Assembly (NCBI RefSeq): GCF_026625825.1
Contig: NZ_CP113065.1
Span: 2,294,001 to 2,358,000, forward strand
From: Pseudoxanthomonas sp. SL93
Lineage (GTDB): Bacteria; Pseudomonadota; Gammaproteobacteria; Xanthomonadales; Xanthomonadaceae
DNA: 64,000 nucleotides
Direction: 5' to 3'
This document shows positions 1-64,000 of this stretch, one piece after another. Position numbers and translations under genes: made by a program. Position 1 is the first letter of the stretch. Each line of letters starts with the position of its first letter. The notes below the pieces were generated by a model, which saw only the letters and a list, made by a program, of their open reading frames with translations, searched no databases and was not told the origin of the DNA.

Positions 1-239
1 GCTTCGCTCAGCTCGCGCGCGATGCGCTGGCAGTGCTCGTAGTAGATGTTGCCTGCCTCGGTGAGGCCCAGCTTGCGGGTGGTCCGGTGCAGCAGTTGCG
101 CACCCAGGCGGGTTTCGAGTTCCTGCACCTTGCGGCTGACGGTGGTCTTGGGCAGGCGCAGTGCGTTCGCGGCGGCGATGAAACTGCCCTGTTCAACCAC
201 CTTGACGAAGATCAGGGTGTCGTTGAGATCGTGGCTCAT
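1..239 (-). CDS. LysR-family transcriptional regulator, N-terminal part
   Basis: The first 79-80 codons of a LysR-type regulator enter the window from its left edge; the rest of the gene lies outside. The start is ATG at 239 on the minus strand. The visible part is the winged helix-turn-helix: residues about 15-40 (SFIAAANALRLPKTTVSRKV) followed by LETRLGAQLLHRTTRK, the hallmark of LTTR DNA-binding domains, closest in style to the CrgA/DmlR branch. It diverges from the RND efflux operon that starts at 974, the usual arrangement for a LysR regulator of such pumps (compare MexT next to mexEF-oprN). Inferred role: sensing a small molecule and controlling the efflux operon. The effector domain is not visible, so the ligand cannot be guessed. 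Confidence 0.9.
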   Translation of the reverse strand, partial: MSHDLNDTLIFVKVVEQGSFIAAANALRLPKTTVSRKVQELETRLGAQLLHRTTRKLGLTEAGNIYYEHCQRIARELSE

Positions 240-722
240 CGGGATGTCTCGGCTGGGGCGGACCACATTGGACCGCTGACGGGATGATTATTCCCCTTAA
301 TCAGGACTAATCAAGTCCTCATTGCGGGCGTAACGTGACGACCTGTCCCCCGTCACCCGAGTTGCTGCCATGTTGCTGGCCCGCCTCTTCCACGCCCTCG
401 ACCGCACCACACCCGCCTCGGAAGTCCTGCCTTCGCTGGCGAGTGCGGGGCTGAACCACTTGAAGTCACAGGGTTTCGCCGGCCCGTGGGCGTCACGCCG
501 GCAGCAGTCGGGCGGTGCCCCGCGCTCGGGCTCCTCCCTCGGGCCTCTGGGTACGTATTCCGGGATTATCCCGAAGACGGGAGTATTCATCCCATGAACG
601 GGACATTCGCGTATGACGTTCCGACCAGCGGCAGCTGCCTGAAGGTGCTGCTGCAGGATCAGGCAATCCATGGGCAGGATCCGGATATCACCACGGGCGC
701 ACCGGCCGGCAAGCTTTCCGCC
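240..722. promoter_or_regulatory. Divergent control region between LysR gene and efflux operon
   Basis: About 480 bases lie between the LysR start and the first candidate coding start of the efflux operon. Two small dyads are visible. AGGACT-aatca-AGTCCT at 303-319 is a perfect 6 bp inverted repeat within an AT-richer stretch (285-320), and CGGGA-tta-TCCCG is at 561-573. LysR regulators typically bind T-N11-A type dyads in such divergent regions, so the first is the better operator candidate; this is inference. No convincing coding sequence was seen between 300 and 590. Confidence 0.45.
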
Positions 723-977
723 ATGCCCTCCCCCTCTCCCTTCCAGCGCCTGGCGCGCTGGTCCGCGCAGCTGTTCCGCACGCTGGCCGGCCCGTCGTCT
801 CCCTCCCCCGCGACGGGCCGGTCCACCGTGCGCCTGCCGGTGTCCGGCAGGTCGCTGGGCTTCCGCGAGTTCACCGCGCCGCGCCGCGCCCTGTCTGCAG
901 CCGCGTTGCCGCTGCGGGTGAAGTCGGCCGCCTTCAGCACGCGCATCGTGTCGCGCCGCGAAGGACGTGCCTCGTGA
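723..977 (+). CDS. Possible small basic hypothetical protein before the efflux operon
   Basis: An open frame of 84 codons (127 if started at ATG 594) rich in Arg, Ser, Pro and Ala. It ends with a TGA that overlaps the GTG start of the following SDR gene in the arrangement GTGA, which is what translationally coupled genes show. Against it: no good ribosome binding site at 723, no recognisable domain, and composition that high-GC DNA gives by chance. I do not recognise the protein. It may be only leader sequence. Confidence 0.25.
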   Translation: MPSPSPFQRLARWSAQLFRTLAGPSSPSPATGRSTVRLPVSGRSLGFREFTAPRRALSAAALPLRVKSAAFSTRIVSRREGRAS

Positions 978-1774
978 ACACCGCGCTCACCCCAGGCGCC
1001 CTGGTGCTCGGTGCCGGCGGCACGGTCGGCTTCGGCGTGGTCGGTGCATTGCTGGAGGCCGGCAGCCCGGTGTTCGCGGTGGGCCGCGACGGCCCGCGCA
1101 TGGCCGCGCTGGCCGAACACTTCGCCGACGAGCCCGGCCTGGAACTGCTGCACTCGCCCTGTATCCATGATGACCGCGAGGCCGCGCGCTTGGCCGACCA
1201 GGTCCGTGCGCGCGGGCGTCCGCTGCGGGCGGTGTTCGCCAGCATCGGCACGCCCCTGCAGAGCGGCCGCCTGCTGGACCAGCCGGCGTCGCTGCTGCTG
1301 GAGAAGCTGGAAGCCGACCTGATCCCGCACCTGGCCGCGGCGCGCCACCTCATTCCGCTGCTGGCGGAGAACAACGCCGGCACCGCGCACTACGTGCTGA
1401 TCGGCGGACCGTATGCGGAACGCGGCTGGTCGGGTTACGGCCACGCGTCGGTGACCGGCGCCGCGATGCGGATGCTGACGCAGGTGCTGCATGAGGAAGC
1501 CAACGGCCTGGGCGTGCGCGTACAGCTGCTGTCGGTCGACAAACCGATCTGCACGCCGGACAACCTGGTGAATGCCTGCGCCGAATGGCCGAATGCCCTG
1601 GCGGTGGGTCGCAGCGCGGTATCGCTGCTGACGCGCACGAAGGAAGCCGCCAAGCCGATCGTGCCGTACTCCGCCCGCGATGCCGCGCCGCCCGACACCA
1701 TGCTGGCGTCGGATGTCGAAGACGCGCTTTGGGCCGTGGCCGGTGTCCGTCGCAACGGACGCACCTCCGCATGA
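974..1774 (+). CDS. SDR-family NAD(P)-dependent oxidoreductase, first gene of efflux operon
   Basis: A 266-residue short-chain dehydrogenase-like protein with an N-terminal Rossmann fold and a dinucleotide motif near residues 12-20 (GAGGTVGFG, a variant of TGxxxGxG). The expected catalytic Tyr-x-x-x-Lys is not clear: around the active-site position the sequence reads GYGHASVTGA, so activity may differ from classical SDRs. The start is GTG at 974, preceded by AAGGA eight bases upstream. It sits 142 bp before the adaptor gene and in the same direction. An oxidoreductase beside or within MexEF-OprN-like operons is common (mexS in Pseudomonas is one, from a different family), suggesting detoxification of, or response to, an electrophilic pump substrate. 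That link is inference. Confidence 0.85.
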   Translation: MNTALTPGALVLGAGGTVGFGVVGALLEAGSPVFAVGRDGPRMAALAEHFADEPGLELLHSPCIHDDREAARLADQVRARGRPLRAVFASIGTPLQSGRLLDQPASLLLEKLEADLIPHLAAARHLIPLLAENNAGTAHYVLIGGPYAERGWSGYGHASVTGAAMRMLTQVLHEEANGLGVRVQLLSVDKPICTPDNLVNACAEWPNALAVGRSAVSLLTRTKEAAKPIVPYSARDAAPPDTMLASDVEDALWAVAGVRRNGRTSA

Positions 1775-1916
1775 TGTCACGGCCCAACGCCCTGCCACGT
1801 CCTTGCCTGCATCGGCGACATCGCGCGCACGGGCTTGACCTCAACCGGACTTCAGGCCGCATCTTCCCGCCCACTGTTTTCAGTACCCCGCCCTCTCCCC
1901 CACGAGACCACCACCC

Positions 1917-3125
1917 ATGAACTCGAATCTCTCTCCGCTTGTCCGTTCACGACGCCTGCTGGCGCTGGGCGCCTTCAGCGCGCTGGCGCTGGCCGTGCTT
2001 GCCGGCTGCAGTGGCCAGGCCGCCGAACAGGGCGCACCGCCGCCGCCCGCGGTCAGCGTGGCCGCCGTGCCGGTGAAGACCGTCAGCCAGTGGGACGAAT
2101 TCAGCGGCCGCGTCGAAGCCGTCGAAAGCGTCGACCTGCGTCCGCGCGTGTCGGGCTACATCGAACGCGTCAACTACGACGAAGGCCAGGAAGTGAAGAA
2201 GGGCGACGTGCTCTTCACCATCGACTCGCGCAGCTACCGTGCCGAGCTTTCCCGTGCACAGGCCGAACTGGCGCGTGCACGCACGCTGGCCGAACTGGGC
2301 CGCAGCGAGGCTTCGCGCGCCAAGCGCCTGTCCGACATGCAGGCACTGTCCACCGAGGAATACGAACAGCGCCGCGCCAACGCCGACCAGGCGCAGGCGA
2401 ACGTCGCCGCCGCCCAGGCGGCGGTGGAGACGGCCCGACTGAACCTGGAATGGACCCAGGTGCGCGCGCCCATCGATGGCCGTGCCGGCCGCGCGCTGGT
2501 CACCGCCGGCAACCTGGTCAGCGCCGGCGATGCCGCCAGCGTGCTGACCACGCTGGTGTCGCTGGACAAGGTGCACGTGCACTTCGATGCCGACGAACGC
2601 GCGTTCCTGCGCTACGCCGAGATGGAGCGCAAGGGCGAGCGCCCGAGCGAACGCAACGGCCAGGTGCCGGTGCAGGTCGCGCTGGTCGACGAGGAAGGCT
2701 TCCCGCACACGGGCGTCGTGGACTTCCTGGACAACCAGGTGGATCGCAGCACCGGCACCATCCGCGCCCGCGCCCTGCTGGACAACGCCGACCGCCGCTT
2801 CACGCCGGGCCTGTACGCCCGCGTGCGCCTGCTGGGCAGCGGCGAGTTCAAGGCTGCGCTGGTGGACGACAAGGCCGTGCTGACCGACCAGGACCGCAAG
2901 TACGTGTACGTGGTTGACAAGGAAGGCAAGGCGCAGCGTCGCGACGTGCAGCTGGGCCGCACCATCGATGGACTGCGCATCGTCGAGAAGGGCCTGACGG
3001 CCGGCGACAGGGTGATCGTGGTCGGCGTGCAGAAGGTGTTCTTCCCCGGCATGCCGGTGAACGCCAAGGTCGTCGCGATGGGCGCGGCCGAGACGCCGCC
3101 GCCCGCCGTCGCCGCCGCGAACTGA
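1917..3125 (+). CDS. RND efflux periplasmic adaptor (MexE/AcrA family)
   Basis: A 402-residue membrane fusion protein linking the inner-membrane pump to the outer-membrane channel. It has a lipoprotein signal with lipobox LAGC near residue 30, a lipoyl half-motif around SGRVEAVESVDLRPRVSGYI, an alanine/arginine-rich coiled-coil hairpin (about residues 105-170), then the beta-barrel (LEWTQVRAPIDGRAG onward) and a membrane-proximal domain. Length is normal for the family. The next gene is the MexF-like pump after a 90 bp gap. Together with the genes at 3216 and 7199 it makes a complete tripartite exporter. The MexE rather than AcrA label rests on the MexF-like partner and the LysR neighbour. 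Confidence 0.95.
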   Translation: MNSNLSPLVRSRRLLALGAFSALALAVLAGCSGQAAEQGAPPPPAVSVAAVPVKTVSQWDEFSGRVEAVESVDLRPRVSGYIERVNYDEGQEVKKGDVLFTIDSRSYRAELSRAQAELARARTLAELGRSEASRAKRLSDMQALSTEEYEQRRANADQAQANVAAAQAAVETARLNLEWTQVRAPIDGRAGRALVTAGNLVSAGDAASVLTTLVSLDKVHVHFDADERAFLRYAEMERKGERPSERNGQVPVQVALVDEEGFPHTGVVDFLDNQVDRSTGTIRARALLDNADRRFTPGLYARVRLLGSGEFKAALVDDKAVLTDQDRKYVYVVDKEGKAQRRDVQLGRTIDGLRIVEKGLTAGDRVIVVGVQKVFFPGMPVNAKVVAMGAAETPPPAVAAAN

Positions 3126-3215
3126 TCCACGCCACATCGCTCTGTTTCCCCACCTCCTTCCGCGTGAGCGGCGGGAGGACGGGGCGCTCTTTCCTTCCTT
3201 CCAGGAAATCCACCC

Positions 3216-6200
3216 ATGGACTTCTCAAGATTCTTCATTGACAGGCCGATCTTCGCGGCGGTGCTGTCGATCGTGATCTTCGCCGCCGGCCTGATCTCGA
3301 TCCCGATGCTGCCCATCGGCGAATACCCCGAAGTGGTACCGCCCTCGGTGATGGTGCGCACCGTCTATCCCGGCGCCAATCCCAAGGTGATCGCCGAAAC
3401 CGTGGCCACGCCACTGGAAGAGGCCATCAACGGCGTCGAGGACATGATGTACGTCAAGTCCGTCGCCGGCTCCGACGGCGTGCTGCAGCTGACCGTCACC
3501 TTCCGCCCGGGCACCGATGCGGACGAAGCGGCCGTGCGCGTGCAGAACCGCGTCGCGCAGGCGCTGGCGCGCCTGCCGGAGGACGTGCGCCGCCAGGGCG
3601 TGACCACGCAGAAGCAGTCACCAGTCTTCCTGATGGTGGTGCACCTGGTCTCGAAGGACGGCAAGTACGATTCGCTGTACCTGCGCAACTACATGCGCCT
3701 GCACGTGAAGGACGAACTGGCGCGCATCCCCGGCGTCGGCGACGCGCAGGCGTTCGGCGGTGGCGACTACGCCATGCGCATCTGGCTGGACCCGGACAAG
3801 GTGGCCGCGCGCGGCATGACCGCCGGTGACGTGCTGGCGGCGGTGCGCGAGCAGAACGTGCAGGTCTCCGCCGGCCAACTGGGCGCCGAGCCGATGCCCA
3901 ACGGCAGCGATTTCCTGCTGCCCATCAATGCGAAGGGCCGCCTGGAATCGGTCGAGGAATTTGGCGACATCGTGCTGAAGAGCGGCACCGACGGCGAGAT
4001 CGTGCGCCTGGCCGACGTGGCCCGCATCGAACTGGCCGCCGGCGACTACACCCTGCGCGCCCGCCTCAACGGCATGAATGCCTCCGCCATCGGCATCTTC
4101 CAGGCCCCCGGCGCCAATGCGCTGGAAATCCGCGATGCGGTGATGGGCAAGATGGAAGAGATCCGCAAGACCCTGCCGCCGGGCGTGGAAATCACTTCGG
4201 TCTACGACACCACCGTGTTCGTGCGCGACTCCATCAAGGCCGTCATCACCACCCTGCTGGAAGCCACGCTGCTGGTGGTGCTGGTGGTGATCCTGTTCCT
4301 GCAGACCTGGCGCGCTTCCATCATCCCGCTGATCGCGGTGCCGGTGTCGGTGGTGGGTACGTTCGCCGTGCTGTACGTGCTGGGCTTCTCCATCAACACA
4401 CTGACGCTGTTCGGCCTGGTGCTGGCCATCGGCATCGTGGTGGACGACGCCATCGTGGTGGTGGAGAACGTCGAACGCTACATCGAACAGGGCATGACGC
4501 CGCTGGCCGCGGCGCACCAGGCCATGAAGGAAGTCTCCGGCCCCATCATCGCCATCGCGCTGGTGCTGTGCGCGGTGTTCGTGCCGATGGCGTTCCTGAC
4601 CGGCGTGACCGGCCAGTTCTACAAGCAGTTCGCGGTGACCATCGCCATTTCCACGGTGATCTCCGCGATCAACTCGCTGACGCTGTCGCCGGCGCTGGCC
4701 GCCATGCTGCTGAAGCCGCACGACGCGCCGAAGGATGCGCTGTCGCGCATGATCGACCGCACGTTCGGCTGGCTGTTCCGTCCGTTCAACCGCTTCTTCA
4801 AGCGCAGTTCGGAAGGCTATGAGCGCTCGGTCTCGCGCAGCCTGGGCCGCCGTGGCCTGGTGTTCGCGGTGTACGCGGTGCTGCTGATCGGCGCGGGCGT
4901 GATGTTCAAGGCGGTACCGGCCGGCTTCATCCCGGTGCAGGACAAGCTGTACCTGATCGCCGGCGTGAAGATGCCGGAAGGCGCCTCCATCGAGCGCACC
5001 GACGCGGTGCTGAAGAAGATGGCCAAGATGGCGATGGAAGTGGAAGGCGTGCAGGACGAGATCGCGTTCCCCGGCCTGAACCCGCTGCAGTTCACCAATA
5101 CCCCGAACAGCGGCGTGGTGTTCTTCAACCTGAAGCCCTTCGGCGAGCGCAAGAACAGCGCCGAGCAGATCACCGCCGAGCTCAACCAGAAGTTCGCCGG
5201 CATCGAGGAAGGCTTCACCTTCGCCTTCATGCCGCCGCCGATCCAGGGCCTGGGCAATGGTTCGGGCTACTCGCTGTTCATCGAGGACCGCACGCGCCTG
5301 GGTTACGGCGAACTGCAGAGCGCGGTGCAGGCGTTCCAGGGTGCGGCGTCCCAGACGCCAGGCATGGGCTTCCCGATCAGCAGCTACCAGGCCAACGTGC
5401 CGCAGCTGGATGCCGAGGTGGACCGCGTCAAGGCGAAGGCACAGGGCGTGCCGCTGACCCAGCTGTTCGACACGCTGCAGACCTACCTGGGTTCGGCCTA
5501 CGTCAACGACTTCAACATGTTCGGCCGTACCTGGCAGGTGATCGCGCAGGCCGACGGCACGTTCCGCGACGACGTCGAGGACATCGCCAACCTGCGCACG
5601 CGCAATGCCAACGGCGAGATGGTGCCGATCGGCAGCATGGTGAACATCAAGCAGACCTATGGCCCGGACCCGGTGATCCGCTTCAACGGCTATCCGGCCG
5701 CCGACATCCTGGGTGATGCCGATCCGCGCATGCTGTCCTCGGCCGAAGCGATGGCCAAGGTCACCGAACTGGCCGAGCAGGTGCTGCCGACCGGCATGGG
5801 CATCGACTGGAGCGACCTGAGCTACCAGCAGGCGACGCAGGGCAAGGCCGCGCTGGTGGTGTTCCCGCTGGCGGTGCTGCTGGCCTTCCTGGTGCTGGCC
5901 GCGCTGTACGAAAGCTGGACCCTGCCGCTGGCGGTGATCCTGATCGTGCCGATGACGCTGCTGTCCGCGCTGTTCGGCGTGTGGCTGACCGGCGGCGACA
6001 ACAACGTGTTCGTGCAGGTGGGCCTGGTGGTGCTGATGGGCCTGGCGTGCAAGAACGCCATCCTGATCGTCGAGTTCGCCCGCGAGCTGGAACTGCAGGG
6101 CAAGAGCATCATCGAATCGGCCCTGGAGGCCTGCCGCCTGCGCCTGCGCCCCATCATCATGACCTCGGTGGCCTTCATCGCCGGCACGGTGCCGCTGGTG

Positions 6201-6383
6201 CTGTCCACCGGTGCGGGCGCGGAAGTGCGTTCGGCCACGGGCATCACGGTGTTCGCCGGCATGCTGGGCGTGACGCTGTTCGGCCTGTTCCTGACGCCGG
6301 TGTTCTACGTGGCCCTGCGCAAGCTGGCCAACCGTCCGCTCGTTTCCCATGCGCCGGCCAATGAAGCCGTCGCGTCCCACTGA
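3216..6383 (+). CDS. RND efflux pump, inner-membrane transporter (MexF-like)
   Basis: A 1055-residue proton-driven HAE1-type RND transporter. The N-terminus (MDFSRFFIDRPIFAAVLS) and the SEYPEVVPP-like segment (GEYPEVVPPSVMVRTVYPGA) resemble MexF. The duplicated topology of two sets of six membrane helices, each pair enclosing a large periplasmic loop, is visible. The proton-relay Asp pair in TM4 is present (IGIVVDDAIVVVENVE), as is the TM10-11 segment VGLVVLMGLACKNAILIVEFA. AGGA lies nine to twelve bases before ATG 3216. Family members of this branch export chloramphenicol, quinolones and similar hydrophobic compounds; the substrate here cannot be read from the sequence. Confidence 0.97.
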   Translation: MDFSRFFIDRPIFAAVLSIVIFAAGLISIPMLPIGEYPEVVPPSVMVRTVYPGANPKVIAETVATPLEEAINGVEDMMYVKSVAGSDGVLQLTVTFRPGTDADEAAVRVQNRVAQALARLPEDVRRQGVTTQKQSPVFLMVVHLVSKDGKYDSLYLRNYMRLHVKDELARIPGVGDAQAFGGGDYAMRIWLDPDKVAARGMTAGDVLAAVREQNVQVSAGQLGAEPMPNGSDFLLPINAKGRLESVEEFGDIVLKSGTDGEIVRLADVARIELAAGDYTLRARLNGMNASAIGIFQAPGANALEIRDAVMGKMEEIRKTLPPGVEITSVYDTTVFVRDSIKAVITTLLEATLLVVLVVILFLQTWRASIIPLIAVPVSVVGTFAVLYVLGFSINTLTLFGLVLAIGIVVDDAIVVVENVERYIEQGMTPLAAAHQAMKEVSGPIIAIALVLCAVFVPMAFLTGVTGQFYKQFAVTIAISTVISAINSLTLSPALAAMLLKPHDAPKDALSRMIDRTFGWLFRPFNRFFKRSSEGYERSVSRSLGRRGLVFAVYAVLLIGAGVMFKAVPAGFIPVQDKLYLIAGVKMPEGASIERTDAVLKKMAKMAMEVEGVQDEIAFPGLNPLQFTNTPNSGVVFFNLKPFGERKNSAEQITAELNQKFAGIEEGFTFAFMPPPIQGLGNGSGYSLFIEDRTRLGYGELQSAVQAFQGAASQTPGMGFPISSYQANVPQLDAEVDRVKAKAQGVPLTQLFDTLQTYLGSAYVNDFNMFGRTWQVIAQADGTFRDDVEDIANLRTRNANGEMVPIGSMVNIKQTYGPDPVIRFNGYPAADILGDADPRMLSSAEAMAKVTELAEQVLPTGMGIDWSDLSYQQATQGKAALVVFPLAVLLAFLVLAALYESWTLPLAVILIVPMTLLSALFGVWLTGGDNNVFVQVGLVVLMGLACKNAILIVEFARELELQGKSIIESALEACRLRLRPIIMTSVAFIAGTVPLVLSTGAGAEVRSATGITVFAGMLGVTLFGLFLTPVFYVALRKLANRPLVSHAPANEAVASH

Positions 6384-6410
6384 CACTTTCCCCATCCAAG
6401 AGGCAATGCC

Positions 6411-7205
6411 ATGAACACGTCCTCCAACAGCACGTCCTCCAACAGCGCGTCCTCCAACAGCACGTCATCCAAGATCGCGCTGGTCACCGGCGCCACCCGC
6501 GGCATCGGCCGCGAAACCGTCCGCCAGCTGGCCGAAGCCGGCGTGCACACCATCCTCGCCGGCCGCAACCGCGAGAAGGCCGTCGAAGCCACGCTCGACC
6601 TGCAGGCCCAGGGCCTGCCGGTGGAAGCGATCGCGCTGGACGTCACCGACCCGGCCAGCATCGCCGCCGCCGTCAAGGAAGTCGAACAGCGCCACGGCAA
6701 GCTCGACATCCTGGTCAACAACGCTGGCATCCTGGTCGACGACGCCACCAAGGGCGTGTCGGGCCAGTCGCTGGAGACCTGGCGCACCACGTTCGACACC
6801 AACGTGTTCGGCCTGATCGAAACCACCCAGGCCTTCCTGCCGCTGCTGCGCAAGTCCGACGCGGGCCGCATCGTCAACGTCTCCAGCCTGCTGGGCTCGA
6901 TCTCCGAGCACCAGAACCCGGCGTCCTTCATCTACGAGTTCAAGGGCGTGCCTGCGTACAACGTGTCCAAGAGCGCGGTGAACGCCTGGACGGTGCACCT
7001 GGCGCACGAGCTGAAGGACACCGGCATCAAGGTCAACACCATCCACCCGGGCTACGTGCAGACCGACATGAACAAGTCCGGCGACCAGCAGAACGGCGAA
7101 CTCTCCGTGCCCGAGGGCGCGCGCACCAGCGTGCAGCTGGCGCTGATCGGCAACGATGGCCCCACCGGCGGCTATTACTACTTCGACCAGGTGCTGCCAT
7201 GGTGA
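6411..7205 (+). CDS. SDR-family oxidoreductase with Asn/Ser-rich repeat N-terminus
   Basis: A 264-residue classical SDR of the carbonyl-reductase-like type embedded in the efflux operon. It has the cofactor motif TGATRGIG, NNAG, a catalytic Ser (VNVSSLLGS) and YNVSK (YxxxK). The first 20 residues are a low-complexity Asn-Ser-Thr tract encoded by a 15 bp tandem repeat, absent from ordinary SDRs, where the domain starts directly at SKIALVTG. Its 3' end overlaps the outer-membrane factor gene by 7 bp, so the two are almost certainly co-translated. A likely role is reductive detoxification of pump substrates such as quinones or aldehydes, by inference from context. Confidence 0.92.
   Translation: MNTSSNSTSSNSASSNSTSSKIALVTGATRGIGRETVRQLAEAGVHTILAGRNREKAVEATLDLQAQGLPVEAIALDVTDPASIAAAVKEVEQRHGKLDILVNNAGILVDDATKGVSGQSLETWRTTFDTNVFGLIETTQAFLPLLRKSDAGRIVNVSSLLGSISEHQNPASFIYEFKGVPAYNVSKSAVNAWTVHLAHELKDTGIKVNTIHPGYVQTDMNKSGDQQNGELSVPEGARTSVQLALIGNDGPTGGYYYFDQVLPW
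6414..6470 (+). repeat. 15 bp tandem repeat at the 5' end of the SDR gene
   Basis: One 12 bp unit (6414-6425) followed by three 15 bp units (6426-6440, 6441-6455, 6456-6470) of the pattern AACAGCACGTCCTCC with single-base differences. Each full unit adds Asn-Ser-Thr/Ala-Ser-Ser to the protein. The repeat length is a multiple of three, so copy-number change by slippage would keep the frame. Confidence 0.9.
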
Positions 7206-8614
7206 TCCGCTCGCTCGTCATCGGCATCGCGACGGCGCTGCTGGCCGGCTGCGTGACGGTGGGTCCCGACTACGTGGCGCCGGCAACGGCGCCCGTGGTG
7301 GTGCGGAACGCGGTGGCCGCCGACTTCACCGCCGACCATCCCATCGCCACCTGGTGGGGCCAGTTCGACGACCCGGTGCTCGACCAGCTGGTGCGCGAAT
7401 CGCTGCTGGCCAATCCGGACGTGCGCATCGCCGTGTCGCGCGTCAACCAGGCACGCGCGGTGTTCAGCGAGCGCCGGCTGGACCTGGCACCGCACGTCAC
7501 CGCCGGCGTGGAAGGCACCCGCACCAAGCAGCCGGTCGAAGGCCAGGGCCGCGTGGAGACCGACAGCTACAGTGCGGGCTTCGATGCGGCGTGGGAACTG
7601 GATCTGTTCGGTCGCGTGCGCCGCAGTGCCGAGGCGGCGCATGCCGACCTGCAGGCGCAGCGCAACGAATTGCAGGCCGCGCAGGTGACCGTCGCGGCGG
7701 AAGTGGCGCGCAACTATTTCGAACTGCGCGGTACCCAGAAGCGCCTCGACGTGGCCCGCCGGATCCTGACCAGCCTGGGCGAGACGCAACGCCTGACCGA
7801 ATCCCAGTTCGAACTCGGCGCCGGCAGCCAGCTGGAAGTGCAGAGCAGCCTGGCCCGGGTCAAGGCCGTGGAAGCCGAGGTGCCGGCGCTGGAAGCCAGC
7901 GAAGGCGAATCACGCCATCGCCTGGCGGTGCTGGTCGGCAAGCGTCCCGGTGAGATCGATGTCCTGCTGGCCCCGCGCGAGGCGCCCGCCTTCGCCAAGG
8001 CACTGCCGATCGGCGACACCACCGACGTGCTGCGCCAGCGGCCCGACGTGCGTGCCGCCGAACGCCGGCTCGCGGCCGCCACGGCGCGCATCGGCGTCGC
8101 CACGGCCGACCTGTTCCCGCGGGTCAGCCTGCGCGGCTTCATCGGTTTCCTGTCCGGTGGCTGGGGCAACCTGGTCAACGGCGACAACCGTGCCTGGCAG
8201 GTGACCCCGTCGATCAGCTGGGCCGCCTTCGACATGGGCAGCGTGCGTGCGCGGTTGCGTGCGAGCGAAGCCCAGGCCGACGGCGTGGCGGCGGAGTACG
8301 AGAAGGCCGTGCTGGCCGCGCTGGAAGATACCGAAAACGCACTGCTGTCCTATGCCAAGCGCCAAGCGCAGCTGAAATTGCGGCTGGAACAATCCGTTGC
8401 CGCGCGCCGGGCAGCAGAGCTGGCCGAAGTCCGGTATCGTGCCGGCTCGTCGGACTTCCTCACCCTGCTGGATGCACAGCGCTCGCAGCTGGCTGCGGAC
8501 GATGCGCTCGCGCAGGCCGAGGCGGGGGTCAATGTCGGGGTAGTGGCCATCTACAAGTCGCTGGGCGGCGGAGGCGAGCAGGACATCGCACCCGCGCTGG
8601 CGGCGCAGCCGTAG
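7199..8614 (+). CDS. RND efflux outer-membrane factor lipoprotein (NodT/OprM-OprN family)
   Basis: A 471-residue outer-membrane channel subunit. It has a lipoprotein signal with lipobox LAGC (residues 14-17) followed by VTVGPDYVAP, the near-invariant start of OprM/NodT proteins. Two repeats of the TolC-like alpha-helical barrel follow, with recognisable DLFGRVRR, ELRGTQKRLDVARR and LRQRPDVRAAERRLAAATARIGVA (split here: RQRPDVRAAERRLAA). It starts inside the end of the SDR gene and is the last gene of the operon, followed by a terminator-like hairpin. It completes the tripartite pump with the adaptor and transporter. Confidence 0.96.
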   Translation: MVIRSLVIGIATALLAGCVTVGPDYVAPATAPVVVRNAVAADFTADHPIATWWGQFDDPVLDQLVRESLLANPDVRIAVSRVNQARAVFSERRLDLAPHVTAGVEGTRTKQPVEGQGRVETDSYSAGFDAAWELDLFGRVRRSAEAAHADLQAQRNELQAAQVTVAAEVARNYFELRGTQKRLDVARRILTSLGETQRLTESQFELGAGSQLEVQSSLARVKAVEAEVPALEASEGESRHRLAVLVGKRPGEIDVLLAPREAPAFAKALPIGDTTDVLRQRPDVRAAERRLAAATARIGVATADLFPRVSLRGFIGFLSGGWGNLVNGDNRAWQVTPSISWAAFDMGSVRARLRASEAQADGVAAEYEKAVLAALEDTENALLSYAKRQAQLKLRLEQSVAARRAAELAEVRYRAGSSDFLTLLDAQRSQLAADDALAQAEAGVNVGVVAIYKSLGGGGEQDIAPALAAQP

Positions 8615-8672
8615 CCGGCCATCACCCGCATTTCGCACCTCCCCTGCAATAAAACCCGTCACTCCGTAATGA

Positions 8673-8700
8673 CCGCGCCTGCGGGCGCGGTTCCTTTCCC
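8673..8700 (+). terminator. Rho-independent terminator after the efflux operon
   Basis: CCGCGCC (8673-8679) pairs with GGCGCGG (8684-8690) around a four-base loop TGCG, and is followed by the pyrimidine-rich run TTCCTTTCCCTT. It lies 58 bases after the outer-membrane factor stop and directly before pagL. It may allow partial read-through because pagL starts immediately after it. Confidence 0.65.
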
Positions 8701-8703
8701 TTG

Positions 8704-9306
8704 ATGAGAACCCCCGTGTCTGCGTTGCCCCGTATCGCGTCCCGCGCCCTCCGCTCCACTCCTCTGCTCCGCATCGCACGCACGCCAGCCGGCCTGGCCA
8801 TGGCGACGCTGCTGTCCCTTTCCCTCGCTGCCACCGCCATGGCGGCCGAACCGCGCACGGCTTATTACGTGCAGGGTGGCGTGGCGGAGGACGCGCAGTC
8901 GCTGACCGTGGGCGCCAGCCGGGACTGGGCGTGGGAAAAGCAGTACGGCTTCGGCCACGTGACCGGCCAGTGGCAGGGCGAGATCGGCCGATGGCACAGC
9001 GACAACCAGGGCAGCACGCAGGTGGGTATCAGTCCTGCGCTGCGCCTGCGCCCCAACGGCTGGAACGAAGGCTGGTTCATCGAAGGCGGCATCGGCGTCA
9101 ACGTGATCTTCCCGAAGTACAGCACCGAGAAGAAGACCTTCAGCACCACCTTCAATTTCGGCGACCACATCGCCCTGGGCAAGCGCTTCGGTGCGGACGC
9201 ACAGCACGAATGGTCACTGCGCTTCCAGCACTTCTCCAACGCGCGCATCCGTCGCCCCAATCCGGGCGAGAACTTCCTGCAGTTCCGCTACACCCGGCGG
9301 CTCTGA
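8704..9306 (+). CDS. pagL: Lipid A 3-O-deacylase, PagL family (acyloxyacyl hydrolase)
   Basis: A 200-residue outer-membrane beta-barrel enzyme that removes the 3-O-linked acyl chain of lipid A. The signal sequence is in an unusually long N-terminal stretch, with the hydrophobic core ATLLSLSLAATAMAA around residues 33-47. The active-site block FQHFSNARIRRPNPGENF contains His176 and Ser178, matching the PagL catalytic His-x-Ser, and Glu189 is the candidate third residue (one position off the Pseudomonas Glu). The C-terminal LQFRYTRRL fits a last barrel strand. The start is uncertain: ATG 8704 is used here, TTG 8701, GTG 8716 and ATG 8800 are possible, and none has a strong ribosome binding site. 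It follows the efflux operon after a terminator. Confidence 0.88.
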   Translation: MRTPVSALPRIASRALRSTPLLRIARTPAGLAMATLLSLSLAATAMAAEPRTAYYVQGGVAEDAQSLTVGASRDWAWEKQYGFGHVTGQWQGEIGRWHSDNQGSTQVGISPALRLRPNGWNEGWFIEGGIGVNVIFPKYSTEKKTFSTTFNFGDHIALGKRFGADAQHEWSLRFQHFSNARIRRPNPGENFLQFRYTRRL

Positions 9307-9327
9307 CGCCTATCCACGGCACACCCT

Positions 9328-9483
9328 TGTAGGAGCGACGTCAGTCGCGACCGCACGCCAGACGTGTTCACACGACAGGTGTAGCGCGACGACGCTGGTC
9401 ACGCGCGCCGCCGCCACGCTTCACAAGCGGCAGCGTGCATGTTGTTGCTGTTATTCCGGTCGCGACTGACGTCGCTCCTGCAA
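9328..9483. repeat. REP-type inverted repeat pair (REPIN-like), copy 1
   Basis: A 25 bp element beginning TGTAGGAGCGACGTCAG at 9328-9352 is repeated in inverted orientation at 9458-9482 with one mismatch in 25. The two arms flank about 105 bp of unique sequence. Related arms occur at 11774-11857. Dispersed GGAGCGACGT-headed palindromic repeats are common between genes in Xanthomonadaceae. This pair lies between the convergent pagL and lipocalin genes and could act as a bidirectional transcription stop. Confidence 0.85.
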
Positions 9484-9506
9484 CCAGCAGAGGCCAGCCG
9501 CATCCC

Positions 9507-10061
9507 TCACCGCAGGGGCGCCGCCACGATCAGCGGCGACAGGTCGTAACCCATCGCCTCCGCCTTGGCCTTCAGTTCATCGAACAGGGCGCGGTCCATC
9601 GAAGGCTCGCGTGACAGGATCCACAGGTAGTCGCGGTCGGGTTCGCCCACCATGGCCCACTGGTACTCCGGGTCCACCGCGATCACCCAGTAGTCCGCCC
9701 ACACCCACGGCGCCCACGCCAGCCAGTCCGGCGCGAACCGCACCTCCAGCCGGCCGGGATGGCCTTCCACAGGCCGGGCGATGCCTTCCGCGCGTTTCAG
9801 CTCCCCGTCCGCCTCACGGCAGGCATTCAGCACGCCGATCGCGCCGCCGGGCGCGTCCAGCGAATAGCGCGCGGTGATGTCGCTGACGCAGCTCTTCTGG
9901 AACACCATCGGCAGGTGGGCGATCTCGTACCACTGCCCCGAGTAGCGGGACATGTCCAGCTTCGGCACCGAGGTCACCGGCTCGGCGGCATGCGCCGGCA
10001 CGGCGGAGGCCACGCCGAGGCACAGGTTCACGGCAACGGCCAGCAAGGGCAGGCGTTTCAT
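9507..10061 (-). CDS. Outer-membrane/periplasmic lipocalin (Blc family)
   Basis: A 184-residue bacterial lipocalin. The signal peptide runs MKRLPLLAVAVNLCLGVASA and ends near AHA, so the protein is exported but lacks a lipobox, unlike E. coli Blc. The lipocalin fold signature GQWYEIA is at about residues 41-47, with later Blc landmarks VIAVDPEYQWAMVGEPDRDYLWILSR. The family binds fatty acids or lysophospholipids and is thought to help membrane repair. The start at 10061 is chosen because AGGAGT lies just upstream and it gives a clean signal peptide. It probably follows the BON gene on the same strand, with a long hairpin between them. Confidence 0.92.
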   Translation of the reverse strand: MKRLPLLAVAVNLCLGVASAVPAHAAEPVTSVPKLDMSRYSGQWYEIAHLPMVFQKSCVSDITARYSLDAPGGAIGVLNACREADGELKRAEGIARPVEGHPGRLEVRFAPDWLAWAPWVWADYWVIAVDPEYQWAMVGEPDRDYLWILSREPSMDRALFDELKAKAEAMGYDLSPLIVAAPLR

Positions 10062-10125
10062 CGGGTTCACTCCTTGGACGGGATGCGACGGGGCTACTGC
10101 GCTGCTTTTCGTGGGCGGACGCAAG

Positions 10126-10164
10126 AGGAGCGGATGCACCCTGCGTTGGGGTGCACCCGCTCCT
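10126..10164. repeat. Long imperfect hairpin between BON and lipocalin genes
   Basis: AGGAGCGGATGCACC (10126-10140) pairs with GGTGCACCCGCTCCT (10150-10164), 14 of 15 positions, around a nine-base loop. It shares the AGGAGCG head with the REP-type arms nearby, so it may be a second class of the same repeat family. Its place just after the BON gene stop (10196, minus strand) would also suit a terminator, but no T-run follows. Confidence 0.7.
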
Positions 10165-10195
10165 GGCCACAAACGTTGCGGGATTGGATCAGTGA

Positions 10196-10561
10196 TCAGC
10201 GCGAAGCGAGGGTCAAGCCACTGCTGTCGACGCGGGTCACGCCCTTGATCTTGGTGGCGACTTCGACAGCCTTGTCCTTCTGCGCCTTGTTGGCGACAGC
10301 GCCGGACAGCGTAACCACGCCGTTGACCGTTTCGACCTTGATGTCGAGGCCGGAGACGTTCTCGGTCGCCAGCAGGTCAGCCTTCACCTTGGTGGTGATC
10401 CAGGTGTCGTTGACCGGCTGCGCGGAACCGTTCACGGCTTCGGTGCTCTTCTCTTCCGGCTCGTTGGCCTGTGCCATCGCCTGGCCGGCGGAGAACAACA
10501 GCGTGGCGGAGAGCGCAACGGCAAGCACGGCGCGCGGATGATTGCGGATGGTCTTCTTCAT
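10196..10561 (-). CDS. BON-domain periplasmic protein (OsmY-like)
   Basis: A 121-residue exported protein with one BON domain. The signal peptide covers residues 1-31 (MKKTIRNHPRAVLAVALSAT... ending AMA), followed by a short acidic linker and the BON fold from about residue 50: DTWITTKVKADLLA, DIKVETVNGVVTLSG, KDKAVEVATKIKGVTRV. BON proteins associate with phospholipid or peptidoglycan and often respond to osmotic or envelope stress. ATG 10561 has GGAGGAAAT just upstream. It diverges from the oxidoreductase at 10735, with both promoters in the 170 bp between them. Confidence 0.93.
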   Translation of the reverse strand: MKKTIRNHPRAVLAVALSATLLFSAGQAMAQANEPEEKSTEAVNGSAQPVNDTWITTKVKADLLATENVSGLDIKVETVNGVVTLSGAVANKAQKDKAVEVATKIKGVTRVDSSGLTLASR

Positions 10562-10734
10562 ATGGATTTCCTCCAGTGGTGTTGCGGGGCCAGTCTTCCC
10601 GCGGCCGCGTACAGTCAGCGTGAAAAGCGTGTGTGCCAGGCCATGACGTTGCACGGTGTTCAGGGTGAACGCGAAATGAAAGCGGACCCGCGACACACTA
10701 TGATGCTCGTCGTCATCCTCTCTGCGTGATCGCC

Positions 10735-11787
10735 ATGTCGCACGTATTGCATGTCGCCCTCGTCGGGTATGGCTTCGTTGGCAAGGTGTTCCATGCACCG
10801 CTGATCGTCGGGACGCCGGGCTTTTCCCTGCATACGGTGGTGTCGCGCGACAGTGCGAAGGTCCAGGCGGACCATCCGCAGGCATGCGTGCGGGAACGGG
10901 CGGAAGAGGCGTTCAGCGATGAGGCCGTGGATCTTGTCGTCATCGCGGCACCCAACGCTGTTCATGCGCCGCTGGCGCTTGCCGCACTCGCGCAGGGCAA
11001 GCACGTCGTGGTGGACAAGCCGTTCACGCTGACGGTGGAGGAGGCACGCGCGGTGCTGGATGCCGCGACGCGGGCGGGCAAGGTCGCCAGCGTGTTCCAG
11101 AACCGGCGTTGGGATGCGGATTTCCTCACCCTGCGCGACCTGATCGATGCCGGCGCGCTGGGCCGGGTGGCGGAATTCCATTCGCATTTCGATCGCTTCC
11201 GCCCCCTCGTGCAGGACCGTTGGCGCGAACGCGACGAACCCGGTGGCGGCCTCTGGTACGACCTGGGACCGCACCTGATCGACCAGGCAGTGCAGCTGTT
11301 CGGCCTGCCGCAGGCGATCACCGCCGACATCGACCGCCTGCGCGATGGCGCACAGGCACCGGACTACTTCCATGCCACCCTGCACTACCCGCGCCACCGC
11401 GCGATCCTGCATGCCAGTGCGCTGGTCGCCGGCAACGGCCTGCGCTTCGCGGTGCACGGCACGCGTGGCAGTTATCTCAAGCATGGACTGGATGTGCAGG
11501 AAGACCAGCTGCGCGCTGGCGTTGCGCCGGGAGCGCCAGGCTGGGGCGTGGATACGCGTGCCGGTGAAGTCGTGCGCGAATGCGACGGCCGCCTGGTGAC
11601 GGAAGTCGCGACGGCGCAAGCGGGCGACTATCGCCAGTATTACGCCGGCATGCGCGATGCGATCCTGCACGGCACGCCACCACCGGTGACACCGCAGCAG
11701 GCGATCGACGTCATGCGGTTGATCGAGCTGGGCATGCAGAGCAGCGCCGAGCGCAGGGAGCTCGCGTGCGGGATTGGAGCGACGTGA
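10735..11787 (+). CDS. Gfo/Idh/MocA-family oxidoreductase (YdgJ/IolW-like)
   Basis: A 350-residue NAD(P)-dependent dehydrogenase closely resembling E. coli YdgJ along its whole length. It has a Rossmann nucleotide motif VGYGFVGKVFHAPLI at residues 10-24, DKPFT (the EKP-type catalytic Lys) near 98-102, NRRWDADFLTL, and the HFDRFRP...GGGLWYDLGPHLIDQA block of the second domain. YdgJ-like enzymes act on inositol- or sugar-type polyols; the substrate here is unknown. ATG 10735 is preferred to GTG 10726. The last codons and the TGA stop (11785-11787) fall inside a REP-type repeat arm, so the repeat supplies the protein's C-terminus. Confidence 0.92.
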   Translation: MSHVLHVALVGYGFVGKVFHAPLIVGTPGFSLHTVVSRDSAKVQADHPQACVRERAEEAFSDEAVDLVVIAAPNAVHAPLALAALAQGKHVVVDKPFTLTVEEARAVLDAATRAGKVASVFQNRRWDADFLTLRDLIDAGALGRVAEFHSHFDRFRPLVQDRWRERDEPGGGLWYDLGPHLIDQAVQLFGLPQAITADIDRLRDGAQAPDYFHATLHYPRHRAILHASALVAGNGLRFAVHGTRGSYLKHGLDVQEDQLRAGVAPGAPGWGVDTRAGEVVRECDGRLVTEVATAQAGDYRQYYAGMRDAILHGTPPPVTPQQAIDVMRLIELGMQSSAERRELACGIGAT

Positions 11788-11857
11788 GTCGCGACTGGCA
11801 ACCATCCGATCGGCTGGGCCTGGCTGTGTCTTCCGTTCGCGACTTACGTCGCTCCCA
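11774..11857. repeat. REP-type inverted repeat pair (REPIN-like), copy 2
   Basis: The arm TTGGAGCGACGTGAGTCGCG begins at 11774 and is repeated inverted at 11837-11857 (reading TGGGAGCGACGTAAGTCGCG on the minus strand). They are separated by about 41 bp. Both arms match the 9328/9458 pair apart from a few positions. The left arm overlaps the end of the YdgJ-like gene and the right arm ends 15 bp before the stop of the convergent HAD gene. Confidence 0.85.
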
Positions 11858-11871
11858 CCCGTGGACAGCGA

Positions 11872-12465
11872 TCAGGCCACCGCCTGCCCACGGTAGGTGC
11901 GATGGTGCGCCATCGCCAGCATGGCCTGGTCTTCGTGCGTATCGCCATAGGCGTGGATGGCGGTGTAGGCCTGCGGGTCGCACAGCGCGCGTACGCGGCG
12001 TACCTTTTCCTCACCGACGCACTGGGCCCCGGCGTAACCGGTGATGCGGCCGTCGCGTTCGGCAAGGACCGAGCAAAGGACCTCCACCCCCTGCGCCGCG
12101 CACCAGGGTACGAGATACACATCCAGCCCGCCCGACACCACCACGACGCGATCACCGCGTTCGCGATGCCACGCCAGCCGCGCCATGGCCTCCGGCCGCA
12201 GCAGCCCGGGCAGCACGTTCCGCGCGAAGGTCGCGCCCTTCGCACGCAGGCGGGTGGCGTCCACACCGCGGAGCCCTACCTGCACGACGCTGGTACGCGT
12301 CGGATTGCCGGCCACCCAACCGCGCCGGTAGCCGAACACGACGGGCGCCAGCAGCACGCCGCCGAGCAACAACCGCGGCCGCGCGACCGCGTGGCGCATG
12401 AAATCCGGAAAGGTCTCGCGCGTGGTCAGCGTGCCGTCGAAATCGAACAGCGCAAGGTCAGGCAT
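11872..12465 (-). CDS. HAD-superfamily phosphatase, subfamily IB (PSP/SerB-like)
   Basis: A 197-residue HAD hydrolase. Motif I is DFDGTLT (residues 7-13, nucleophile Asp7 and Asp9), motif II is VVSGG, a Lys sits in GEEKVRR, and motif III/IV is GDTHEDQAMLA. The hydrophobic cap segment (RPRLLLGGVLLAPVVFGYRRGW) fits HAD-IB proteins of the phosphoserine-phosphatase/CicA type. The substrate cannot be assigned. ATG 12465 gives the family's usual N-terminus (MPDLALFDFDGT). A TTG at 12486 would overlap the preceding SHOCT gene stop as TTGA and would imply coupling. Confidence 0.9.
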   Translation of the reverse strand: MPDLALFDFDGTLTTRETFPDFMRHAVARPRLLLGGVLLAPVVFGYRRGWVAGNPTRTSVVQVGLRGVDATRLRAKGATFARNVLPGLLRPEAMARLAWHRERGDRVVVVSGGLDVYLVPWCAAQGVEVLCSVLAERDGRITGYAGAQCVGEEKVRRVRALCDPQAYTAIHAYGDTHEDQAMLAMAHHRTYRGQAVA

Positions 12466-12482
12466 GGCGACGCGACCGTGGG

Positions 12483-12716
12483 TCAAAGCCCACGGATGAC
12501 GGCGGCGCGCTGCTGGTCGAACTCTTCCTGGGTGATCAGGCCTTGGGCGCGCAATGCATCCAGGCGGGCGAGGCGTGCCTCGGTCGTGCCAACGGGGGCG
12601 GAGGCGGCCGCGCGCTGTCGGCGACGCATAAACAGGACGAGCAGGGTCACGAGGATGGCCGGGACACCGAGGAAAACCAGCACCACCAGCCAGTGCCAGA
12701 TGCTCAATCCACCCAT
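12483..12716 (-). CDS. SHOCT-domain small membrane protein
   Basis: A 77-residue protein with one N-terminal membrane helix (about residues 8-31, WLVVLVFLGVPAILVTLLVLF), a basic stop-transfer RRRQR, and a C-terminal SHOCT motif ARLARLDALRAQGLITQEEFDQQRAAVI. SHOCT domains are short helical hairpins thought to mediate oligomerisation. It is adjacent to the HAD phosphatase on the same strand. No specific function is known. Confidence 0.9.
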   Translation of the reverse strand: MGGLSIWHWLVVLVFLGVPAILVTLLVLFMRRRQRAAASAPVGTTEARLARLDALRAQGLITQEEFDQQRAAVIRGL

Positions 12717-12843
12717 TTTCCCGCTCCTTCAGCCGGCGGCCTGCGGCCGCGATGGTCGGATTCTAGCGTGTCAGATCCCCGGCCGCGCGGCGCACCCCAC
12801 GCGGCCGGGTGATCGGCACAACGCGATGGCTGTAAGGCCCGCG

Positions 12844-13356
12844 TCAGGGGCTCTCGGGCGGCGTGGCGGGCTTCTGTTGCAGCTCTTCGGCCAGCATCTT
12901 CTGCATCTCCGGCATCATCGTGCCGATCCGCTCCTGTACCGCCTTCATGGTGTTCTGCATCACCAGCGGCATCTTGTCGATCACCGCCTGCCCCGCCGGC
13001 GTGCGATAGAAATCGAGCATGCTCTGGATTTCTTCCTGGGTAAACGACTTGCTGTAGATGTCGACGTACATGGGCGCGAGCACATCCCAGCTCATCTCCT
13101 TCTTCATCAACGCGGTCATGCGCGTGGTGAACCGCTGCATCCGCGCTTCCTGCGCCTCGGTCATGCTTTCGCCGAAGGCCTGCCGCATAGAGTCGGCATA
13201 CATGGACTCCATCTGGCCATAGACCTGGTCCAGCATCTGCCGCGATTTGGTCACCTCCAGCAATTCCCGCACCGACGCCTCGGTGGCCGGTGCCGCGGAC
13301 GCAGCAGATACCGGCAACATCGCCGCCAACAACAAGTACAGCATCCAATTCTTCAT
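12844..13356 (-). CDS. DUF2059-domain secreted protein
   Basis: A 170-residue protein with a cleavable signal peptide (MKNWMLYLLLAAMLPVSAASA) and a DUF2059 region in the second half, with the characteristic FTQEEIQSMLDFYRTPAGQAVIDKMP. The C-terminus is Pro/Gln-rich (EELQQKPATPPESP). It is probably periplasmic; the family has no established function. ATG 13356 follows GGGGGAGGG. It is transcribed leftwards after soxR but with an 80 bp gap, so operon membership is uncertain. Confidence 0.92.
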   Translation of the reverse strand: MKNWMLYLLLAAMLPVSAASAAPATEASVRELLEVTKSRQMLDQVYGQMESMYADSMRQAFGESMTEAQEARMQRFTTRMTALMKKEMSWDVLAPMYVDIYSKSFTQEEIQSMLDFYRTPAGQAVIDKMPLVMQNTMKAVQERIGTMMPEMQKMLAEELQQKPATPPESP

Positions 13357-13436
13357 GTTCCCTCCCCCAGCACCCACACGGTGCGCGAGGAGCATACCGC
13401 GGCGCACGCCCGGTGCAGTCCACGAGACGCGCACGC

Positions 13437-13904
13437 TCAAGCTTCAGATGCCTCCAGCAACCGCGCCCCGGGCCCCTCTTCGCCCAGCTCATCCCACGGG
13501 TTGCGCAGCGGGCACACTTTCAGCGACAGGCAACCGCAGCCGATGCAGCCATCCAGCTGGTCTCGAAGACGGGTGAGGCTGGCGATGCGGGCCTCGAGCG
13601 CGGCATGCCAGTGTGCGGAGAGCTTCTTCCAGTCGGCGGCGGTCGGCGTGCGGTTCTCCGGCAGCGAAGACAGCGCGGACTGGATCTCCGCCAGCGGGAT
13701 GCCGGTGCGCTGCGCCACCTTGATCACCGCCACCCGGCGCAGCACGTCGCGCGCGTAGCGGCGCTGGTTGCCGGCGTTGCGCCAGCTGTGGATCAGGCCC
13801 TTGGATTCGTAGAAGTGCAGCGTGGAAATAGCGACGCCCGCGCGTGCGGCGACCTGGCCGACGGTGAGCTCCGTTTCGATGGGAGGATGCTGTTTTCCCG
13901 GCAT
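13437..13904 (-). CDS. soxR: Redox-sensing MerR-family activator SoxR
   Basis: A 155-residue SoxR. The MerR winged helix-turn-helix ([26 protein letters not shown]) is followed by a dimerisation helix and the [2Fe-2S] cluster motif [19 protein letters not shown] with Cys120, Cys123, Cys125 and Cys131, the spacing seen in E. coli SoxR. Oxidation of the cluster by redox-cycling drugs switches the protein to an activator. A typical SoxR box lies between this gene and the divergent FMN reductase. There is no soxS here, fitting the non-enteric pattern where SoxR directly controls a few enzymes or pumps. Confidence 0.96.
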
Positions 13905-13910
13905 GATCCA

Positions 13911-13941
13911 TTGACCTCAAGAATGGTTGAGGTTCTACCCT
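13911..13941 (+). promoter_or_regulatory. SoxR box and SoxR-dependent promoter
   Basis: CCTCAAGAATGGTTGAGG at 13915-13932 is a dyad with perfect 6 bp ends and matches the classical SoxR operator layout. It lies between a -35 TTGACC (13911-13916) and a -10 TACCCT (13936-13941) separated by 19 bp, the over-long spacer expected of MerR-family-activated promoters. The promoter faces right, toward the FMN reductase at 13974. The same dyad lies just upstream of soxR (start 13904), so autoregulation is possible. Confidence 0.88.
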
Positions 13942-13973
13942 GTACGTCCCTGTCCTGGCAAGCCGCGATACCG

Positions 13974-14546
13974 ATGCCCGACCCTCTCCACCTGGCCTTG
14001 CTGTACGGCAGCACGCGCGAAGGCCGTTTCTGCGACACCGTCGCGGACTGGCTGCGCGCGCAGCTGGCGCTGCGCCGCGACTATACCGTCGACACCATCG
14101 ATCCCGCCCTGCTCGACCTGCCTTCCCGCCATGGCGGCGCAGCGAGTGCCGACCTGGTGAATCTGCAACAACGCGTCTGGCGCGCCGATGCCTTCGTCGT
14201 GGTCACGCCGGAGTACAATCACGGCTATCCCGCCGCGCTCAAGCACATGATCGACCTGGTGGCCTCGCACTGGCATGCGAAGCCGGTCGGCTTCGTCGCG
14301 TATGGCGGGCTCAGCGGCGGTTCGCGTGCGGTGGAACAGTTGCGACAGGTCTTCAGCGGGCTGCACGCTGCACCGGTCCGCGACGGTGTGTATTTCACCC
14401 AGGCCTGGAACCGCTTCGACGCCGGTGGCCGACCGCACGACGCCGAAGGCAGCGAACGCGCCGCAGGCCGCATGCTGGACCAGCTGGCCTGGTACGGCCA
14501 CGCGCTCCGCCAGGCGCGCGCGGCCTGGCCTTATCCCGCCGGCTGA
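13974..14546 (+). CDS. NADPH-dependent FMN reductase/quinone reductase
   Basis: A 190-residue flavodoxin-fold reductase. The flavin phosphate loop is YGSTREGRFCDT (residues 10-21) and the second flavin contact is TPEYNHGYPAALKHMID, diagnostic of the NADPH-dependent FMN reductase family. VGFVAYGGLSGGSRAVEQLR follows. Such enzymes reduce quinones or nitro compounds by two electrons and so avoid superoxide formation. It lies 33 bp after a SoxR-type promoter, so it is very likely induced by redox-cycling agents. It also precedes the ABC exporter at 14600 by 53 bp, which may be co-transcribed and share that control. Confidence 0.93.
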   Translation: MPDPLHLALLYGSTREGRFCDTVADWLRAQLALRRDYTVDTIDPALLDLPSRHGGAASADLVNLQQRVWRADAFVVVTPEYNHGYPAALKHMIDLVASHWHAKPVGFVAYGGLSGGSRAVEQLRQVFSGLHAAPVRDGVYFTQAWNRFDAGGRPHDAEGSERAAGRMLDQLAWYGHALRQARAAWPYPAG

Positions 14547-14599
14547 GCCGGTACGTTTTCCCCCGGCGCGCAGATGCGCGCCCACGATGGACCGACCCG

Positions 14600-16447
14600 A
14601 TGTTCCGATTCTTCGAAACCCGCATCAATCCGTACCCGAAAGGCGAGCCCAGCACGCCGCCCCGCAAGCTGCTGCCGTTCCTGCTGCACTATTCGCGACC
14701 GCTGCTGCCGTGGCTGATCGCCATGTCGGTGCTGACCGGCGTGATCTCCGCGCTGGAGATCACCTTCTTCGACTACATGGGCCAGCTGGTCGACTGGATG
14801 GGCAGCACCGGGCGCGACAGCTTCCTGCAGGTGCACGGGGAGAAGCTGCTGTGGATGGGTGTGCTGGTGCTGGTGGCCTACCCGCTGCTGGTGCTGGTGC
14901 AGTCGCTGATCATCCACCAGACCATCTTCGGCAACTACCCGATGATCGCCCGCTGGCTGTCGCACCGTTACCTGCTGCGGCAGAGCGTGGGCTTCTTCCA
15001 GGACGAGTTCGCCGGCCGCATCTCGCAGAAGGTCATGCAGACCGCGTTGTCGATCCGCGAGACGGTGATGAAGCTGATGGACGTGTTCGTCTACGTCGTC
15101 GTCTACTTCGTCGGCACCGTGGTGCTGGTGGCGCAGGCCGACGTGTGGCTGGTGCTGCCGCTGGTCGTCTGGCTGGTCAGCTACCTGCTGCTGGTGTTCC
15201 ACTTCGTGCCGCGCCTGCAGAAGGTCTCGATGGCGCAGTCGGATGCGCGTGCGCAGATGACCGGGCGCATCGTCGACAGCTACACCAACATCCAGACCAT
15301 CAAGCTGTTCGCCCATACCATGCGCGAGCAGGACTATGCGCGTGGCGCCATGGACGAATTCATGGTCACCGTGCACGCGCAGATGCGCCTGGTCACCCAG
15401 CTGACCGTCAGCCTGCACACCCTCAATGCATTCCTGCTGGCCAGCGTGGCCAGCGTGGCGATCTGGGCATGGCTGCAGTCGTCGATCTCGATGGGTGCGA
15501 TCGCCGTGGCCATCGCGCTGGTGATGCGCATCCGCTCGATGTCGGACTGGATCCTGTGGGAAGTGGCCGGCCTGTTCGAGAACATCGGCACCGTCGAGGA
15601 TGGCATGGGCACGCTGGCCCAGCCTCTGGCCATCGCCGATGCGAAGGGCGCGAAGGACCTGGAGGTCACGCAAGGCGAGATCCGCTTCGACCACGTGAAG
15701 TTCCACTACGGCCGCGAAGCCAAGGTGATCGACGACCTGTCGCTGGTCATCAAGCCGGGCGAGAAGGTCGGCATCGTCGGCCGCTCCGGCGCCGGCAAGT
15801 CCACGCTGGTGAACCTGCTGCTGCGCTTCTACGACGTGGAAGGCGGACGCATCCTGATCGACGGACAGGACGTGGCGCACGTCACCCAGGAATCGCTGCG
15901 TCGGAACATCGGCATGGTCACCCAGGACACCTCGCTGCTGCACCGTTCGATCCGCGACAACATCCGCTACGGCCGTCCGGACGCCACCGAGGAAGAGCTG
16001 CTGCAGGCGTCCGAGCGCGCGCATGCGGACGAGTTCATCCGCGGGCTGACCGATGCCAAGGGCCGCAGCGGCTACGACACCCAGGTGGGCGAGCGCGGCG
16101 TGAAGCTGTCCGGCGGGCAGCGCCAACGCGTGGCGATCGCGCGCGTGCTGTTGAAGGATGCGCCGATCCTGGTACTGGACGAAGCGACCTCGGCGCTGGA
16201 TTCGGAAGTCGAGGCCGCGATCCAGGAGCAGCTGTATGCGCTGATGGAAGGCAAGACGGTCATCGCCATCGCCCACCGCCTGTCCACCATCGCCGTGCTC
16301 GACCGGTTGATCGTGATGGATGGCGGCCGCGTGATCGAAAGCGGCAGCCACGAGGAACTGCTCCAGCAGGATGGACTGTATGCCGCGCTGTGGCGCCGAC
16401 AGTCCGGCGGCTTCATCGGCGTGGATCTGGAGGATGTCGAGGCTTGA
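14600..16447 (+). CDS. ABC transporter, fused permease and ATPase (exporter type)
   Basis: A 615-residue half-transporter of the ABCB/MsbA-like type that works as a homodimer or with an unseen partner. Six membrane helices occupy residues about 30-340. The nucleotide-binding domain has Walker A GRSGAGKST (near 394-402), Q-loop VTQDTSLLHRSI, signature LSGGQRQRVAIAR (near 502) and Walker B ILVLDEATSALD followed by the switch His in IAIAHRLST. The substrate is not evident. Its closeness to the SoxR-controlled FMN reductase hints at drug export during redox stress, but there is no direct evidence. Confidence 0.95.
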   Translation: MFRFFETRINPYPKGEPSTPPRKLLPFLLHYSRPLLPWLIAMSVLTGVISALEITFFDYMGQLVDWMGSTGRDSFLQVHGEKLLWMGVLVLVAYPLLVLVQSLIIHQTIFGNYPMIARWLSHRYLLRQSVGFFQDEFAGRISQKVMQTALSIRETVMKLMDVFVYVVVYFVGTVVLVAQADVWLVLPLVVWLVSYLLLVFHFVPRLQKVSMAQSDARAQMTGRIVDSYTNIQTIKLFAHTMREQDYARGAMDEFMVTVHAQMRLVTQLTVSLHTLNAFLLASVASVAIWAWLQSSISMGAIAVAIALVMRIRSMSDWILWEVAGLFENIGTVEDGMGTLAQPLAIADAKGAKDLEVTQGEIRFDHVKFHYGREAKVIDDLSLVIKPGEKVGIVGRSGAGKSTLVNLLLRFYDVEGGRILIDGQDVAHVTQESLRRNIGMVTQDTSLLHRSIRDNIRYGRPDATEEELLQASERAHADEFIRGLTDAKGRSGYDTQVGERGVKLSGGQRQRVAIARVLLKDAPILVLDEATSALDSEVEAAIQEQLYALMEGKTVIAIAHRLSTIAVLDRLIVMDGGRVIESGSHEELLQQDGLYAALWRRQSGGFIGVDLEDVEA

Positions 16448-16449
16448 TG

Positions 16450-16630
16450 TCCTTCTCCCCGCACGGCGGGGAGAAGGTGGCCGGAGGCCGGATGAGGGGC
16501 GAGCGCGGCGACGAATCGCTTCGCGTCTTGAATCCGATCTTGGATACGATCCGTCGGCATCAAGAGAACGGGCTTCGTCGCCCCTCACCCGCCTTCGGCA
16601 CCCTCTCCCCGCTGCGCAGGGAGAGGGGAA
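16450..16630. repeat. Large imperfect inverted repeat after the ABC transporter
   Basis: CCTTCTCCCCGC...GCGGGGAGAAGG at 16453-16477 is itself a short palindrome, followed by GGCCGGAGGCCGGATGAGGGGCG to about 16502. A diverged inverted copy (CGCCCCTCACCCGCC...CCCTCTCCCCGC...AGGGAGAGGGG) runs from about 16577 to 16629. The pair would fold into a long cruciform or hairpin. Repeats of this kind (CTTCTCCCC...GGGGAGAAGG with CCCCTCA/TGAGGGG) recur in Xanthomonadaceae intergenic DNA. It separates convergent genes and may terminate both. Confidence 0.7.
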
Positions 16631-16636
16631 AACACG

Positions 16637-17080
16637 TCAGGACAGCCAGCCGCGTGCCAGCGCCTTGTTGGCATAGCTCAACAGGAACCCCGCGATCACC
16701 ACCAGCACCACCGGCATCACCAGCCCCGTGGGTCCGTACGCGGCCCACGCCGGGGTCACCACGTACGCGGCGATCATCTGCACCAGCACGGCGACCAGCG
16801 ACAGCAGGAACATCGTCGCTGCCCAGCGCTTCTTCAGCAGCAGCCCGACACCACCCAGCACGCCGGCGAATACCGCCACGGCAAAAACGACGTCGAGCCA
16901 GCCGGGCGTGGCCTGGTAGACCTGGCGCTGCGGTTCGGTCATCAGCGCCAGCCGTTCGGCCGACATGTTCACCTGCAGGTACCACATGGCCACGCCGAGC
17001 AGGTTCCACACCAGCGCGAACAAAGCGATCAACCAATAGCCGAGCGAACGCTTGCCGGCGGTTTCCACGGTCGTATTCAT
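16637..17080 (-). CDS. Small four-helix inner-membrane protein of unknown function
   Basis: A 147-residue protein with four clear membrane helices: residues about 13-36, 59-83, 88-110 and 117-137. A Trp/Tyr-rich first loop follows WYLQVNMSAERLALMTEPQRQVYQATPGW. Homologues in Xanthomonas are often labelled sugar transporter, but nothing here supports a transport mechanism. The start at ATG 17080 follows a GGGAGGG-like ribosome binding site. It stands alone between the repeat region and the PQQ-type dehydrogenase gene. Confidence 0.85.
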   Translation of the reverse strand: MNTTVETAGKRSLGYWLIALFALVWNLLGVAMWYLQVNMSAERLALMTEPQRQVYQATPGWLDVVFAVAVFAGVLGGVGLLLKKRWAATMFLLSLVAVLVQMIAAYVVTPAWAAYGPTGLVMPVVLVVIAGFLLSYANKALARGWLS

Positions 17081-17145
17081 CTTCCCTCCCCAGGGCGTGC
17101 GGTTGGACCGGGGGCGAGCATACCGCCGCGCAGCCGATATGGCCG

Positions 17146-18444
17146 TTACGGTCGCGCGGGTGCGACGCGCCAGACCGCGTTGCCTACGTCATCGGCCAGC
17201 AGCACGCCGCCGCGGGCATCCACCGCCACGCCGACCGGACGGCCGCGCGCACGGCCTTCGTCATCCAGGAAACCGGTCAGCACATCCACCGGACTCCCGT
17301 GCGGCTGGCCGCCGACGAAAGGCACGAAGACCAGCTTGTAGCCGGCAGGCTGCCGCCGGTTCCAGGAACCGTGCTCGGCGATGAAGGCGCCGCGTTGCAG
17401 GGTGGTCGGCCAGCCCTGGCCATCATGGAAGGCCAGCCCCAGCGCAGCGACGTGCGCGCCCAGCGCGTAGTCAGGGGCAATCGCCTTGGCCACCAGGTCC
17501 GGGCGCGGCGGCTTCACCCGTGCGTCCACGTTCGCGCCGTAATAACTGTAGGGCCAGCCGTAGAACGCGCCCTCGCGCACCGAGGTCAGGTAGTCGGGCA
17601 CCAGCGCGTCACCCAGTTCGTCGCGCTCGTTGACCACGGTCCACAACCCACCGCCGTGCGGCTCCCACGCCAGGCCCACCGGATTGCGCAGGCCGGACGC
17701 GAACACGCGCTTCGCACCCGTCGCGATATCGACCTGCAGGATGGCCGCACGGTCCGTCTCCATCGCCATCCCGTTCTCACCGACATTGCTGTTGGACCCC
17801 ACGCCCACGTACAGATGACGCCCGTCGGCGCTGGCCAGCAGGCTCTTGGTCCAGTGATGGTTCAAGGGGCCGCCCGGCAGGTCGGCCAGCTTGACCGGGC
17901 GCGCGTCGATGCGCGTGTCGCCCTCGCGGTACGGCACGCTGACGATGGCATCGGCATTGGCGATGTACAGGCGACCGTCGACCAGCGCCATGCCGAAGGG
18001 GGAAAACAGCCCGGTCAACAACGGCGTGCGCATCTCGGCCACGCCATCGCCATCGGCGTCGCGCAGCAGGGTGATGCGGTTGGCGCTGGGTGCGGCCGCG
18101 CCGGCCTTCTTCATCGCACGCGCCATGAAGAAGCTGCGGATGCCCTTCTTCTGCGCCGGCTTGGGCGGCGCATTGCTTTCCGCCACCAGCACGTCGCCAT
18201 TGGGCAGCACGTGCAGCCAGCGCGGATGCGCCAGTCCATCCGCGAATCGGGTCACGGCCAGTCCCGCCGCGGGGGTCGGTGCCTGGTCGCCCGGCCAACC
18301 CACCGCCTCGGCCACGTTGACGGTCGGGATCAGCGCGCGTTCCGGTGCCGGCAACTGCGGACGCGGGCCGGTCTCGACCGCATCCTGCGCATTGCCGCTG
18401 CACGAAAGGCAACACAGCACCAGCAGGCAGGTCCCGATGCGCAT
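17146..18444 (-). CDS. Soluble PQQ-dependent sugar dehydrogenase-like protein (sorbosone dehydrogenase family)
   Basis: A 432-residue exported six-bladed beta-propeller protein. The signal sequence [17 protein letters not shown] has several Cys that could serve as a lipidation site. The body has family landmarks: [85 protein letters not shown] and [19 protein letters not shown]. These match the sorbosone/glucose dehydrogenase propeller, whose members oxidise aldoses with PQQ or have lost activity. ATG 18444 is chosen because GCGGAGAC precedes it; ATG 18468 lacks a ribosome binding site. PQQ synthesis genes are not in the window. Confidence 0.9.
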
Positions 18445-18514
18445 GCCGTGTCTCCGCAAGATCGTCATTCCGCAAGCGTAGGCGCGGCGGTGCGAAAGCG
18501 ACGAAAACGCGCGC

Positions 18515-18709
18515 TCAGGCCTCGTCCTGGCCCCACGCATCCACCTGTACTTCGCCCGCCTCGTCCACGCTCACGCGCACCTCGATGGGCTTGCAGCAGA
18601 CATGGCAGTCCTCCACGTACCGTTGGTCGCCGGCGGAATCGTCCACCACCAGGGTGATCGTCTCGCCGCAATACGGGCAGGCGATGTCGGCGGACGGAAG
18701 CTGCGACAT
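18515..18709 (-). CDS. CPXCG-motif zinc-ribbon small protein
   Basis: A 64-residue protein with paired cysteines CPYCG (residues 11-15) and CHVCC (about 35-39), a zinc-ribbon layout, and an acidic C-terminus. It belongs to the CPXCG-motif cysteine-rich family of gammaproteobacteria, whose function is unknown. Its ATG lies one base after the stop of the DUF3247 gene (TGA-G-ATG), so the two are translationally coupled. Confidence 0.9.
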
Positions 18710-18710
18710 C

Positions 18711-18998
18711 TCAGGCGCGTCCCAGCCGAGTGACCGAGGCGATGCGGTCGATCCACAGGTAATGCGCCTGCTCGGGATGTAGCCGGTCGTCCAGGCGCAC
18801 GCCGGCGTTGCTGCCACTGGTGCCGTCGGCATGGCGGAACACCTGCATGCTGGGTTGCATGGACACGGTGCCGCGCAGGACGCTGCCGTCCAGCAACTGC
18901 AGTTCCACCCGCGCTTCCTGCGGCAGCTGCATGATCAATGCCGCCAGCCGGTCGATGTCGCTTCTGCGTGCATACAGATGGGGCGGTACGCCGATCAT
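18711..18998 (-). CDS. DUF3247 (Sm-like fold) protein
   Basis: A 95-residue protein of the DUF3247 family, founded on Xanthomonas campestris XC5848, whose structure is an Sm/Lsm-like small barrel. Visible features are [37 protein letters not shown] (cited in part: [15 protein letters not shown]) and [13 protein letters not shown], consistent with a five-stranded barrel. The family is nearly restricted to Xanthomonadaceae, so it supports the taxonomic call. RNA binding is possible but unproven. It is coupled to the zinc-ribbon gene downstream. Confidence 0.88.
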
Positions 18999-19064
18999 GA
19001 CTGGACTCCACCCAAGGCTGCGGCCTGCACTGTAGCGCCCGCGCGGTAAACCCCCGTGAATGCG

Positions 19065-19742
19065 TCAGCGCAACAGCCGGAGTACGTCTTGCGCCGCTGC
19101 CTCGGACGAGGCCGGATTCTGGCCGGTCACCAGCCGGCCATCGGTCACTACATACGGCTGCCACAGCGCACCGCGCTCGTAGCGCGCGCCGTTCTTCTTC
19201 AGGGCCTCTTCCAGCGAGAACGGCACCACGTCCGTCAGGCCCACGGCTTCTTCTTCCTCGTCGGAGAAGGCGGTGACACGCTTGTCCTTCACCAGCGGCT
19301 CGCCGAGCGCACCGCGCGCATGGCGGAACACGGCCGGGCCATGGCAGACCGCCGCCAACGGCTTGCCGGCGGAGAACGTCTGCTCGACCAGGCGGATCGA
19401 ATCGGCATCCTCGGCCAGGTCCCACAGCGGACCGTGTCCGCCGGGGTAGAAGACAGCGTCGAAACTGCCGTCCACCACGTCCTTCAGCTTTTCGGTGGCG
19501 GCCAGCGCGGCCAGCGCGTCGGCGTCCTCGTTGAAGCGCACCGTCGCCGCGGTCTGCGCATCGGGCGCATCGCTCTTGGGGTCCAGCGGCGGCTGCCCGC
19601 CTTTGGGCGACGCCAGCACCACCTCGGCGCCGGCATCCTTGAACACGTAGTACGGCGCAGCGAGTTCTTCCAGCCAGAAGCCGGTCTTCCTGCCGGTATC
19701 GCCCAGCGTGTCGTGGGAAGTGAGCACCATCAGGATCTTCAT
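19065..19742 (-). CDS. DJ-1/PfpI-family protein (class I glutamine amidotransferase-like, Hsp31-type)
   Basis: A 225-residue protein of the DJ-1/PfpI superfamily. The nucleophile elbow AAVCHGPAVF holds the conserved Cys-His pair near residues 135-136, and the upstream acidic residue lies in KTGFWLEELAAPYY, whose Glu is typical of the Hsp31/glyoxalase III-like branch. VFYPGGHGPLWDL precedes. Family members are glyoxalases, chaperones or deglycases; type 1 glutamine amidotransferase is only the fold name. It is transcribed alone or with downstream small genes. Confidence 0.9.
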   Translation of the reverse strand: MKILMVLTSHDTLGDTGRKTGFWLEELAAPYYVFKDAGAEVVLASPKGGQPPLDPKSDAPDAQTAATVRFNEDADALAALAATEKLKDVVDGSFDAVFYPGGHGPLWDLAEDADSIRLVEQTFSAGKPLAAVCHGPAVFRHARGALGEPLVKDKRVTAFSDEEEEAVGLTDVVPFSLEEALKKNGARYERGALWQPYVVTDGRLVTGQNPASSEAAAQDVLRLLR

Positions 19743-19848
19743 GGCCGCGTCTCTGTGGAAAAGGTGCCGCCGACGCTAGCAACCGCCGCGATAAGGCCAA
19801 GTGAGCACAGCAGGCGCGGCATCGCGCCGCGCCCGCAGCAGCCGTCCC

Positions 19849-20754
19849 TCAGCCCTTCTTCACCGCATGCCCGCCGAACTCGTTGCGCATCGCCGACAGC
19901 AGCTTGTCCGCGTACGAATCGTCATCGCGCGAGCGCAGGCGTTCCAGCAACGACAGCGTGATGACCGGCGCGGAGACATTCAGGTCGATCGCCTCGGCCA
20001 CCGTCCAGCGGCCTTCGCCGGAATCGGCCACGTACGGCGCAATGCCGGCCATCTCCGGATTCTTCTTCAGCGCATCGGCGGTCAGGTCCAGCAGCCACGA
20101 GCGCACCACGCTGCCTTCGCGCCAGATCTCGGCCAGCGCGCCCAGGTCGAAGGCCATCGCGTCCTTCTTCTTCAGGATGGCGAAGCCTTCTGCGTACGCC
20201 TGCATCATTCCGTACTCGATGCCGTTGTGGACCATCTTGGCGAAGTGGCCCGCACCACTGGGGCCCACGCGCCCCCAGCCGGTCTGCGGCGTCGGCGCCA
20301 GCGTGGCGAATACCGGCTGCAGGCGCGCCACCGCCTCGGCATCGCCGCCGATCATCAGGCTGTAGCCCTCCTCCAGGCCCCACACGCCGCCGCTGGTGCC
20401 GCAGTCCACGTAGTGGATGCCGGCCTCGGCCAACAGCGCCGCACGCCGCTGCGTGTCCTTGTAGTTTGAGTTGCCGCCATCGATCACCGTGTCGCCGGCC
20501 GACAGCAGCGGGCGCAGCTGGTCGATCGTGTCATCCACCACCTGCCCGGCCGGCACCATCAGCCACACCACGCGCGGCGTGGGCAGCGCGGACACGGCGT
20601 TCTGCAGATTCGCGTGCGGCACGATGCCGCGCGTCTCCGCCTGCTGCCGCGCCGCTTCACCCGGGTCGTAGCCGCGCACGGCGTGCCCGCCGCGCACCAG
20701 CCGTTCGGCCATGTTGGCGCCCATGCGGCCCAATCCGATCATTGCCAGTTCCAT
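19849..20754 (-). CDS. gnd: 6-phosphogluconate dehydrogenase (decarboxylating), short form
   Basis: A 301-residue 6-phosphogluconate dehydrogenase of the short GndA/YqeC type (classical enzymes are about 470 residues). It has the NAD(P) motif GLGRMGAN at residues 7-14, substrate-binding VDCGTSGGVWGLEEGYSLMIGG and the catalytic Lys in HFAKMVHNGIEYGMMQAY. It converts 6-phosphogluconate to ribulose 5-phosphate and CO2; short forms usually prefer NAD. No other pentose phosphate genes are adjacent. Confidence 0.94.
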   Translation of the reverse strand: MELAMIGLGRMGANMAERLVRGGHAVRGYDPGEAARQQAETRGIVPHANLQNAVSALPTPRVVWLMVPAGQVVDDTIDQLRPLLSAGDTVIDGGNSNYKDTQRRAALLAEAGIHYVDCGTSGGVWGLEEGYSLMIGGDAEAVARLQPVFATLAPTPQTGWGRVGPSGAGHFAKMVHNGIEYGMMQAYAEGFAILKKKDAMAFDLGALAEIWREGSVVRSWLLDLTADALKKNPEMAGIAPYVADSGEGRWTVAEAIDLNVSAPVITLSLLERLRSRDDDSYADKLLSAMRNEFGGHAVKKG

Positions 20755-20859
20755 GCGTGCTCCTGTAACCCTGTCTGGAAAAAAAGAAAAACACGTGCGG
20801 CATCATCGCCGCCGCGTGGGGAATGCGCTTGCACCGCGCTGCGCGCCTGCCGGCCCGGC

Positions 20860-21567
20860 TCACGCATCCTGCAGCCATGCGCGCATGACCGCCGCGGTTT
20901 CCTGCGGCACTTCCATCGCCGGCAGGTGGCCGCAGCGCGCGAACACATGCAGGCGTGCGCCGGGAATCCTTTCATGCAGCAGCCGGGATTCCTCGGGCAG
21001 CGTCATCTGGTCCTGCTCGCCCACGCCGACCAGCGTGGGAACGGCCACGGTGGGCAGCACGGGCAGCGAATCGGGGCGGCCGATGATGGCGCGCTGCTGG
21101 CGCAGGAACGCCGGCAGGCCCACACGCGCGGCCATCGCCATCACCTCTTCGCCCACCGGCGCGTCCACCCGGCTTTCATGCACCAGTTGCGGCAGCAGCT
21201 TGCGCGTGACCCCGGCGAAACGACCGGCCTCGGCCAGCGCCAGCCCCGCCTGCCGCACCAGCAACCGCTTGGGCGGGTCCAGCCGCGCACTGGTGTCCAG
21301 CAACGCCAGCCGCTGCACGCGCTGCGGCGCCTGCCGCAGGATCTCGAACGCCACGTAGCCCCCCATCGACAGCCCCGCCAGCGCGAACGTGGGCGGCGCG
21401 GCGGCCAGCACGCGCGCGGCCATCCCGGCGACGCTGTCGTCCTGGGTCAGGTCGCCATGGTGGACGTCCGCGATGTCGGCCAGCGCCTGGGCCGGATCGC
21501 GCCAGAGGCGCTCATCGCACAGCAGGCCGGGCAGCAACAGCAGGGGAACGCGGGGTGTCGAAGCCAT
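20860..21567 (-). CDS. Alpha/beta-hydrolase
   Basis: A 235-residue alpha/beta-hydrolase. The oxyanion region is LLLLPGLLCDERLWRD, the nucleophile elbow is LAGLSMGGYVAFE (Ser in GLSMGG), the acid is in VGVGEQDQMTL, and the catalytic His is in CGHLPAMEVPQ near the C-terminus. It resembles BioH/RsbQ-like small esterases, but the substrate is not predictable. ATG 21567 is the first sensible start. It is divergent from the TIGR01777 epimerase-like gene. Confidence 0.9.
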   Translation of the reverse strand: MASTPRVPLLLLPGLLCDERLWRDPAQALADIADVHHGDLTQDDSVAGMAARVLAAAPPTFALAGLSMGGYVAFEILRQAPQRVQRLALLDTSARLDPPKRLLVRQAGLALAEAGRFAGVTRKLLPQLVHESRVDAPVGEEVMAMAARVGLPAFLRQQRAIIGRPDSLPVLPTVAVPTLVGVGEQDQMTLPEESRLLHERIPGARLHVFARCGHLPAMEVPQETAAVMRAWLQDA

Positions 21568-21684
21568 GCCGCCATTGTAGGTGCCGGGCGCGCCGCCCGA
21601 GTCCCCGGCACGCCCACAATCCGTTCCACGTGCGCAACACACGCAGCGGCGTATGCTCGGCACGTCCCTTTCCCGCACACCCCC

Positions 21685-22572
21685 ATGCATATCCTGATCA
21701 CTGGCGCCACCGGCTTCATCGGCACTGCACTCTGCACGCGCCTGCTGACGTCCGGCCACACGTTGACCGCCCTCACGCGCGATCCGCCGCGCGCGGCGGC
21801 GCGACTGCCGGGCGTACGTGCCATCGCCACGCTCGACGATGCGCGGGACGTCGAGGCCGTGGTCAACCTGGCGGGCGAACCGCTCGCAGACGGCCGCTGG
21901 AACACCGTTCGCAAGCAGGCCTTCCGCGATTCGCGGCTGGGCACCACGCAGCAACTGGTCGCGTGGATGGCCCGCCAGCCGGTGCGGCCGCGCGTGCTGG
22001 TGTCAGGCTCGGCCATCGGCTACTACGGCCCGCGTGACGACACCGCGCTGGACGAGTCCGCGCCGCCCGGCGACGACTTCGCCGCCCAGCTCTGCCGCGA
22101 CTGGGAAACCGAAGCGATGCAGGCCGAAACGCTGGACGTGCGCACCTGCCGCGTGCGCATCGGCATCGTGCTGGGCACGCAGGGCGGCGCACTGGCGAAG
22201 ATGTTGCCGCCGTTCCGCCTGGGGGCGGGTGGGCCGATGGGCGATGGGCGGCAGTGGATGAGCTGGATCCACCGCGACGACCTGGTGCGCCTGATCCAGT
22301 GGCTGCTGGAACGCGACCAGGCCGGCGGCGCCTACAACGGCACCGCGCCCACGCCGGTGACCAACCGCGCGTTCGCCACGGCGCTGGGCGCCGCCCTGCA
22401 TCGCCCGGCGCTGCTGCCCACGCCTGCCATCGCGCTGAAGCTTGCGTTCGGCGAGATGGCACAGCTGCTGCTGACCGGCCAGCGCGTGCTGCCCGCGCAT
22501 GCACTGGCCGAAGGCTTCACCTTCCAGTTCCCCACGCTGGACACGGCGCTCGCGGACGTGCTGAACGACTAG
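21685..22572 (+). CDS. TIGR01777-family epimerase-like protein (YfcH type)
   Basis: A 295-residue extended-SDR protein. It has MHILITGATGFIGTALC (Rossmann TGxxGxxG), VVNLAGEPLADGRW, LVSGSAIGYYG and a C-terminal DUF1731 segment (PTPAIALKLAFGEMAQLLLTGQRVLP). The family (E. coli YfcH, SulA-like in cyanobacteria) binds NADP; its physiological reaction is not settled. The length matches the family. Confidence 0.93.
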   Translation: MHILITGATGFIGTALCTRLLTSGHTLTALTRDPPRAAARLPGVRAIATLDDARDVEAVVNLAGEPLADGRWNTVRKQAFRDSRLGTTQQLVAWMARQPVRPRVLVSGSAIGYYGPRDDTALDESAPPGDDFAAQLCRDWETEAMQAETLDVRTCRVRIGIVLGTQGGALAKMLPPFRLGAGGPMGDGRQWMSWIHRDDLVRLIQWLLERDQAGGAYNGTAPTPVTNRAFATALGAALHRPALLPTPAIALKLAFGEMAQLLLTGQRVLPAHALAEGFTFQFPTLDTALADVLND

Positions 22573-22678
22573 TCGTGCCACCGCGCGCAGCGCGGGCAAG
22601 CGCTTTCTTCATCTCCCGCGCACGCGTCGGTAACGCCGGCGCGTCTAGCGTCGTGGCGGACCCGCACCGGACGCCGAC

Positions 22679-23542
22679 ATGCCCGCCAAGAAACGCGTGA
22701 ACCCGCCGCAGACCCAGCGCCGCCAGCCCGGCAAGCAGAAGCGCATGACCCCGGAGCCCGAAACCATCCGCCCCGGTTATCGCGGCAACGGCCGCCTCCA
22801 CGGCAAGGTGGCGCTGGTGACCGGCGGCGACAGCGGCATCGGCCGCGCGGTCGCGGTGCATTTCGCACACGAAGGCGCCGATGTCGCCATCGCCTATCTC
22901 GACGAAGAGCAGGATGCGCGCGAGACGCAGCGGCTGGTGGAGGCCACCGGCCAACGCTGCCTGTTGCTGAAGGGCGACCTGAGTGCGCCGACGCGTTGCC
23001 GGCAGGTGGTGGCGCGCACGGTGAAGCAGCTGGGCGCACTGGACGTGCTGGTCAACAACCACGCCCAGCAGTATCCGGTGGATGCCCCGGAGGAACTCAC
23101 CCCTGCGCGGCTGCGCCACACCTTCGAGACCAACCTGTTCTCGTTCTTCCATCTGGTCGATGCCGCGCTGGAGCATCTGCCGGATCAGACCGGCTGCATC
23201 ATCAACACCGGTTCGGTGACCGGCGTGCGCGGCCACGACACCCTGCTGGACTACGCGGCGACCAAGGGCGCGATCCACGCGATGACGTTCTCGCTGGCCA
23301 AGTCGCTGGCGGACCGCGGCATCCGCGTCAACGCGGTTGCGCCGGGCCCCATCTGGACGCCGCTGATCCCGGCGTCGTTCACCCGCAAGCAGGTCGCCGA
23401 ACTCGGCTCGGACACGCTGATGAAACGCCCCGGCCAGCCGTCGGAAGTCGCCCCGGCGTACGTGTTCCTGGCCAGCGACGACGCGCGCTACATCACCGGC
23501 CAGCTGATCCATGTCAACGGCGGTGGGCATATCTCGGCGTGA
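22679..23542 (+). CDS. SDR-family oxidoreductase (YghA/general-stress type)
   Basis: A 287-residue classical SDR with the extended basic N-terminus typical of YghA/YdaD-like stress SDRs (MPAKKRVNPPQTQRRQPGKQ). The cofactor motif is TGGDSGIGRA, NNHAQQYP stands at the NNAG position, catalytic Ser is in NTGSVTG, YAATK is the YxxxK motif, and the C-terminal INVNGG-like end is LIHVNGGGHIS. Probably NADP-dependent; the substrate is unknown. A stem and T-run follow the stop codon. Confidence 0.93.
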   Translation: MPAKKRVNPPQTQRRQPGKQKRMTPEPETIRPGYRGNGRLHGKVALVTGGDSGIGRAVAVHFAHEGADVAIAYLDEEQDARETQRLVEATGQRCLLLKGDLSAPTRCRQVVARTVKQLGALDVLVNNHAQQYPVDAPEELTPARLRHTFETNLFSFFHLVDAALEHLPDQTGCIINTGSVTGVRGHDTLLDYAATKGAIHAMTFSLAKSLADRGIRVNAVAPGPIWTPLIPASFTRKQVAELGSDTLMKRPGQPSEVAPAYVFLASDDARYITGQLIHVNGGGHISA

Positions 23543-23571
23543 GGTTCTGTTCTCACGCGCGAGGCTTTTTT
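23537..23571 (+). terminator. Terminator-like hairpin at the end of the YghA-type SDR gene
   Basis: GCGTGAG (23537-23543, overlapping the stop codon) pairs with CTCACGC (23552-23558), and a run of six T (about 23566-23571) follows eight bases later. The distance from stem to T-run is a little long, so efficiency is uncertain. Confidence 0.45.
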
Positions 23572-23704
23572 GTTCACGCGCAGGCGTTGTGGGAGACCGG
23601 ATCTCGTCACTGACGCTTTGATCTCCTGCGGATTGCGCGCGGTGGCAAGACTGGCATTCACAGCCGAGGGTGGGTAGAAAGGGCCACCCACTCTCCTCGC
23701 CCGC

Positions 23705-24172
23705 ATGCCCACCCTCCGCCCCTACCAGCCCGCCGATGCCGCCGTCCTCGCCGACCTGTATGCCCGCTCGGTAAGGCACTACGGTCCGCGCGCCTACACG
23801 CCGGCGCAGGTGGCCGCCTGGGCGGCGACCGCCAATGCGGCCGACACCGCGGAACGCTGCGGCGATGGCCGCCGGGTGCTGGTGGCGCAGGACGATGCGG
23901 GCGCGGTGCTGGGCTTCGGCGATATGGAAGCCGACGGACACCTGGACTTCCTCTACGTGGCCCCGGAGGCCGAGGGCCTGCGGGTGGGATCGCTGCTGTA
24001 CGCCGCGCTGGAAGCGCACGCACGGCGCCTGCCCGTGCCGCGCATCTTCGTGGAAGCCAGCGAACTGGCGCGGCCGCTGTTCGAGCGGCAAGGCTTCCGG
24101 ATGCTGGGCCGCAACGACCTGATGCTGGGCGGCGTGGCCATCCACAACTACCGGATGGAAAAGTGGCCCTGA
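23705..24172 (+). CDS. GNAT-family N-acetyltransferase (YafP-like)
   Basis: A 155-residue acetyltransferase with the acetyl-CoA loop VAPEAEGLRVGSLLYAALEAHA (motif A, Q/RxxGxG/A-like RVGSLL) and the terminal FFEAHGFR-like block LFERQGFRMLGRNDLMLGGV. The Tyr in HNYRMEK is the likely proton donor near the C-terminus. YafP-like members are linked to DNA-damage or xenobiotic tolerance; the acceptor is unknown. It ends 7 bp from the convergent gene at 24180. Confidence 0.9.
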   Translation: MPTLRPYQPADAAVLADLYARSVRHYGPRAYTPAQVAAWAATANAADTAERCGDGRRVLVAQDDAGAVLGFGDMEADGHLDFLYVAPEAEGLRVGSLLYAALEAHARRLPVPRIFVEASELARPLFERQGFRMLGRNDLMLGGVAIHNYRMEKWP

Positions 24173-24179
24173 CCGTGCG

Positions 24180-24569
24180 TCAGCGTGTGCGCGCCTGTTT
24201 CACCTCGCGTGCCCGCCGCGCCATTTCCTCATAGCGCTCGCGCAGTGCGTCGAGTTCCCGCTCCTCCAGCTCTTCCAGATCAAGCAGCGCGTTGTTGGCG
24301 TTGCGCGACACGCGGATCAGTTCATCCAGCTTGATCTGCATGGCTTCGGTGTCGCGGTTCTGGGTGTTCTGGATCAGGAACACCATCAGGAAGGTGATGA
24401 TGGTGGTGCCGGTATTGATGACCAGCTGCCAGGTGTCGCTGAAGCCGAACAGCGGCCCCGTGAGGCCCCAGACCGCCACCGTTCCCAGCGCCAGCATGAA
24501 ACAGGCGGGCTGCCCCGTGAACACGGACGCCTTCTTGGCCACCCGCGTGAAAGCCGACTGAGTCCCCAT
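24180..24569 (-). CDS. Low-affinity iron permease family protein
   Basis: A 129-residue membrane protein of the family annotated as low-affinity iron permease (COG5478). Two helices (about residues 22-42 and 49-69) contain CFMLALGTVAVWGLTGPLFGFSDTWQLVIN and the strongly conserved NTGTTIITFLMVFLIQNTQNRD. A charged coiled coil follows (KLDELIRVSRNANNALLDLEELEERELDALRERYEE, cited in part). The role in iron uptake is by family name only. ATG 24569 follows GGAGATG. Confidence 0.92.
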   Translation of the reverse strand: MGTQSAFTRVAKKASVFTGQPACFMLALGTVAVWGLTGPLFGFSDTWQLVINTGTTIITFLMVFLIQNTQNRDTEAMQIKLDELIRVSRNANNALLDLEELEERELDALRERYEEMARRAREVKQARTR

Positions 24570-24727
24570 CGCACATCTCCGGAAACGACGTGCCTGGATT
24601 CTCCAGCAATCCGGCACTGCTGCAGGTGAAGGCTGTGCAGCGGTTGTAGGGCCGACCTTCGCCCACCCTCGCACGTTCAGTCTGAAGACAGTCTTTTTTG
24701 AATCGCGCGGTTCAGTTGCGCCAGCTG

Positions 24728-25027
24728 CTACAAGTTCTTCCAGAACTCGGGGAAGATGATCGCACTTACGCTGGCCAAGGCAGCCCACACGAAGGCGCAA
24801 GCCGCAGATACGAAGGTCCAACGCTCCCTAGTGTCCAGAAGTGTGCCGGCGGGACCAAAGGCCAGCCTGAACACACCTACCACGCAATCAATCCACCAGT
24901 CGACCTTGGTGATACCCGCTGTCCGCAACACTTCTGGACGAGTGCAGTCGAGTTTATGAAGCAACTTGCTCGTCAGGAGGATGCTGATCATGCTAGCTAC
25001 GGCTAGAACCACTACCAGCGCTTTCAT
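24728..25027 (-). CDS. Unrecognised two-helix inner-membrane protein in a low-GC patch
   Basis: A 99-residue protein with an N-terminal helix (residues 2-20, ALVVVLAVASMISILLTS) and a second helix near the C-terminus (SAACAFVWAALASVSAIIFP). The middle part is soluble and Trp/Cys-containing (ITKVDWWIDCVVGVF). No family recognised. ATG 25027 is preferred because GGAGGA lies six bases upstream; ATG 25033 abuts it. Codon and base composition differ from neighbours, with more A/T at third positions, suggesting recent acquisition. Confidence 0.7.
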   Translation of the reverse strand: MKALVVVLAVASMISILLTSKLLHKLDCTRPEVLRTAGITKVDWWIDCVVGVFRLAFGPAGTLLDTRERWTFVSAACAFVWAALASVSAIIFPEFWKNL

Positions 25028-25149
25028 GCTCATTCCTCCACACCGCTGTGATAGGTCATAGAAGATACCTCGTCATACGCCCCTGAGAACGGAAGAAATT
25101 GAGGGGTGCAGGGGGGCCTTGGCCCACCATCACGGATTTCAGGTCGCGA

Positions 25150-25752
25150 TTACTCCGAATCGAGAGCTGGGCTAACGCACGCCCTGCTGGCTTGAAGTCC
25201 GCTTACCGGGTCGACGCTCCTTCTTGCCGGCATACCACTTGCCTGGCGTAGCCCGCGAGCGATCTCCGCGCGAAGTTCCTTGATTCGCTCATTGAGCGCG
25301 TCCGCCTCGTGACCGTTCGTGCGCGAACCCAAGACACTCTGACGCTTGAAGTCGAGCGACCGAACAGCGGCAAGCGCAACTTGCGGTCGAGAAGACGTTG
25401 CCATCGTCACAAGCAGATCAAGCGCCTCGTCTCCACGCGCATTTCGAAGAGAATTTGCAGCCGTCTCGGCAATCACTGAGTCTTTGGAATGAACTGTGGC
25501 CTTGAGGTATGCGAAGTACTCCGCACTCCTCGATGGATCGCGCCCAATAAGTTCGCCGGCGAGCATTGCGCGATCCATATCGGTCAAGTCATTTCCTTCC
25601 CATTTCTGACGATACACAGCCACAGTGGCAACGTTGTAGGTTGCGAAATCCTGGTACAGCGTTTCCGGATCGAGCGTGTGCTCCGGAACACGGCTGCAAG
25701 CCGTGGGCAAGAGCGCTGCCATAAGTACAGGTACCAGGCCCTTGACCATCAT
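25150..25752 (-). CDS. Unrecognised exported (probable lipoprotein) helical protein
   Basis: A 200-residue protein with a short signal sequence and a Cys at residue 19 (LLPTACSR), so probably a lipoprotein although Pro in the lipobox is unusual. The body is alpha-helical, with segments resembling HEAT-like repeats: DEALDLLVTMATSSRPQVALAAVRSLDFKR preceded by AYLKATVHSKDSVIAETAANSLRNA (both cited in part). A Lys/Arg/Glu stretch (DALNERIKELRAEIARGLRQ) follows. AAGGAG lies 5 bases before ATG 25752. It sits in the same lower-GC patch as the gene at 24728. No function can be named. Confidence 0.7.
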   Translation of the reverse strand: MMVKGLVPVLMAALLPTACSRVPEHTLDPETLYQDFATYNVATVAVYRQKWEGNDLTDMDRAMLAGELIGRDPSRSAEYFAYLKATVHSKDSVIAETAANSLRNARGDEALDLLVTMATSSRPQVALAAVRSLDFKRQSVLGSRTNGHEADALNERIKELRAEIARGLRQASGMPARRSVDPVSGLQASRACVSPALDSE

Positions 25753-26019
25753 ATGAACTCCTTTGACGGCCCATCATCGTTCCAGCGGGCCGGGCTTCGC
25801 AAGCTCACTCCAACCAATGCCGTCAAGATAGGTCCAAGACTACGTGGCAATCCTTCCATGGAGCCCAGACTGTCAAGTATCTTCGCGAGAGCACAATAAA
25901 GTGCCGACGCTCGCCGCACCTCAGCTACTCCTATGAACAAGGTGACTCGCGGACAGCCCCTGTCCCCAACGGAAGCCCCACGACAGCCGCAACCCGGTCC
26001 GCAGCGCTAGCATGCAGCC

Positions 26020-26379
26020 ATGGATGTCGCCGCCCTCAAACGCCATTGCCGGTCCCTGCCCGGGGTCACTGAAACGCTGCATGCCGCGCCGGCCAACATC
26101 CTGGTCTACGCGGTGGGCGGCAAGCGCTTCGCGCACTTCAAGACCAGTGAACCGGAGCGTTGGCGCTTCAGCGTGAAGGTCGCCAGCGAACGCTTCCTGG
26201 AGCTGACCGACCAGCCCGGCATCAAGCCGGCGCGCTGGCTGGGTCGCCAGCACTGGATCACCGTGGTGGACGTGGCGGCGATGCCGACCGCCCACCTGCG
26301 CGAGCTGGTGCGCTGGTCCTACCACCACGCCCTGTCCCGCCTGCCATTGCGCGAACAGCGGCGGATCGCGGCGGAGTAG
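26020..26379 (+). CDS. MmcQ/YjbR-family protein
   Basis: A 119-residue protein of the MmcQ/YjbR family, which has a CyaY-like fold sometimes described as DNA-binding. Typical parts are a start like LKRHCRSLPGVTETLHAAPANILVYAVGGKRFAHF, the substrate-like loop FSVKVASERFLELTDQPGI (cited as VKVASERFLELTDQPGI) and the terminal Trp-Tyr segment ELVRWSYHHALSRLP. Its function is not established. It stands alone on the plus strand. Confidence 0.92.
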   Translation: MDVAALKRHCRSLPGVTETLHAAPANILVYAVGGKRFAHFKTSEPERWRFSVKVASERFLELTDQPGIKPARWLGRQHWITVVDVAAMPTAHLRELVRWSYHHALSRLPLREQRRIAAE

Positions 26380-26558
26380 CGGCATGAGCGGGCAGGCCAC
26401 GGGAGCGGGGCTGGCATGTCCGGCGCCCCGACAAGGGAACGAAATGCTCCGATGCCCCGTGATGTCGATCTGGCACCCGCTGGTTCGTCTAAGGGAAGAA
26501 CGCGCCCCGCCGTCGTACGGCGGGCGATCCGCACCACCCGACACCCCAGGAGACTGCC

Positions 26559-26972
26559 ATGAACGTCAATCCCTACCTGATCCTCGACGGCAACTGCGAA
26601 GCCGCCTTCACCTTCTACGCCCAGGCCACCGGCGGCGAGCTGGGGCCGCTGATGCGCTTCGGCGAAACCCCCGGCTGCGACGACATGCCGGCCAGCCACA
26701 AGGACAAGATCATGCACACGCATGTGATGTTCGGGCAGACCGTGCTGATGGGCTCGGACAACCACCCGGCGCATCCCTACGACGGCGTGAAGGGCTGCTC
26801 GGTGTCGCTGTCGGTGGACAGCATTGCCGATGCGGAACGCATCTTCGCTGCGCTCTCCGAGGGTGGCCAGGTGACCATGGCGCTCGACCAGACTTTCTGG
26901 GCGGTGCGCTTCGGCATGCTGGTGGACAAGTTCGGCGTGCCTTGGATGATCAACTGCGAGAAGGATGCATGA
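26559..26972 (+). CDS. VOC-family protein (PhnB/glyoxalase-like)
   Basis: A 137-residue vicinal-oxygen-chelate protein of the PhnB-like branch: LILDGNCEAAFTFYAQATGG at the N-terminus, MHTHVMFGQTVLMGSDN in the middle and FWAVRFGMLVDKFGVPWMIN at the end. Metal ligands are partly replaced, as is usual for PhnB-like members of unknown function. It lies 82 bp before an ECF42-type sigma factor on the same strand; ECF42 factors are normally encoded with small YCII/DGPF or VOC proteins, so this is the expected partner gene. Confidence 0.93.
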   Translation: MNVNPYLILDGNCEAAFTFYAQATGGELGPLMRFGETPGCDDMPASHKDKIMHTHVMFGQTVLMGSDNHPAHPYDGVKGCSVSLSVDSIADAERIFAALSEGGQVTMALDQTFWAVRFGMLVDKFGVPWMINCEKDA

Positions 26973-27054
26973 CCTGCGACCAGCGCGCGCATGAGCGCAA
27001 AGCGTCGGCGTTGCGATGCACTGCAGCTTTCCCGGGCCGCGGTGCCGTGGTCTG

Positions 27055-28329
27055 ATGCGCGCCATGCAGACTTCAGCCACCCATCGCGCGATCGACGCTG
27101 TCTGGCGCATCGAATCGGCCCGCCTCATCGCCGGCCTGGCGCGCATGGTGCGCGACGTGGGCCTGGCCGAAGAACTCGCGCAGGATGCGCTGGTGGCCGC
27201 GCTGGAAACCTGGCCCGATGACGGCGTGCCGGACAATCCGGGGGCCTGGCTGATGACGACGGCCAAGCGACGCGCGATTGACCGGCTGCGCCGGCTGCAG
27301 CTGCTGGACCGCAAGCACCAGGAACTTGCGCACGAACTGGAAGACCAGCAGGACGACCGCCGGGCGCGCGAGGAAGATGCGCTGGACCACGACATCGACG
27401 ACGACCTGCTGCGGCTGGTGTTCGTGTCGTGCCACCCCGTGCTGTCGATGGAGGCCCGCGTGGCGCTGACGCTGCGCCTGCTGTGCGGCCTGAGCACCGA
27501 CGAGATCGCGCGTGCGTTCCTGGTACCCGAACCCACGGTGGCGCAGCGCATCGTGCGCGCCAAGCGCACGCTGTCGGAAGCCAACGTGCCGTTCGAGGTG
27601 CCGCGCGGCGCGGAGCTGCAGGAACGCCTGTCATCCGTGCTGGGCGTGGTGTACCTGGTCTTCAACGAAGGCTACTCGGCCACCAGCGGCGAACACTGGA
27701 TGCGCCCGGCACTGTGCGAAGAAGCACTGCGCCTGGGCCGCATGCTGGCCGCGCTGGCACCGGGCGAGCCGGAAGTGCATGGACTGATCGCCCTGATGGA
27801 GATCCAGGCTTCGCGCCTGCATGCACGTGTTGGCCAGGACGGCGAGCCGGTGCTGCTGCTGGAACAGGACCGCGGCCGCTGGGACCACCTGCTGATCCAG
27901 CGCGGCCTGGCGGCGCTGGAACGCGCGGAGCAGCTGGGCGGCGCGTTCGGTCCCTATGCCCTGCAGGCCGCCATCGCCGCCTGTCATGGGCGTGCACGCA
28001 CGGCGGAGGACACCGACTGGGCGCGCATCGCCACGCTGTATGCCGCGCTGGCGCAGGTGACGCCCTCGCCCGTGGTGGAACTGAACCGTGCCGTGGCGGT
28101 ATCGATGGCCGCCGGCCCCGGCGCCGCGCTGCCGCTGGTGGACCGGCTGGGCGACGAGCCGGCGTTGAAGCAGTACCACCTGCTGCCCAGCGTACGTGGC
28201 GACCTGTTGTTCAAGCTGGGTCGCCACGATGAAGCACGCGCGGAGTTCGAACGTGCTGCCTCGATGACACGCAACGTGCGCGAGCAGGCCCTGTTGCGCG
28301 CACGCGCGCAAGAATGCATTTCCTCGTAA
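27055..28329 (+). CDS. ECF42-type RNA polymerase sigma factor with C-terminal helical extension
   Basis: A 424-residue sigma-70-family protein. Region 2 is at residues about 10-80 (RMVRDVGLAEELAQDALVAALE) and region 4 at about 130-180 (LTLRLLCGLSTDEIARAFLVPEPTVAQRIVRAKR). A long extension of about 230 residues begins at VVYLVFNEGYSAT and carries LNRAVAVSMAAGP, all diagnostic of ECF42 (DUF6596). The extension, rather than an anti-sigma factor, is known to be needed for activity in this group. The start is ATG 27055 or 27064; neither has a clear ribosome binding site. Probably co-transcribed with the VOC gene upstream. Confidence 0.92.
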   Translation: MRAMQTSATHRAIDAVWRIESARLIAGLARMVRDVGLAEELAQDALVAALETWPDDGVPDNPGAWLMTTAKRRAIDRLRRLQLLDRKHQELAHELEDQQDDRRAREEDALDHDIDDDLLRLVFVSCHPVLSMEARVALTLRLLCGLSTDEIARAFLVPEPTVAQRIVRAKRTLSEANVPFEVPRGAELQERLSSVLGVVYLVFNEGYSATSGEHWMRPALCEEALRLGRMLAALAPGEPEVHGLIALMEIQASRLHARVGQDGEPVLLLEQDRGRWDHLLIQRGLAALERAEQLGGAFGPYALQAAIAACHGRARTAEDTDWARIATLYAALAQVTPSPVVELNRAVAVSMAAGPGAALPLVDRLGDEPALKQYHLLPSVRGDLLFKLGRHDEARAEFERAASMTRNVREQALLRARAQECISS

Positions 28330-28344
28330 TCAGCGACGGGGCGG

Positions 28345-30084
28345 TTACATCCAGCGCTTCAGGCGGATCTCCGGGCCGGCCACGGCGGCGGTCTGGTCGT
28401 AGGCCAGTTCGCGCAGTTCGGCCGAGGTGTACTTCACCAGATCGCTGACCTTCAGGCTGCGCCGGTCGCCCGCGCCGCCGGCGAGCATCCGCCGCCAGTT
28501 CTTGACCAGCGCGTAGGTGAACGCGCCGTGGTGGACCGCGCCATGCTCGTACTCGTAGGCGAACTCGCGCTCCTGGCAGGCATACAGCAGCAGCGGCATG
28601 TACGGGCCCTTGTGGCCGAGCGCCTTGCGCATCTCGCGCGCTTCGCCCAGCCGCAGCGTGCGCACCGGCAAGGCGTAGCCCAAGCGGCCACTCATGTCGC
28701 CGAGCGGCATGGTGTCCTCGTCCACCGCCTGCTTCTTGCGGTCGGCGACTTCCAGGTCGCGCGGCACCCACATCTGCCGGTCGGCGTTCCAGCACATCGC
28801 GCGGTGGCGGATGTCGTCGGGCGGATTGAGTCCGCGCATGCGCGCTGGCCCGCCCTTGGCCATGCCGCCGGAATGGCAGCAGTCCAGGATGATGCTGAAG
28901 TTGACGTCGTACGGCAGCTGCACGTAGCGCTCGAACAGCCAGTCGTCGGTGATGGCGGCCTCTTCCGTCCAGTCGAAGTCGTAAGGCACCAGCGTCTCGT
29001 CCATGCGGTCGACGCGATCACCCAGCCCGTAGGTGGGCAGCTGCGCGCCGTGACCGCTGTAGTAGAGGATGCGCTGGTCGCCGCTGCGCACGCCGTCGAG
29101 CAGCCAGTCCACGCGCTCGCGGATGCCGTCCGCGGTGGCACGGTCGTCCAGCACCACGCGGATGTCGCCGGCATCGAAACCCTGTTCCTGCAGCATGGCG
29201 CTCATCAGGAAGACATCGTTGACGCAGCCGGACAGGCGGTCGTCGGGATCGGGGTATTCGTTGATGCCGACCAGCAGCGCGCGCTTGCGCGGCGTGGCGA
29301 CGCGGCGGGCGATGGGCTCCTGCTCGCGCATGGAGCGCGTGATGCGCGTGGTTGCGTCATTCAGTACATCGAACCACAGCGTGCTGACCGCCTGCGGATG
29401 CCGCAGGTATTCCTCGGCCGCGTGGTCGGCGTTGCCTGAAATGTCGAAGTGGGTGTCGACCTGGCGGAAATTGTCGGCGGCTATGCTGACGCGGGCGGTG
29501 AACACGGAATCGAAGCGGTTGTACAGGTGGTACCAGAACCGAGCCTTGTCGATCGCGCTCAGGCGGCCGGCCTGGTACTCGCCACGCACGAAGGGATTGC
29601 CGATCTGCGAACCCAGCGAGGCGAAGTATCGGCCAGCGGCCGCGGCACGGGTGTCCTCGTGGGTGAAGGTGTCGTAGCAGACCAGCGAGCCCAGGCTGTG
29701 GCCGAGCACGACGTGCGGCTTGGTCGCCTCGATACGCTGCACGAGGCGGTCACGCGTCTGCTTGCGGAACGCCGCGCTCTCGACCCATTTCACCACCATG
29801 CCGGCGGTATGCCGCAGCCGGGAATCGTCGCCGCGCGCGCGGCGGAACGGCGCGGTCACCCCATTGGCGATCAGCCGGGCGAGCGCCTCCAGCGTATCGC
29901 CCAGGCTGACCGGGTGCTGCGCGAAGATGTCGTCGTAGTGGCAATACTGGATATCCAGTTCGCGCGCGGGGTCCACCTGTGCACAGGCGTGGCGGATCGC
30001 GTCTTCCCACGCGAGCTGCCAGGGGCCTTGGGGCGGGTGCTGGCCCACGCCATGCACGCAGAGGATACGAAGTGCGGTTGCCAT
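28345..30084 (-). CDS. Alpha/beta-hydrolase fused to a caspase-like (metacaspase) protease
   Basis: A 579-residue two-domain protein. Residues 1 to about 260 form a serine-hydrolase domain: LCVHGVGQHPPQGPW (oxyanion loop) and VVLGHSLGSLVCYD with nucleophile Ser130. Residues about 268-520 form a caspase/metacaspase p20-like domain: KRALLVGINEYPDPDDRLSGCVND, YYSGHGAQ with catalytic His345, and LDCCHSGG with catalytic Cys403. An acidic pocket is plausible for Arg/Lys specificity, as in metacaspases. No signal peptide, so it acts in the cytoplasm. The substrate and the function of the fusion are unknown. It is flanked by unrelated genes and convergent with the sigma factor. Confidence 0.9.
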   Translation of the reverse strand: MATALRILCVHGVGQHPPQGPWQLAWEDAIRHACAQVDPARELDIQYCHYDDIFAQHPVSLGDTLEALARLIANGVTAPFRRARGDDSRLRHTAGMVVKWVESAAFRKQTRDRLVQRIEATKPHVVLGHSLGSLVCYDTFTHEDTRAAAAGRYFASLGSQIGNPFVRGEYQAGRLSAIDKARFWYHLYNRFDSVFTARVSIAADNFRQVDTHFDISGNADHAAEEYLRHPQAVSTLWFDVLNDATTRITRSMREQEPIARRVATPRKRALLVGINEYPDPDDRLSGCVNDVFLMSAMLQEQGFDAGDIRVVLDDRATADGIRERVDWLLDGVRSGDQRILYYSGHGAQLPTYGLGDRVDRMDETLVPYDFDWTEEAAITDDWLFERYVQLPYDVNFSIILDCCHSGGMAKGGPARMRGLNPPDDIRHRAMCWNADRQMWVPRDLEVADRKKQAVDEDTMPLGDMSGRLGYALPVRTLRLGEAREMRKALGHKGPYMPLLLYACQEREFAYEYEHGAVHHGAFTYALVKNWRRMLAGGAGDRRSLKVSDLVKYTSAELRELAYDQTAAVAGPEIRLKRWM

Positions 30085-30351
30085 CGCGTCAGCCTCCTTT
30101 CACCGGGGGAAGGAACACCGCGACGCCCGCACGCCTCAGCATGCGGACAGGTCGCGATGACCGATCGGGGAGTATCGCGCCGGCCGACGGCATCGCGCCG
30201 TGACCGGGGAAGCATTCCGTTGCAGGCAGCGCCATGGTCCAGCTCCATCGGGGCTTGCCGGCAGGCGCACGCACCTGCCGGGCTCTACACCACCGAACGC
30301 CACGACCTCACCGGACAGGCCACCGCCGGTCGGGCAGTGGGCGGATGATGC

Positions 30352-30867
30352 TCAACGCCCGCCGAGGAAATCCTGCTTGCCCACCGGCACGCCGTTGTGG
30401 CGCAGGATGGCGTAGGCCGTCGTGACGTGGAAGTACACGTTCGGCGTCGCGAAGCCCAACAGGTAACCGCGTCCGTCGAACTTCAGGTCGCCGCGCGAGC
30501 GCGTCGGAACGGTCACCTCGCGGTCTTCGCTGCCTGCGAAGGCGGCTTCGTCGAACGTGCCCAGGTATTCGATGACGCGGGTCAGACGATCGTACAGTTC
30601 GGCAAAGCTGGTCTCGTTGTCCTCGAAACGCGGCGATTCGGTGCCGGTCAGGCGCGCCGCGCCGAATTTTGCGTTGTCGGTGGCGATCTGCACCTGCCGC
30701 ACGAGCGGCAGCATGTCCGGATACAGGCGCGCCTGCAGCAGGACGTTCGCATCGAAGCCCCGCTCCTGGGCATAGGCCTCGCCCTTCTGCAGCACGTGCT
30801 TGAGGTTGCGCAGCGCGCGCGTGAAGACGGGAATGGAGGCCTGGTACATCGACAGGGTCTGGCTCAT
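30352..30867 (-). CDS. DUF1993-domain protein
   Basis: A 171-residue soluble protein of the DUF1993 family, a helical-bundle fold related to DinB. Landmarks are SMYQASIPVFTRALRNLKHVL at the N-terminus, LLQARLYPDMLPLVRQVQIATDNAK and the end YFHVTTAYAILRHNGVPVGKQDFLG. No function established. ATG 30867 matches the usual family start; ATG 30903 would add 12 residues without a better ribosome binding site. Confidence 0.92.
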   Translation of the reverse strand: MSQTLSMYQASIPVFTRALRNLKHVLQKGEAYAQERGFDANVLLQARLYPDMLPLVRQVQIATDNAKFGAARLTGTESPRFEDNETSFAELYDRLTRVIEYLGTFDEAAFAGSEDREVTVPTRSRGDLKFDGRGYLLGFATPNVYFHVTTAYAILRHNGVPVGKQDFLGGR

Positions 30868-31049
30868 GGGCAACGGTCGCACATCGGGTGGGGAGGTGAG
30901 CATAGCCGCGACCGCGGCTCGTGATTAGCCGCCGCTTGCGGGAGAGTCCGTCCCGGATTCCGCCCTGATGCCGGAAGGGATGCGAATGCGGGGGAACTGG
31001 CAGGACATGGCATGCTTGCACCGACATTTCCCGCTTCGACATCGCCGCC

Positions 31050-31568
31050 ATGCACGCCTGGTCCGACCTGATCCGCGACATTCCCGATTTTCCCAAGCCG
31101 GGCATCCTCTTCAAGGACATCACACCCGTGCTCGCGGATGCGCGTGGTTTTGCGGATGCGGTCGCCGCGATGGCGGAACCTTGGCGCAAGCAGCCGCTGC
31201 ATGCCGTGGTCGGGGTGGAAGCGCGCGGTTTTATCCTGGGCGCGGCGCTGGCGCGGGAACTCGGTGTGGGATTCGTGCCGGTGCGCAAGCCGGGCAAATT
31301 GCCGGGCCACACCCTGTCACTGGATTACGGGCTGGAATACGGGCGCGACCGGCTGGAGATCCATGCCGATGCGTTACCGCAGGCCGCACCCGTCATCGTC
31401 GTGGACGACGTGCTGGCGACCGGCGGCACGCTGAAAGCCGCCATCCAGCTGGTGGAGCAACAGGGGGCACGGGTCGTCGGTGCAGCCGTGCTGGTGGAAC
31501 TGGCGTTTCTGGCCGCCAGGGCCACGTGGCGCCATCCCGCGCCGCTCGTGGCGACCTTGTCCTACTGA
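31050..31568 (+). CDS. apt: Adenine phosphoribosyltransferase
   Basis: A 172-residue purine-salvage enzyme converting adenine and PRPP to AMP. It has [21 protein letters not shown] (cited as [18 protein letters not shown]) near residue 9, the base-binding [14 protein letters not shown], and the PRPP loop [17 protein letters not shown] at about residues 112-128. Length is typical for bacterial Apt. It is a single gene, with no purine genes next to it. Confidence 0.96.
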
Positions 31569-31594
31569 GGCCATTCACGCCCTGCTGCAGTCAC

Positions 31595-31813
31595 TCATGC
31601 GTCGACGCGCGTGACGTAGGCGCCGGTGGCGATGACCTGGAAGGTGTCGTTATCGATGCGCCGCACATCACTGCCATCTTCCATCACGTAGCGGAGCTGC
31701 GGAAGCGCCCCGTCCTTCCCCGCACGGGCCTTGTCGGTGGATTCCTCGCGACGGACCTGGATGCGGCAATGCCGCCCGTACTCGTCGCGGGCGGTGAACA
31801 CGTGGGTACTCAT
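31595..31813 (-). CDS. Small hypothetical protein
   Basis: A 72-residue soluble protein, basic in the middle (CRIQVRREESTDKARAGKDGA) and predicted mostly beta (YVMEDGSDVRRIDNDTFQVIATGAYVTRV). I do not recognise the family. ATG 31813 is preferred over upstream in-frame starts because AGGAA lies six bases before it. The gene is directly downstream, on the same strand, of the multi-hairpin region at 31945-32119, so its transcript may carry or follow that structure. Confidence 0.7.
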   Translation of the reverse strand: MSTHVFTARDEYGRHCRIQVRREESTDKARAGKDGALPQLRYVMEDGSDVRRIDNDTFQVIATGAYVTRVDA

Positions 31814-32131
31814 GAGTGATTCCTGGTCGGAGATCGACAAAGGCTAGGCGCGCCGACGTTAAGGATCGCAAAGAAAAACGTGAGTATTCGATGAAACTTG
31901 CTGGCTCGTCCGCTGCCTGACGTGCGATTGAGAACGCGGGAAGAGGAGGGGGAGGCATTGCACCTCCCCCTCCGGGCGCCGTGGGCGCAATGCCGCCAGT
32001 GTGTCGGGCACTGGCGGCGAGTAACCGGACCCCTTGGGGAAAGAGACCGGTCCACCTAGCTGACAGACGGGGGAAACGCCTGTCAGATAGAGGGGGGCCG
32101 TTGCGTTGGGACAACGGCCAGTGTGCGTGGT
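31814..32131. other. Intergenic region holding the hairpin cluster
   Basis: A 318-base stretch without a gene. The part nearest the small protein gene (31814-31940) is A/T-richer, with AAGAAAAACGTGAGTATTCG, and could hold a minus-strand promoter for that gene. The remainder is the multi-hairpin region described separately. No open reading frame is convincing. Confidence 0.6.
31945..32119 (-). ncRNA. Multi-hairpin region; candidate structured RNA
   Basis: This stretch can form successive stems: GGAGGGGGAGG/CCTCCCCCTCC (31945-31955 with 31963-31973, 11 bp, 7-base loop); GCGCC/GGCGC (31976-31980 with 31984-31988); GCCGCCAGTG/CACTGGCGGC (31992-32001 with 32009-32018, 10 bp, 7-base loop); ACCGG/CCGGT enclosing CCCC-TT-GGGG (32024-32051); CTGACAG/CTGTCAG (32060-32066 with 32080-32086), extendable at both ends; and GGCCGTTG/CAACGGCC (32096-32103 with 32112-32119). 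Read on the minus strand several loops carry runs of C. The strand is an inference from the co-oriented genes on both sides; no promoter or clear T-run terminator was identified. Confidence 0.55.
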
Positions 32132-32407
32132 CTAACTACCTTGCCGCGACTCGGGCGCTGCTACGTTCCATCCGGGGCCCGTCGTATCTGATGCGGCCCC
32201 GCAAGCCGCCGTCACCGCCTGACGGATGGCCGCCAGGCAAAGGCCATGCAACGCACGCACGTGGTCATCACTGTCACCGTGCACGATGACGGTGACATCC
32301 GCCTGCCTTACCCGGTGCGTTTCCATGATGACGCTGCTGTGCTGCACGGCATCCCAAGGGGCATCGCTTGTGGCGAGGTCTGCCGTGCACGCGGCAACGG
32401 CATTCAT
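32132..32407 (-). CDS. Unrecognised 91-residue protein coupled to DUF4096-domain gene
   Basis: A 91-residue soluble protein starting MNAVAACTADLATSDAPWDA and containing VTVIVHGDSDDHVRALHGLC followed by a hydrophobic/alanine-rich helix (LAAIRQAVTAACGAAS). No family recognised. Its ATG overlaps the TGA of the preceding gene as ATGA, the standard arrangement for translational coupling, which argues that it is real. It carries no DDE transposase residues, so it is not the second half of an IS5-type transposase. The hairpin region begins 12 bases beyond its stop. Confidence 0.6.
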   Translation of the reverse strand: MNAVAACTADLATSDAPWDAVQHSSVIMETHRVRQADVTVIVHGDSDDHVRALHGLCLAAIRQAVTAACGAASDTTGPGWNVAAPESRQGS

Positions 32408-32871
32408 GCGGACCTCATCGCGCGACTGAGGTGCTTGGTGTTGTTGCGGGCCAGGTAACGGTCGACGAGGGCCTGCAGGTCGGCACGCCGCTGGTCGTCC
32501 GTCGGCAACGTCGCCATGACGTCGGCCCAGGTGCCGTCCTGCGACCACCGGATGAAACGCACGTAGATGCCATGCCACGAGCCGAACTCCCTTGGCAGGT
32601 CTGACCAGTACGCGCCGGTCTGCGACACCCAGAGCACCGCTTCGATGAAGCGTTTGGCGTTGCCCCCGTGGCGTGCGCGCGCCCCGATGCGGCCTGGCAG
32701 GCGCTCCAGCATGACGACCCATTCCGCCGGGGCCAGGCGCTGCATGACATGCCATTGGCTCATGGCGCGCGGACCGAGCCCGGTGGGGAGCGGACCGGAC
32801 ACAGGCCGGAAAGCGCCCGCATGCTCAGCCACATGCTCCATCAGCATTGATGCGATCGGTTCAGCGCGCAT
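32404..32871 (-). CDS. Stand-alone IS402/DUF4096-type transposase N-terminal domain protein
   Basis: A 155-residue protein whose centre matches the DNA-binding N-terminal domain of IS5/IS402-type transposases: RFIEAVLWVSQTGAYWSDLP and EFGSWHGIYVRFIRWSQDGTW. It lacks the DDE catalytic domain, and the next gene does not supply one. It has extra N-terminal sequence of about 45 residues and a C-terminus (DLQALVDRYLARNNTKHLSRAMRSA, cited in part) unlike IS transposases. No terminal inverted repeats or target duplications were noticed. ATG 32871 has GGTGA five bases upstream; GTG 32880 is an alternative. It could be a domesticated DNA-binding protein or a decayed IS. Confidence 0.75.
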   Translation of the reverse strand: MRAEPIASMLMEHVAEHAGAFRPVSGPLPTGLGPRAMSQWHVMQRLAPAEWVVMLERLPGRIGARARHGGNAKRFIEAVLWVSQTGAYWSDLPREFGSWHGIYVRFIRWSQDGTWADVMATLPTDDQRRADLQALVDRYLARNNTKHLSRAMRSA

Positions 32872-33190
32872 TGCAGTCACCGCCGCGTGTGGTCACTTCA
32901 CCATGCATGTTCTTAGAACGACGATTACATTCGCGCAGCTGCACTGCGCTCGACAGGAAAAGAAACTCGAACAAACCGTAATCCCCCTTATTCGAATCCG
33001 ATAGGCAGGTGCGTCCATGCGACCTTCCGTGGCCCGACAACGCCAGCGCCGGAAGACTCCACGCTCATGACCGAACCACCGCGTCGACCGCCATTCATCT
33101 GGCGTGCTTCACGGTCGTGCCACGCTTGCGAAATCCGCACAACACGCGTCTCATATGGTCAGGAATCGTGATATCGAGCACAGTCAGGAC
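32872..33190. promoter_or_regulatory. Divergent promoter region between DUF4096 operon and ECF sigma gene
   Basis: About 319 bases, locally A/T-rich at 32905-33000. Two dyads are seen: GTTCT-T-AGAAC at 32909-32919 and GCGCAG-ctgca-CTGCGC at 32933-32949. Promoters for both divergent operons should lie here, but no convincing -35/-10 pair can be assigned by eye. No gene is evident. Confidence 0.4.
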
Positions 33191-33862
33191 ATGACTCGCC
33201 AGCCGCAGGATCCCGTGCGTACCGTCATGCCCGCGGATGAGCCGGCGTGCATCGGCGATGCGGCCATGGATGACGTGCGTCGCGAGTCCGTCACCCAGTT
33301 GCTGAACCACGCCCAAGGGGGACATTCCGACGCGTGGGATCGCATATACGCGCTGCTCTACCAGGACCTGCATCGCATCGCGCGTTCACAGATCCGGCAG
33401 CAGCGGCGCGGGCATTCGCGTTCGCCGACTTCGCTGATCAGCGAAACCTGGCTGCGTCTGGCCAGCGCCGATTTCAGTGTGGAGAACCGGTCCCACCTGG
33501 TGGCCCTGATCGCCCGCGCCATGCGCTTCGTCCTGCTCGACGAGGCACGTCGCGCACTGGCGGAAAAGCGCGGAGACGGGGTGGAGGTGTTGACGCTTGA
33601 CGAAACCAACGAACCCGGGCACCAGGTGCAGCTGGAACAGCTACTGATCCTGGACCAGGCGCTCAACGATCTGGCAACGGTCGACGCGCGCCTGGCGCAG
33701 GTGGTTGAACTGCGTTACTTCGGTGGGCTCAGCGAGCAGGAAATCGCCGACGTGCTCAAGGTGACCGAACGCACCGTCAGGCGCGACTGGCGCAAGGCAC
33801 GTGCGTTCCTGTTCAGCCACCTGGGTGGGGAGGCAGCCGACGACGCGCCACCCGGCGCCTGA
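33191..33862 (+). CDS. ECF sigma factor of the kinase-linked type (ECF43/TIGR02999-like, EcfK/EcfP-like)
   Basis: A 223-residue sigma factor; the conserved part starts at Met26 (ATG 33266: VTQLLNHAQGGHSDAWDRIY). Region 2 reads GHSRSPTSLISETWLRLASA, where ordinary ECF factors have acidic DAED-like residues contacting RNA polymerase. Here Ser/Thr occupy that position (Thr codon at 33428-33430). Region 4 is VVELRYFGGLSEQEIADVLKVTERTVRRDWRKAR. A membrane Ser/Thr kinase gene follows. Xanthomonas citri EcfK-PknS and Vibrio EcfP-PknT have this layout, and in Vibrio phosphorylation at this place switches the sigma factor on. The start is uncertain (33191 or 33266); no anti-sigma gene is present. Confidence 0.88.
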   Translation: MTRQPQDPVRTVMPADEPACIGDAAMDDVRRESVTQLLNHAQGGHSDAWDRIYALLYQDLHRIARSQIRQQRRGHSRSPTSLISETWLRLASADFSVENRSHLVALIARAMRFVLLDEARRALAEKRGDGVEVLTLDETNEPGHQVQLEQLLILDQALNDLATVDARLAQVVELRYFGGLSEQEIADVLKVTERTVRRDWRKARAFLFSHLGGEAADDAPPGA

Positions 33863-34159
33863 GATCGGCGGGGCCGTCCGGGCCGTCAAGCGACAACAGG
33901 GGAACGCAGATGATGGCGCGGCGTATCCGGCACACCCCATTTCCGTCGCCCGGACAAGGCTGCCGTGGCCCGGTGGCATCCCCGGTGTCCGCTTGGCACG
34001 TTTCGCTGCGAATGTGTTTCATGTTGGCCGGCCGCAGCCCCCTTCGCACCGGCCCGACCCTCGTCCCTGCTTTGCCCCGGGCGGCAATGCCCTGCGCACG
34101 ATTCCTCGACTCCCCGGCTTCGAACATTTACACCATGTTCCCAAGTAGCGTCCATCGCG

Positions 34160-36796
34160 ATGCCTAACGCCAAAGCCCATGCCTTGGAGTTGTTCGACGA
34201 ATTCGCGGACATGCCGCATCACCGGCAGTCGCGGGCGCTGGCGCAGTTGAAGCAGGACGATCCTGCGCTGCATGACGCGCTGGTGGAACTGCTGGTGGCG
34301 GACGCCGTGGAGCATCCACTGGACGCTCCTCCCTTCGGCGTCCTTTCCGCCAGCGAGCCCGCGGACGCCCTGCTGGACGGCAGCCAGCCGGAATCCCGCC
34401 TGGGGACTCAGTTGGGCGCCTGGCGCATCGAACAATTGCTCGATGTGGGAGGCATGGGCACGGTGTACGAAGCACGTCGCGCCGATGGCCACTACCAGCA
34501 ACGCGTGGCGTTGAAGTGCATCCGCGCGGAGCTGTCCTCGCCCGCGCTCATCGCCGCCTTCCTCAGTGAGCGAAACCACCTGGCGCAGCTGGAACACCCG
34601 CATATCGCCACGCTGATCGATGGTGGCGTCGAAGCCAACGGGCTTCCCTGGTTCGCGATGCGCTTTATCGATGGCGTTTCCATCGACCAGTGGTGCGACC
34701 AGCGTGAAGCGGGCATCCGGCAGCGCATAAGACTGCTGATCCAGGCCTGCGATGCCTTGGCGTACGCGCACCAGCAGCAGGTGCTGCACCAGGACCTCAA
34801 GCCTTCCAATCTGCTGGTGACGCCGCAGGGACATGTTTTCCTCGTCGATTTCGGTCTGTCCGTGACGCTGGGCCACGGCGTATCGAACGCGCCTCGCATC
34901 GCCATTTCCAACGGCTACGCCGCACCGGAGGTGCATGCCGGCGCACCCGCCACCGTTGCCGGCGATGTGTACGCGATGGGCGTGGTCATGTACCGATTGC
35001 TGTGCGCGGAATGGCCCGCGCCGCTGCACCCCGTGCATGCACGCATCATGCGTCCCGAGACCCCGAGCCCGCGCCATATGGTGGAATTGCTCGAGCATGC
35101 GGCCAGCGCGGTGGCGCGCATGCGCGGGCGCGGGAACAACCGTCGACTGGTACGCGAAGTGGCCGGCGACCTGGATGCCATCGCGTGGAAATGCGTGGCC
35201 ATCGATCCCACCCAGCGCTACCAGAGCGCCACCGAGCTACGCGATGAGCTGCAGCGCTGGCTTCAGCACCGCCCCGTCGCGGCACGGGCGGGCGGCTGGG
35301 GCTACCGGACCCAGCGCTTCCTGCGGCGCAACGCGATCACCGCCACGCTGGGAAGTGCGGTCGGACTCTCGTTGCTGGGCGGGCTCGGCGTGGCGACGTG
35401 GCAATTCCGGCGAGGCGCCGACGAAAGCGAAGCCGCGCGCCAGATCGGCGACCTGTTCGAGCAGATGCTGGGCACGGCCACGCTGTCGGGCCTCAGCGAC
35501 ACACGTGTTCCCCCCCAGCAGCTGCTGGCCGAAACCGAGGCGCGGCTGCGGTCGCAGTCATTGGAAGGCCAGCCGGCGCTCAAGGCGCGCGCCCTCTCCA
35601 CGCTGGCCCGCAGTTATGCAGCGATGGGCAACTATCCGCATGCGCTGCGGCTTGCGACCGAGGCCAGCCAGCTCGATTCGGATGACCCGCAGCAGAGTCT
35701 GGAGACCAGCGCGACGCTGGCATCGCTGCTCAACCTGCAGGCCCGCCATGCGGAAGCCCGTGATGCGGCACTGGCCGGCATCCAGCAGAACGAGCGACTC
35801 GACGGCGACACCGGCCTGGCGGACATCCGTCTGCTCACCGAACTTGCACGCGCGCACTGGGGCCTGTCCGAGCACGACGTCGCACTGGCGACGCTGGCGA
35901 TGGGATTGCAGGCCGCGCAGTCGCTGCGTGCCGACAGCCTGGCGCAACCCATGGCAGAACTGCTCACCCTGCGCGGCCAATGGCAGGGCCAACGCCTGCA
36001 GTTGAAGGAAGCCCAGCACGACCTGCAACGCGCCGTGGCGCTGTCGGAGCAGACGCATCCGTTGGTCGCCGATGCTGCGCGCGAGCAGCTGGTCGAGATC
36101 ACCTCGCGCCTGGGCCAGCAGGAAAGTGCCATCGCGCTGGCGAGACTCCTGCTTGAGCATCGCCAGCAGCGTCTCGGCAAAGAGCACCCGGATACCGCAC
36201 GCAGCTGGCGCGTCCTTGCCGAGCAGCACTACCGGTTCAACCAGTACGCAGAGGCGCGGCACGCATTGGGCAATGCCAGCACGCTCCTGATGGCTACCTT
36301 CGGCGCAGAACACCCCGAGTACGCCAAGGCACTCGGTCTGCAGGCGCGACTGGCATCCCGCCAGTCGCCCGGAAGCGGCGTGCCGCAGGCACGCGACACC
36401 ATTGCCTTGCTTGAACGGGCGCTCGGACCTCTCCACGTCCAAACGCTGCAGGCGAAGGAAGATCTGGCCAACCAGCTTTTGGATGCCTTGCCCGCGCACC
36501 AGGCCCCTCCCGCCTCCGCGCCCATCAACGAAGCCATCGGCCTGCTGGAAGAAGGCACGCGGGCGGCGCAGCAGCGCAAGCTGCCCATGCCGGAGCGAAA
36601 ACTGGCGCTGGCGCGCGCCTTGATCCTTCGAAACAGGACCCACGCCGACGGCACCTCCGACCTGCCCGCCGCCGAGAGCATGCTGCAGGAAGCGTTGGTG
36701 GAATCACGCCGCTACCTGGGGGCACAGCATCCGACCACCCTGCGCGTGCGCAACGCCCTGATGCAGCTGCGCATGCCGTCGTACGCCCACCCGTAG
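34160..36796 (+). CDS. Transmembrane Ser/Thr protein kinase with C-terminal TPR region (PknS/PknT-like)
   Basis: An 878-residue kinase. After a helical N-terminus, the kinase domain spans residues about 88-370: glycine loop LLDVGGMGTVYEARR (first Gly replaced), ATP-anchoring Lys in RVALKCI, catalytic loop HQDLKPSN (His210-Gln211-Asp212), DFG at 230-232 and APE in YAAPEV. HQD replaces the usual HRD, so this is a non-RD kinase. One membrane helix lies at about 394-417 (SAVGLSLLGGLGVATW). The remaining 460 residues are TPR-like helical repeats, expected in the periplasm as the sensor. It probably phosphorylates the sigma factor encoded 297 bp upstream. Confidence 0.92.
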   Translation: MPNAKAHALELFDEFADMPHHRQSRALAQLKQDDPALHDALVELLVADAVEHPLDAPPFGVLSASEPADALLDGSQPESRLGTQLGAWRIEQLLDVGGMGTVYEARRADGHYQQRVALKCIRAELSSPALIAAFLSERNHLAQLEHPHIATLIDGGVEANGLPWFAMRFIDGVSIDQWCDQREAGIRQRIRLLIQACDALAYAHQQQVLHQDLKPSNLLVTPQGHVFLVDFGLSVTLGHGVSNAPRIAISNGYAAPEVHAGAPATVAGDVYAMGVVMYRLLCAEWPAPLHPVHARIMRPETPSPRHMVELLEHAASAVARMRGRGNNRRLVREVAGDLDAIAWKCVAIDPTQRYQSATELRDELQRWLQHRPVAARAGGWGYRTQRFLRRNAITATLGSAVGLSLLGGLGVATWQFRRGADESEAARQIGDLFEQMLGTATLSGLSDTRVPPQQLLAETEARLRSQSLEGQPALKARALSTLARSYAAMGNYPHALRLATEASQLDSDDPQQSLETSATLASLLNLQARHAEARDAALAGIQQNERLDGDTGLADIRLLTELARAHWGLSEHDVALATLAMGLQAAQSLRADSLAQPMAELLTLRGQWQGQRLQLKEAQHDLQRAVALSEQTHPLVADAAREQLVEITSRLGQQESAIALARLLLEHRQQRLGKEHPDTARSWRVLAEQHYRFNQYAEARHALGNASTLLMATFGAEHPEYAKALGLQARLASRQSPGSGVPQARDTIALLERALGPLHVQTLQAKEDLANQLLDALPAHQAPPASAPINEAIGLLEEGTRAAQQRKLPMPERKLALARALILRNRTHADGTSDLPAAESMLQEALVESRRYLGAQHPTTLRVRNALMQLRMPSYAHP

Positions 36797-36920
36797 CCCG
36801 ACGCCGACCGGCGGCGTCCCCCGTGGCAGGCCGGACGACCGCACCGCACGCAGGTGCAATCCACGCCGAAGCCGCTGCGCCACCCTGTGTCACCACTGTG
36901 GGCACCTTCTCGGAGTTCCC

Positions 36921-37556
36921 ATGTCCAGCCCCGATACCGGCTATCCCGCCGGGCGCACCGCGCTGCTGTTCGTCGATCCATACAACGACTTCCTGGCCGA
37001 AGGCGGCAAGCTGTGGCCGCTGGTGTCCGAGGTTGCCCGCAGCGTCGACTTGCATGCGCACCTGCGCGCGATCTGTACCACGGTCCGCGAAGCCGGCCTC
37101 CCTGTCTTCATCGTACCGCATCATCGCGCGGAGCCCGATGACTTCCGTGGCTGGGACCACCCCACCCCTTACCAGCTGGGCGCCTCGCGGGTGCAGCCCT
37201 TCGCCAAAGGCAGCTGGGGCGGCGAATGGCATCCGGAGTTCGCCCCGCAGCCCGGCGACATCGTGGTGAAGGAGCATTGGGGCTCCAGCGGCTTCGCCAA
37301 CACCGACCTGGACTACCTGCTGAAGCAGCATCGGATCAGCCACCTGATCCTGGTCGGCCTGATCGCCAATACCTGCATCGAGACCACCGCACGCTTCGCC
37401 GCCGAACTCGGCTACCACGTCACCCTCGTGCGCGACGCGACCGCGGCGGCGAGTACGGCCGCGATGCACGCGGCGCACGAGATCAATGCACCCACCTTCG
37501 CCCACCGCATACTGACCACGGCGGAACTGCTGAAGGCGCTGTGCACGCCTTCGTAA
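36921..37556 (+). CDS. Isochorismatase-like cysteine hydrolase
   Basis: A 211-residue member of the isochorismatase/cysteine hydrolase superfamily with the full catalytic triad: Asp19 (LFVDPYNDF), Lys117 (VVKEHWGSS) and Cys152 (IANTCIETTARFAAELGY, cited as IANTCIET). A cis-peptide-type Ile/Ala-Asn precedes the Cys. Members hydrolyse isochorismate, nicotinamide, biuret or similar amides; the specificity is unknown. It is followed after 43 bp by an SDR gene on the same strand, probably an operon. Confidence 0.93.
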   Translation: MSSPDTGYPAGRTALLFVDPYNDFLAEGGKLWPLVSEVARSVDLHAHLRAICTTVREAGLPVFIVPHHRAEPDDFRGWDHPTPYQLGASRVQPFAKGSWGGEWHPEFAPQPGDIVVKEHWGSSGFANTDLDYLLKQHRISHLILVGLIANTCIETTARFAAELGYHVTLVRDATAAASTAAMHAAHEINAPTFAHRILTTAELLKALCTPS

Positions 37557-37599
37557 CCCGGCGCCCCCCATCGTTCGCCCCGACCTCAAGGAGATCACC

Positions 37600-38310
37600 A
37601 TGGAACTTGCTTCTGCCGTCGTGCTTGTCACCGGTGCCAACCGCGGATTGGGCCACGCGCTGGTGGAGGCGTTCCTGCAGGCCGGCGCGGCCAAGGTCTA
37701 CGCGGGTGCGCGCGATCCCGCCACCGTCACGGCCACGGGCGCAATACCAGTCGCGCTGGACATCACCTCCCCCGACACCATCACGCGCGCCGCGCAGGCG
37801 TGTGGTGATGTCAACGTGGTCGTCAACAACGCCGGCATCGCGCGCCGCACCTTCAGCCTGAAAGCAGACACGCTGGCGGACATGCGCGCGGAAATGGATA
37901 CGAACTACTGGGGGCCGCTGTCGATGGCACAGGCATTCGCGCCCGTGCTTGCGCGCAACGGCGGGGGTGCCCTGGTCAACATCCTGTCGGTGCTCAGTTG
38001 GCTCAGCGTGCCTGGCACCGCCGGTTACAGCGCCTCCAAGGCCGCCATGTGGTCGATGACCAACGGCCTGCGCAACGACCTGGCCGCGCAGGGTACGCAG
38101 GTCGTCGGTCTGCATGTCGGCTACATGGACACCGACATGACCGCCGGCGTCGACGCACCCAAGGCCAGTCCCGCCGAGGTTGCCCAGCAGGTGGTGGACG
38201 CGTTGCGGAACGGTCGTCGTGAAATCCTTGCGGATGCGCTCAGCCAGCAGGTGAAGGCCGGCCTGTCCGCACCCGAGGCGGTCTACCTGCATCCGGCTGG
38301 CGAAGCCTGA
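37600..38310 (+). CDS. SDR-family oxidoreductase
   Basis: A 236-residue classical SDR: TGANRGLGHALVEAFLQAGA at residues 11-30, NNAGIARR, catalytic Ser in NILSVLSW, and YSASK as YxxxK. GYMDTDMTAG in the substrate loop resembles short SDRs acting on carbonyl compounds. AAGGAG lies close before ATG 37600. It ends 12 bp from the convergent gene at 38323. Substrate unknown. Confidence 0.93.
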   Translation: MELASAVVLVTGANRGLGHALVEAFLQAGAAKVYAGARDPATVTATGAIPVALDITSPDTITRAAQACGDVNVVVNNAGIARRTFSLKADTLADMRAEMDTNYWGPLSMAQAFAPVLARNGGGALVNILSVLSWLSVPGTAGYSASKAAMWSMTNGLRNDLAAQGTQVVGLHVGYMDTDMTAGVDAPKASPAEVAQQVVDALRNGRREILADALSQQVKAGLSAPEAVYLHPAGEA

Positions 38311-38322
38311 CAGACAGCCGCG

Positions 38323-38742
38323 TTAGGCCTGACGAGCGCGTGGCTGGCGCAACGCCCACGCGGCGCCAAGCCATGTCTGCAAGGGCGGGCACAGCAGCAG
38401 GCCCGCGCTGAACCATCGGGGCCAGTCGTTCCCCAGCATCCGCACCGCCTGCACATGAATCGCCAGCATCACCACGAACAGGAAGACCGCATGCGGGCGC
38501 CGTGCGCATGGCGCAAGCTTCACGACCAGCCAGTTCGCGGCCACGCCGGCAATGAGCACCCATGCCAGATCCCATGACAGGCGCTGATCACCGCCGGAAG
38601 CAAGCCCGATCGCATCGCCGAGTTGGCCACCCGCCTCGTTCACCAGCGGCACCATGGCCAAGGCGAGCACGAAGGCGACGCAGGATCGCAGCGCGATCAC
38701 TGCGCCCCGTTTGAAACCGATGCGTCCCCTGTGGGTATCCAA
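38323..38742 (-). CDS. Hypothetical inner-membrane protein
   Basis: A 139-residue protein with about four hydrophobic segments: residues 14-32 (VIALRSCVAFVLALAMVPL), 58-74 (DLAWVLIAGVAANWLVV), 84-101 and 112-131. Arg-rich termini put both ends in the cytoplasm by the positive-inside rule. I do not recognise the family. It is located 17 bp after the stop of the lipoprotein gene on the same strand. Confidence 0.7.
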   Translation of the reverse strand: MDTHRGRIGFKRGAVIALRSCVAFVLALAMVPLVNEAGGQLGDAIGLASGGDQRLSWDLAWVLIAGVAANWLVVKLAPCARRPHAVFLFVVMLAIHVQAVRMLGNDWPRWFSAGLLLCPPLQTWLGAAWALRQPRARQA

Positions 38743-38759
38743 GGCAACCGGCAGCGGCG

Positions 38760-39167
38760 TCAGAGCTTGCCTTCCGAACCGGTATACGCCGCGCCCTGCA
38801 CGTTGCCCTGCTCATCGGACAGGCAGGACCACGGCGCATCCGCGCCGGGCACCTGCACGGTGACGCCCACGCCGGCCTCCGCCCACAGCACCTCGGTGGC
38901 CGTCAGCGCGGACAGCGCCACGCCGGTCGCCTTGGCCACCGCCGCCAGGCAGGCATCGCGCGCCACCGGATAATCGTCGCCGACCCCTGCAGAGGCAGCA
39001 GGCACGGCAGGTGGCGGGGCTGCAGGCGTCGCGGGGGCAGCGGGGCCAGCCGACACAGCGGGTTCCGCCTCGACGGCAGGTGCCGCAGCGACGTCTTCCC
39101 GCTTGCCGCAGCCTGCCAGCAGCAAGGACACACTGACCGATACGAGCATGGCAATGGACTTCTTCAT
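38760..39167 (-). CDS. Hypothetical lipoprotein with Ala/Pro-rich linker
   Basis: A 135-residue lipoprotein. The signal and lipobox are MKKSIAMLVSVSVSLLLAGC (Cys20), followed by an Ala/Pro linker (residues about 27-62) and a small globular domain (ARDACLAAVAKATGV, VTVQVPGADAPWSCLSDE) with two Cys that could form a disulfide. The domain recurs in small Xanthomonadaceae envelope proteins but has no assigned function. ATG 39167 is chosen for the clean signal sequence. Confidence 0.85.
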   Translation of the reverse strand: MKKSIAMLVSVSVSLLLAGCGKREDVAAAPAVEAEPAVSAGPAAPATPAAPPPAVPAASAGVGDDYPVARDACLAAVAKATGVALSALTATEVLWAEAGVGVTVQVPGADAPWSCLSDEQGNVQGAAYTGSEGKL

Positions 39168-39250
39168 GGCGCACATCTCCGGGCGGACGTTGTAGCGCAT
39201 GCTAGCCGCAGCCCGTTCATCGCGGGTGAAACAACGGGACGCGGCTTCGT

Positions 39251-39763
39251 TCAGTGCTGCGCGGCGGCGGCGGCGCGCATCTCTTCTTCGGAGGCGGCGC
39301 GGTGGCCGTAGCTCAGCACGCGTGTCATGCGCCACGCCTCGCCTTCCCTGCGCCACACCATGACGAACTTCGCCACGCCTTCGCACTGGCCGCTCGCGCG
39401 CTGGCAGAAGCGATGCTCGCCTTCCTCCACCGCGCCGAAATCCTTGATGGGGTAGATGCGCAACGTGCCGGGTATGAGCTCACGGCGGACCTTCCCGCAG
39501 ATGTACTTGCGCGTGCCCTCCACCACGTCCTCGCGGGTCCACGTAACGCCGCCGTTGTCGTGGTAGAACTCCACGTCCGGCACGAAGTAGGTCGCGAACG
39601 TCTCCAGGTCGCAACGGTTGTAGGCGTCGAAGACCGTGCGATCCAGGGCAGCCACCGTATCGAACAGCGGGCCGGACGTACCGCTGGCGGCATCCGTGTC
39701 CGCGGCGCTGGCTGTAGAAGGCAGCATCAGGCAGGCAAGCAGCAGCGGGGCGGCGATCTTCAT
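39251..39763 (-). CDS. Exported NTF2-like (DUF4440-type) protein
   Basis: A 170-residue protein with a signal peptide (MKIAAPLLLACLMLPSTASA) and an NTF2-like domain: LDRTVFDAYNRCDLETFATYFVPDVEFYHDNGG (cited as FDAYNRCDLETFATYFVPDV) and KFVMVWRREGEAWRMTRVLSYGHR at the end. NTF2-like folds host diverse enzymes and binding proteins; no catalytic residues are evident. Probably periplasmic. Confidence 0.9.
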   Translation of the reverse strand: MKIAAPLLLACLMLPSTASAADTDAASGTSGPLFDTVAALDRTVFDAYNRCDLETFATYFVPDVEFYHDNGGVTWTREDVVEGTRKYICGKVRRELIPGTLRIYPIKDFGAVEEGEHRFCQRASGQCEGVAKFVMVWRREGEAWRMTRVLSYGHRAASEEEMRAAAAAQH

Positions 39764-39855
39764 GCAGGCGACACCGTGGATGGCAGAGGCCCCAGCTTAT
39801 CCGAACGCTGCGTGCACCCTCCCCTGCCATGCGGCCACCTGCCGGAGGTCACGGA

Positions 39856-40608
39856 TCACGCCGTGACGGACTGTGCCAGCCAGGTGGCGTAGCGCGTCGG
39901 CATCAACCGTGCATCCGCGCCGGGCATCAGTGAGCGATCATCCAGCACCACGCCGAAATAGGGCACCGCGGCGTTGGCCACCACCGCGCTGGCATCATGC
40001 TTCGCGCGCAGATAGTCGCCGACGAAATCGGACAAGGGGCGCGACTCCGGGCCTGCCACCTCGCGGATGCCGTTGACCGGTGCGGCCAGCGCCGCTTCAG
40101 CCACCGCCGCGGCCACGTCTTGCGCGGCCATCGGCTGCATGGGGGCGGTCGACAGGTGCACGGCGCCATCCCGCATGCCCGCCTGCGCGATGGCGCCCAT
40201 GAACTCGAAGAACTGCGTCGCACGCAGGAGGGTGTAAGGCACCGGTGAGGCCTGGATCAGCGCCTCCTGCGCCAGCTTGGCGCGGAAGTAGCCGCTGCCC
40301 GGCAATCGCTCGGTGCCCACTACCGACAGCGCCACGTGGTGCTTTACGCCCGCGGCGATTTCCGCGGCCGACAGATGGCGACCCGCGGCCTGGAAGAAAT
40401 CCATCGCCGCCTGGTCCTCGAACGAGGGTGCGTTCGCCACATCCACCACCACCGCAGCGCCGACAAGTGCATCGGCCAGTCCTTCGCCGGTGACGGCATT
40501 GACGCCGGTGGAGGGTGCGCCTGCCACCACCTCATGTCCCTGCGCGCGCAGCGTGCCGACCACCTTGCTGCCGATCAGTCCGGTACCGCCGATGACCACG
40601 ATCTTCAT
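39856..40608 (-). CDS. NAD(P)H-binding SDR-a5-like protein (NmrA/quinone oxidoreductase-like)
   Basis: A 250-residue atypical SDR. The Rossmann motif is VIGGTGLIGSKVVGTLRAQG at residues 4-23, then VVDVANAPSFED, HHVALSVVGTERLPGSGYFRAK (YxxxK-like) and YTLLRATQFFEF, typical of NmrA-like/SDR_a5 proteins that bind NADP and may sense or reduce quinones. ATG 40608 has AGGAG upstream. It may be co-transcribed with the NTF2-like gene 92 bp downstream. Confidence 0.92.
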   Translation of the reverse strand: MKIVVIGGTGLIGSKVVGTLRAQGHEVVAGAPSTGVNAVTGEGLADALVGAAVVVDVANAPSFEDQAAMDFFQAAGRHLSAAEIAAGVKHHVALSVVGTERLPGSGYFRAKLAQEALIQASPVPYTLLRATQFFEFMGAIAQAGMRDGAVHLSTAPMQPMAAQDVAAAVAEAALAAPVNGIREVAGPESRPLSDFVGDYLRAKHDASAVVANAAVPYFGVVLDDRSLMPGADARLMPTRYATWLAQSVTA

Positions 40609-40942
40609 GTCCCGCTCCTGTGCTGGGGAAGTCGCACGCGACGCGCCGTGCCCCGCTGCTGCATGCCAGGACGGGCCAGGGCGCACGGGCGTGACAGCCG
40701 GGGCCGGGGCACCTCCCCCTGCCGCGTCGGTTTGCCGGCGCCATGGCACGGGCGCACACGTGGGATGCGGAGTGCATCGCATTCCGTGTCACGGTCTACT
40801 GGTAGCAGGGCGGCCGGAACACGGCCGCCTGCCACCAGCAACGGAATTTGCGACCGCGTTGGCACACGTCGCACCCCGGGGAATCGCTAGCATGGCGGCC
40901 ACGGGCCACCGTCAGGCCCTGATTTCCGTGCAAGGAGCACGC

Positions 40943-41365
40943 ATGAACACATCCGCGATCACCGGCCTGGCCGGCACCTGGCAGCTGCTGCCGGACCAGT
41001 GCGACTACCAGTTGGGCAGGCCGCCACGCAGCGCCCGCTACCGGCTGGGCTACGACGCCGACGGCACGTTGTCGATCGCCTCGGAGTGGGTCAGTGCCAA
41101 TGGGCAGCGCTATCGCGTCGCATTCGACGGACCTGTCGACGGCAAGCCGCACGCGTACCACAGCACGCCGCTGGTGGATGCGCTGAGTTTCGAATCCGTG
41201 TCGCCCACGCAGCTGCATTCGGCCACCTGGCACGAGGGTCGGCAGGTGCAGTGGTCCGAGCGCGAGCTGGTCGATCAGGACACCCTGGTCATCCGCATGC
41301 ACGGCCACCTGAGCAACGGGCGCCCATACACCAACGTGGGTGTGTACCGCCGCCAGGCGGCCTGA
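40943..41365 (+). CDS. Hypothetical soluble protein
   Basis: A 140-residue protein without a signal peptide. The pattern ITGLAGTWQLLPDQCDYQLG followed by alternating beta strands (RYRLGYDADGTLSIASEWVS, YRVAFDGPVDGKPHAY, DTLVIRMHGHLSNG) looks like a small beta-barrel resembling lipocalin-like domains. No family assigned. AAGGAG is six to eight bases before ATG 40943. It converges with the glycosidase gene at 41402. Confidence 0.8.
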   Translation: MNTSAITGLAGTWQLLPDQCDYQLGRPPRSARYRLGYDADGTLSIASEWVSANGQRYRVAFDGPVDGKPHAYHSTPLVDALSFESVSPTQLHSATWHEGRQVQWSERELVDQDTLVIRMHGHLSNGRPYTNVGVYRRQAA

Positions 41366-41401
41366 AGACAGGGCATCACGCCCACGGGTTCTCCACACCC
41401 C

Positions 41402-42718
41402 CTACCTGCTGGCGGCTTCTACCCGGAATGGCAGGTTGGCGTAGGCCGCGTGGCCTTGGCCATCGTGGACTTCCACGAACAGGCGATAGTTGCCCGGCGT
41501 GCCCGGCGCGTTGAAGCGCAGGCCGCCTTTTCCGTCTTCCTGCATGCGCACCCGCACGCGTGGCGGCACGTCTTCGCGATCGCCGCCGATCGTCTTGGCC
41601 ACACTCTCGTGCAATACCGTCCAGCGGTAACGCAGGGCATCGCCGTCGCTGTCTTCGGCATCGGCCTGCGCCAGGTATGACGCCCCCGGTTGCAGCGTGA
41701 TGCTGTCGGCCGCCCGGCGACCGTCCAGCGTGAGCGGCGTGATGGAAGGCGCGCGGTTGGCGGGCCAGCGTCCGGTCCAGACATACTCCATGGCATCCAC
41801 GGCGGGCGTGCTTTCGCCACCCGGCAGGAACAGGCCGTACCACGTCGGCGTGCGCTCCTGCTTGTTGCCCCAGAGGAACACGTACGAGCCCAGGCCCTGC
41901 ACGGTATCGCGCGCGATCACCTGTTCGTAGCGCTGTTGCAGCAACTGCGCCTTGCGTGAGGCATCGTCCTCGATGGGCGCCTGCCATGCCGTCAACGGAC
42001 TTTCCCAGTGCCCGGTCGGACCCCATTCGGTCACGATGTACGGACCGGTCCATCGGCTGGCGCGCAGCTTGTCCGGCAGCGCCCCGATGTCGCCATACAG
42101 CTGGATGCCGATCAGGTCCAGCGATCCGGCACGCGTCTTCAGCAGGTCGATCAGCTTCGCGTCGAATCCCGCCACCGTGGTCATCACCGGATGGTGGGGG
42201 TCGACTTCGTGGATCGTGTCGGCGATCTGCCCGACGGCATTCCAAACCTTTGGGTTGGAATACTCCAGGTTGAGCTCGTTGCCCACCACCCACATCAGCA
42301 CGGCGGGATGATCCTGGTAGAGCTGCACTTCGGCGCGGATGCGCTGCAGCTGGCGGGCGACCGCCGCGTCATCGTCGTAGTCGAAGCCGTGGCGTTCGTT
42401 GCCCACCTCGATGCCCATTGCCACCTTCAGACCGTTGCGCTGTGCACGGTCCAGCATCCCACGCACTTTCACGTGATCCGTGCCCGTGCTCCAGGTGCGG
42501 AAGGAGTTGCCGCCACGCGCAGCGAGTTCTTCCTGGCTGCCGCTCGCCAGCCCGGCCCCCTTCACATGAAAAGGCTTCCCGTCCACTAGCAGGCGGTAGC
42601 GACCATCCTGCTGCTCGATGCTTACCTGCGAAGGTCCAGTCTTGGCGGATGATTGCGCGGACACCAAGGGCGACAAGCAGCACAGCGACAACATCAGGAC
42701 CAGCGAGCGAACGGACAT
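41402..42718 (-). CDS. Exported glycoside hydrolase, GH2-type TIM barrel
   Basis: A 438-residue secreted protein. The signal peptide is MSVRSLVLMLSLCCLSPLVSA. A GH2-like catalytic barrel follows: LLVDGKPFHVKGAG (the RxGxN-type entry of GH2 enzymes), MWVVGNELNLEYS with acid/base Glu, and YIVTEWGPTGHW with nucleophile Glu. A C-terminal beta domain (about residues 330-430) resembles a carbohydrate-associated Ig/PKD-like module (DSDGDALRYRWTVLHESV). It lacks the N-terminal jelly-roll of full GH2 beta-galactosidases. The specificity is unknown; beta-glucanase/mannosidase-like activity is possible. Confidence 0.85.
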   Translation of the reverse strand: MSVRSLVLMLSLCCLSPLVSAQSSAKTGPSQVSIEQQDGRYRLLVDGKPFHVKGAGLASGSQEELAARGGNSFRTWSTGTDHVKVRGMLDRAQRNGLKVAMGIEVGNERHGFDYDDDAAVARQLQRIRAEVQLYQDHPAVLMWVVGNELNLEYSNPKVWNAVGQIADTIHEVDPHHPVMTTVAGFDAKLIDLLKTRAGSLDLIGIQLYGDIGALPDKLRASRWTGPYIVTEWGPTGHWESPLTAWQAPIEDDASRKAQLLQQRYEQVIARDTVQGLGSYVFLWGNKQERTPTWYGLFLPGGESTPAVDAMEYVWTGRWPANRAPSITPLTLDGRRAADSITLQPGASYLAQADAEDSDGDALRYRWTVLHESVAKTIGGDREDVPPRVRVRMQEDGKGGLRFNAPGTPGNYRLFVEVHDGQGHAAYANLPFRVEAASR

Positions 42719-42910
42719 GCGGAGAGAAGTCCTGCGAGAGTGGACACCCATGCCCGCCGAATCCTGCACGAGCCGCTGCATCATGCCATGTGGCAAGGTG
42801 CACCGTGATCGGGCACGACGCCCCGTTGTCGCCCGCGGATTACACTTGCACGCTCACCGTCGCTGCACACCCGGGGCAGCGCCCTCTTCATCGCCCTTCC
42901 AGGAAACGTC

Positions 42911-43372
42911 ATGCGGAAAGCAAGGACACGATCGGCGCAGGTCGCGGCATTGGCGCTCTGCCTCGTCTTGGTGGGCCAGCATGCATCGGCCCAGGACAGC
43001 CGCGATGCCGACACACGCGCGCCGCAGCTCGATGCGTTGTCGCCGGAAGTGAAACAGGAGATCAACCAGTTGGCCCAGGGCCTCACTCGTGTCCAGCAGG
43101 AGGATGTGCCCCTGGCTTGCGGCAAGGCCGTGGAGAACGCCCGCTGGGGCGTGGAAACCATGCTGGAAGTGGGCGAGCGCAACATGCAGGGCGGCTATCT
43201 GGCGCGCGCGGATTACGAAGCCACGGCCAAGCCACTCAATGCGCTGCTCGCCCAGTTGACGCTGGCGGACTGCGAGTCCGCCACTGGCACGCGCCGCGAT
43301 TTCTACCAGTGCATGTCCAGTGACTACAACCATGTCTATGCCTGCGGCAAGGCGCACCCGTTCGAGCACTGA
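42911..43372 (+). CDS. Hypothetical exported protein with conserved cysteines
   Basis: A 153-residue protein with a signal peptide (MRKARTRSAQVAALALCLVL... ending ASA), then a mainly helical body (VKQEINQLAQGLTRVQQED) with four Cys after the signal (PLACGK, ADCES, YQCMS, YACGKA), probably in two disulfides in the periplasm. No family recognised. It is located 50 bp before the MscS gene on the same strand. Confidence 0.75.
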   Translation: MRKARTRSAQVAALALCLVLVGQHASAQDSRDADTRAPQLDALSPEVKQEINQLAQGLTRVQQEDVPLACGKAVENARWGVETMLEVGERNMQGGYLARADYEATAKPLNALLAQLTLADCESATGTRRDFYQCMSSDYNHVYACGKAHPFEH

Positions 43373-43422
43373 TGCACGCCTTCCGCATTGACCATTGACG
43401 ATGCGGGCGGCACCCTGTCGGC

Positions 43423-44064
43423 ATGTGGATGATGAACCTGCCCGCTTCCATCACCGTGTCGCCCACGCCGCAGATGGCGCGCATCGTGGCGACGCCCACT
43501 TGGTTGCCGGACTGGATGCGCCACTGGACGGAAGTCGCCGTGCCCATGGCCGAAGCGCTGGTGATCCTGCTGGCAGCCTGGCTTCTGCGGCGCGTGCTGC
43601 GCGGTGTGCTGCATCGTTTGGGCGATCGCTACCGCCTGCCGGCCGAAGTGACCATAAGTGCGCGCCGCCTGACCGGCGTGATCATCTACGCCTCGGCCGG
43701 CATGCTGGCGCTGGGGCGTCTAGGCGTGTCCAGCAGCGTGCTGTGGACCGCCCTGACCGGCTTCACCGCGGTGGCCGCAGTTGCCTTCTTCGCCGCCTGG
43801 AGCGTGCTGTCCAACATCTTCTGCAGCGTGCTGATCCTGACCACGCGCCCGTTCCGCGTACACGACCACATCGAACTGCTGGAGAACGGCGACAAACCCG
43901 GCCTGCGCGGGCGCGTGATCGACATCAACCTGCTGTACACCACGCTGCTGGAGGATGACGCACGTGGTGACACCGTGCTGCAGATCCCCAACAGCCAGTT
44001 TTTCCAGCGCACGACCCGCCGCTGGCGGTCGGGCGCACCGCCGACTGGCTCGGCGCCGGAGTAG
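43423..44064 (+). CDS. Small MscS-family mechanosensitive channel
   Basis: A 213-residue MscS-like protein with membrane helices at about residues 40-60, 80-98 and 103-125. The pore helix TM3 shows the Ala/Gly-rich pattern FTAVAAVAFFAAWSVLSNIF and the beta domain starts ILTTRPFRVHDHIEL, typical of the family. It lacks the C-terminal alpha/beta domain of E. coli MscS (286 residues) and ends in a short Arg/Pro tail, so the cytoplasmic cage is reduced. Role: release of solutes on osmotic downshock. Confidence 0.9.
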   Translation: MWMMNLPASITVSPTPQMARIVATPTWLPDWMRHWTEVAVPMAEALVILLAAWLLRRVLRGVLHRLGDRYRLPAEVTISARRLTGVIIYASAGMLALGRLGVSSSVLWTALTGFTAVAAVAFFAAWSVLSNIFCSVLILTTRPFRVHDHIELLENGDKPGLRGRVIDINLLYTTLLEDDARGDTVLQIPNSQFFQRTTRRWRSGAPPTGSAPE

Positions 44065-44144
44065 CTGCGTCCCGTCCAGCCCGTGACCCGGGCCTTCGTC
44101 CTGCTGTGCTATCTTCCCGCCGACGATCCCAAAGGAGAACGCGT

Positions 44145-44792
44145 ATGCGCATTGCCTCCCTGTCGCTGATCGCATCATCGCTCCTCCGCACCCGTCTGGC
44201 GCTACTCCTGCTGCTGGCCCTGGCCGCCGTGCTCATCGGGCTGCCGGCTGTCGCGCAGACGCTTCCGAAGGCCACCGTCTCCAAATCCGCCACCCAGCTG
44301 CCCGGCGCGCGCTATGCCTGGGTCGCCATGCCGCCCCGCCTGGCTGCCGAGTCCGACGCACGCGTGCAGGATGCGTCGTTCCGCAAGCAGTTGCAGGCGG
44401 CCCTGGACAAGGCGCTGCAGGCCAAGGGATATCGCCTGGTGCCTGCGTCACAGGCGGACGTCCTGGTGGCCTATCGGGTTGGCATCCGCGATCTCGAGCA
44501 ACAGCTGGTCAGGGAACAGCCGGCCTCGGCGACGCCGCAGTCCGCGATGGCCTGCACGGCGGATGGATGCTCGCAACTGGTGATCCGCAGTGATGCGGGC
44601 ACGCCGGTGCTCAGTCCGCGCGTCAAGCACGAGACCGAAGGCGGCCTGCAGGTAGAGGTGCTCGAGCCGCGCGAGATCCGCGTGGTGTGGCGCGCCACCC
44701 AGCGCGGCGCGGTCAAACGCGGTGCAGTAACGCAGGCACGGCTGGATGCGCTGGCCCGCAATGTGCTGGCGGAATTGCCTGCCGCGAAATAG
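44145..44792 (+). CDS. DUF4136-domain exported protein
   Basis: A 215-residue protein with a long hydrophobic signal/anchor (LALLLLLALAAVLIGLPAVA, residues about 17-36) and a DUF4136 domain marked by ARYAWVAMPP, SFRKQLQAALDKALQAKGYRL (cited as LQAALDKALQAKGYRL), ADVLVAYRVGI and the closing REIRVVWRATQRGAV...LLAELP-like end. DUF4136 proteins are mostly lipoproteins of unknown function; here no lipobox is seen. AAAGGAG precedes ATG 44145. Confidence 0.88.
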   Translation: MRIASLSLIASSLLRTRLALLLLLALAAVLIGLPAVAQTLPKATVSKSATQLPGARYAWVAMPPRLAAESDARVQDASFRKQLQAALDKALQAKGYRLVPASQADVLVAYRVGIRDLEQQLVREQPASATPQSAMACTADGCSQLVIRSDAGTPVLSPRVKHETEGGLQVEVLEPREIRVVWRATQRGAVKRGAVTQARLDALARNVLAELPAAK

Positions 44793-44878
44793 TCGGGCGC
44801 GCGACGGAGGACGGCAGTCCCCGGCGCAGCGTCGGGCACAATGGGGCCTGCCCGTTCCCTGCACAGAGACATGCCACG

Positions 44879-46270
44879 ATGATGCGAGTCCGCTGCCTGC
44901 TGCCGTGCCTGCTGGTCGGCCTGTGGCTATCCGATGCCAGCGCGCAACCGAAGGCGCCACGCACCTACGAGCGCGCCATCGCCGCAGGCTACAAGGCCTT
45001 GACCCTGTGCAGCGGAATATTCAACGCCGGCCGCGATGAGGCGCAGCTCGCGACCCTTGAACTGAAGGGCATCTATCCGGAGTACGACACCTTGGTGCCG
45101 CTGCTCACTGCGACGGTGGACCGCGAACGCAAGCGCGTGTCGGTGCCATTCGACGATGCGCAACCGCCGCGCATCGCGACGTGGCGCCCCCATGTGGGCT
45201 GCACGCAACTTCCCATCGGCGCAGGCACGGAAGCGATCAACACGCTGCCGCGGTTCGACGCTACCGCACCTGCGCTGGACGACAGGCCCTGGCCGCTGGG
45301 GGACCGCAACGCAACGGGGCGCTTGAAGGGCGACCGTCGTGCTTTCGACGACGTGGTGAAGAACGCGTTCGACGGCAACCATTTCGGCGAAGGCAGCCAG
45401 ACCACCGGCGTCATCGTCCTGCAGCACGGGCGCATCGTCGGCGAGCGCTATCGCGATGGTTTCGGCCCGCATGTCTCGCAGCGCACCTGGTCCGTGGCCA
45501 AGAGCCTGGCGGGCACGCTGGTGGGCATTGCCTCGGGCGAAGGCAGGATCGATCCCGCCCGCCCTGCCGCGCTCGCGGCCTGGCAGGCCCCCGGCGATCC
45601 GCGCGCGGCCATCACCACCGACCAGCTGTTGCGAATGGCCAGTGGCCTGACCAGCACCACGGCCGGCAACCGGACCGATGCACTCTACTTCGGCGGCGCC
45701 ACCGTCGACCAGGAAGCGACCAGCTGGCCGCTGCTTGCATTGCCCGGCACGACGTACCGTTACGCCAACAACGACACCGTGCTCGCGGTGCGCGCACTGC
45801 GCGAACGCATCGGCGACGACGCCCAGGCACTTGCGTATCCCTTCACCGCGTTGCTGTGGAAGATCGGCATGACGCGCACGGTTCCCGAGACCGATTGGCG
45901 CGGCAACTACATCCTGTCCAGCCAAGTGTGGACCACCGCGCGCGACCTGGCGCGCTGGGGGCTGCTTTACCAGGATGACGGTGTTTTCCAGGGACAGCGC
46001 ATCCTTCCGGAAGGCTGGGTGAAGTACGCCACCACGCCGGCCGGCCCGCAGCCGCCCACTGGCGAGTTCGGTTACGGTGCCACGCTGTGGCTGCTCGCGA
46101 AGTCGCGGGGCGTTCCGGCCGATGCCTTCGGCGCGTTCGGCAACCGTGGCCAGTTCGTCATCGTGGTGCCCAGTCGCCAGGTCGTCATCGTCCGGCGCGG
46201 CGAAGATCCTGCCGGCGCGCGCTTCGATATCGCCCGCTTCACCGCCGGGATACTGGCAACGCTGGACTGA
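44879..46270 (+). CDS. Class C beta-lactamase-fold serine hydrolase, exported
   Basis: A 463-residue protein with a signal peptide (MMRVRCLLPCLLVGLWLSDASA) and a penicillin-binding-protein-like hydrolase domain. The active-site SxxK is SVAK at residues 205-208 and YAN at 295-297 is the YxN element. LRMASGLTSTTAG and YGATLWLLAKS follow in the usual order. About 150 residues precede the SxxK box, more than in AmpC-type enzymes. The family includes esterases, amidases and peptidases; a true beta-lactamase role is not indicated. It converges with the MFS gene at 46283. Confidence 0.9.
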   Translation: MMRVRCLLPCLLVGLWLSDASAQPKAPRTYERAIAAGYKALTLCSGIFNAGRDEAQLATLELKGIYPEYDTLVPLLTATVDRERKRVSVPFDDAQPPRIATWRPHVGCTQLPIGAGTEAINTLPRFDATAPALDDRPWPLGDRNATGRLKGDRRAFDDVVKNAFDGNHFGEGSQTTGVIVLQHGRIVGERYRDGFGPHVSQRTWSVAKSLAGTLVGIASGEGRIDPARPAALAAWQAPGDPRAAITTDQLLRMASGLTSTTAGNRTDALYFGGATVDQEATSWPLLALPGTTYRYANNDTVLAVRALRERIGDDAQALAYPFTALLWKIGMTRTVPETDWRGNYILSSQVWTTARDLARWGLLYQDDGVFQGQRILPEGWVKYATTPAGPQPPTGEFGYGATLWLLAKSRGVPADAFGAFGNRGQFVIVVPSRQVVIVRRGEDPAGARFDIARFTAGILATLD

Positions 46271-46282
46271 GCGCCGCGTATC

Positions 46283-47524
46283 TCAGGTGCGGGCGGCGCA
46301 GGCCACGATGGCAGGCCGTACCGATGACTGCGCGGTGCGACGCGCCCAGAGGTAAATCAGCAGACCCGCCAACGCCATCGCTGCGCCGACGTAACCGGTC
46401 GATGTCCAGCCGTATCCGGCGGTGATGGCCATGCCGCCAAGCCAGGGACCCAAGGCATTGGCCGTGTTGAATGCGGCGTGGTGCGACGCGGCCGCGAGCG
46501 TCTGCGCTTCGCCTGCCACGTCCATCAGGTGCGACTGCAGGATCGGCCCCAGCGCGCCCATCAGGCCGATGGCCACCGTGGCCAGCAGGATCGTCGGCAA
46601 GCTGTGCGCCATCATCGGGAACAGCAGCAGCACGACGATGGCCCACGCGAGCACCACCCACGCCCCACGCAACTTCATGCGGTCGAACAGCCAACCTCCG
46701 GCGAAGTTGCCGATCACGCCACCCACGCCGAAGCCAGCCAGCCCCAGCGGAATCCACGCGGCCGGGACACGCGTCACTTCCAGCATGGTCGGCGCCAGAT
46801 AGCTGAAGACCGAGAACATGCCCGCGAATCCGATCGCACCGATGCCCAATGCCTGCCAGACCGGCAGGCGATTGAACGCCCGAAGTTCATCCAGCGGTTT
46901 CGCCTTCGCGCCATCCACACCCGCCGGCAGCCAGACCATCAACAGCAGCGCCGTGATGACCGCGATCAGGGCGACGGCCGCATAGATCCATCGCCAGTCG
47001 ACCACCTGGCCCAGCCAGGTCGCCAGCGGATTGCCGATCAGGATCGCCAGGGTCAGGCCCAGCATCACCAGGCTGACGGCGCGCCCACGCTTGTCCGGCG
47101 GGCTGATCGCCACGGCCGTCAACGCGGCCACGCCGAAGTACGCGCCATGCGGCAAGCCGGCGATGAAGCGGAACACCAGCAGGCTGCCGTAGTCTGGCCC
47201 CAGCGCGCTGGCCAGGTTGCCCAGCGCGTAGAACGCCATCAACGCCAGCAGCAACGTCTTGCGCTTCCAACCCGCACCGATGATCGCCAGCAACGGCGCG
47301 CCCACCACCACGCCCAGCGCATACGCGCTGATCAGGTGGCCGACCTGCGGCTCGGTTACGCCCAGCGAGGCCACCATGTTGGGCATCAGCCCCATGCTGG
47401 CGAACTCGCTGGTACCGATGGCAAAGCCACCCAGCGTCAACGCGAACAGGATCAACCCGACCTGGCGCGCGGTCAGTTCGGGGACAAGGGAAGGATCAGG
47501 GGGCGAAACGGAAACAGACGTCAT
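46283..47524 (-). CDS. MFS exporter, DHA1 family (AraJ/YdhP-like)
   Basis: A 413-residue transporter with twelve hydrophobic segments. The first helix segment GGFAIGTSEFASMGLMP (motif typical of AraJ/YdhP-like DHA1 members), the loop 2-3 motif GAPLLAIIGAGWKRKTLLL and helix 5 GNPLATWLGQVVDWRWIY are clear. It is probably an exporter of sugars or drugs. A strong palindromic stem lies 20 bases before its ATG. It is downstream of the OB-fold-like protein gene on the same strand, separated by two hairpins. Confidence 0.92.
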   Translation of the reverse strand: MTSVSVSPPDPSLVPELTARQVGLILFALTLGGFAIGTSEFASMGLMPNMVASLGVTEPQVGHLISAYALGVVVGAPLLAIIGAGWKRKTLLLALMAFYALGNLASALGPDYGSLLVFRFIAGLPHGAYFGVAALTAVAISPPDKRGRAVSLVMLGLTLAILIGNPLATWLGQVVDWRWIYAAVALIAVITALLLMVWLPAGVDGAKAKPLDELRAFNRLPVWQALGIGAIGFAGMFSVFSYLAPTMLEVTRVPAAWIPLGLAGFGVGGVIGNFAGGWLFDRMKLRGAWVVLAWAIVVLLLFPMMAHSLPTILLATVAIGLMGALGPILQSHLMDVAGEAQTLAAASHHAAFNTANALGPWLGGMAITAGYGWTSTGYVGAAMALAGLLIYLWARRTAQSSVRPAIVACAART

Positions 47525-47543
47525 GCCCCATTATGCTGCGTTG

Positions 47544-47569
47544 CAGCAGCGGGGTCGATCCCGCTGCTG
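47544..47569 (-). promoter_or_regulatory. Strong palindrome just upstream of the MFS gene
   Basis: CAGCAGCGGG (47544-47553) and CCCGCTGCTG (47560-47569) form a perfect 10 bp inverted repeat around GTCGAT. It ends 20 bases before the MFS start codon at 47524 (minus strand). It could be a repressor operator or a leader hairpin affecting translation; the sequence alone does not decide. Confidence 0.5.
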
Positions 47570-47582
47570 GAACGCTGCATTG

Positions 47583-47611
47583 ACCCTGCGCCCCGCAAGG
47601 ACGCGCAGGGT
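47583..47611 (-). terminator. Terminator-like hairpin after the OB-fold-like protein gene
   Basis: ACCCTGCG (47583-47590) pairs with CGCAGGGT (47604-47611) around a 13-base loop, 11 bases beyond the stop of the gene at 47623 (minus strand). No T-run follows in that direction, so it may only weaken transcription into the MFS gene. Confidence 0.45.
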
Positions 47612-47622
47612 TCCTTGCAGAA

Positions 47623-48459
47623 TCAGCGCGTCTGCACGCAGTTCTGCAGCCACAGCACGCGCTTGAAGTCGTCATAGCGCAGGAACTGTCCCTTGAACGT
47701 CACCTTGTCGCCCTTGCGGAACGTCAGCACGTTGGCCAGCTGGTTGGGGCGGAACAGGCAGGCAACGCCCACGCGGGGCTCGCTGTCGCCCGGCACCTGG
47801 ATCAGCACCTTGCTCTGGTCGGGAATCTCGAACGAGACGTTGTATTCCTCGCCGTCCTCCTGGACGTAGTCCACGCGGCCGCGCAGCGCATAGTTGCGGC
47901 CCTTGTGGCGCGCGGTGACGGCCACGGCGTTGCCCTTGGCTTCGCGCGCGATCTCGCGTGAGAACACGTACACGTCCTTGACCGTGACGTCGGCGTTGTT
48001 CTGTGTCTTGGCACCCTGTGCCGCGGCGGCACGGCCTTCCTTGCCCCCCTTCAGCTTGGCGAACAGCGTGCACATGTAGGGGCGCATCGCGTCGGCCTTG
48101 GCCATCTGGCCCTTCTCGGTCTTGACCGTCATCTGCACGGTTGCATCCTTGCCACTGGCACTGACGTTGATCAGCGTGGGAATCGCGCGCGTGGTGCCGG
48201 TGGAGCGCTGCTCGACCAGCATGGTGCCGGTTTCCGCATCCTCGGTGATCACGTCCATCTTTTCGGCGATCATGATGCCGCGCACCTGACCGAGCGCATC
48301 GGCGACGGACAGGTCCTTGACGGTGACGCGGCTGGAGAAGTCCGTGCCGGAGAAGATACTGCCGGACTTGCTGAAATTGTCTTCGCATTCGCCTGCCCAG
48401 GCAGTGGGTGCGGCGCCCGCCAGGACAAGGGTGAGCGCGGCAAGAAGCTTATGGGTCAT
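47623..48459 (-). CDS. Exported protein with C-terminal OB-fold-like (tRNA_anti-like) domain
   Basis: A 278-residue protein with a signal peptide (MTHKLLAALTLVLAGAAPTAWA). The first part (residues 25-150) has alternating strands with two Cys; the second (about 165-278) resembles the tRNA_anti-like/OB domain family: DVTVKDVYVFSREIAREAKG, NVSFEIPDQSKVLIQVPGDS and VLTFRKGDKVTFKGQFLRYD. Such domains in envelope proteins have no known nucleic-acid role. ATG 48459 has AGGA upstream. Confidence 0.75.
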   Translation of the reverse strand: MTHKLLAALTLVLAGAAPTAWAGECEDNFSKSGSIFSGTDFSSRVTVKDLSVADALGQVRGIMIAEKMDVITEDAETGTMLVEQRSTGTTRAIPTLINVSASGKDATVQMTVKTEKGQMAKADAMRPYMCTLFAKLKGGKEGRAAAAQGAKTQNNADVTVKDVYVFSREIAREAKGNAVAVTARHKGRNYALRGRVDYVQEDGEEYNVSFEIPDQSKVLIQVPGDSEPRVGVACLFRPNQLANVLTFRKGDKVTFKGQFLRYDDFKRVLWLQNCVQTR

Positions 48460-48687
48460 GTGATCCTCACGTATGGAATGAATGCCGGGGTGGGTACGAC
48501 GGCCGGTGCATCCCGCCCGCGCCAGACCCGATCCCCGCTGCATTCTGGCAATCACCAGCGCCCGCCACAAGCGATCCACCGCTTGTTTGGGATGACACCG
48601 CGACACCCGTCGCCGCGCAAGAATTTCACATCACCGTGGTACGCGGGATGCATGCCGTCGAACGAATGCCACACGGGCGGACACCTG

Positions 48688-49932
48688 TCATGGCCGGTGT
48701 GGCAGCGTCGCGCCGACGCTCTCCTGCACGGCTTCGAGACGCTGCCTTCCACCTTCGGCGTTCACACGCCATGGGGTTCCCGCTTCATACAGCGCAGCCT
48801 GTGGCAGCTGCCCGGCGTGATGGATGCCCAGCCGCAACAGCATGCCGTCCTGCTCCAGCACGATGTCGGGCACCAAGCTGTGGCCGATCGCCACGCGCTT
48901 CACTTCGAAACGCGCGAGCACGTGTTGCAGGTGCGCGAGGGGGTCGGCCTCCTCGACATGTTTCGGATCTTCGGCCAACGCCATGCCGCGGTACCACGTC
49001 ACGCCGCTGCGTCCCAGCACCGGACGCGCCTGTCCGGGCAGCGATTTCACCTCGACATCCAGATGGCGACGCGCCACGGCGTTGGCGGCGGCGATGTCGA
49101 GCCGCGTGTCCATGAACACCTGGCTGACGCCGCCGTGCACGAACAGGTGATCGCCCACCCGCGCGATCACCGGCTTGCTGCGCAGCCACGCACCCAGCAC
49201 GCTGTCGTGCGCGAACAGACGGTGGTGGCCATCCTCACCCAAGGCCCGGGCGGTGGCGACCAGGTGGCGTGGCCAGTACTTGGTGCGGCCGGCAATACCG
49301 AGCTGCTCGTGGTTCCCCAACACATAGTGCAGGCGACCGCCCGCACGCACCGCCTCATCATCCAGGCGGTAGATCAGCCACAACAGCGGCACCATCTGTT
49401 TGCCACGGTCGACGAAGTCGCCGACCAGCACCACCTGCCCGTCGCCATACGACCAGTGCATGCTTTCGTCGATGACGCCCTGCGATCGCATCAACGCGAC
49501 GAACTTGTCGAACTCACCCTCCATGTCCGACACCATCAGCAGGCGTGATGGATTTCCGGGGTGGTCGCCGTTGACTGGCGGGGGTGTCGGACGCAGCGTG
49601 ACGTCGAAGCGCGTCCGGGCCGGGTTGTCCACCTGCACGGTCAGCGCGGGGAACGGGGTGGCCGGCAGGTGACGTGTCTGCAACCGCCAGGCCCCGCCTC
49701 CCGGCACGGTATCGACGATGTCATAACCGGCGGCCGTAGTGAACACGTGCGGACCATCCAGCGCGAGCGCCGGCTTCTCAAGCACCTGGAAACGCGCGCG
49801 TTCCTCGTCCCAGCCGAATGCGATGTTGCCGTACGAATCCCTGATGCGATAGCCGCCGAACACCGCCGCAGCCAGCAGCGTCAGCAGTGACACCAGCAGA
49901 AACACGCCTGTTCGTTTTAGCCACGTGCGCAT
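48688..49932 (-). CDS. Membrane-anchored metallophosphoesterase
   Basis: A 414-residue protein with one N-terminal membrane helix (residues 9-27, VFLLVSLLTLLAAAVFGGY) and a calcineurin-like phosphoesterase domain facing the periplasm. Metal-ligand motifs in order are LMVSDMEGEFDKF (D-x-E variant of DxH), VVLVGDFVDRGKQM, VLGNHEQLG, LFVHGGVSQ and IGHSLVPD. The D-x-E in place of D-x-H at the first motif is typical of one Ser/Thr-phosphatase-like subgroup. AGGAGGG precedes ATG 49932. Substrate unknown. Confidence 0.9.
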   Translation of the reverse strand: MRTWLKRTGVFLLVSLLTLLAAAVFGGYRIRDSYGNIAFGWDEERARFQVLEKPALALDGPHVFTTAAGYDIVDTVPGGGAWRLQTRHLPATPFPALTVQVDNPARTRFDVTLRPTPPPVNGDHPGNPSRLLMVSDMEGEFDKFVALMRSQGVIDESMHWSYGDGQVVLVGDFVDRGKQMVPLLWLIYRLDDEAVRAGGRLHYVLGNHEQLGIAGRTKYWPRHLVATARALGEDGHHRLFAHDSVLGAWLRSKPVIARVGDHLFVHGGVSQVFMDTRLDIAAANAVARRHLDVEVKSLPGQARPVLGRSGVTWYRGMALAEDPKHVEEADPLAHLQHVLARFEVKRVAIGHSLVPDIVLEQDGMLLRLGIHHAGQLPQAALYEAGTPWRVNAEGGRQRLEAVQESVGATLPHRP

Positions 49933-50024
49933 GCGCCCTCCTGTTCGCGCCACCGTAGCAGACGATGGGCAGGGCCATGGATCCGGACGTTACCCCGGGG
50001 CCGTCCAGCCCGCATCGGTGCGCG

Positions 50025-50672
50025 TCAGACGCGCTGCACCGTCAGCACGGTCGTGGTGCCCTGGTTGTCACTGCATTGCGTGACGGCCAATACCTGCGCA
50101 TCGCCATCGAACACGCTGCCGGTATTGCGTAGTTCGACCGTGTCGCCCGGCATGGCAGTCAGCCAGCCCGGCACGCTTACCTCGCCACGCATGACGGACC
50201 GTTCCGTAGACCCGGAAAGCGTTTCACGCGCGATGCCTTCGGCCTGCTCGCTCAACGCCAGGGCACTGATCTGGCTACCGAAGGAGAGTCGGACGCGCGC
50301 GCGGCTGGCGAAGTCCGCCACTTCCGTGGTGCCCTCGCAGGCGATCCACACCTGCGGCGCGCTCCCTTCCATCACCTGCAGGCCGCGACGGTTGACCACG
50401 CCGGTGAACAGCGACCGGGGTTGTCCGTCGTCGCCCGCATCCGCGATGTCCACGCCCGTGCCCAGGGGAATCGTACTCAAGGCGAGGGTCAGGTCGCCGC
50501 TCTCCTGTTCCGCGAGCGAATGCACGAACGACAGCTTCGCGTGCGGCCTGGCGCCGTCATGGTGCTCGCAGGTCAGCAACACCAGCGACGCCCGCAGGTG
50601 CGGATAGTCGACGCCGCCCACGTGCAGGCGAAGTCGGCGATGGAACAGGCTGGCATCGATCAGGGAGGGCAT
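50025..50672 (-). CDS. Phage baseplate-hub (gpD/VgrG N-terminal)-like protein
   Basis: A 215-residue soluble protein. The arrangement RLRLHVGGVDYPHLRASLVLLTC, later SIPLGTGVDIADAGDDGQPRSLFTGVVNRRGLQV (cited as PRSLFTGVVNRRGLQV) and FASRARVRLSFG resembles the first barrel and neck of phage late-control protein D and VgrG hubs, where FxGxV is characteristic. The C-terminal strand region (VSVPGWLTAMPGDTVELRNT) fits the second barrel. No other contractile-system gene is nearby. It overlaps the preceding gene by 13 bp. The family call is tentative. Confidence 0.55.
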   Translation of the reverse strand: MPSLIDASLFHRRLRLHVGGVDYPHLRASLVLLTCEHHDGARPHAKLSFVHSLAEQESGDLTLALSTIPLGTGVDIADAGDDGQPRSLFTGVVNRRGLQVMEGSAPQVWIACEGTTEVADFASRARVRLSFGSQISALALSEQAEGIARETLSGSTERSVMRGEVSVPGWLTAMPGDTVELRNTGSVFDGDAQVLAVTQCSDNQGTTTVLTVQRV

Positions 50673-51007
50673 GGGAATCGCAGGCGTCGGTGGAAGGGCG
50701 CGCGCTCTGGCAGACCGGTGGGGGGGGGCGCGCCCATGCCAGCCGCAGGGCGACGCCGCTCTGCTTGAAGCGCGCGTGGCGGGATCGAACCGTTCCCGGA
50801 GACGGGATCAACCGACCCGTGCCGTTCGCGTATCACCTGCAGACGCTCACGGTAATAGAGCGCGTCGGCGGCCACCTTCGGCGGGTTCTCGGCCAGCCAG
50901 TCCTGGGCTTCGCGCAGGAGCGCGGCCTTGTCCGCATCGGGGGCCTCCAGCGCGGTGTCCACGCGGTCCAGCTGCAGGATGACGTCTTCACGGGTGGGTT
51001 GGGTCAT
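50660..51007 (-). CDS. Hypothetical protein upstream of and overlapping the baseplate-like gene
   Basis: A 115-residue protein. The first 65 residues look like a genuine helical protein (MTQPTREDVILQLDRVDTAL, EAQDWLAENPPKVAADALYY), with GAGGAA five bases before ATG 51007. The last 45 are Pro/Arg-rich and follow a run of nine G at 50720-50728. The frame could be disturbed there by an indel or sequencing error: the next frame is open directly into the baseplate-like protein, so a single fused protein is possible. Family not recognised. Confidence 0.55.
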   Translation of the reverse strand: MTQPTREDVILQLDRVDTALEAPDADKAALLREAQDWLAENPPKVAADALYYRERLQVIRERHGSVDPVSGNGSIPPRALQAERRRPAAGMGAPPPTGLPERAPFHRRLRFPCPP

Positions 51008-51097
51008 GGCGCTTCCTCAGTGGGTAGGCGCCCATCGTAGGCAGCGGAATGTGTGGCCGGCGTCATGGCGCTGGCCGCCACGCGCATCGAACAGGCG

Positions 51098-51934
51098 TTA
51101 GCCGCCCTGCCCCAGCCGCCACGGATGGCTGTAGATGACATGCCTGCCCGGGCGCACGAACCCGGCAAGCGTCAGCCCGCAACGCTGCGCCAGGTCCATG
51201 GCCAGCGCGGTGGGTGCCGAAATCGCGGCCAGCAATGGGAAACCGGCGATTGCCGCCTTGCTGACCATTTCGTAGCTGGCGCGGCTGGTGATCACGGCGA
51301 AACCGTCACGGGTGTCGATATCTTGCCGCTGCAGCGCACCGATCAGCTTGTCCAGCGCATTGTGGCGCCCCACGTCCTCCCGCACCTCCACCAGGCGGCC
51401 GTCTGCGCGTGCCCACGCAGCCGCGTGGTGCGCCCCGGTCGCGGCGTTCAATGGCTGGCGACGCTGCAATTCCTGCAATGCCCCCTCGAGTGCCGTCACG
51501 TCGATGACTGTTCCCCCGCCGACCGGTGCGGGCTGCCTGAGCACGTCCTCCAGCATCCGGTTGCCGCAGAGGCCGCAGCCACTGCGGCCGGGCAGCGCGC
51601 GATCCGCGCGTGACGCCACCTCGACCGGCAGCGGATGGCGCGTCCGGATATCCAGTCGAATGCCTTCCAGCAAGGGCTGCGTATCAACCGCGAGGATCTC
51701 GCCAGGCATCACGCCCACTTCGGTCAGCGAGAACCCGGAAGCGAAATCGTCCAGGTCACCGGGCGACAGCATCATCACCGCGAACGGCTCGCCGTTGTAA
51801 TGCACGGCCACTGGCACTTCCTCGGCCAGCCGGTCCTGCGCCTCGGTCGCCTTGCCCTCCGTGACCTGGATGACGGCACGGTGTGCCAGGCCGCTGGCGG
51901 TCGCGTCGCTATGGGCTGCCATCGCCCGCATCAT
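51098..51934 (-). CDS. fdhD: Formate dehydrogenase accessory sulfurtransferase FdhD
   Basis: A 278-residue FdhD, which passes sulfur to the molybdenum cofactor before insertion into formate-dehydrogenase-type enzymes. The Cys motif GRSGCGLCGN (Cys120, Cys123) is the sulfur-carrying loop. EEVPVAVHYNGEPFAVMMLSPGD (cited as VHYNGEPFAVMMLSPGD), VREDVGRHNALDKLIGA and ITSRASYEMVSKAAIAG are hallmark blocks. The start overlaps the end of the molybdoenzyme gene by 26 bp, so the pair is co-translated and FdhD very probably serves that enzyme. Confidence 0.95.
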   Translation of the reverse strand: MMRAMAAHSDATASGLAHRAVIQVTEGKATEAQDRLAEEVPVAVHYNGEPFAVMMLSPGDLDDFASGFSLTEVGVMPGEILAVDTQPLLEGIRLDIRTRHPLPVEVASRADRALPGRSGCGLCGNRMLEDVLRQPAPVGGGTVIDVTALEGALQELQRRQPLNAATGAHHAAAWARADGRLVEVREDVGRHNALDKLIGALQRQDIDTRDGFAVITSRASYEMVSKAAIAGFPLLAAISAPTALAMDLAQRCGLTLAGFVRPGRHVIYSHPWRLGQGG

Positions 51935-54227
51935 CGCGCAGGGCGCTCACGGTCACCGGAATCGACTTGTAAGCGGGCGTGCCCGATGCCGGATCGTGGC
52001 TGTCCAGGGGCACCAGGCGATTGCCTTCCGGGTAGTACATGGCCGCCGAGCCGCGCGGCAGGTCATACGCGACCGCGATGAAGCCGCGCACGCGGCGCGC
52101 CGGCGCATCGCGGCCCGTCGGCATGCATGAGACAACATCGATGCGATCGCCGTGGACGATGCCACGCGCCTGCATGTCATCGGCATTCATGAACACCACG
52201 TCGCGCCGACCACGGATGCCGCGGTAGCGGTCGTCGAACCCGTAGATGGTGGTGTTGTACTGGTCGTGCGAACGGATCGTCGTCAGGGTCAGTTGGTCCG
52301 CACGCGCGTTGTCCGGATCCTCGTTGAGCCCGGGTGCCACCAGGAAACGCGCTTTCCTGCCCGGCCCGCCCCAGTCGCGCTGCGATGCGCCCACGTACAG
52401 GCGGAAGCCGCCGGGTTCGCGCACGCGCCGGTTGAAATCCTTGAAGAGCGGGAACACCGCTTCGATGTCGTCACGGATGCGGTCGTAGTCGGCCACCAGG
52501 CCCTGCCAGTCCACCTTCGTGTGTGGCAGCGTGGCCATTGCCATGCCGGCGACGATGGCGGGTTCGGACAGCAGGTGCTCCGATGCCGGCGTAAGTCCCC
52601 CTTGCGAGGCATGCACCATCGACATCGAATCCTCCACCGTCACCGACTGCAGCCCGCCCGCCTGCACGTCGCGCTCGGTGCGGCCCAGGCAAGGCAGCAG
52701 GAAGGCCTGTCGCGCCGGGATCAGGTGCGAGCGATTCAACTTGGTGGCGATGTGCACCGCCAGATCGAGGTTGCGCATCGCCGGCAGCGTGGTCTCCGGG
52801 TCGGACATCGCCACCGCCAGGTTGCCGCCCAGGCAGACCAGCGCCTTCGACCGGCCATCGCGGATCGCACGCACGGCCTCGACGGCGTCGTGGCCGTGCG
52901 TCAACGGAAACTCGAATCCGTATTTCCGTTTGATCGCATCGACCAGCGCCTCGGTCGGCTTCTCGGTGATGCCGACGGTGCGATCACCCTGCACGTTGGA
53001 GTGGCCGCGGATCGGCGCGATGCCCGCACCCTGACGGCCGATGTTCCCGCGCAACAGCATCAGGTTGGCCATCTGCTGTACGTTCTGCACGCCGAAGCGA
53101 TGCTGCGTCATGCCCATGCCGTAGCACAGGATCACGCGGTCCGCAGCGGCGTAGATGCGTGCGGCGGCCTCGATGTCCTCGCGCGGCAGGCCCGACTTCT
53201 CCACCACGTCCTCCCACCGCGTGCGCGCCAGGTCTTCGCGCAGTGCGTCCAGGCCTTCGGTGTGTTCGGCGATGAAGGCATGGTCCAGCACGCCGGCGCC
53301 ACCCGCGGCGAGGTCGGCGGCATCGGCCTCCAGCAGCCATTTCATCATGCCTTTCAGCAGCGCCAAGTCACCGCCGATCTTCACCTGGTAGTACGTCTGC
53401 GCGATCGGCGTGGACGTATTGGTGAGCATCTCCGCGGCATGCTGCGGCGAGGTGAAGCGCTCCAGGCCGCGCTCGCGCAGCGGGTTCACCGCGACGATGG
53501 GGACGCCGCGCCGCGACACCTCGCGCAGCGTGCCCAGCATGCGCGGATGATTGGTGCCCGGATTGTGGCCGAAGCTGAAAAGCGCATCGCAATGGTCGAA
53601 GTCGTCCAGCGTCACCGTGCCCTTGCCGACGCCGATGGAATCGGGCAGTCCCACGCTGGTGGCTTCGTGGCACATGTTGGAGCAGTCGGGGAAATTGTTG
53701 GTGCCGTACTCGCGCACCATCAGCTGGTACAGGAACGCAGCCTCGTTGGAGGTACGGCCCGACGTGTAGAACTCCGCCATATCCGGGTGTGGCAGCGCGC
53801 GCAGGACATCGCCGATGCGCGCGAAGGCGTCATCCCAGCTGATGGGCTGGTAACGGTCGGTCGCCGCGTCGTAGGCCATCGGATGGGTCAGCCTGCCTTC
53901 GGCTTCCAGCGCATGGTCGCTCCACTCCCACAGTTCCGACAGCGTGTGCGCGGCGAACAGGGCCGGCGTGGCGCGCTTGCCGGTGGCTTCCCACGTCACT
54001 GCCTTGGCGCCGTTCTCGCAGAATTCGAAGGAAGACGTGTGCCGCGGATCCGGCCATGCACAACCCGGGCAATCGAAACCCGCCGGCTGGTTGACCCGGC
54101 GCAGCGCCGCGGTTTCGCGACCCACCGCCATCTGGCCCTTCACCGCACGCGCCACCGCTGCCAACGCACCCCATCCACCCGCCGCACCGTCGTACTCATC
54201 GACCCCGGGAATCTTGCGCTCGCTCAT
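51909..54227 (-). CDS. YdeP/FdhF-family molybdopterin oxidoreductase
   Basis: A 772-residue molybdoenzyme of the YdeP branch of formate dehydrogenase H-like proteins, labelled formate dehydrogenase alpha subunit in many genomes. It has Cys53/Cys56 and Cys70 (CPGCAWPDP...FEFCENG), a reduced iron-sulfur motif, the cofactor segments EFYTSGRTSNEAAFLYQLM and FPDCSNMCHEATSVGLPDS, and bis-MGD contacts CYGMGMTQHRFGVQNV and TIRSHDQYNTTIYGFDDRY. No Sec codon is used. YdeP is linked to acid resistance in E. coli; the true substrate is not known. AGGAG precedes ATG 54227. Coupled to fdhD. Confidence 0.93.
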   Translation of the reverse strand: MSERKIPGVDEYDGAAGGWGALAAVARAVKGQMAVGRETAALRRVNQPAGFDCPGCAWPDPRHTSSFEFCENGAKAVTWEATGKRATPALFAAHTLSELWEWSDHALEAEGRLTHPMAYDAATDRYQPISWDDAFARIGDVLRALPHPDMAEFYTSGRTSNEAAFLYQLMVREYGTNNFPDCSNMCHEATSVGLPDSIGVGKGTVTLDDFDHCDALFSFGHNPGTNHPRMLGTLREVSRRGVPIVAVNPLRERGLERFTSPQHAAEMLTNTSTPIAQTYYQVKIGGDLALLKGMMKWLLEADAADLAAGGAGVLDHAFIAEHTEGLDALREDLARTRWEDVVEKSGLPREDIEAAARIYAAADRVILCYGMGMTQHRFGVQNVQQMANLMLLRGNIGRQGAGIAPIRGHSNVQGDRTVGITEKPTEALVDAIKRKYGFEFPLTHGHDAVEAVRAIRDGRSKALVCLGGNLAVAMSDPETTLPAMRNLDLAVHIATKLNRSHLIPARQAFLLPCLGRTERDVQAGGLQSVTVEDSMSMVHASQGGLTPASEHLLSEPAIVAGMAMATLPHTKVDWQGLVADYDRIRDDIEAVFPLFKDFNRRVREPGGFRLYVGASQRDWGGPGRKARFLVAPGLNEDPDNARADQLTLTTIRSHDQYNTTIYGFDDRYRGIRGRRDVVFMNADDMQARGIVHGDRIDVVSCMPTGRDAPARRVRGFIAVAYDLPRGSAAMYYPEGNRLVPLDSHDPASGTPAYKSIPVTVSALRDDAGDGSP

Positions 54228-54409
54228 CGGGATCTCCTGCGACATGCCTGGCGATGGTGGCAGGTGACGAGGATACTCCACGGCCTGCATGTCGGGCCCG
54301 AGCGTGCTCAACGGTCATCGAGCTGGCGGCCACGGGAGCAGTCGCCCGGCATCGGGACACCGCGCTGTTCGCAGGCGATGCCTGAAGGCCGCGTCACGCC
54401 GCCCTGGGA

Positions 54410-55414
54410 TCAGGCGGCGTGCTCCGCCTGCTGCTGCAGGATCTGCCGCACTTCATCCAGCGATGGCATCGCGGCAAACGCACCCTTGCGCGTCACCGCC
54501 AGGGCACCGACGGCGGCACCGAAGCGGATGGCATCCTCCATGTCGCCGGGATTCTGGCAGAAGGCGGCGAAACCCCGCCCATCACCACCGCGCTCACCCA
54601 GGCGGAACAGCAGTCCACCGACGAAGGCATCACCGGCCGCCGTTGTGTCGCGTACCTCGACGCGGAAGCCCTGCACCTGCCCGGAGGCCCGACGGGTGAA
54701 CCACCGGATCGGCGCTGCGCCGTCGGTGATGATCAACCAGTGCGCAGCGCCGCCGAGGATGCGGCTCCGCACGGCGGCCTCGCCTTCGGCGCCACCACCC
54801 AGCGGCTGCGCCAGGTAATCGAGTTCTTCCTGCGACAGCTTTACGAGGTCTGCCGCCAGCAAGGCCTGCCACAGGCGCGGCGTCGGATCCACGTCGGCGG
54901 GCCACAGGGCGGGCCGCAGGTTGAGGTCCAGGCTGACCATGGCACCGGCACCGCGTGCGCGTGCCATGCCGTCGAGGGTCGCCTCGGCGATGGCCGCTTC
55001 CGTCAGGCTGTTGGAACAGACGTGGAAACTGCCGGTGCCACCGAAGCAGGCCGGCAGGAAGTGCGCGCTGCGGAACAGCAGGTCCGCGGCGGGCGGGCGG
55101 TAGAAGCTGAAGCTGCGCTCGCCCTGTTCGTCCAGCGCGACGAAGGCCAACGCGGTCTTGGCGGCGCTGGTGCGCACGATGCAGTCGGTGGCGACACCGG
55201 CGGAGATGAAACTCTGCAGCAGGAAGTCACCGAACATGTCGTGGCCCAGCATGCCGGCGAAATGCGTATCGGCACCGAGCCGTGCGGCGGCCACGGCCAC
55301 GTTAGCCGGCGCGCCGCCGGCGTACTGGAGGAACGCGCGCGGCGTGTCGGGTGTGGCCGGAGGCTGCGCCAGCAGATCGATCAGGGCTTCGCCGAAACAG
55401 ACGATCTTCGACAT
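54410..55414 (-). CDS. PfkB-family sugar kinase (fructokinase/mannokinase-like)
   Basis: A 334-residue ribokinase-family kinase. It has FGEALIDLLAQPP at residues 6-18, the substrate Gly-Gly motif FLQYAGGAPANVAVAAARLG, and the anion-hole/catalytic DTTAAGDAFVGGLL with base Asp near residue 259. It phosphorylates a hexose after uptake. Within this locus (GH92 mannosidase, FucP-type permease) the substrate is likely mannose or fructose, giving the 6-phosphate; the precise sugar is inference. Its ATG lies 4 bp after the permease stop, so it is the last gene of the operon. Confidence 0.92.
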   Translation of the reverse strand: MSKIVCFGEALIDLLAQPPATPDTPRAFLQYAGGAPANVAVAAARLGADTHFAGMLGHDMFGDFLLQSFISAGVATDCIVRTSAAKTALAFVALDEQGERSFSFYRPPAADLLFRSAHFLPACFGGTGSFHVCSNSLTEAAIAEATLDGMARARGAGAMVSLDLNLRPALWPADVDPTPRLWQALLAADLVKLSQEELDYLAQPLGGGAEGEAAVRSRILGGAAHWLIITDGAAPIRWFTRRASGQVQGFRVEVRDTTAAGDAFVGGLLFRLGERGGDGRGFAAFCQNPGDMEDAIRFGAAVGALAVTRKGAFAAMPSLDEVRQILQQQAEHAA

Positions 55415-55418
55415 TTTC

Positions 55419-56732
55419 CTACGCTCCCTGCGCCTGCGTGGCCCGTGCCGGGTAGGAACCCGACAGGCCGTAGAACACGATGTAGCCGTAACACAACAGC
55501 GGCAGCAGGAATGACCCCTGCACGCCGATGGCATCGGCGAGCAGGCCCTGCAGGTAAGGCACCACCGCACCGCCCACGATGGCCATGATCAGCAGGCTGG
55601 ACGCCTTGTTGGTCAGCGGCCCCAGACGCTCGATGCTGAGCGCGAAGATGGTCGGGAACATGATCGAGTTGAACAGGCCCACCGCCACCACGCTATAGAG
55701 CGAGAGCTTTCCGCTGCCCAGCAGCGTCGCCGCCAACAGCGCCACGTTGACCACGGCGAAGAGGGCCAGCAGTTTGCGGGGCGGGAACCGGACCATGATC
55801 GCCGAACCGGCGAAGCGCCCGACCATCGCTAGGGTCCAGTACGCCGCCACGTAGCGCGATGCCTCCTGTTCGCTGAAACCACCGATGGCCGGCATCGACA
55901 GGTAATTGACCAGGAAGCTGCCGATGGCCACTTCCGCACCGACATAGAAGAAGATGGCCAACACGCCGAACCGCACGTGGCGATGGCGCAGCACGTCACC
56001 CAGCGTATGCCGGACAGGACCGGCCTGCCCGGTGGTCTCGCTCAGCGCGGGCAGGCGGAACAGGAACACGAACAAGGCCAGCAGGAACAGCACCACCGCC
56101 AGCCCGACATAGGGCCCCTGTACCGCCTGCGCTTCCTGCGCGCGGTAGGCGGCCTGTTCGGCAACCGGCAACACCGCGATCTGTTCGGCGCTCTTCACCG
56201 TGTTGCCGAGGATCAGCATGCCGCCGGCCAGAGGCGCGATGGCGGTGCCCAGTGAGTTCAACGCCTGCGCGAGCGTCAGGCGGCTGGAACTTGTCTGCTC
56301 CGGACCCAACAGCGCCACATAGGGATTGGCCGCCACCTGCAGCACGGTGATGCCGGTGGCCAGCACGAACAGCGCGCCCAGGAAGGCTTCGTACACGCGC
56401 AGTTCCGCCGCCGGCCAGAAGCCCAGTGCGCCCACACCGGCGATAGCCAGGCCCGCGACGATGCCTTTCTTGTAGCCCAGGTGCGCGACCAGTCGACCCG
56501 CCGGCAGCGACATCAGGAAGTACGCGCCGAAGAAGGTGAACTGCACCAGCATCGCGCGCGCGAAGTTCAGTTCGAACACCGCCTTCAGGTGCGGGATCAG
56601 GATGTCGTTCAGGCAGGTCAGGAAACCCCACATGAAGAAGATCGTGGTCACCACGGCCAAGGCCGCGCGTGGCGTGACCGCCGAGGCGGACCGGTGGGTG
56701 GTCACGGATGGCGGGGATGATGCGATCGGCAT
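55419..56732 (-). CDS. Sugar:H+ symporter, FucP family
   Basis: A 437-residue MFS permease of the FHS/FucP branch. The first helix motif TIFFMWGFLTCLNDILIPHLK, loop-2 LVAHLGYKKGIVAGL, QVAANPYVALLGP in helix 4 and FNSIMFPTIFALSIERLG in the second half are all hallmarks. Members import fucose, glucose/galactose or mannose; the mannosidase and kinase neighbours point to mannose or a related hexose. Located between the LacI regulator (48 bp upstream) and the kinase. Confidence 0.94.
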   Translation of the reverse strand: MPIASSPPSVTTHRSASAVTPRAALAVVTTIFFMWGFLTCLNDILIPHLKAVFELNFARAMLVQFTFFGAYFLMSLPAGRLVAHLGYKKGIVAGLAIAGVGALGFWPAAELRVYEAFLGALFVLATGITVLQVAANPYVALLGPEQTSSSRLTLAQALNSLGTAIAPLAGGMLILGNTVKSAEQIAVLPVAEQAAYRAQEAQAVQGPYVGLAVVLFLLALFVFLFRLPALSETTGQAGPVRHTLGDVLRHRHVRFGVLAIFFYVGAEVAIGSFLVNYLSMPAIGGFSEQEASRYVAAYWTLAMVGRFAGSAIMVRFPPRKLLALFAVVNVALLAATLLGSGKLSLYSVVAVGLFNSIMFPTIFALSIERLGPLTNKASSLLIMAIVGGAVVPYLQGLLADAIGVQGSFLLPLLCYGYIVFYGLSGSYPARATQAQGA

Positions 56733-56780
56733 GCGGTCGTGGACCTCAACGGGTGGATGAGAAAAGCGGAAGGAGAAGCG

Positions 56781-57938
56781 TCATGCGCGCGGCACGCCGC
56801 TGCTTTCGCGGATGCACAGGCGCACCGGTGCGATCACGCGCGTGGGCGCGGCATCGGGATCGGCCACGCGCTGCAGCAACAGGCGTGCCGCCTGCCGGCC
56901 GCGCTCGCGCGGATCGACCGACAGCGTGGTCAGCGGCGGCGTGGTCATCGCCGCTTCCGGAATGTCGTCGAAGCCTGTCACGGCGAAGCCCCGCCCGGGC
57001 TGGATGCCGCGCGAAGCCAGGCCCAGCATCAGGCCCAGCGCCACCGTGTCGTTGTAGCAGACCGCGGCCGTGGGGCTGGCGCGTTCGCCGAACAGCGCAC
57101 CGGTGCGCGTGGCCGCTTCCAGCCGGTTGGGTGCCGACTCGATCAGCCATTGCGGCTCCACCGGCAAGCCGGCCGCCGCCATCGCCTGTGCGAAACCGGC
57201 GCGGCGTTGCCGGCACGAGCTGGAGTCGGCATGCCCGCCGAAGAAAGCGATGCGGCGATGGCCCAGGCCGATCAGGTGTTCGGCGGCCATGCGTGCGCCG
57301 CGTTCGTTGTCCAGCGCCAGGAAATCCCATGCGTCCGCACCTGCCAGTTCGCGGTTGAACAGCAGCACGTGGCTGCGCGCGTCCAGCACGGTGCGCAGTT
57401 CGGCGGCATCGCTGCCTTCGGCCGGCGACAGGATCACGCCGGCAGGCGTGTGCTCCATCAGTGATGCCAGCACTGCTTGCTGGCGCTGCGGCGATTCGCC
57501 GGTGCTGCCCAGCAGGGTGACGTAGCCCTGTCCGCCCAGCGCCTCGTCCACGCCCGCGGCGAATTCCGCGAAGAACGGGTTGGACAGATCGTTGATCACC
57601 AGCGCCACGCTGGACGAGGTGCGCCTGCGCAGGTTGGCCGCGCCGCGGTTGTACACGTAGCGCTGGCGCTTGAGTTCGGCCTCGACCCGGGCACGCGTAT
57701 CGGCATGCACCAGGGGGCTGCCCCGCAGCACCAGCGAGACGGTCGCGCGCGAGACGCCGATGGCGTTGGCGATATCGGTGACCGTGACCACGCGCTGGCT
57801 GTCGCGCTTGCGCTCCAGCGCGGGTGCTTTTGCTTCGCGGGTCTTTTTCGCCGCCTTGCCCGGCGGCTTGGCGGTCCGCGACGTGCCGGGCTTGGCCTTG
57901 CCGGTGGCGCTGGCGCGAGGAGGACGCTTCTGGCTCAT
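56781..57938 (-). CDS. LacI-family regulator of the mannoside locus
   Basis: A 385-residue LacI-type repressor. A Lys/Ala-rich extension of about 48 residues (KKTREAKAPALERKR) precedes the helix-turn-helix VTDIANAIGVSRATVSLVLR and hinge helix NRGAANLRRR. The effector domain starts VALVINDLSNPFFAEFAAGV and includes GFDDIPEAAMTTPPLTTLSV. The extension is longer than in most LacI proteins and may be a non-specific DNA-binding tail. A perfect palindrome TGGATCGATCCA abuts its own start codon, suggesting autoregulation, with a matching site upstream of the TonB receptor. The inducer is probably a mannose-type sugar. Confidence 0.93.
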   Translation of the reverse strand: MSQKRPPRASATGKAKPGTSRTAKPPGKAAKKTREAKAPALERKRDSQRVVTVTDIANAIGVSRATVSLVLRGSPLVHADTRARVEAELKRQRYVYNRGAANLRRRTSSSVALVINDLSNPFFAEFAAGVDEALGGQGYVTLLGSTGESPQRQQAVLASLMEHTPAGVILSPAEGSDAAELRTVLDARSHVLLFNRELAGADAWDFLALDNERGARMAAEHLIGLGHRRIAFFGGHADSSSCRQRRAGFAQAMAAAGLPVEPQWLIESAPNRLEAATRTGALFGERASPTAAVCYNDTVALGLMLGLASRGIQPGRGFAVTGFDDIPEAAMTTPPLTTLSVDPRERGRQAARLLLQRVADPDAAPTRVIAPVRLCIRESSGVPRA

Positions 57939-57939
57939 C

Positions 57940-57951
57940 TGGATCGATCCA
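57940..57951 (-). promoter_or_regulatory. Probable LacI-family operator at the regulator start codon
   Basis: TGGATCGATCCA, a perfect 12 bp palindrome with the central CpG typical of LacI operators, ends one base before the ATG at 57938. It would overlap the ribosome binding region, so binding could block transcription or the site may serve internal regulation of the lacI-fucP-kinase genes. The same core recurs at 63926-63941. Confidence 0.6.
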
Positions 57952-58014
57952 TTCCCGTGAAGGCGCCCAGCGTAAACCATTGCGCCAGCACGCAAGCCGG
58001 GGCGGCACGCAGAC

Positions 58015-60477
58015 TCATCGACCCACCGCGGACGGCGTGGCCGCATCCGCGGCGCAGGGGGATGCGGGCAGGTCGTGCGGTCGCGTCCCCCATCCCTGCT
58101 GAGGCGGCGTACCGGTCAGCTCCACGTGCAGGCGACCGCCCTGCTGCAGGCTTTCCCAATCCAGCCACACCGAGGGATGCGCGCGGCCCCGCAACGACAC
58201 ATGGCTGATGTACTGCAGTTTGTTGCCGTCCGCCTGCGGCGCATCGATGCGCAGCGTGCGGCCCTGCCCCAGATCGATCTCGACGCGGGCGAAGCGCGGA
58301 GGATGCAGCACGAACTGGCCGGTACCCGGCACCACGGGATACAGGCCCATGGCGCTGAACAGGTACCACGCCGACATCGTGCCCAGGTCGTCGTTGCCGG
58401 TGACGCCGTTTGGCGCGTTGGTGAACAGGCGTTGCGCCGCATGCAGCACCGTGGCGGTCTTCCACGGCTGGCCGATCAGCGTGTACATCCACGGCGCGTG
58501 CAGGTCGGGCTCGTTGTTGGGGTTGTAGCGGTACTGGTTGTAGTAGCTGTAAGGCCCCACCACCCATTCCTTGCGTGCGGCGCCGGCCGGATCGGCCAGC
58601 AACGCGTCGTAGGCGAAGAAGGCATCCAGGCGACGCCCGGCTTGGTCGCGCCCGTGCATGGCCTCGACCAACCCGGTCACGTCCTGCTGCGCCAGCCACT
58701 GGTATTGCCAGGCCGTCCCCTCGTGGAAACCGTGGTGTGAGCGCGGGCCGTAGTGGCCATCCGCCGGCGTGTACCACTGTCCGTCTTCGGTGCGCGGACG
58801 CGGGAAGCCATTGAAGCCGGCTTCCCCGTCGCGGATGTCCGCATCCCAGAGCGTGCGCCAGTTGCGGCCACGCCGCTTGAGCACGGCCGCGTCATCGTCA
58901 TGACCCAGCGCGTCGGCCATCAGCGACAGCGAGCAGTCGGCCAGCGCGTACTCCAGCGTCGCCGAGCCACCGTGGTGCGGATCCACGTCCATCCCCTTCG
59001 ACGGGAACGCGCGGTCGTACTGCACGAAGCCGTGCTGGAGATAGTGGGGATTGCCGGAGCGGCCGGCATGCCGCGAGTTCAACGGCGGCACGCCGAATGC
59101 ATTCTCGCGCAGCGCGGCATACGCATCCGCTTCGCGCCCCTTGAGGGCGCCGAAACGCCACAGGTCGACGAGGAACGGGGTCACCGGATCGCCCGTCATG
59201 ATGTTCGTTTCGAAGCTGGCGTAGCCCCAGCGCGGCAGCCAGCCGCCCTGTTCACGGATGGCCAGCAACGAGCGGCCGATGTCGGCGGCGCGTTGCGGAC
59301 GCAGCAGCGCCACTAGCTGGTTCTGCGACCGGTAGGTGTCCCACAGCGAGAAGTACTCGTAGTAGGTCCAGCCATCGGCGCGGTGGATGCGATCATCGTA
59401 GCCGCGGTAGCGGCCATCGGCATCGCTGCCGGTCAGCGGCTGCAGCAGCGCGTGGTACAGCGCGGTGTAGAACACGGCACGGTCGTCGGCGCTGCCGCCC
59501 TGGATGCGCACGCTGGCCAGTTCCTTGTCCCATGCCGACTGCGCCCGCTCGCGCATCGCGTCGAAGCCGAGCAGCCGCCCGCCTTTCATGCCTTCGCTGC
59601 GCAGGTTGTTCCGCGCGCCCTCGGCATCGACGTGCGAGATGGCCGAGATGGCCGTGACGGAAGGATTGCCGCCCAGGTCGAACGTCAGCCAGGCGCCGTT
59701 GGGCTTGCCCTCGCCCTCCATGCTGTGGCGCGCGCCCGCCACGCCGCCGGCTTCGCCCCACGTACCGAAGGCCTTGAAGGGCCGGTCGAACTCCAGGCGG
59801 AACCACGTGGTGTACTGGTGGCCGCCGCAGAAACTCTTGGTGACCAGCTTGCCTTCCACCACGCGGTCGCCCACCACGTTGACAAGGCTGCCGGTCACCG
59901 CATGGCGCTCGTTCGCCTGGCCCACGTTGACGAGCACGTGGCCTTCGCCGCGGCTGGAAAAGGTGTAGCGCTCGGCCGCGGCGTGGGTCAGCGCGGTGGT
60001 CTCGGCATCGATGCCGCCGTAGTCGGTCAGGCGAACCTTGTAATAGCCGGCCTGCCCGTTCTCGCCGTCATGCCGGTAGCGCGAACCGTAGCGCTTGTGA
60101 TCGAACGTCTTGGCGTCGCCCGTGTCGAAGTCACCGCCCGCACCGATGCGACCGGTGACCGGCAGCACGGAGACCTGTCCCCCCTGCTCCCAGCAGCCCG
60201 CGCCGGAAACGAACGAGTGGCCAAAGCCGCGGATCTGCGGGTCGTCATAGCGCCAACCCGAGTAGTGCGAGCCGATCGGGCTGACCTGGATCTGGCCGAA
60301 GGGCGCCGAGGCACCCGGAAAGGTGTTGCCGTCGTCCTTGCTGCCGATGAAGGTATTGACCTCGGCAGCCAGCCTTGCCGGCGCCGCATCGGCCGCCGCG
60401 GTAGTCAGCGCCAGCAGTAGGGACAGTGCCCCGAACATGGCGTTGATCGTTTTGTTCTTCATCTGCTCACGGGTCAT
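58015..60477 (-). CDS. GH92 family alpha-mannosidase, exported
   Basis: An 820-residue GH92 glycosidase (exo-alpha-mannosidase family, Ca2+-dependent). The signal peptide lies in MKNKTINAMFGALSLLLALT... ending ADA. The N-terminal beta domain starts VNTFIGSKDDGNTFPGASAPFG. In the catalytic barrel, HHGFHEGTAWQYQW carries the general acid Glu586 and GNDDLGTMSAWYLFSAMGLY the general base Asp pair 696-697, at the positions known from the family. Location is periplasm or cell surface. It follows the TonB receptor gene, fitting trimming of imported mannosides. The start is 60477 or 60462; neither has a strong ribosome binding site. Confidence 0.94.
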   Translation of the reverse strand: MTREQMKNKTINAMFGALSLLLALTTAAADAAPARLAAEVNTFIGSKDDGNTFPGASAPFGQIQVSPIGSHYSGWRYDDPQIRGFGHSFVSGAGCWEQGGQVSVLPVTGRIGAGGDFDTGDAKTFDHKRYGSRYRHDGENGQAGYYKVRLTDYGGIDAETTALTHAAAERYTFSSRGEGHVLVNVGQANERHAVTGSLVNVVGDRVVEGKLVTKSFCGGHQYTTWFRLEFDRPFKAFGTWGEAGGVAGARHSMEGEGKPNGAWLTFDLGGNPSVTAISAISHVDAEGARNNLRSEGMKGGRLLGFDAMRERAQSAWDKELASVRIQGGSADDRAVFYTALYHALLQPLTGSDADGRYRGYDDRIHRADGWTYYEYFSLWDTYRSQNQLVALLRPQRAADIGRSLLAIREQGGWLPRWGYASFETNIMTGDPVTPFLVDLWRFGALKGREADAYAALRENAFGVPPLNSRHAGRSGNPHYLQHGFVQYDRAFPSKGMDVDPHHGGSATLEYALADCSLSLMADALGHDDDAAVLKRRGRNWRTLWDADIRDGEAGFNGFPRPRTEDGQWYTPADGHYGPRSHHGFHEGTAWQYQWLAQQDVTGLVEAMHGRDQAGRRLDAFFAYDALLADPAGAARKEWVVGPYSYYNQYRYNPNNEPDLHAPWMYTLIGQPWKTATVLHAAQRLFTNAPNGVTGNDDLGTMSAWYLFSAMGLYPVVPGTGQFVLHPPRFARVEIDLGQGRTLRIDAPQADGNKLQYISHVSLRGRAHPSVWLDWESLQQGGRLHVELTGTPPQQGWGTRPHDLPASPCAADAATPSAVGR

Positions 60478-60792
60478 CGTTCGTCACCAGGGCGGGCATG
60501 GGCGTGTCGGCTGCACCTCGCTGCATTGGCCGCACGTGTCGACGTGCGGACCGCGGCGAGGCAGGCGGCGTCCATGCCGCCGACCACGATTGGAAAGGTG
60601 GCCCGGCCGTAACCGGGCCGTCAGCCCCGCGCCGCCTGTTGGCCAGGCGAGAGAGGCGCGGAGCGAACGCGTGCACGTGGAGCCGGTTGGCCAGCCGCTC
60701 CCCGTACTCATTCCCACGGAATCCATGATGTGCCGTCCACGGGGGTTGCGGAAGGAACCCCTCGTGCAGGGGGACGCGAGGGGTGGTGCACA
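60478..60792. other. Intergenic region with several hairpins between TonB receptor and GH92 genes
   Basis: A 315-base stretch with no gene. It contains stems CCGCACG/CGTGCGG (60530-60536 with 60543-60549) and GGCCCGG/CCGGGCC (60600-60606 with 60613-60619), besides the terminator-like hairpin at 60757-60784. No LacI-type palindrome was found, so GH92 expression probably depends on read-through from the receptor promoter or on a promoter not recognised here. Confidence 0.55.
60757..60784 (-). terminator. Attenuator/terminator hairpin after the TonB receptor gene
   Basis: CGAGGGGT/ACCCCTCG form a perfect 8 bp stem (60757-60764 with 60777-60784) with a 12-base loop, nine bases past the receptor stop codon (minus strand), followed by TTCCTTCC. 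It would lower transcription into the downstream GH92 gene, giving more receptor than enzyme. Confidence 0.55.
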
Positions 60793-63700
60793 TCAGAACT
60801 TGTACGTCAGACCCATGTACGCCACGCGGCCCGCGTAGCCATTGGTGTAGAAGCGGTCCTGGGTGTCGTTGCCAAGATGGGCGCGCGTTTCTTCCTCGGT
60901 CAGGTTCAGTATCGAAGCGCTGATGCTGAAGGCCGGCGTGAAGTTGTACGCCGCGTTCAGGTCGATCTGGTAGTACGGCTCCTCGTAGACGTTCAGGCCG
61001 TTGACCAGGCCCTGCACCGTCTCACCGCGACGGTTGTAGGAGGCACGCAGCAGCAACTTCTCCGCTTCGTAGAACATGGTGAAGTTGGTCTGGTTCTTGG
61101 CACTGCCGACCAGCGGCGACTCGCCCAGCTCGGTACCGTCACCCAGCGTGATCGCCGCTTCGTTGGTATCGTTGTAGGTGTAGTTGAACTGGAAGCCGAG
61201 GCCGAAATCCAGCGTGTGCTGCGCATACAGTTCGACGCCCTGCGACACCGCGTCGCGGCCGCCGGCATCCGTCGAATAGTTCTGCACGGTCACGGTCTGG
61301 CCGTCGATGACCATCTCCACGTCGGCAATGACAGGAACGGCAAAGTTGCTGACGTCCTTGCGGAACAGGCCGACGCCCACCACCGAACCAGGCTGGAAAT
61401 ACCACTCCAGGCCCACGTCATACTGGTTGGCCTCGTACGCTTCCAGTCGCTTGTTGCTGCCCGAACCGTACCAGCCCAGTTCGCCCGCACCACCGGTCAG
61501 GCGGCGGTCGTCGACATATTCCTGGCTGAAGTAGTTGAGGCTGCCGGGGGCGGCGATGTCGCTGTAGCTCGGACGCGAGATCACCTTGGCGGCCGCCGCA
61601 CGCAGCACCAGGTTGTCGGTCAGGTCATACGCCAGGTTGAAGCTTGGCAGTATGTCGGTGTAGCTGCGGTCGAGCGCGTTGACTTCATACGTCTCCGGTC
61701 GTCCCACCCGGTCGGTCAGCCTCCAGTACCCTTCACTGCCGCAGTACGTACCCGTGGGGGCCCCGGTGGGGACGGCAGCGCCCTGCAGGCACGCGAGCGG
61801 ATTGCCGGCGGCATCGTCGAAGAAGTAGTCGTTGTAGGACGTGACCTTGTCCGTCGAGTCGGCATGCTGGCTGGTGCCCACGATGCGTACGCCGATGTTG
61901 CCGCGCAGGCGCTCGGTGCGGAAGTTGGCCTGCAGGTAGGTCGAGTAGATTTCTTCATCGACGTTGTAGACGAAGTTGTCTTCCTCGCGGGTCTGCATGG
62001 GGCCGTACGTGCTGTGGAGATAGGCGATGTAGGCCGGGTAGTTGATGGCCGGATAGGCGCTGGCGTTGATGCCGCCGGCCAGGTTGTCCAACGGATAGAG
62101 GAAGTCCGGCGAGAACTGGGTGGCGATGCTGTTGCAGCCGCCGTTCCAGTAGCGGTTTTCGTAGTCGCTCGGGTCGGTGCCCGGGCACGCCCAGTAACTG
62201 TTGCCGGTGCTGCGGTGGATGCCGCCATCGCGACCCTTGACCCCGAACTGGATCGACTCCAGGAACTTGCCGTCGTTGTACCAGGTGGTATCGATCTGCA
62301 CGTACTTCTGTTCGGTGCTGTTGCGGGTCCACGACGAACCGGTCGAACCGAGGTCGACCTGCAGGATGCCATTCCGCAGGTTCTCCATCAGTTCCGGCGA
62401 GAACGTCATCGTCGGCGTGCCGGTCAGATCCCACGAACTGGCGAAGTTGCCGTTCGTCCAGCTGCCGTCCGCATTCTGGCGGCGTGGCTTGAGGGGCACC
62501 GCGAACTGCAGTTCGGGGCCGCCCTTGGCCCAGGTACGGCCGCCCTTGACGGAGATGTCCATCGACTCTCCCCGCCATTCGGCCGCGAAGTCGGCGGTCT
62601 GCGACAACGATTCCTCGATGTTGTAGCTGCCGGTGATCTGCGGGGTCGGCACGGTGCAGTCGTCCGAGCCCCAGCCGCCCGGCGCCATGCCTGCGGCAGC
62701 GGCCTCGGCCTCACTGCAGTAGTAGGTCTTGCCCGGGTGCAGGCTGTAGTCCGCGCCGGTCACGATGGTGCCGCTGGGGTCGAAGTGCAGGCGGTCGAGC
62801 AGGCGGCCGCCGCGCCAGTTGCCGTCGCCGTAGTAGCGGGCGATGTTCCACTCCGGCACCTTCAGGGTGTTGGTCCGGGAATCCTGCGACAGGTCGAAGC
62901 GGAAGTAGTTCGCCGTCAGCGTCAGGTTGTCGGTCGGCTTGAACTGCAGCGTGAACTGTCCGCCCTTGCGCTCACGCTCTTCTTCCTTGACGTTCAGATT
63001 GACCGACGTCGGCATCATGAAGCCGGTGTAGTACTGGCCGTTCTGGTCCCAGAAGCCGGTGCCGCCCCACCAGTTCGAATTGAAGTCGGAGGGTTGCCCG
63101 TTGACGTCGACTGCCGTGCCGCCTTCATCGCGGCCGTACCACTGCCAGCCCTCGGTGCTGGCACCCATGGTGCGCGTGGTGCGCTTCTGCTGGGTGTATC
63201 CGACGAAGACGCCGAAACGGTCGTCCTTGTCGTGCCAGGAATACGAGCCGGAGAACTGGCCGTCGGTCTTCTTGGTGGTATCGGCCCAGGTGCCGTCGAT
63301 CGAAACGAAGCCGCTGTTCGATTCCAGTTCCAGTGGCCGGCGCGTGTGCAGGATCACGGTGCCGCCGACCCCACCTTCATCGATGCGCGCTTCCGGCGTC
63401 TTGAACAGCTCGGCGCTGGACAGCATGTTCGAAGGCAGCAGCATGTAGTTGAACGAACGGGTCGGGTCGCCATTGGACTCGGCCGTGGCGATGTAGTTGC
63501 CGTTGAGCTGGGTGAGGGTCAGTTCGGAAGACAGGCCGCGGACGCTGACATTCTTTCCCTCGCCGCCGTCGCGGGTCACGATGACGCCCGGCACGCGCTG
63601 CAGCGCATCGGCCACGTTCTTGTCGGGGAACTTGCCCACGTCCTCGGCGGTGACCACCTCGACGATGGCGTTGGCGTTGCGCTTCTGGTCCAGGCTCTTT

Positions 63701-63879
63701 TCGATCGAATAGCGGTATCCGGTCACCGAAACCTGGTCGAGGTCCGTGGCGGCGGGCGCTTCCTGCGTGGTCGCCTGCTGCGCCAGCGCGATGCCCGGCA
63801 GGGCAGCGGCGGTCGCCAATGCGACGGCAATCGCCGTGGACAAGGAATTGCGGATGCGTACGTGTGGCGTGCCTTTCAT
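60793..63879 (-). CDS. TonB-dependent outer-membrane receptor (carbohydrate type)
   Basis: A 1028-residue receptor. The signal peptide is at residues 1-33 (ending ALA). The plug domain includes TGYRYSIEKSLDQKRNANAIV, VVTAEDVGKFPDKNVADALQ, RVPGVIVTRDGGEGKNVSVRG and PEARIDEGGVGGTVILHTRRPL, typical of the large Xanthomonadaceae/Caulobacter carbohydrate receptors. The 22-strand barrel ends with YMGLTYKF and a C-terminal Phe. It presumably imports mannosides or N-glycan fragments for the GH92 enzyme and permease downstream. ATG 63879 is used; GTG 63888 would add three residues. An operator-like palindrome is 47 bp upstream. Confidence 0.95.
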   Translation of the reverse strand: MKGTPHVRIRNSLSTAIAVALATAAALPGIALAQQATTQEAPAATDLDQVSVTGYRYSIEKSLDQKRNANAIVEVVTAEDVGKFPDKNVADALQRVPGVIVTRDGGEGKNVSVRGLSSELTLTQLNGNYIATAESNGDPTRSFNYMLLPSNMLSSAELFKTPEARIDEGGVGGTVILHTRRPLELESNSGFVSIDGTWADTTKKTDGQFSGSYSWHDKDDRFGVFVGYTQQKRTTRTMGASTEGWQWYGRDEGGTAVDVNGQPSDFNSNWWGGTGFWDQNGQYYTGFMMPTSVNLNVKEEERERKGGQFTLQFKPTDNLTLTANYFRFDLSQDSRTNTLKVPEWNIARYYGDGNWRGGRLLDRLHFDPSGTIVTGADYSLHPGKTYYCSEAEAAAAGMAPGGWGSDDCTVPTPQITGSYNIEESLSQTADFAAEWRGESMDISVKGGRTWAKGGPELQFAVPLKPRRQNADGSWTNGNFASSWDLTGTPTMTFSPELMENLRNGILQVDLGSTGSSWTRNSTEQKYVQIDTTWYNDGKFLESIQFGVKGRDGGIHRSTGNSYWACPGTDPSDYENRYWNGGCNSIATQFSPDFLYPLDNLAGGINASAYPAINYPAYIAYLHSTYGPMQTREEDNFVYNVDEEIYSTYLQANFRTERLRGNIGVRIVGTSQHADSTDKVTSYNDYFFDDAAGNPLACLQGAAVPTGAPTGTYCGSEGYWRLTDRVGRPETYEVNALDRSYTDILPSFNLAYDLTDNLVLRAAAAKVISRPSYSDIAAPGSLNYFSQEYVDDRRLTGGAGELGWYGSGSNKRLEAYEANQYDVGLEWYFQPGSVVGVGLFRKDVSNFAVPVIADVEMVIDGQTVTVQNYSTDAGGRDAVSQGVELYAQHTLDFGLGFQFNYTYNDTNEAAITLGDGTELGESPLVGSAKNQTNFTMFYEAEKLLLRASYNRRGETVQGLVNGLNVYEEPYYQIDLNAAYNFTPAFSISASILNLTEEETRAHLGNDTQDRFYTNGYAGRVAYMGLTYKF

Positions 63880-63925
63880 TTCAATCACCCTCTCCCAAGA
63901 TTGATTAGCTGCTGACGCAAGAATA

Positions 63926-63941
63926 TTTGGATCGATCTAAA
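63926..63941 (-). promoter_or_regulatory. Probable LacI-family operator upstream of TonB receptor
   Basis: TTTGGATCGATCTAAA is a 16 bp palindrome with one mismatched pair, sharing the core GGATCGATC with the perfect palindrome at 57940-57951. It lies 47 bases before the receptor start in an A/T-rich stretch, where a promoter is expected. It is the likely main control site of the receptor-led operon. Confidence 0.6.
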
Positions 63942-64000
63942 ATTTCGTTCCATGAAGCTGCTTTCGATGATGGGCGGTATGCCCGCAACCTCGGGCACGC

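Follow-up and report, generated by a model that had tools for sequence, protein, structure and literature searches.

The window analyzed here is a 64,000-nucleotide stretch of the genome of Pseudoxanthomonas sp. SL93 (NZ_CP113065.1, positions 2,294,001 to 2,358,000). On its minus strand, a DUF4096 gene is followed by a 91-residue ORF, an array of hairpins, and a 72-residue gene, after which comes apt on the plus strand; the other end of the locus adjoins a divergent ECF sigma factor gene. The features of the locus are:

32404..32871, minus strand: stand-alone DUF4096 gene, encoding the N-terminal domain of an IS5-type transposase and lacking the catalytic portion; upstream of the array
32132..32407, minus strand: 91-residue ORF, overlapping the DUF4096 stop (ATGA); outside the conserved unit
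32096..32119, minus strand: SL0, an extra hairpin in this genome with UCCC in its loop; not conserved (MFE; spacer unalignable across 15 loci)
32056..32090, minus strand: SL1, a hairpin closed by CUA/UAG with the apical loop UUUCCCC (MFE, covariation)
32024..32051, minus strand: SL2, a compound hairpin with the apical loop CCCC (MFE, covariation)
31992..32018, minus strand: SL3, a 10-bp stem with the loop CCCGACA (MFE, covariation)
31976..31988, minus strand: SL4, a small GCGC hairpin (MFE)
31945..31973, minus strand: SL5, an 11-bp hairpin GGAGGGGGAGG/CCTCCCCCTCC, terminator-like (MFE, covariation)

The stems and C-rich loops claimed in the original prediction were all found at their positions. 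Five of its six hairpins are conserved, whereas the outermost one (32096-32119) falls in a spacer that could not be aligned across the 15 loci described below. The ECF sigma factor gene (PF07638) and the long gene after it, which we take to resemble a serine/threonine kinase gene, occupy 33104-36796 of the window and diverge from the DUF4096 gene; part of the region between the DUF4096 and ECF sigma factor genes is well conserved in relatives.

BLASTN searches of 61 genomes gave strong matches to the array (E 1.5e-12 or lower) in its own genome and in 14 of 36 other genomes of the genus, and no strong match in 24 genomes from other families of the order (best E 0.004). With a covariance model of the 15 arrays (R1), the same 15 genomes were recovered from the 38 of the genus (the window's own among them), each with one match at 125-161 bits; two of these 15 also had a second, weak match at 23-26 bits. 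Run with stricter filters on 297 family genomes, 18 of which belong to the genus, R1 reported nothing convincing outside the genus, where six matches reached 20.0-29.7 bits, and the R2 search of these genomes gave only weak matches outside the genus, the best at 34.4 bits. Folding of all eight weak R1 matches, and of 10 among the 45 weak places given by R2, showed terminator-like hairpins or unrelated sequence and no array; one such place (L183) has a single CCCC-bearing loop besides. Likewise, R1 did not match the 16 examined loci that have the 72-residue gene and lack the array (L149-L164), and all eight records returned by a pattern search in named genomes belong to Pseudoxanthomonas, with P. 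mexicana and P. japonensis among the species that have the array. The expected extension to Stenotrophomonas and Lysobacter was therefore not borne out, as the strong matches among the 297 family genomes are confined to the window's own genus. Within the genome there is one full copy, and the next best DNA match has an E of 0.10 over 25 bases. A plasmid or phage origin was rejected, because plasmid and phage records contained no match at E 1e-5 and a single-protein query confined to close relatives gave no match in viral contigs.

The minus strand of the array has an MFE of -113.7 kcal/mol; its 200 dinucleotide shuffles averaged -73.4 ± 4.6, and not one was as low (z -8.8). Folded singly, each against 60 shuffles, the window's array and its 14 homologues gave z values of -3.6 to -7.5 and an almost identical series of loops, the exception being the absence of SL4 from the L012 fold. 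We also scanned the whole window on both strands as 4256 overlapping 180-base segments with GC-adjusted energies. Eighteen segments lay below the best array segment, which implies that stability alone does not make the array unique; five places covered by these segments were inspected and comprise two long inverted repeats, one hairpin pair, and two that were not classed. By contrast, at least two CCCC-bearing loops were found in only 10 of the 4256 segments, 4 of which are at the array. Hence, the claim that this region is unlike every other in the window was too strong with respect to energy, but the presence of more than one CCCC loop, together with conservation, is distinctive of the array. 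Three places in the window besides the array were recorded for their structure. A very stable long inverted repeat at 9301-9510 has arms with AGGAGCGACGTCAGTCGCGACC-like sequence, presumably typical of REP-like repeats in this bacterial family; a long inverted repeat at 16441-16620 has arms of the CTCTCCC...GGGAGA type and looks like a MITE or similar element; and two strong adjoining hairpins at 47461-47700 are among the most stable segments after GC adjustment.

Covariation was assessed on a MAFFT alignment of the 15 arrays (A1) that was not fitted to any structure. Paired cells made up 97.0% of 624, and this value fell to 43-54% when the 3' partners were slid by 1 to 3 columns, a comparison that favors the tested structure, which came from the consensus of the same sequences. 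Changes on both sides occurred in 16 of 42 pairs compared to 7.7 ± 1.7 in shuffled alignments, and in 45 cells compared to 14.0 ± 2.9; none of 500 shuffles reached any of the five covariation measures, although related sequences can exceed shuffles. Because of these two biases, we regard the double changes in SL1, SL2, and SL3 as the main covariation evidence. The alignment also contains 49 G-U cells and 5 A-C cells, which implies selection on a minus-strand RNA, the strand that had been proposed. Thus, judged by its conservation pattern, the array is a structured RNA specified by the minus strand. Homologous loci whose stems are not conserved or do not covary had been named beforehand as an observation that would refute the proposal of a minus-strand structured RNA with sX13-like C-rich loops. 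The proposal withstood this test, as homologous loci exist and their stems covary.

The hairpins differ in how much they contribute. In SL1 (helix 1), both-side changes were found in 5 of 10 pairs and the loop contained CCCC at 15 of 15 loci. The same loop motif was present at 15 of 15 loci in SL2 (helices 2 and 3), with both-side changes in 4 of 6 pairs, even though its outer helix (helix 2), with only 83.3% of cells paired, is the weakest among the six helices. SL3 (helix 4) showed both-side changes in 5 of 10 pairs, and its CCCGACA loop was kept at 14 of 15 loci, with TCCGACAC in L022; TGCCCGACACA of SL3 occurs once in the genome. In the 15 single folds the loops read (N)CCCC in SL1 and CCCC, flanked by at most a few bases, in SL2. 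Across SL1-SL3, 12 of 18 gap-free loop columns are invariant compared to 11 of 45 stem columns. As the loop columns are mostly invariant and the stem columns mostly not, the loops are what is kept. Covariation is uninformative for SL4, in which four of five pairs are invariant and the loop has three or four bases, and says little for SL5, which is 100% paired with 8 of 11 pairs invariant and both-side changes in 2. The SL5 loop was GCAAU or CAA in the 15 single folds, and the hairpin is followed by at least four T at 12 of 15 loci, the exceptions being the window (L001), L009, and L012. The window's own tail (CTCTTCCC) has no good T run, and a simple consensus terminator scan gave SL5 in the window no terminator score. 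In sequence, then, this last hairpin looks like a terminator, most clearly in the relatives.

Rfam 15 gave no match at the gathering score anywhere in the 64-kb window, in agreement with the predicted newness of the array. The RNA to which it had been likened is sX13, an sRNA of the Xanthomonadaceae, which in the account of PMC3771888 is strongly structured, with three stems bearing 4C, 4C, and 5C loops, and represses mRNAs with G-rich motifs in a loop-dependent manner. The likeness holds for the design: the array also has three main C-loop stems, with at least 4C, 4C, and 3C, and the C-rich loops are the conserved ones listed above. However, SL3 has CCC rather than CCCC at 14 of 15 loci, and the likeness is one of design, not proof of kinship. 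Both RNAs also end alike, since the last stem of sX13 is followed in the alignment by UUUU, read as a terminator, and the array ends in the terminator-like SL5. Unlike sX13, the array has five conserved hairpins, of which SL4 and SL5 lack an sX13 counterpart, and among the genomes searched it was seen only in Pseudoxanthomonas. It is also located differently: sX13 is found at polA, and the array lies between DUF4096, to which it is linked, and the 72-residue gene next to apt. The sX13 family (RF02232) had no match in the window; the same held for 31800-32300 with E values of up to 5 and for five related loci with E values of up to 0.1. The genome's own sX13 was found downstream of polA (L099 1190-1306, minus strand, 83.2 bits). 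Membership of the array in sX13 was rejected on these grounds. A further feature of sX13 itself is that it represses, independently of Hfq, mRNAs that carry a G-rich motif close to their start. The array also resembles alpha-r7, described in PMC3771888 as three stem-loops with apical C-rich motifs, although the match to its family (RF02342) is weak (21 bits, E 0.048, gathering score 60), as is that to BjrC80 (RF02354; 28 bits, E 0.0018, gathering score 80); neither family matched the five related loci at E up to 0.1. A literature search of listings and abstract openings found no paper on an RNA beside DUF4096.

The protein encoded next to the array matches PF13340 (E 1.2e-16) and positions 5-100 of the 258 of the IS5-family transposase model NF033580. 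It thus resembles the N-terminal part of such transposases, but the catalytic part is absent, the score (66.9 bits) is below the family cut-off of 110, and the gene is kept in place in the chromosomes of 15 genomes. Over 105 pairs, the 125-residue core has a median dN/dS of 0.10. By these sequence criteria, the gene is a domesticated IS5-type domain under purifying selection. DUF4096 is by descent part of a DNA-handling transposase, and the protein is likely, by that descent, a DNA-binding regulator. The sequence had no match in the PDB at E 10, and a predicted structure (7 sequences, mean pLDDT 70.5) had no PDB fold match at E 0.001, a result that is neutral on RNA binding. Among the 38 genomes of the genus, orthologues with at least 69% identity occur in exactly the 15 with the array; 11 of the other 23 have a relative with no more than 52% identity, and 12 have none at E 0.001. 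All 15 orthologous proteins fall on one side of a tree branch (support 92/91), so the 15 genomes may represent one lineage and their co-occurrence should not be counted as 15 independent events. The 72-residue gene lies beside the array in 14 of 15 genomes and is present in 34 of 38, which implies that it is independent of the array. A second stand-alone DUF4096 gene in the window's genome (G000:C1:3066360-3066671; L095) has 43% identity and no C-loop array; a second DUF4096 match is present in all 15 array genomes, with array status viewed for part of them.

Searches of the other 14 array loci did not find the 91-residue ORF. The proposed DUF4096 two-gene operon was accordingly upheld for DUF4096, which accompanies the array at 15 of 15 loci, and not for the 91-residue gene, present at 1 of 15, though a distant homologue follows another DUF4096 gene. 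In the genus search the best match to the ORF elsewhere (E 8.4e-4) lies inside a longer frame of G023 away from the array, and a 57-residue ORF directly after a distant DUF4096 gene in G005 (L089) matched at E 0.06. This pair was first spotted by eye and tested afterwards, with a BLASTP E of 1e-6 in a single comparison and a score of 66 compared to 23.3 ± 4.5 for shuffled sequences, 0 of 2000 of which scored as high. The 91-residue ORF is perhaps an accessory gene. At the start of DUF4096, a short ORF beginning MR(S/N)LK, a narrow motif, precedes or overlaps the gene in at least 8 of the 15 array loci (L009, L010, L011, L014, L015, L018, L019, and L021); it was not found in the window.

Applied to fetched loci of more distant DUF4096 genes, R1 detected three further arrays in the genomes G034, G027, and G002 (L084-L086), which were seen in this search and not reported by the genus-wide one. 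Their scores of 33.2, 30.2, and 25.9 bits count against the 100,867 bases searched, chance matches in whole genomes reaching about 30 bits. In the same search, a weak match at L089 (17.8 bits) was left uncounted, and 12 matches of 15-17 bits corresponded to SL5 as it reads on the complementary strand. Each of the three arrays is located upstream of a divergent DUF4096 gene, at a distance of no more than about 100 bases and on the strand of that gene. Their loops are C-rich, they include a small GC hairpin and another that resembles a terminator, and both-side changes occurred in 8 of 53 pairs among three sequences, two of them near-identical. The 72-residue gene is on a contig other than that of the array in all three genomes, which implies a different genomic place; the genes around the upstream array were listed for one of the three (L130). 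We also counted CCCC-loop hairpins around 45 DUF4096 genes. At least two were present downstream on the same strand at 15 of 15 orthologous loci, and upstream at 3 of 15 other loci of the genus (15 of 30 non-orthologous matches were fetched). Outside the genus, two were present at none of 15 loci, one from each of 15 of the 21 matching genomes, and on the opposite strand at least two occurred at 2 of the 45. In the protein tree, the DUF4096 genes of the three upstream arrays form one supported clade with L087 (G032), which has no C4-loop array, and the tree leaves the relation of this clade to that of the window undecided. The link between the array and DUF4096 may have arisen twice, or an old unit may have been lost in places.

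Four other readings were weighed against the one that we prefer, a trans-acting sRNA. The array could be a cis-acting 3' UTR from which no sRNA is released and whose whole role is to protect the DUF4096 mRNA, or to end it, and to shield the gene that follows. Consistent with this idea, the array follows DUF4096 on the same strand at 15 of 15 loci and has a terminator-like end, and a strict sigma-70-like promoter scan of 31700-33200 found no separate promoter (0.3 expected in shuffles). Given this result and the lack of conservation of the spacer between DUF4096 and SL1 across the 15 loci, a separate promoter for the array is hypothetical. However, a single terminator hairpin would suffice for such a role, protection does not explain fixed CCCC and CCCGACA loops amid changing stems, and three genomes have the array ahead of the DUF4096 gene, closed by a separate terminator-like hairpin. 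We give a purely cis-acting role a modest chance. The array could instead be the RNA partner of the DUF4096 protein in a protein-RNA unit, bound by the protein or by a complex containing it and serving as its regulator or scaffold. The presence of array and orthologue in the same 15 of 38 genomes, the similar array that three additional genomes have next to a divergent DUF4096 gene at another place and in another order, and the purifying selection on DUF4096 all fit this reading, but a syntenic block inherited once would equally give 15 of 15, and no array was found at 12 of 15 other DUF4096 loci examined in the genus or at 15 of 15 outside it. We consider such a partnership unlikely.

RsmA/CsrA-sequestering RNAs carry GGA loops on the transcribed strand, and a functional plus strand would present loops of GGGG or GGGGA. 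Read on the plus strand, the SL1 and SL2 loops do hold GGGG, and this strand folds better than its shuffles (z -5.1). However, this fold is weaker than that of the minus strand (z -8.8), G-U pairs are kept in 49 cells and their plus-strand counterparts in 5, and the T run of the terminator-like hairpin belongs to the minus strand. A plus-strand RNA of this type was rejected, since the strand with conserved pairing has C, not G, in its loops, and we regard a functional plus strand as highly improbable. The neighboring gene derives from a transposase and the GC content is high, which would fit a remnant of a repeat or mobile element (REP cluster, MITE, or IS end) or a chance structure in GC-rich DNA. 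Such an origin is barely conceivable: the single full copy and the strong covariation rule out a REP or MITE, the array is flanked by DUF4096 on one constant side in 15 of 15 genomes and by the 72-residue gene on the opposite side in 14 of 15, and plasmid and phage records gave no match at E 1e-5.

The preferred reading, an sX13-like sRNA whose C-rich loops bind G-rich mRNA sites, is in our judgment reasonably probable. The structure, the strand, the conserved loops, the terminator shape in most relatives, and the linkage to DUF4096 can be read from the aligned loci, and we infer that the array is transcribed and released and that its loops bind G-rich mRNA. According to this model, a structured RNA of about 150 nt would be produced from the minus strand, either within a DUF4096 transcript, of which it would form the 3' portion, or from a separate promoter. 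Short C-rich loops would be exposed on the three larger stems, and the last hairpin would terminate transcription. The RNA would probably act in trans, as sX13 does, with the CCCC loops starting to pair at G-rich stretches near ribosome-binding sites and so blocking translation. The simplest use of the linkage, as we read it, would be that DUF4096 controls the array or that the array controls DUF4096. A further idea, for which we hold out a rather small chance, is that a stand-alone domesticated DUF4096 protein and a C-rich multi-hairpin RNA form a compact unit that has stayed together despite a relocation and a reversal of gene order; in this unit, the protein would bind or control the RNA and the RNA would tune the translation of many mRNAs with G-rich ribosome-binding sites.

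Thus, we conclude that the array is a real structured RNA that is new to Rfam, has been seen in one genus only, follows a known design, and has a protein partner of an unusual kind. The array appears to represent a new family of small regulatory RNAs that may work like sX13, and it adds an RNA family with strong covariation, no Rfam 15 match, and C-rich loops of the sX13 type. One genome accordingly contains two C-loop RNAs at unrelated loci, and it is unusual that one of them steadily accompanies a transposase-derived gene, in either of two gene orders. Should the protein and the RNA cooperate, they would represent a new kind of domesticated-transposase regulator; if they do not, the array would still be a useful case for the choice of targets by C-loop RNAs.
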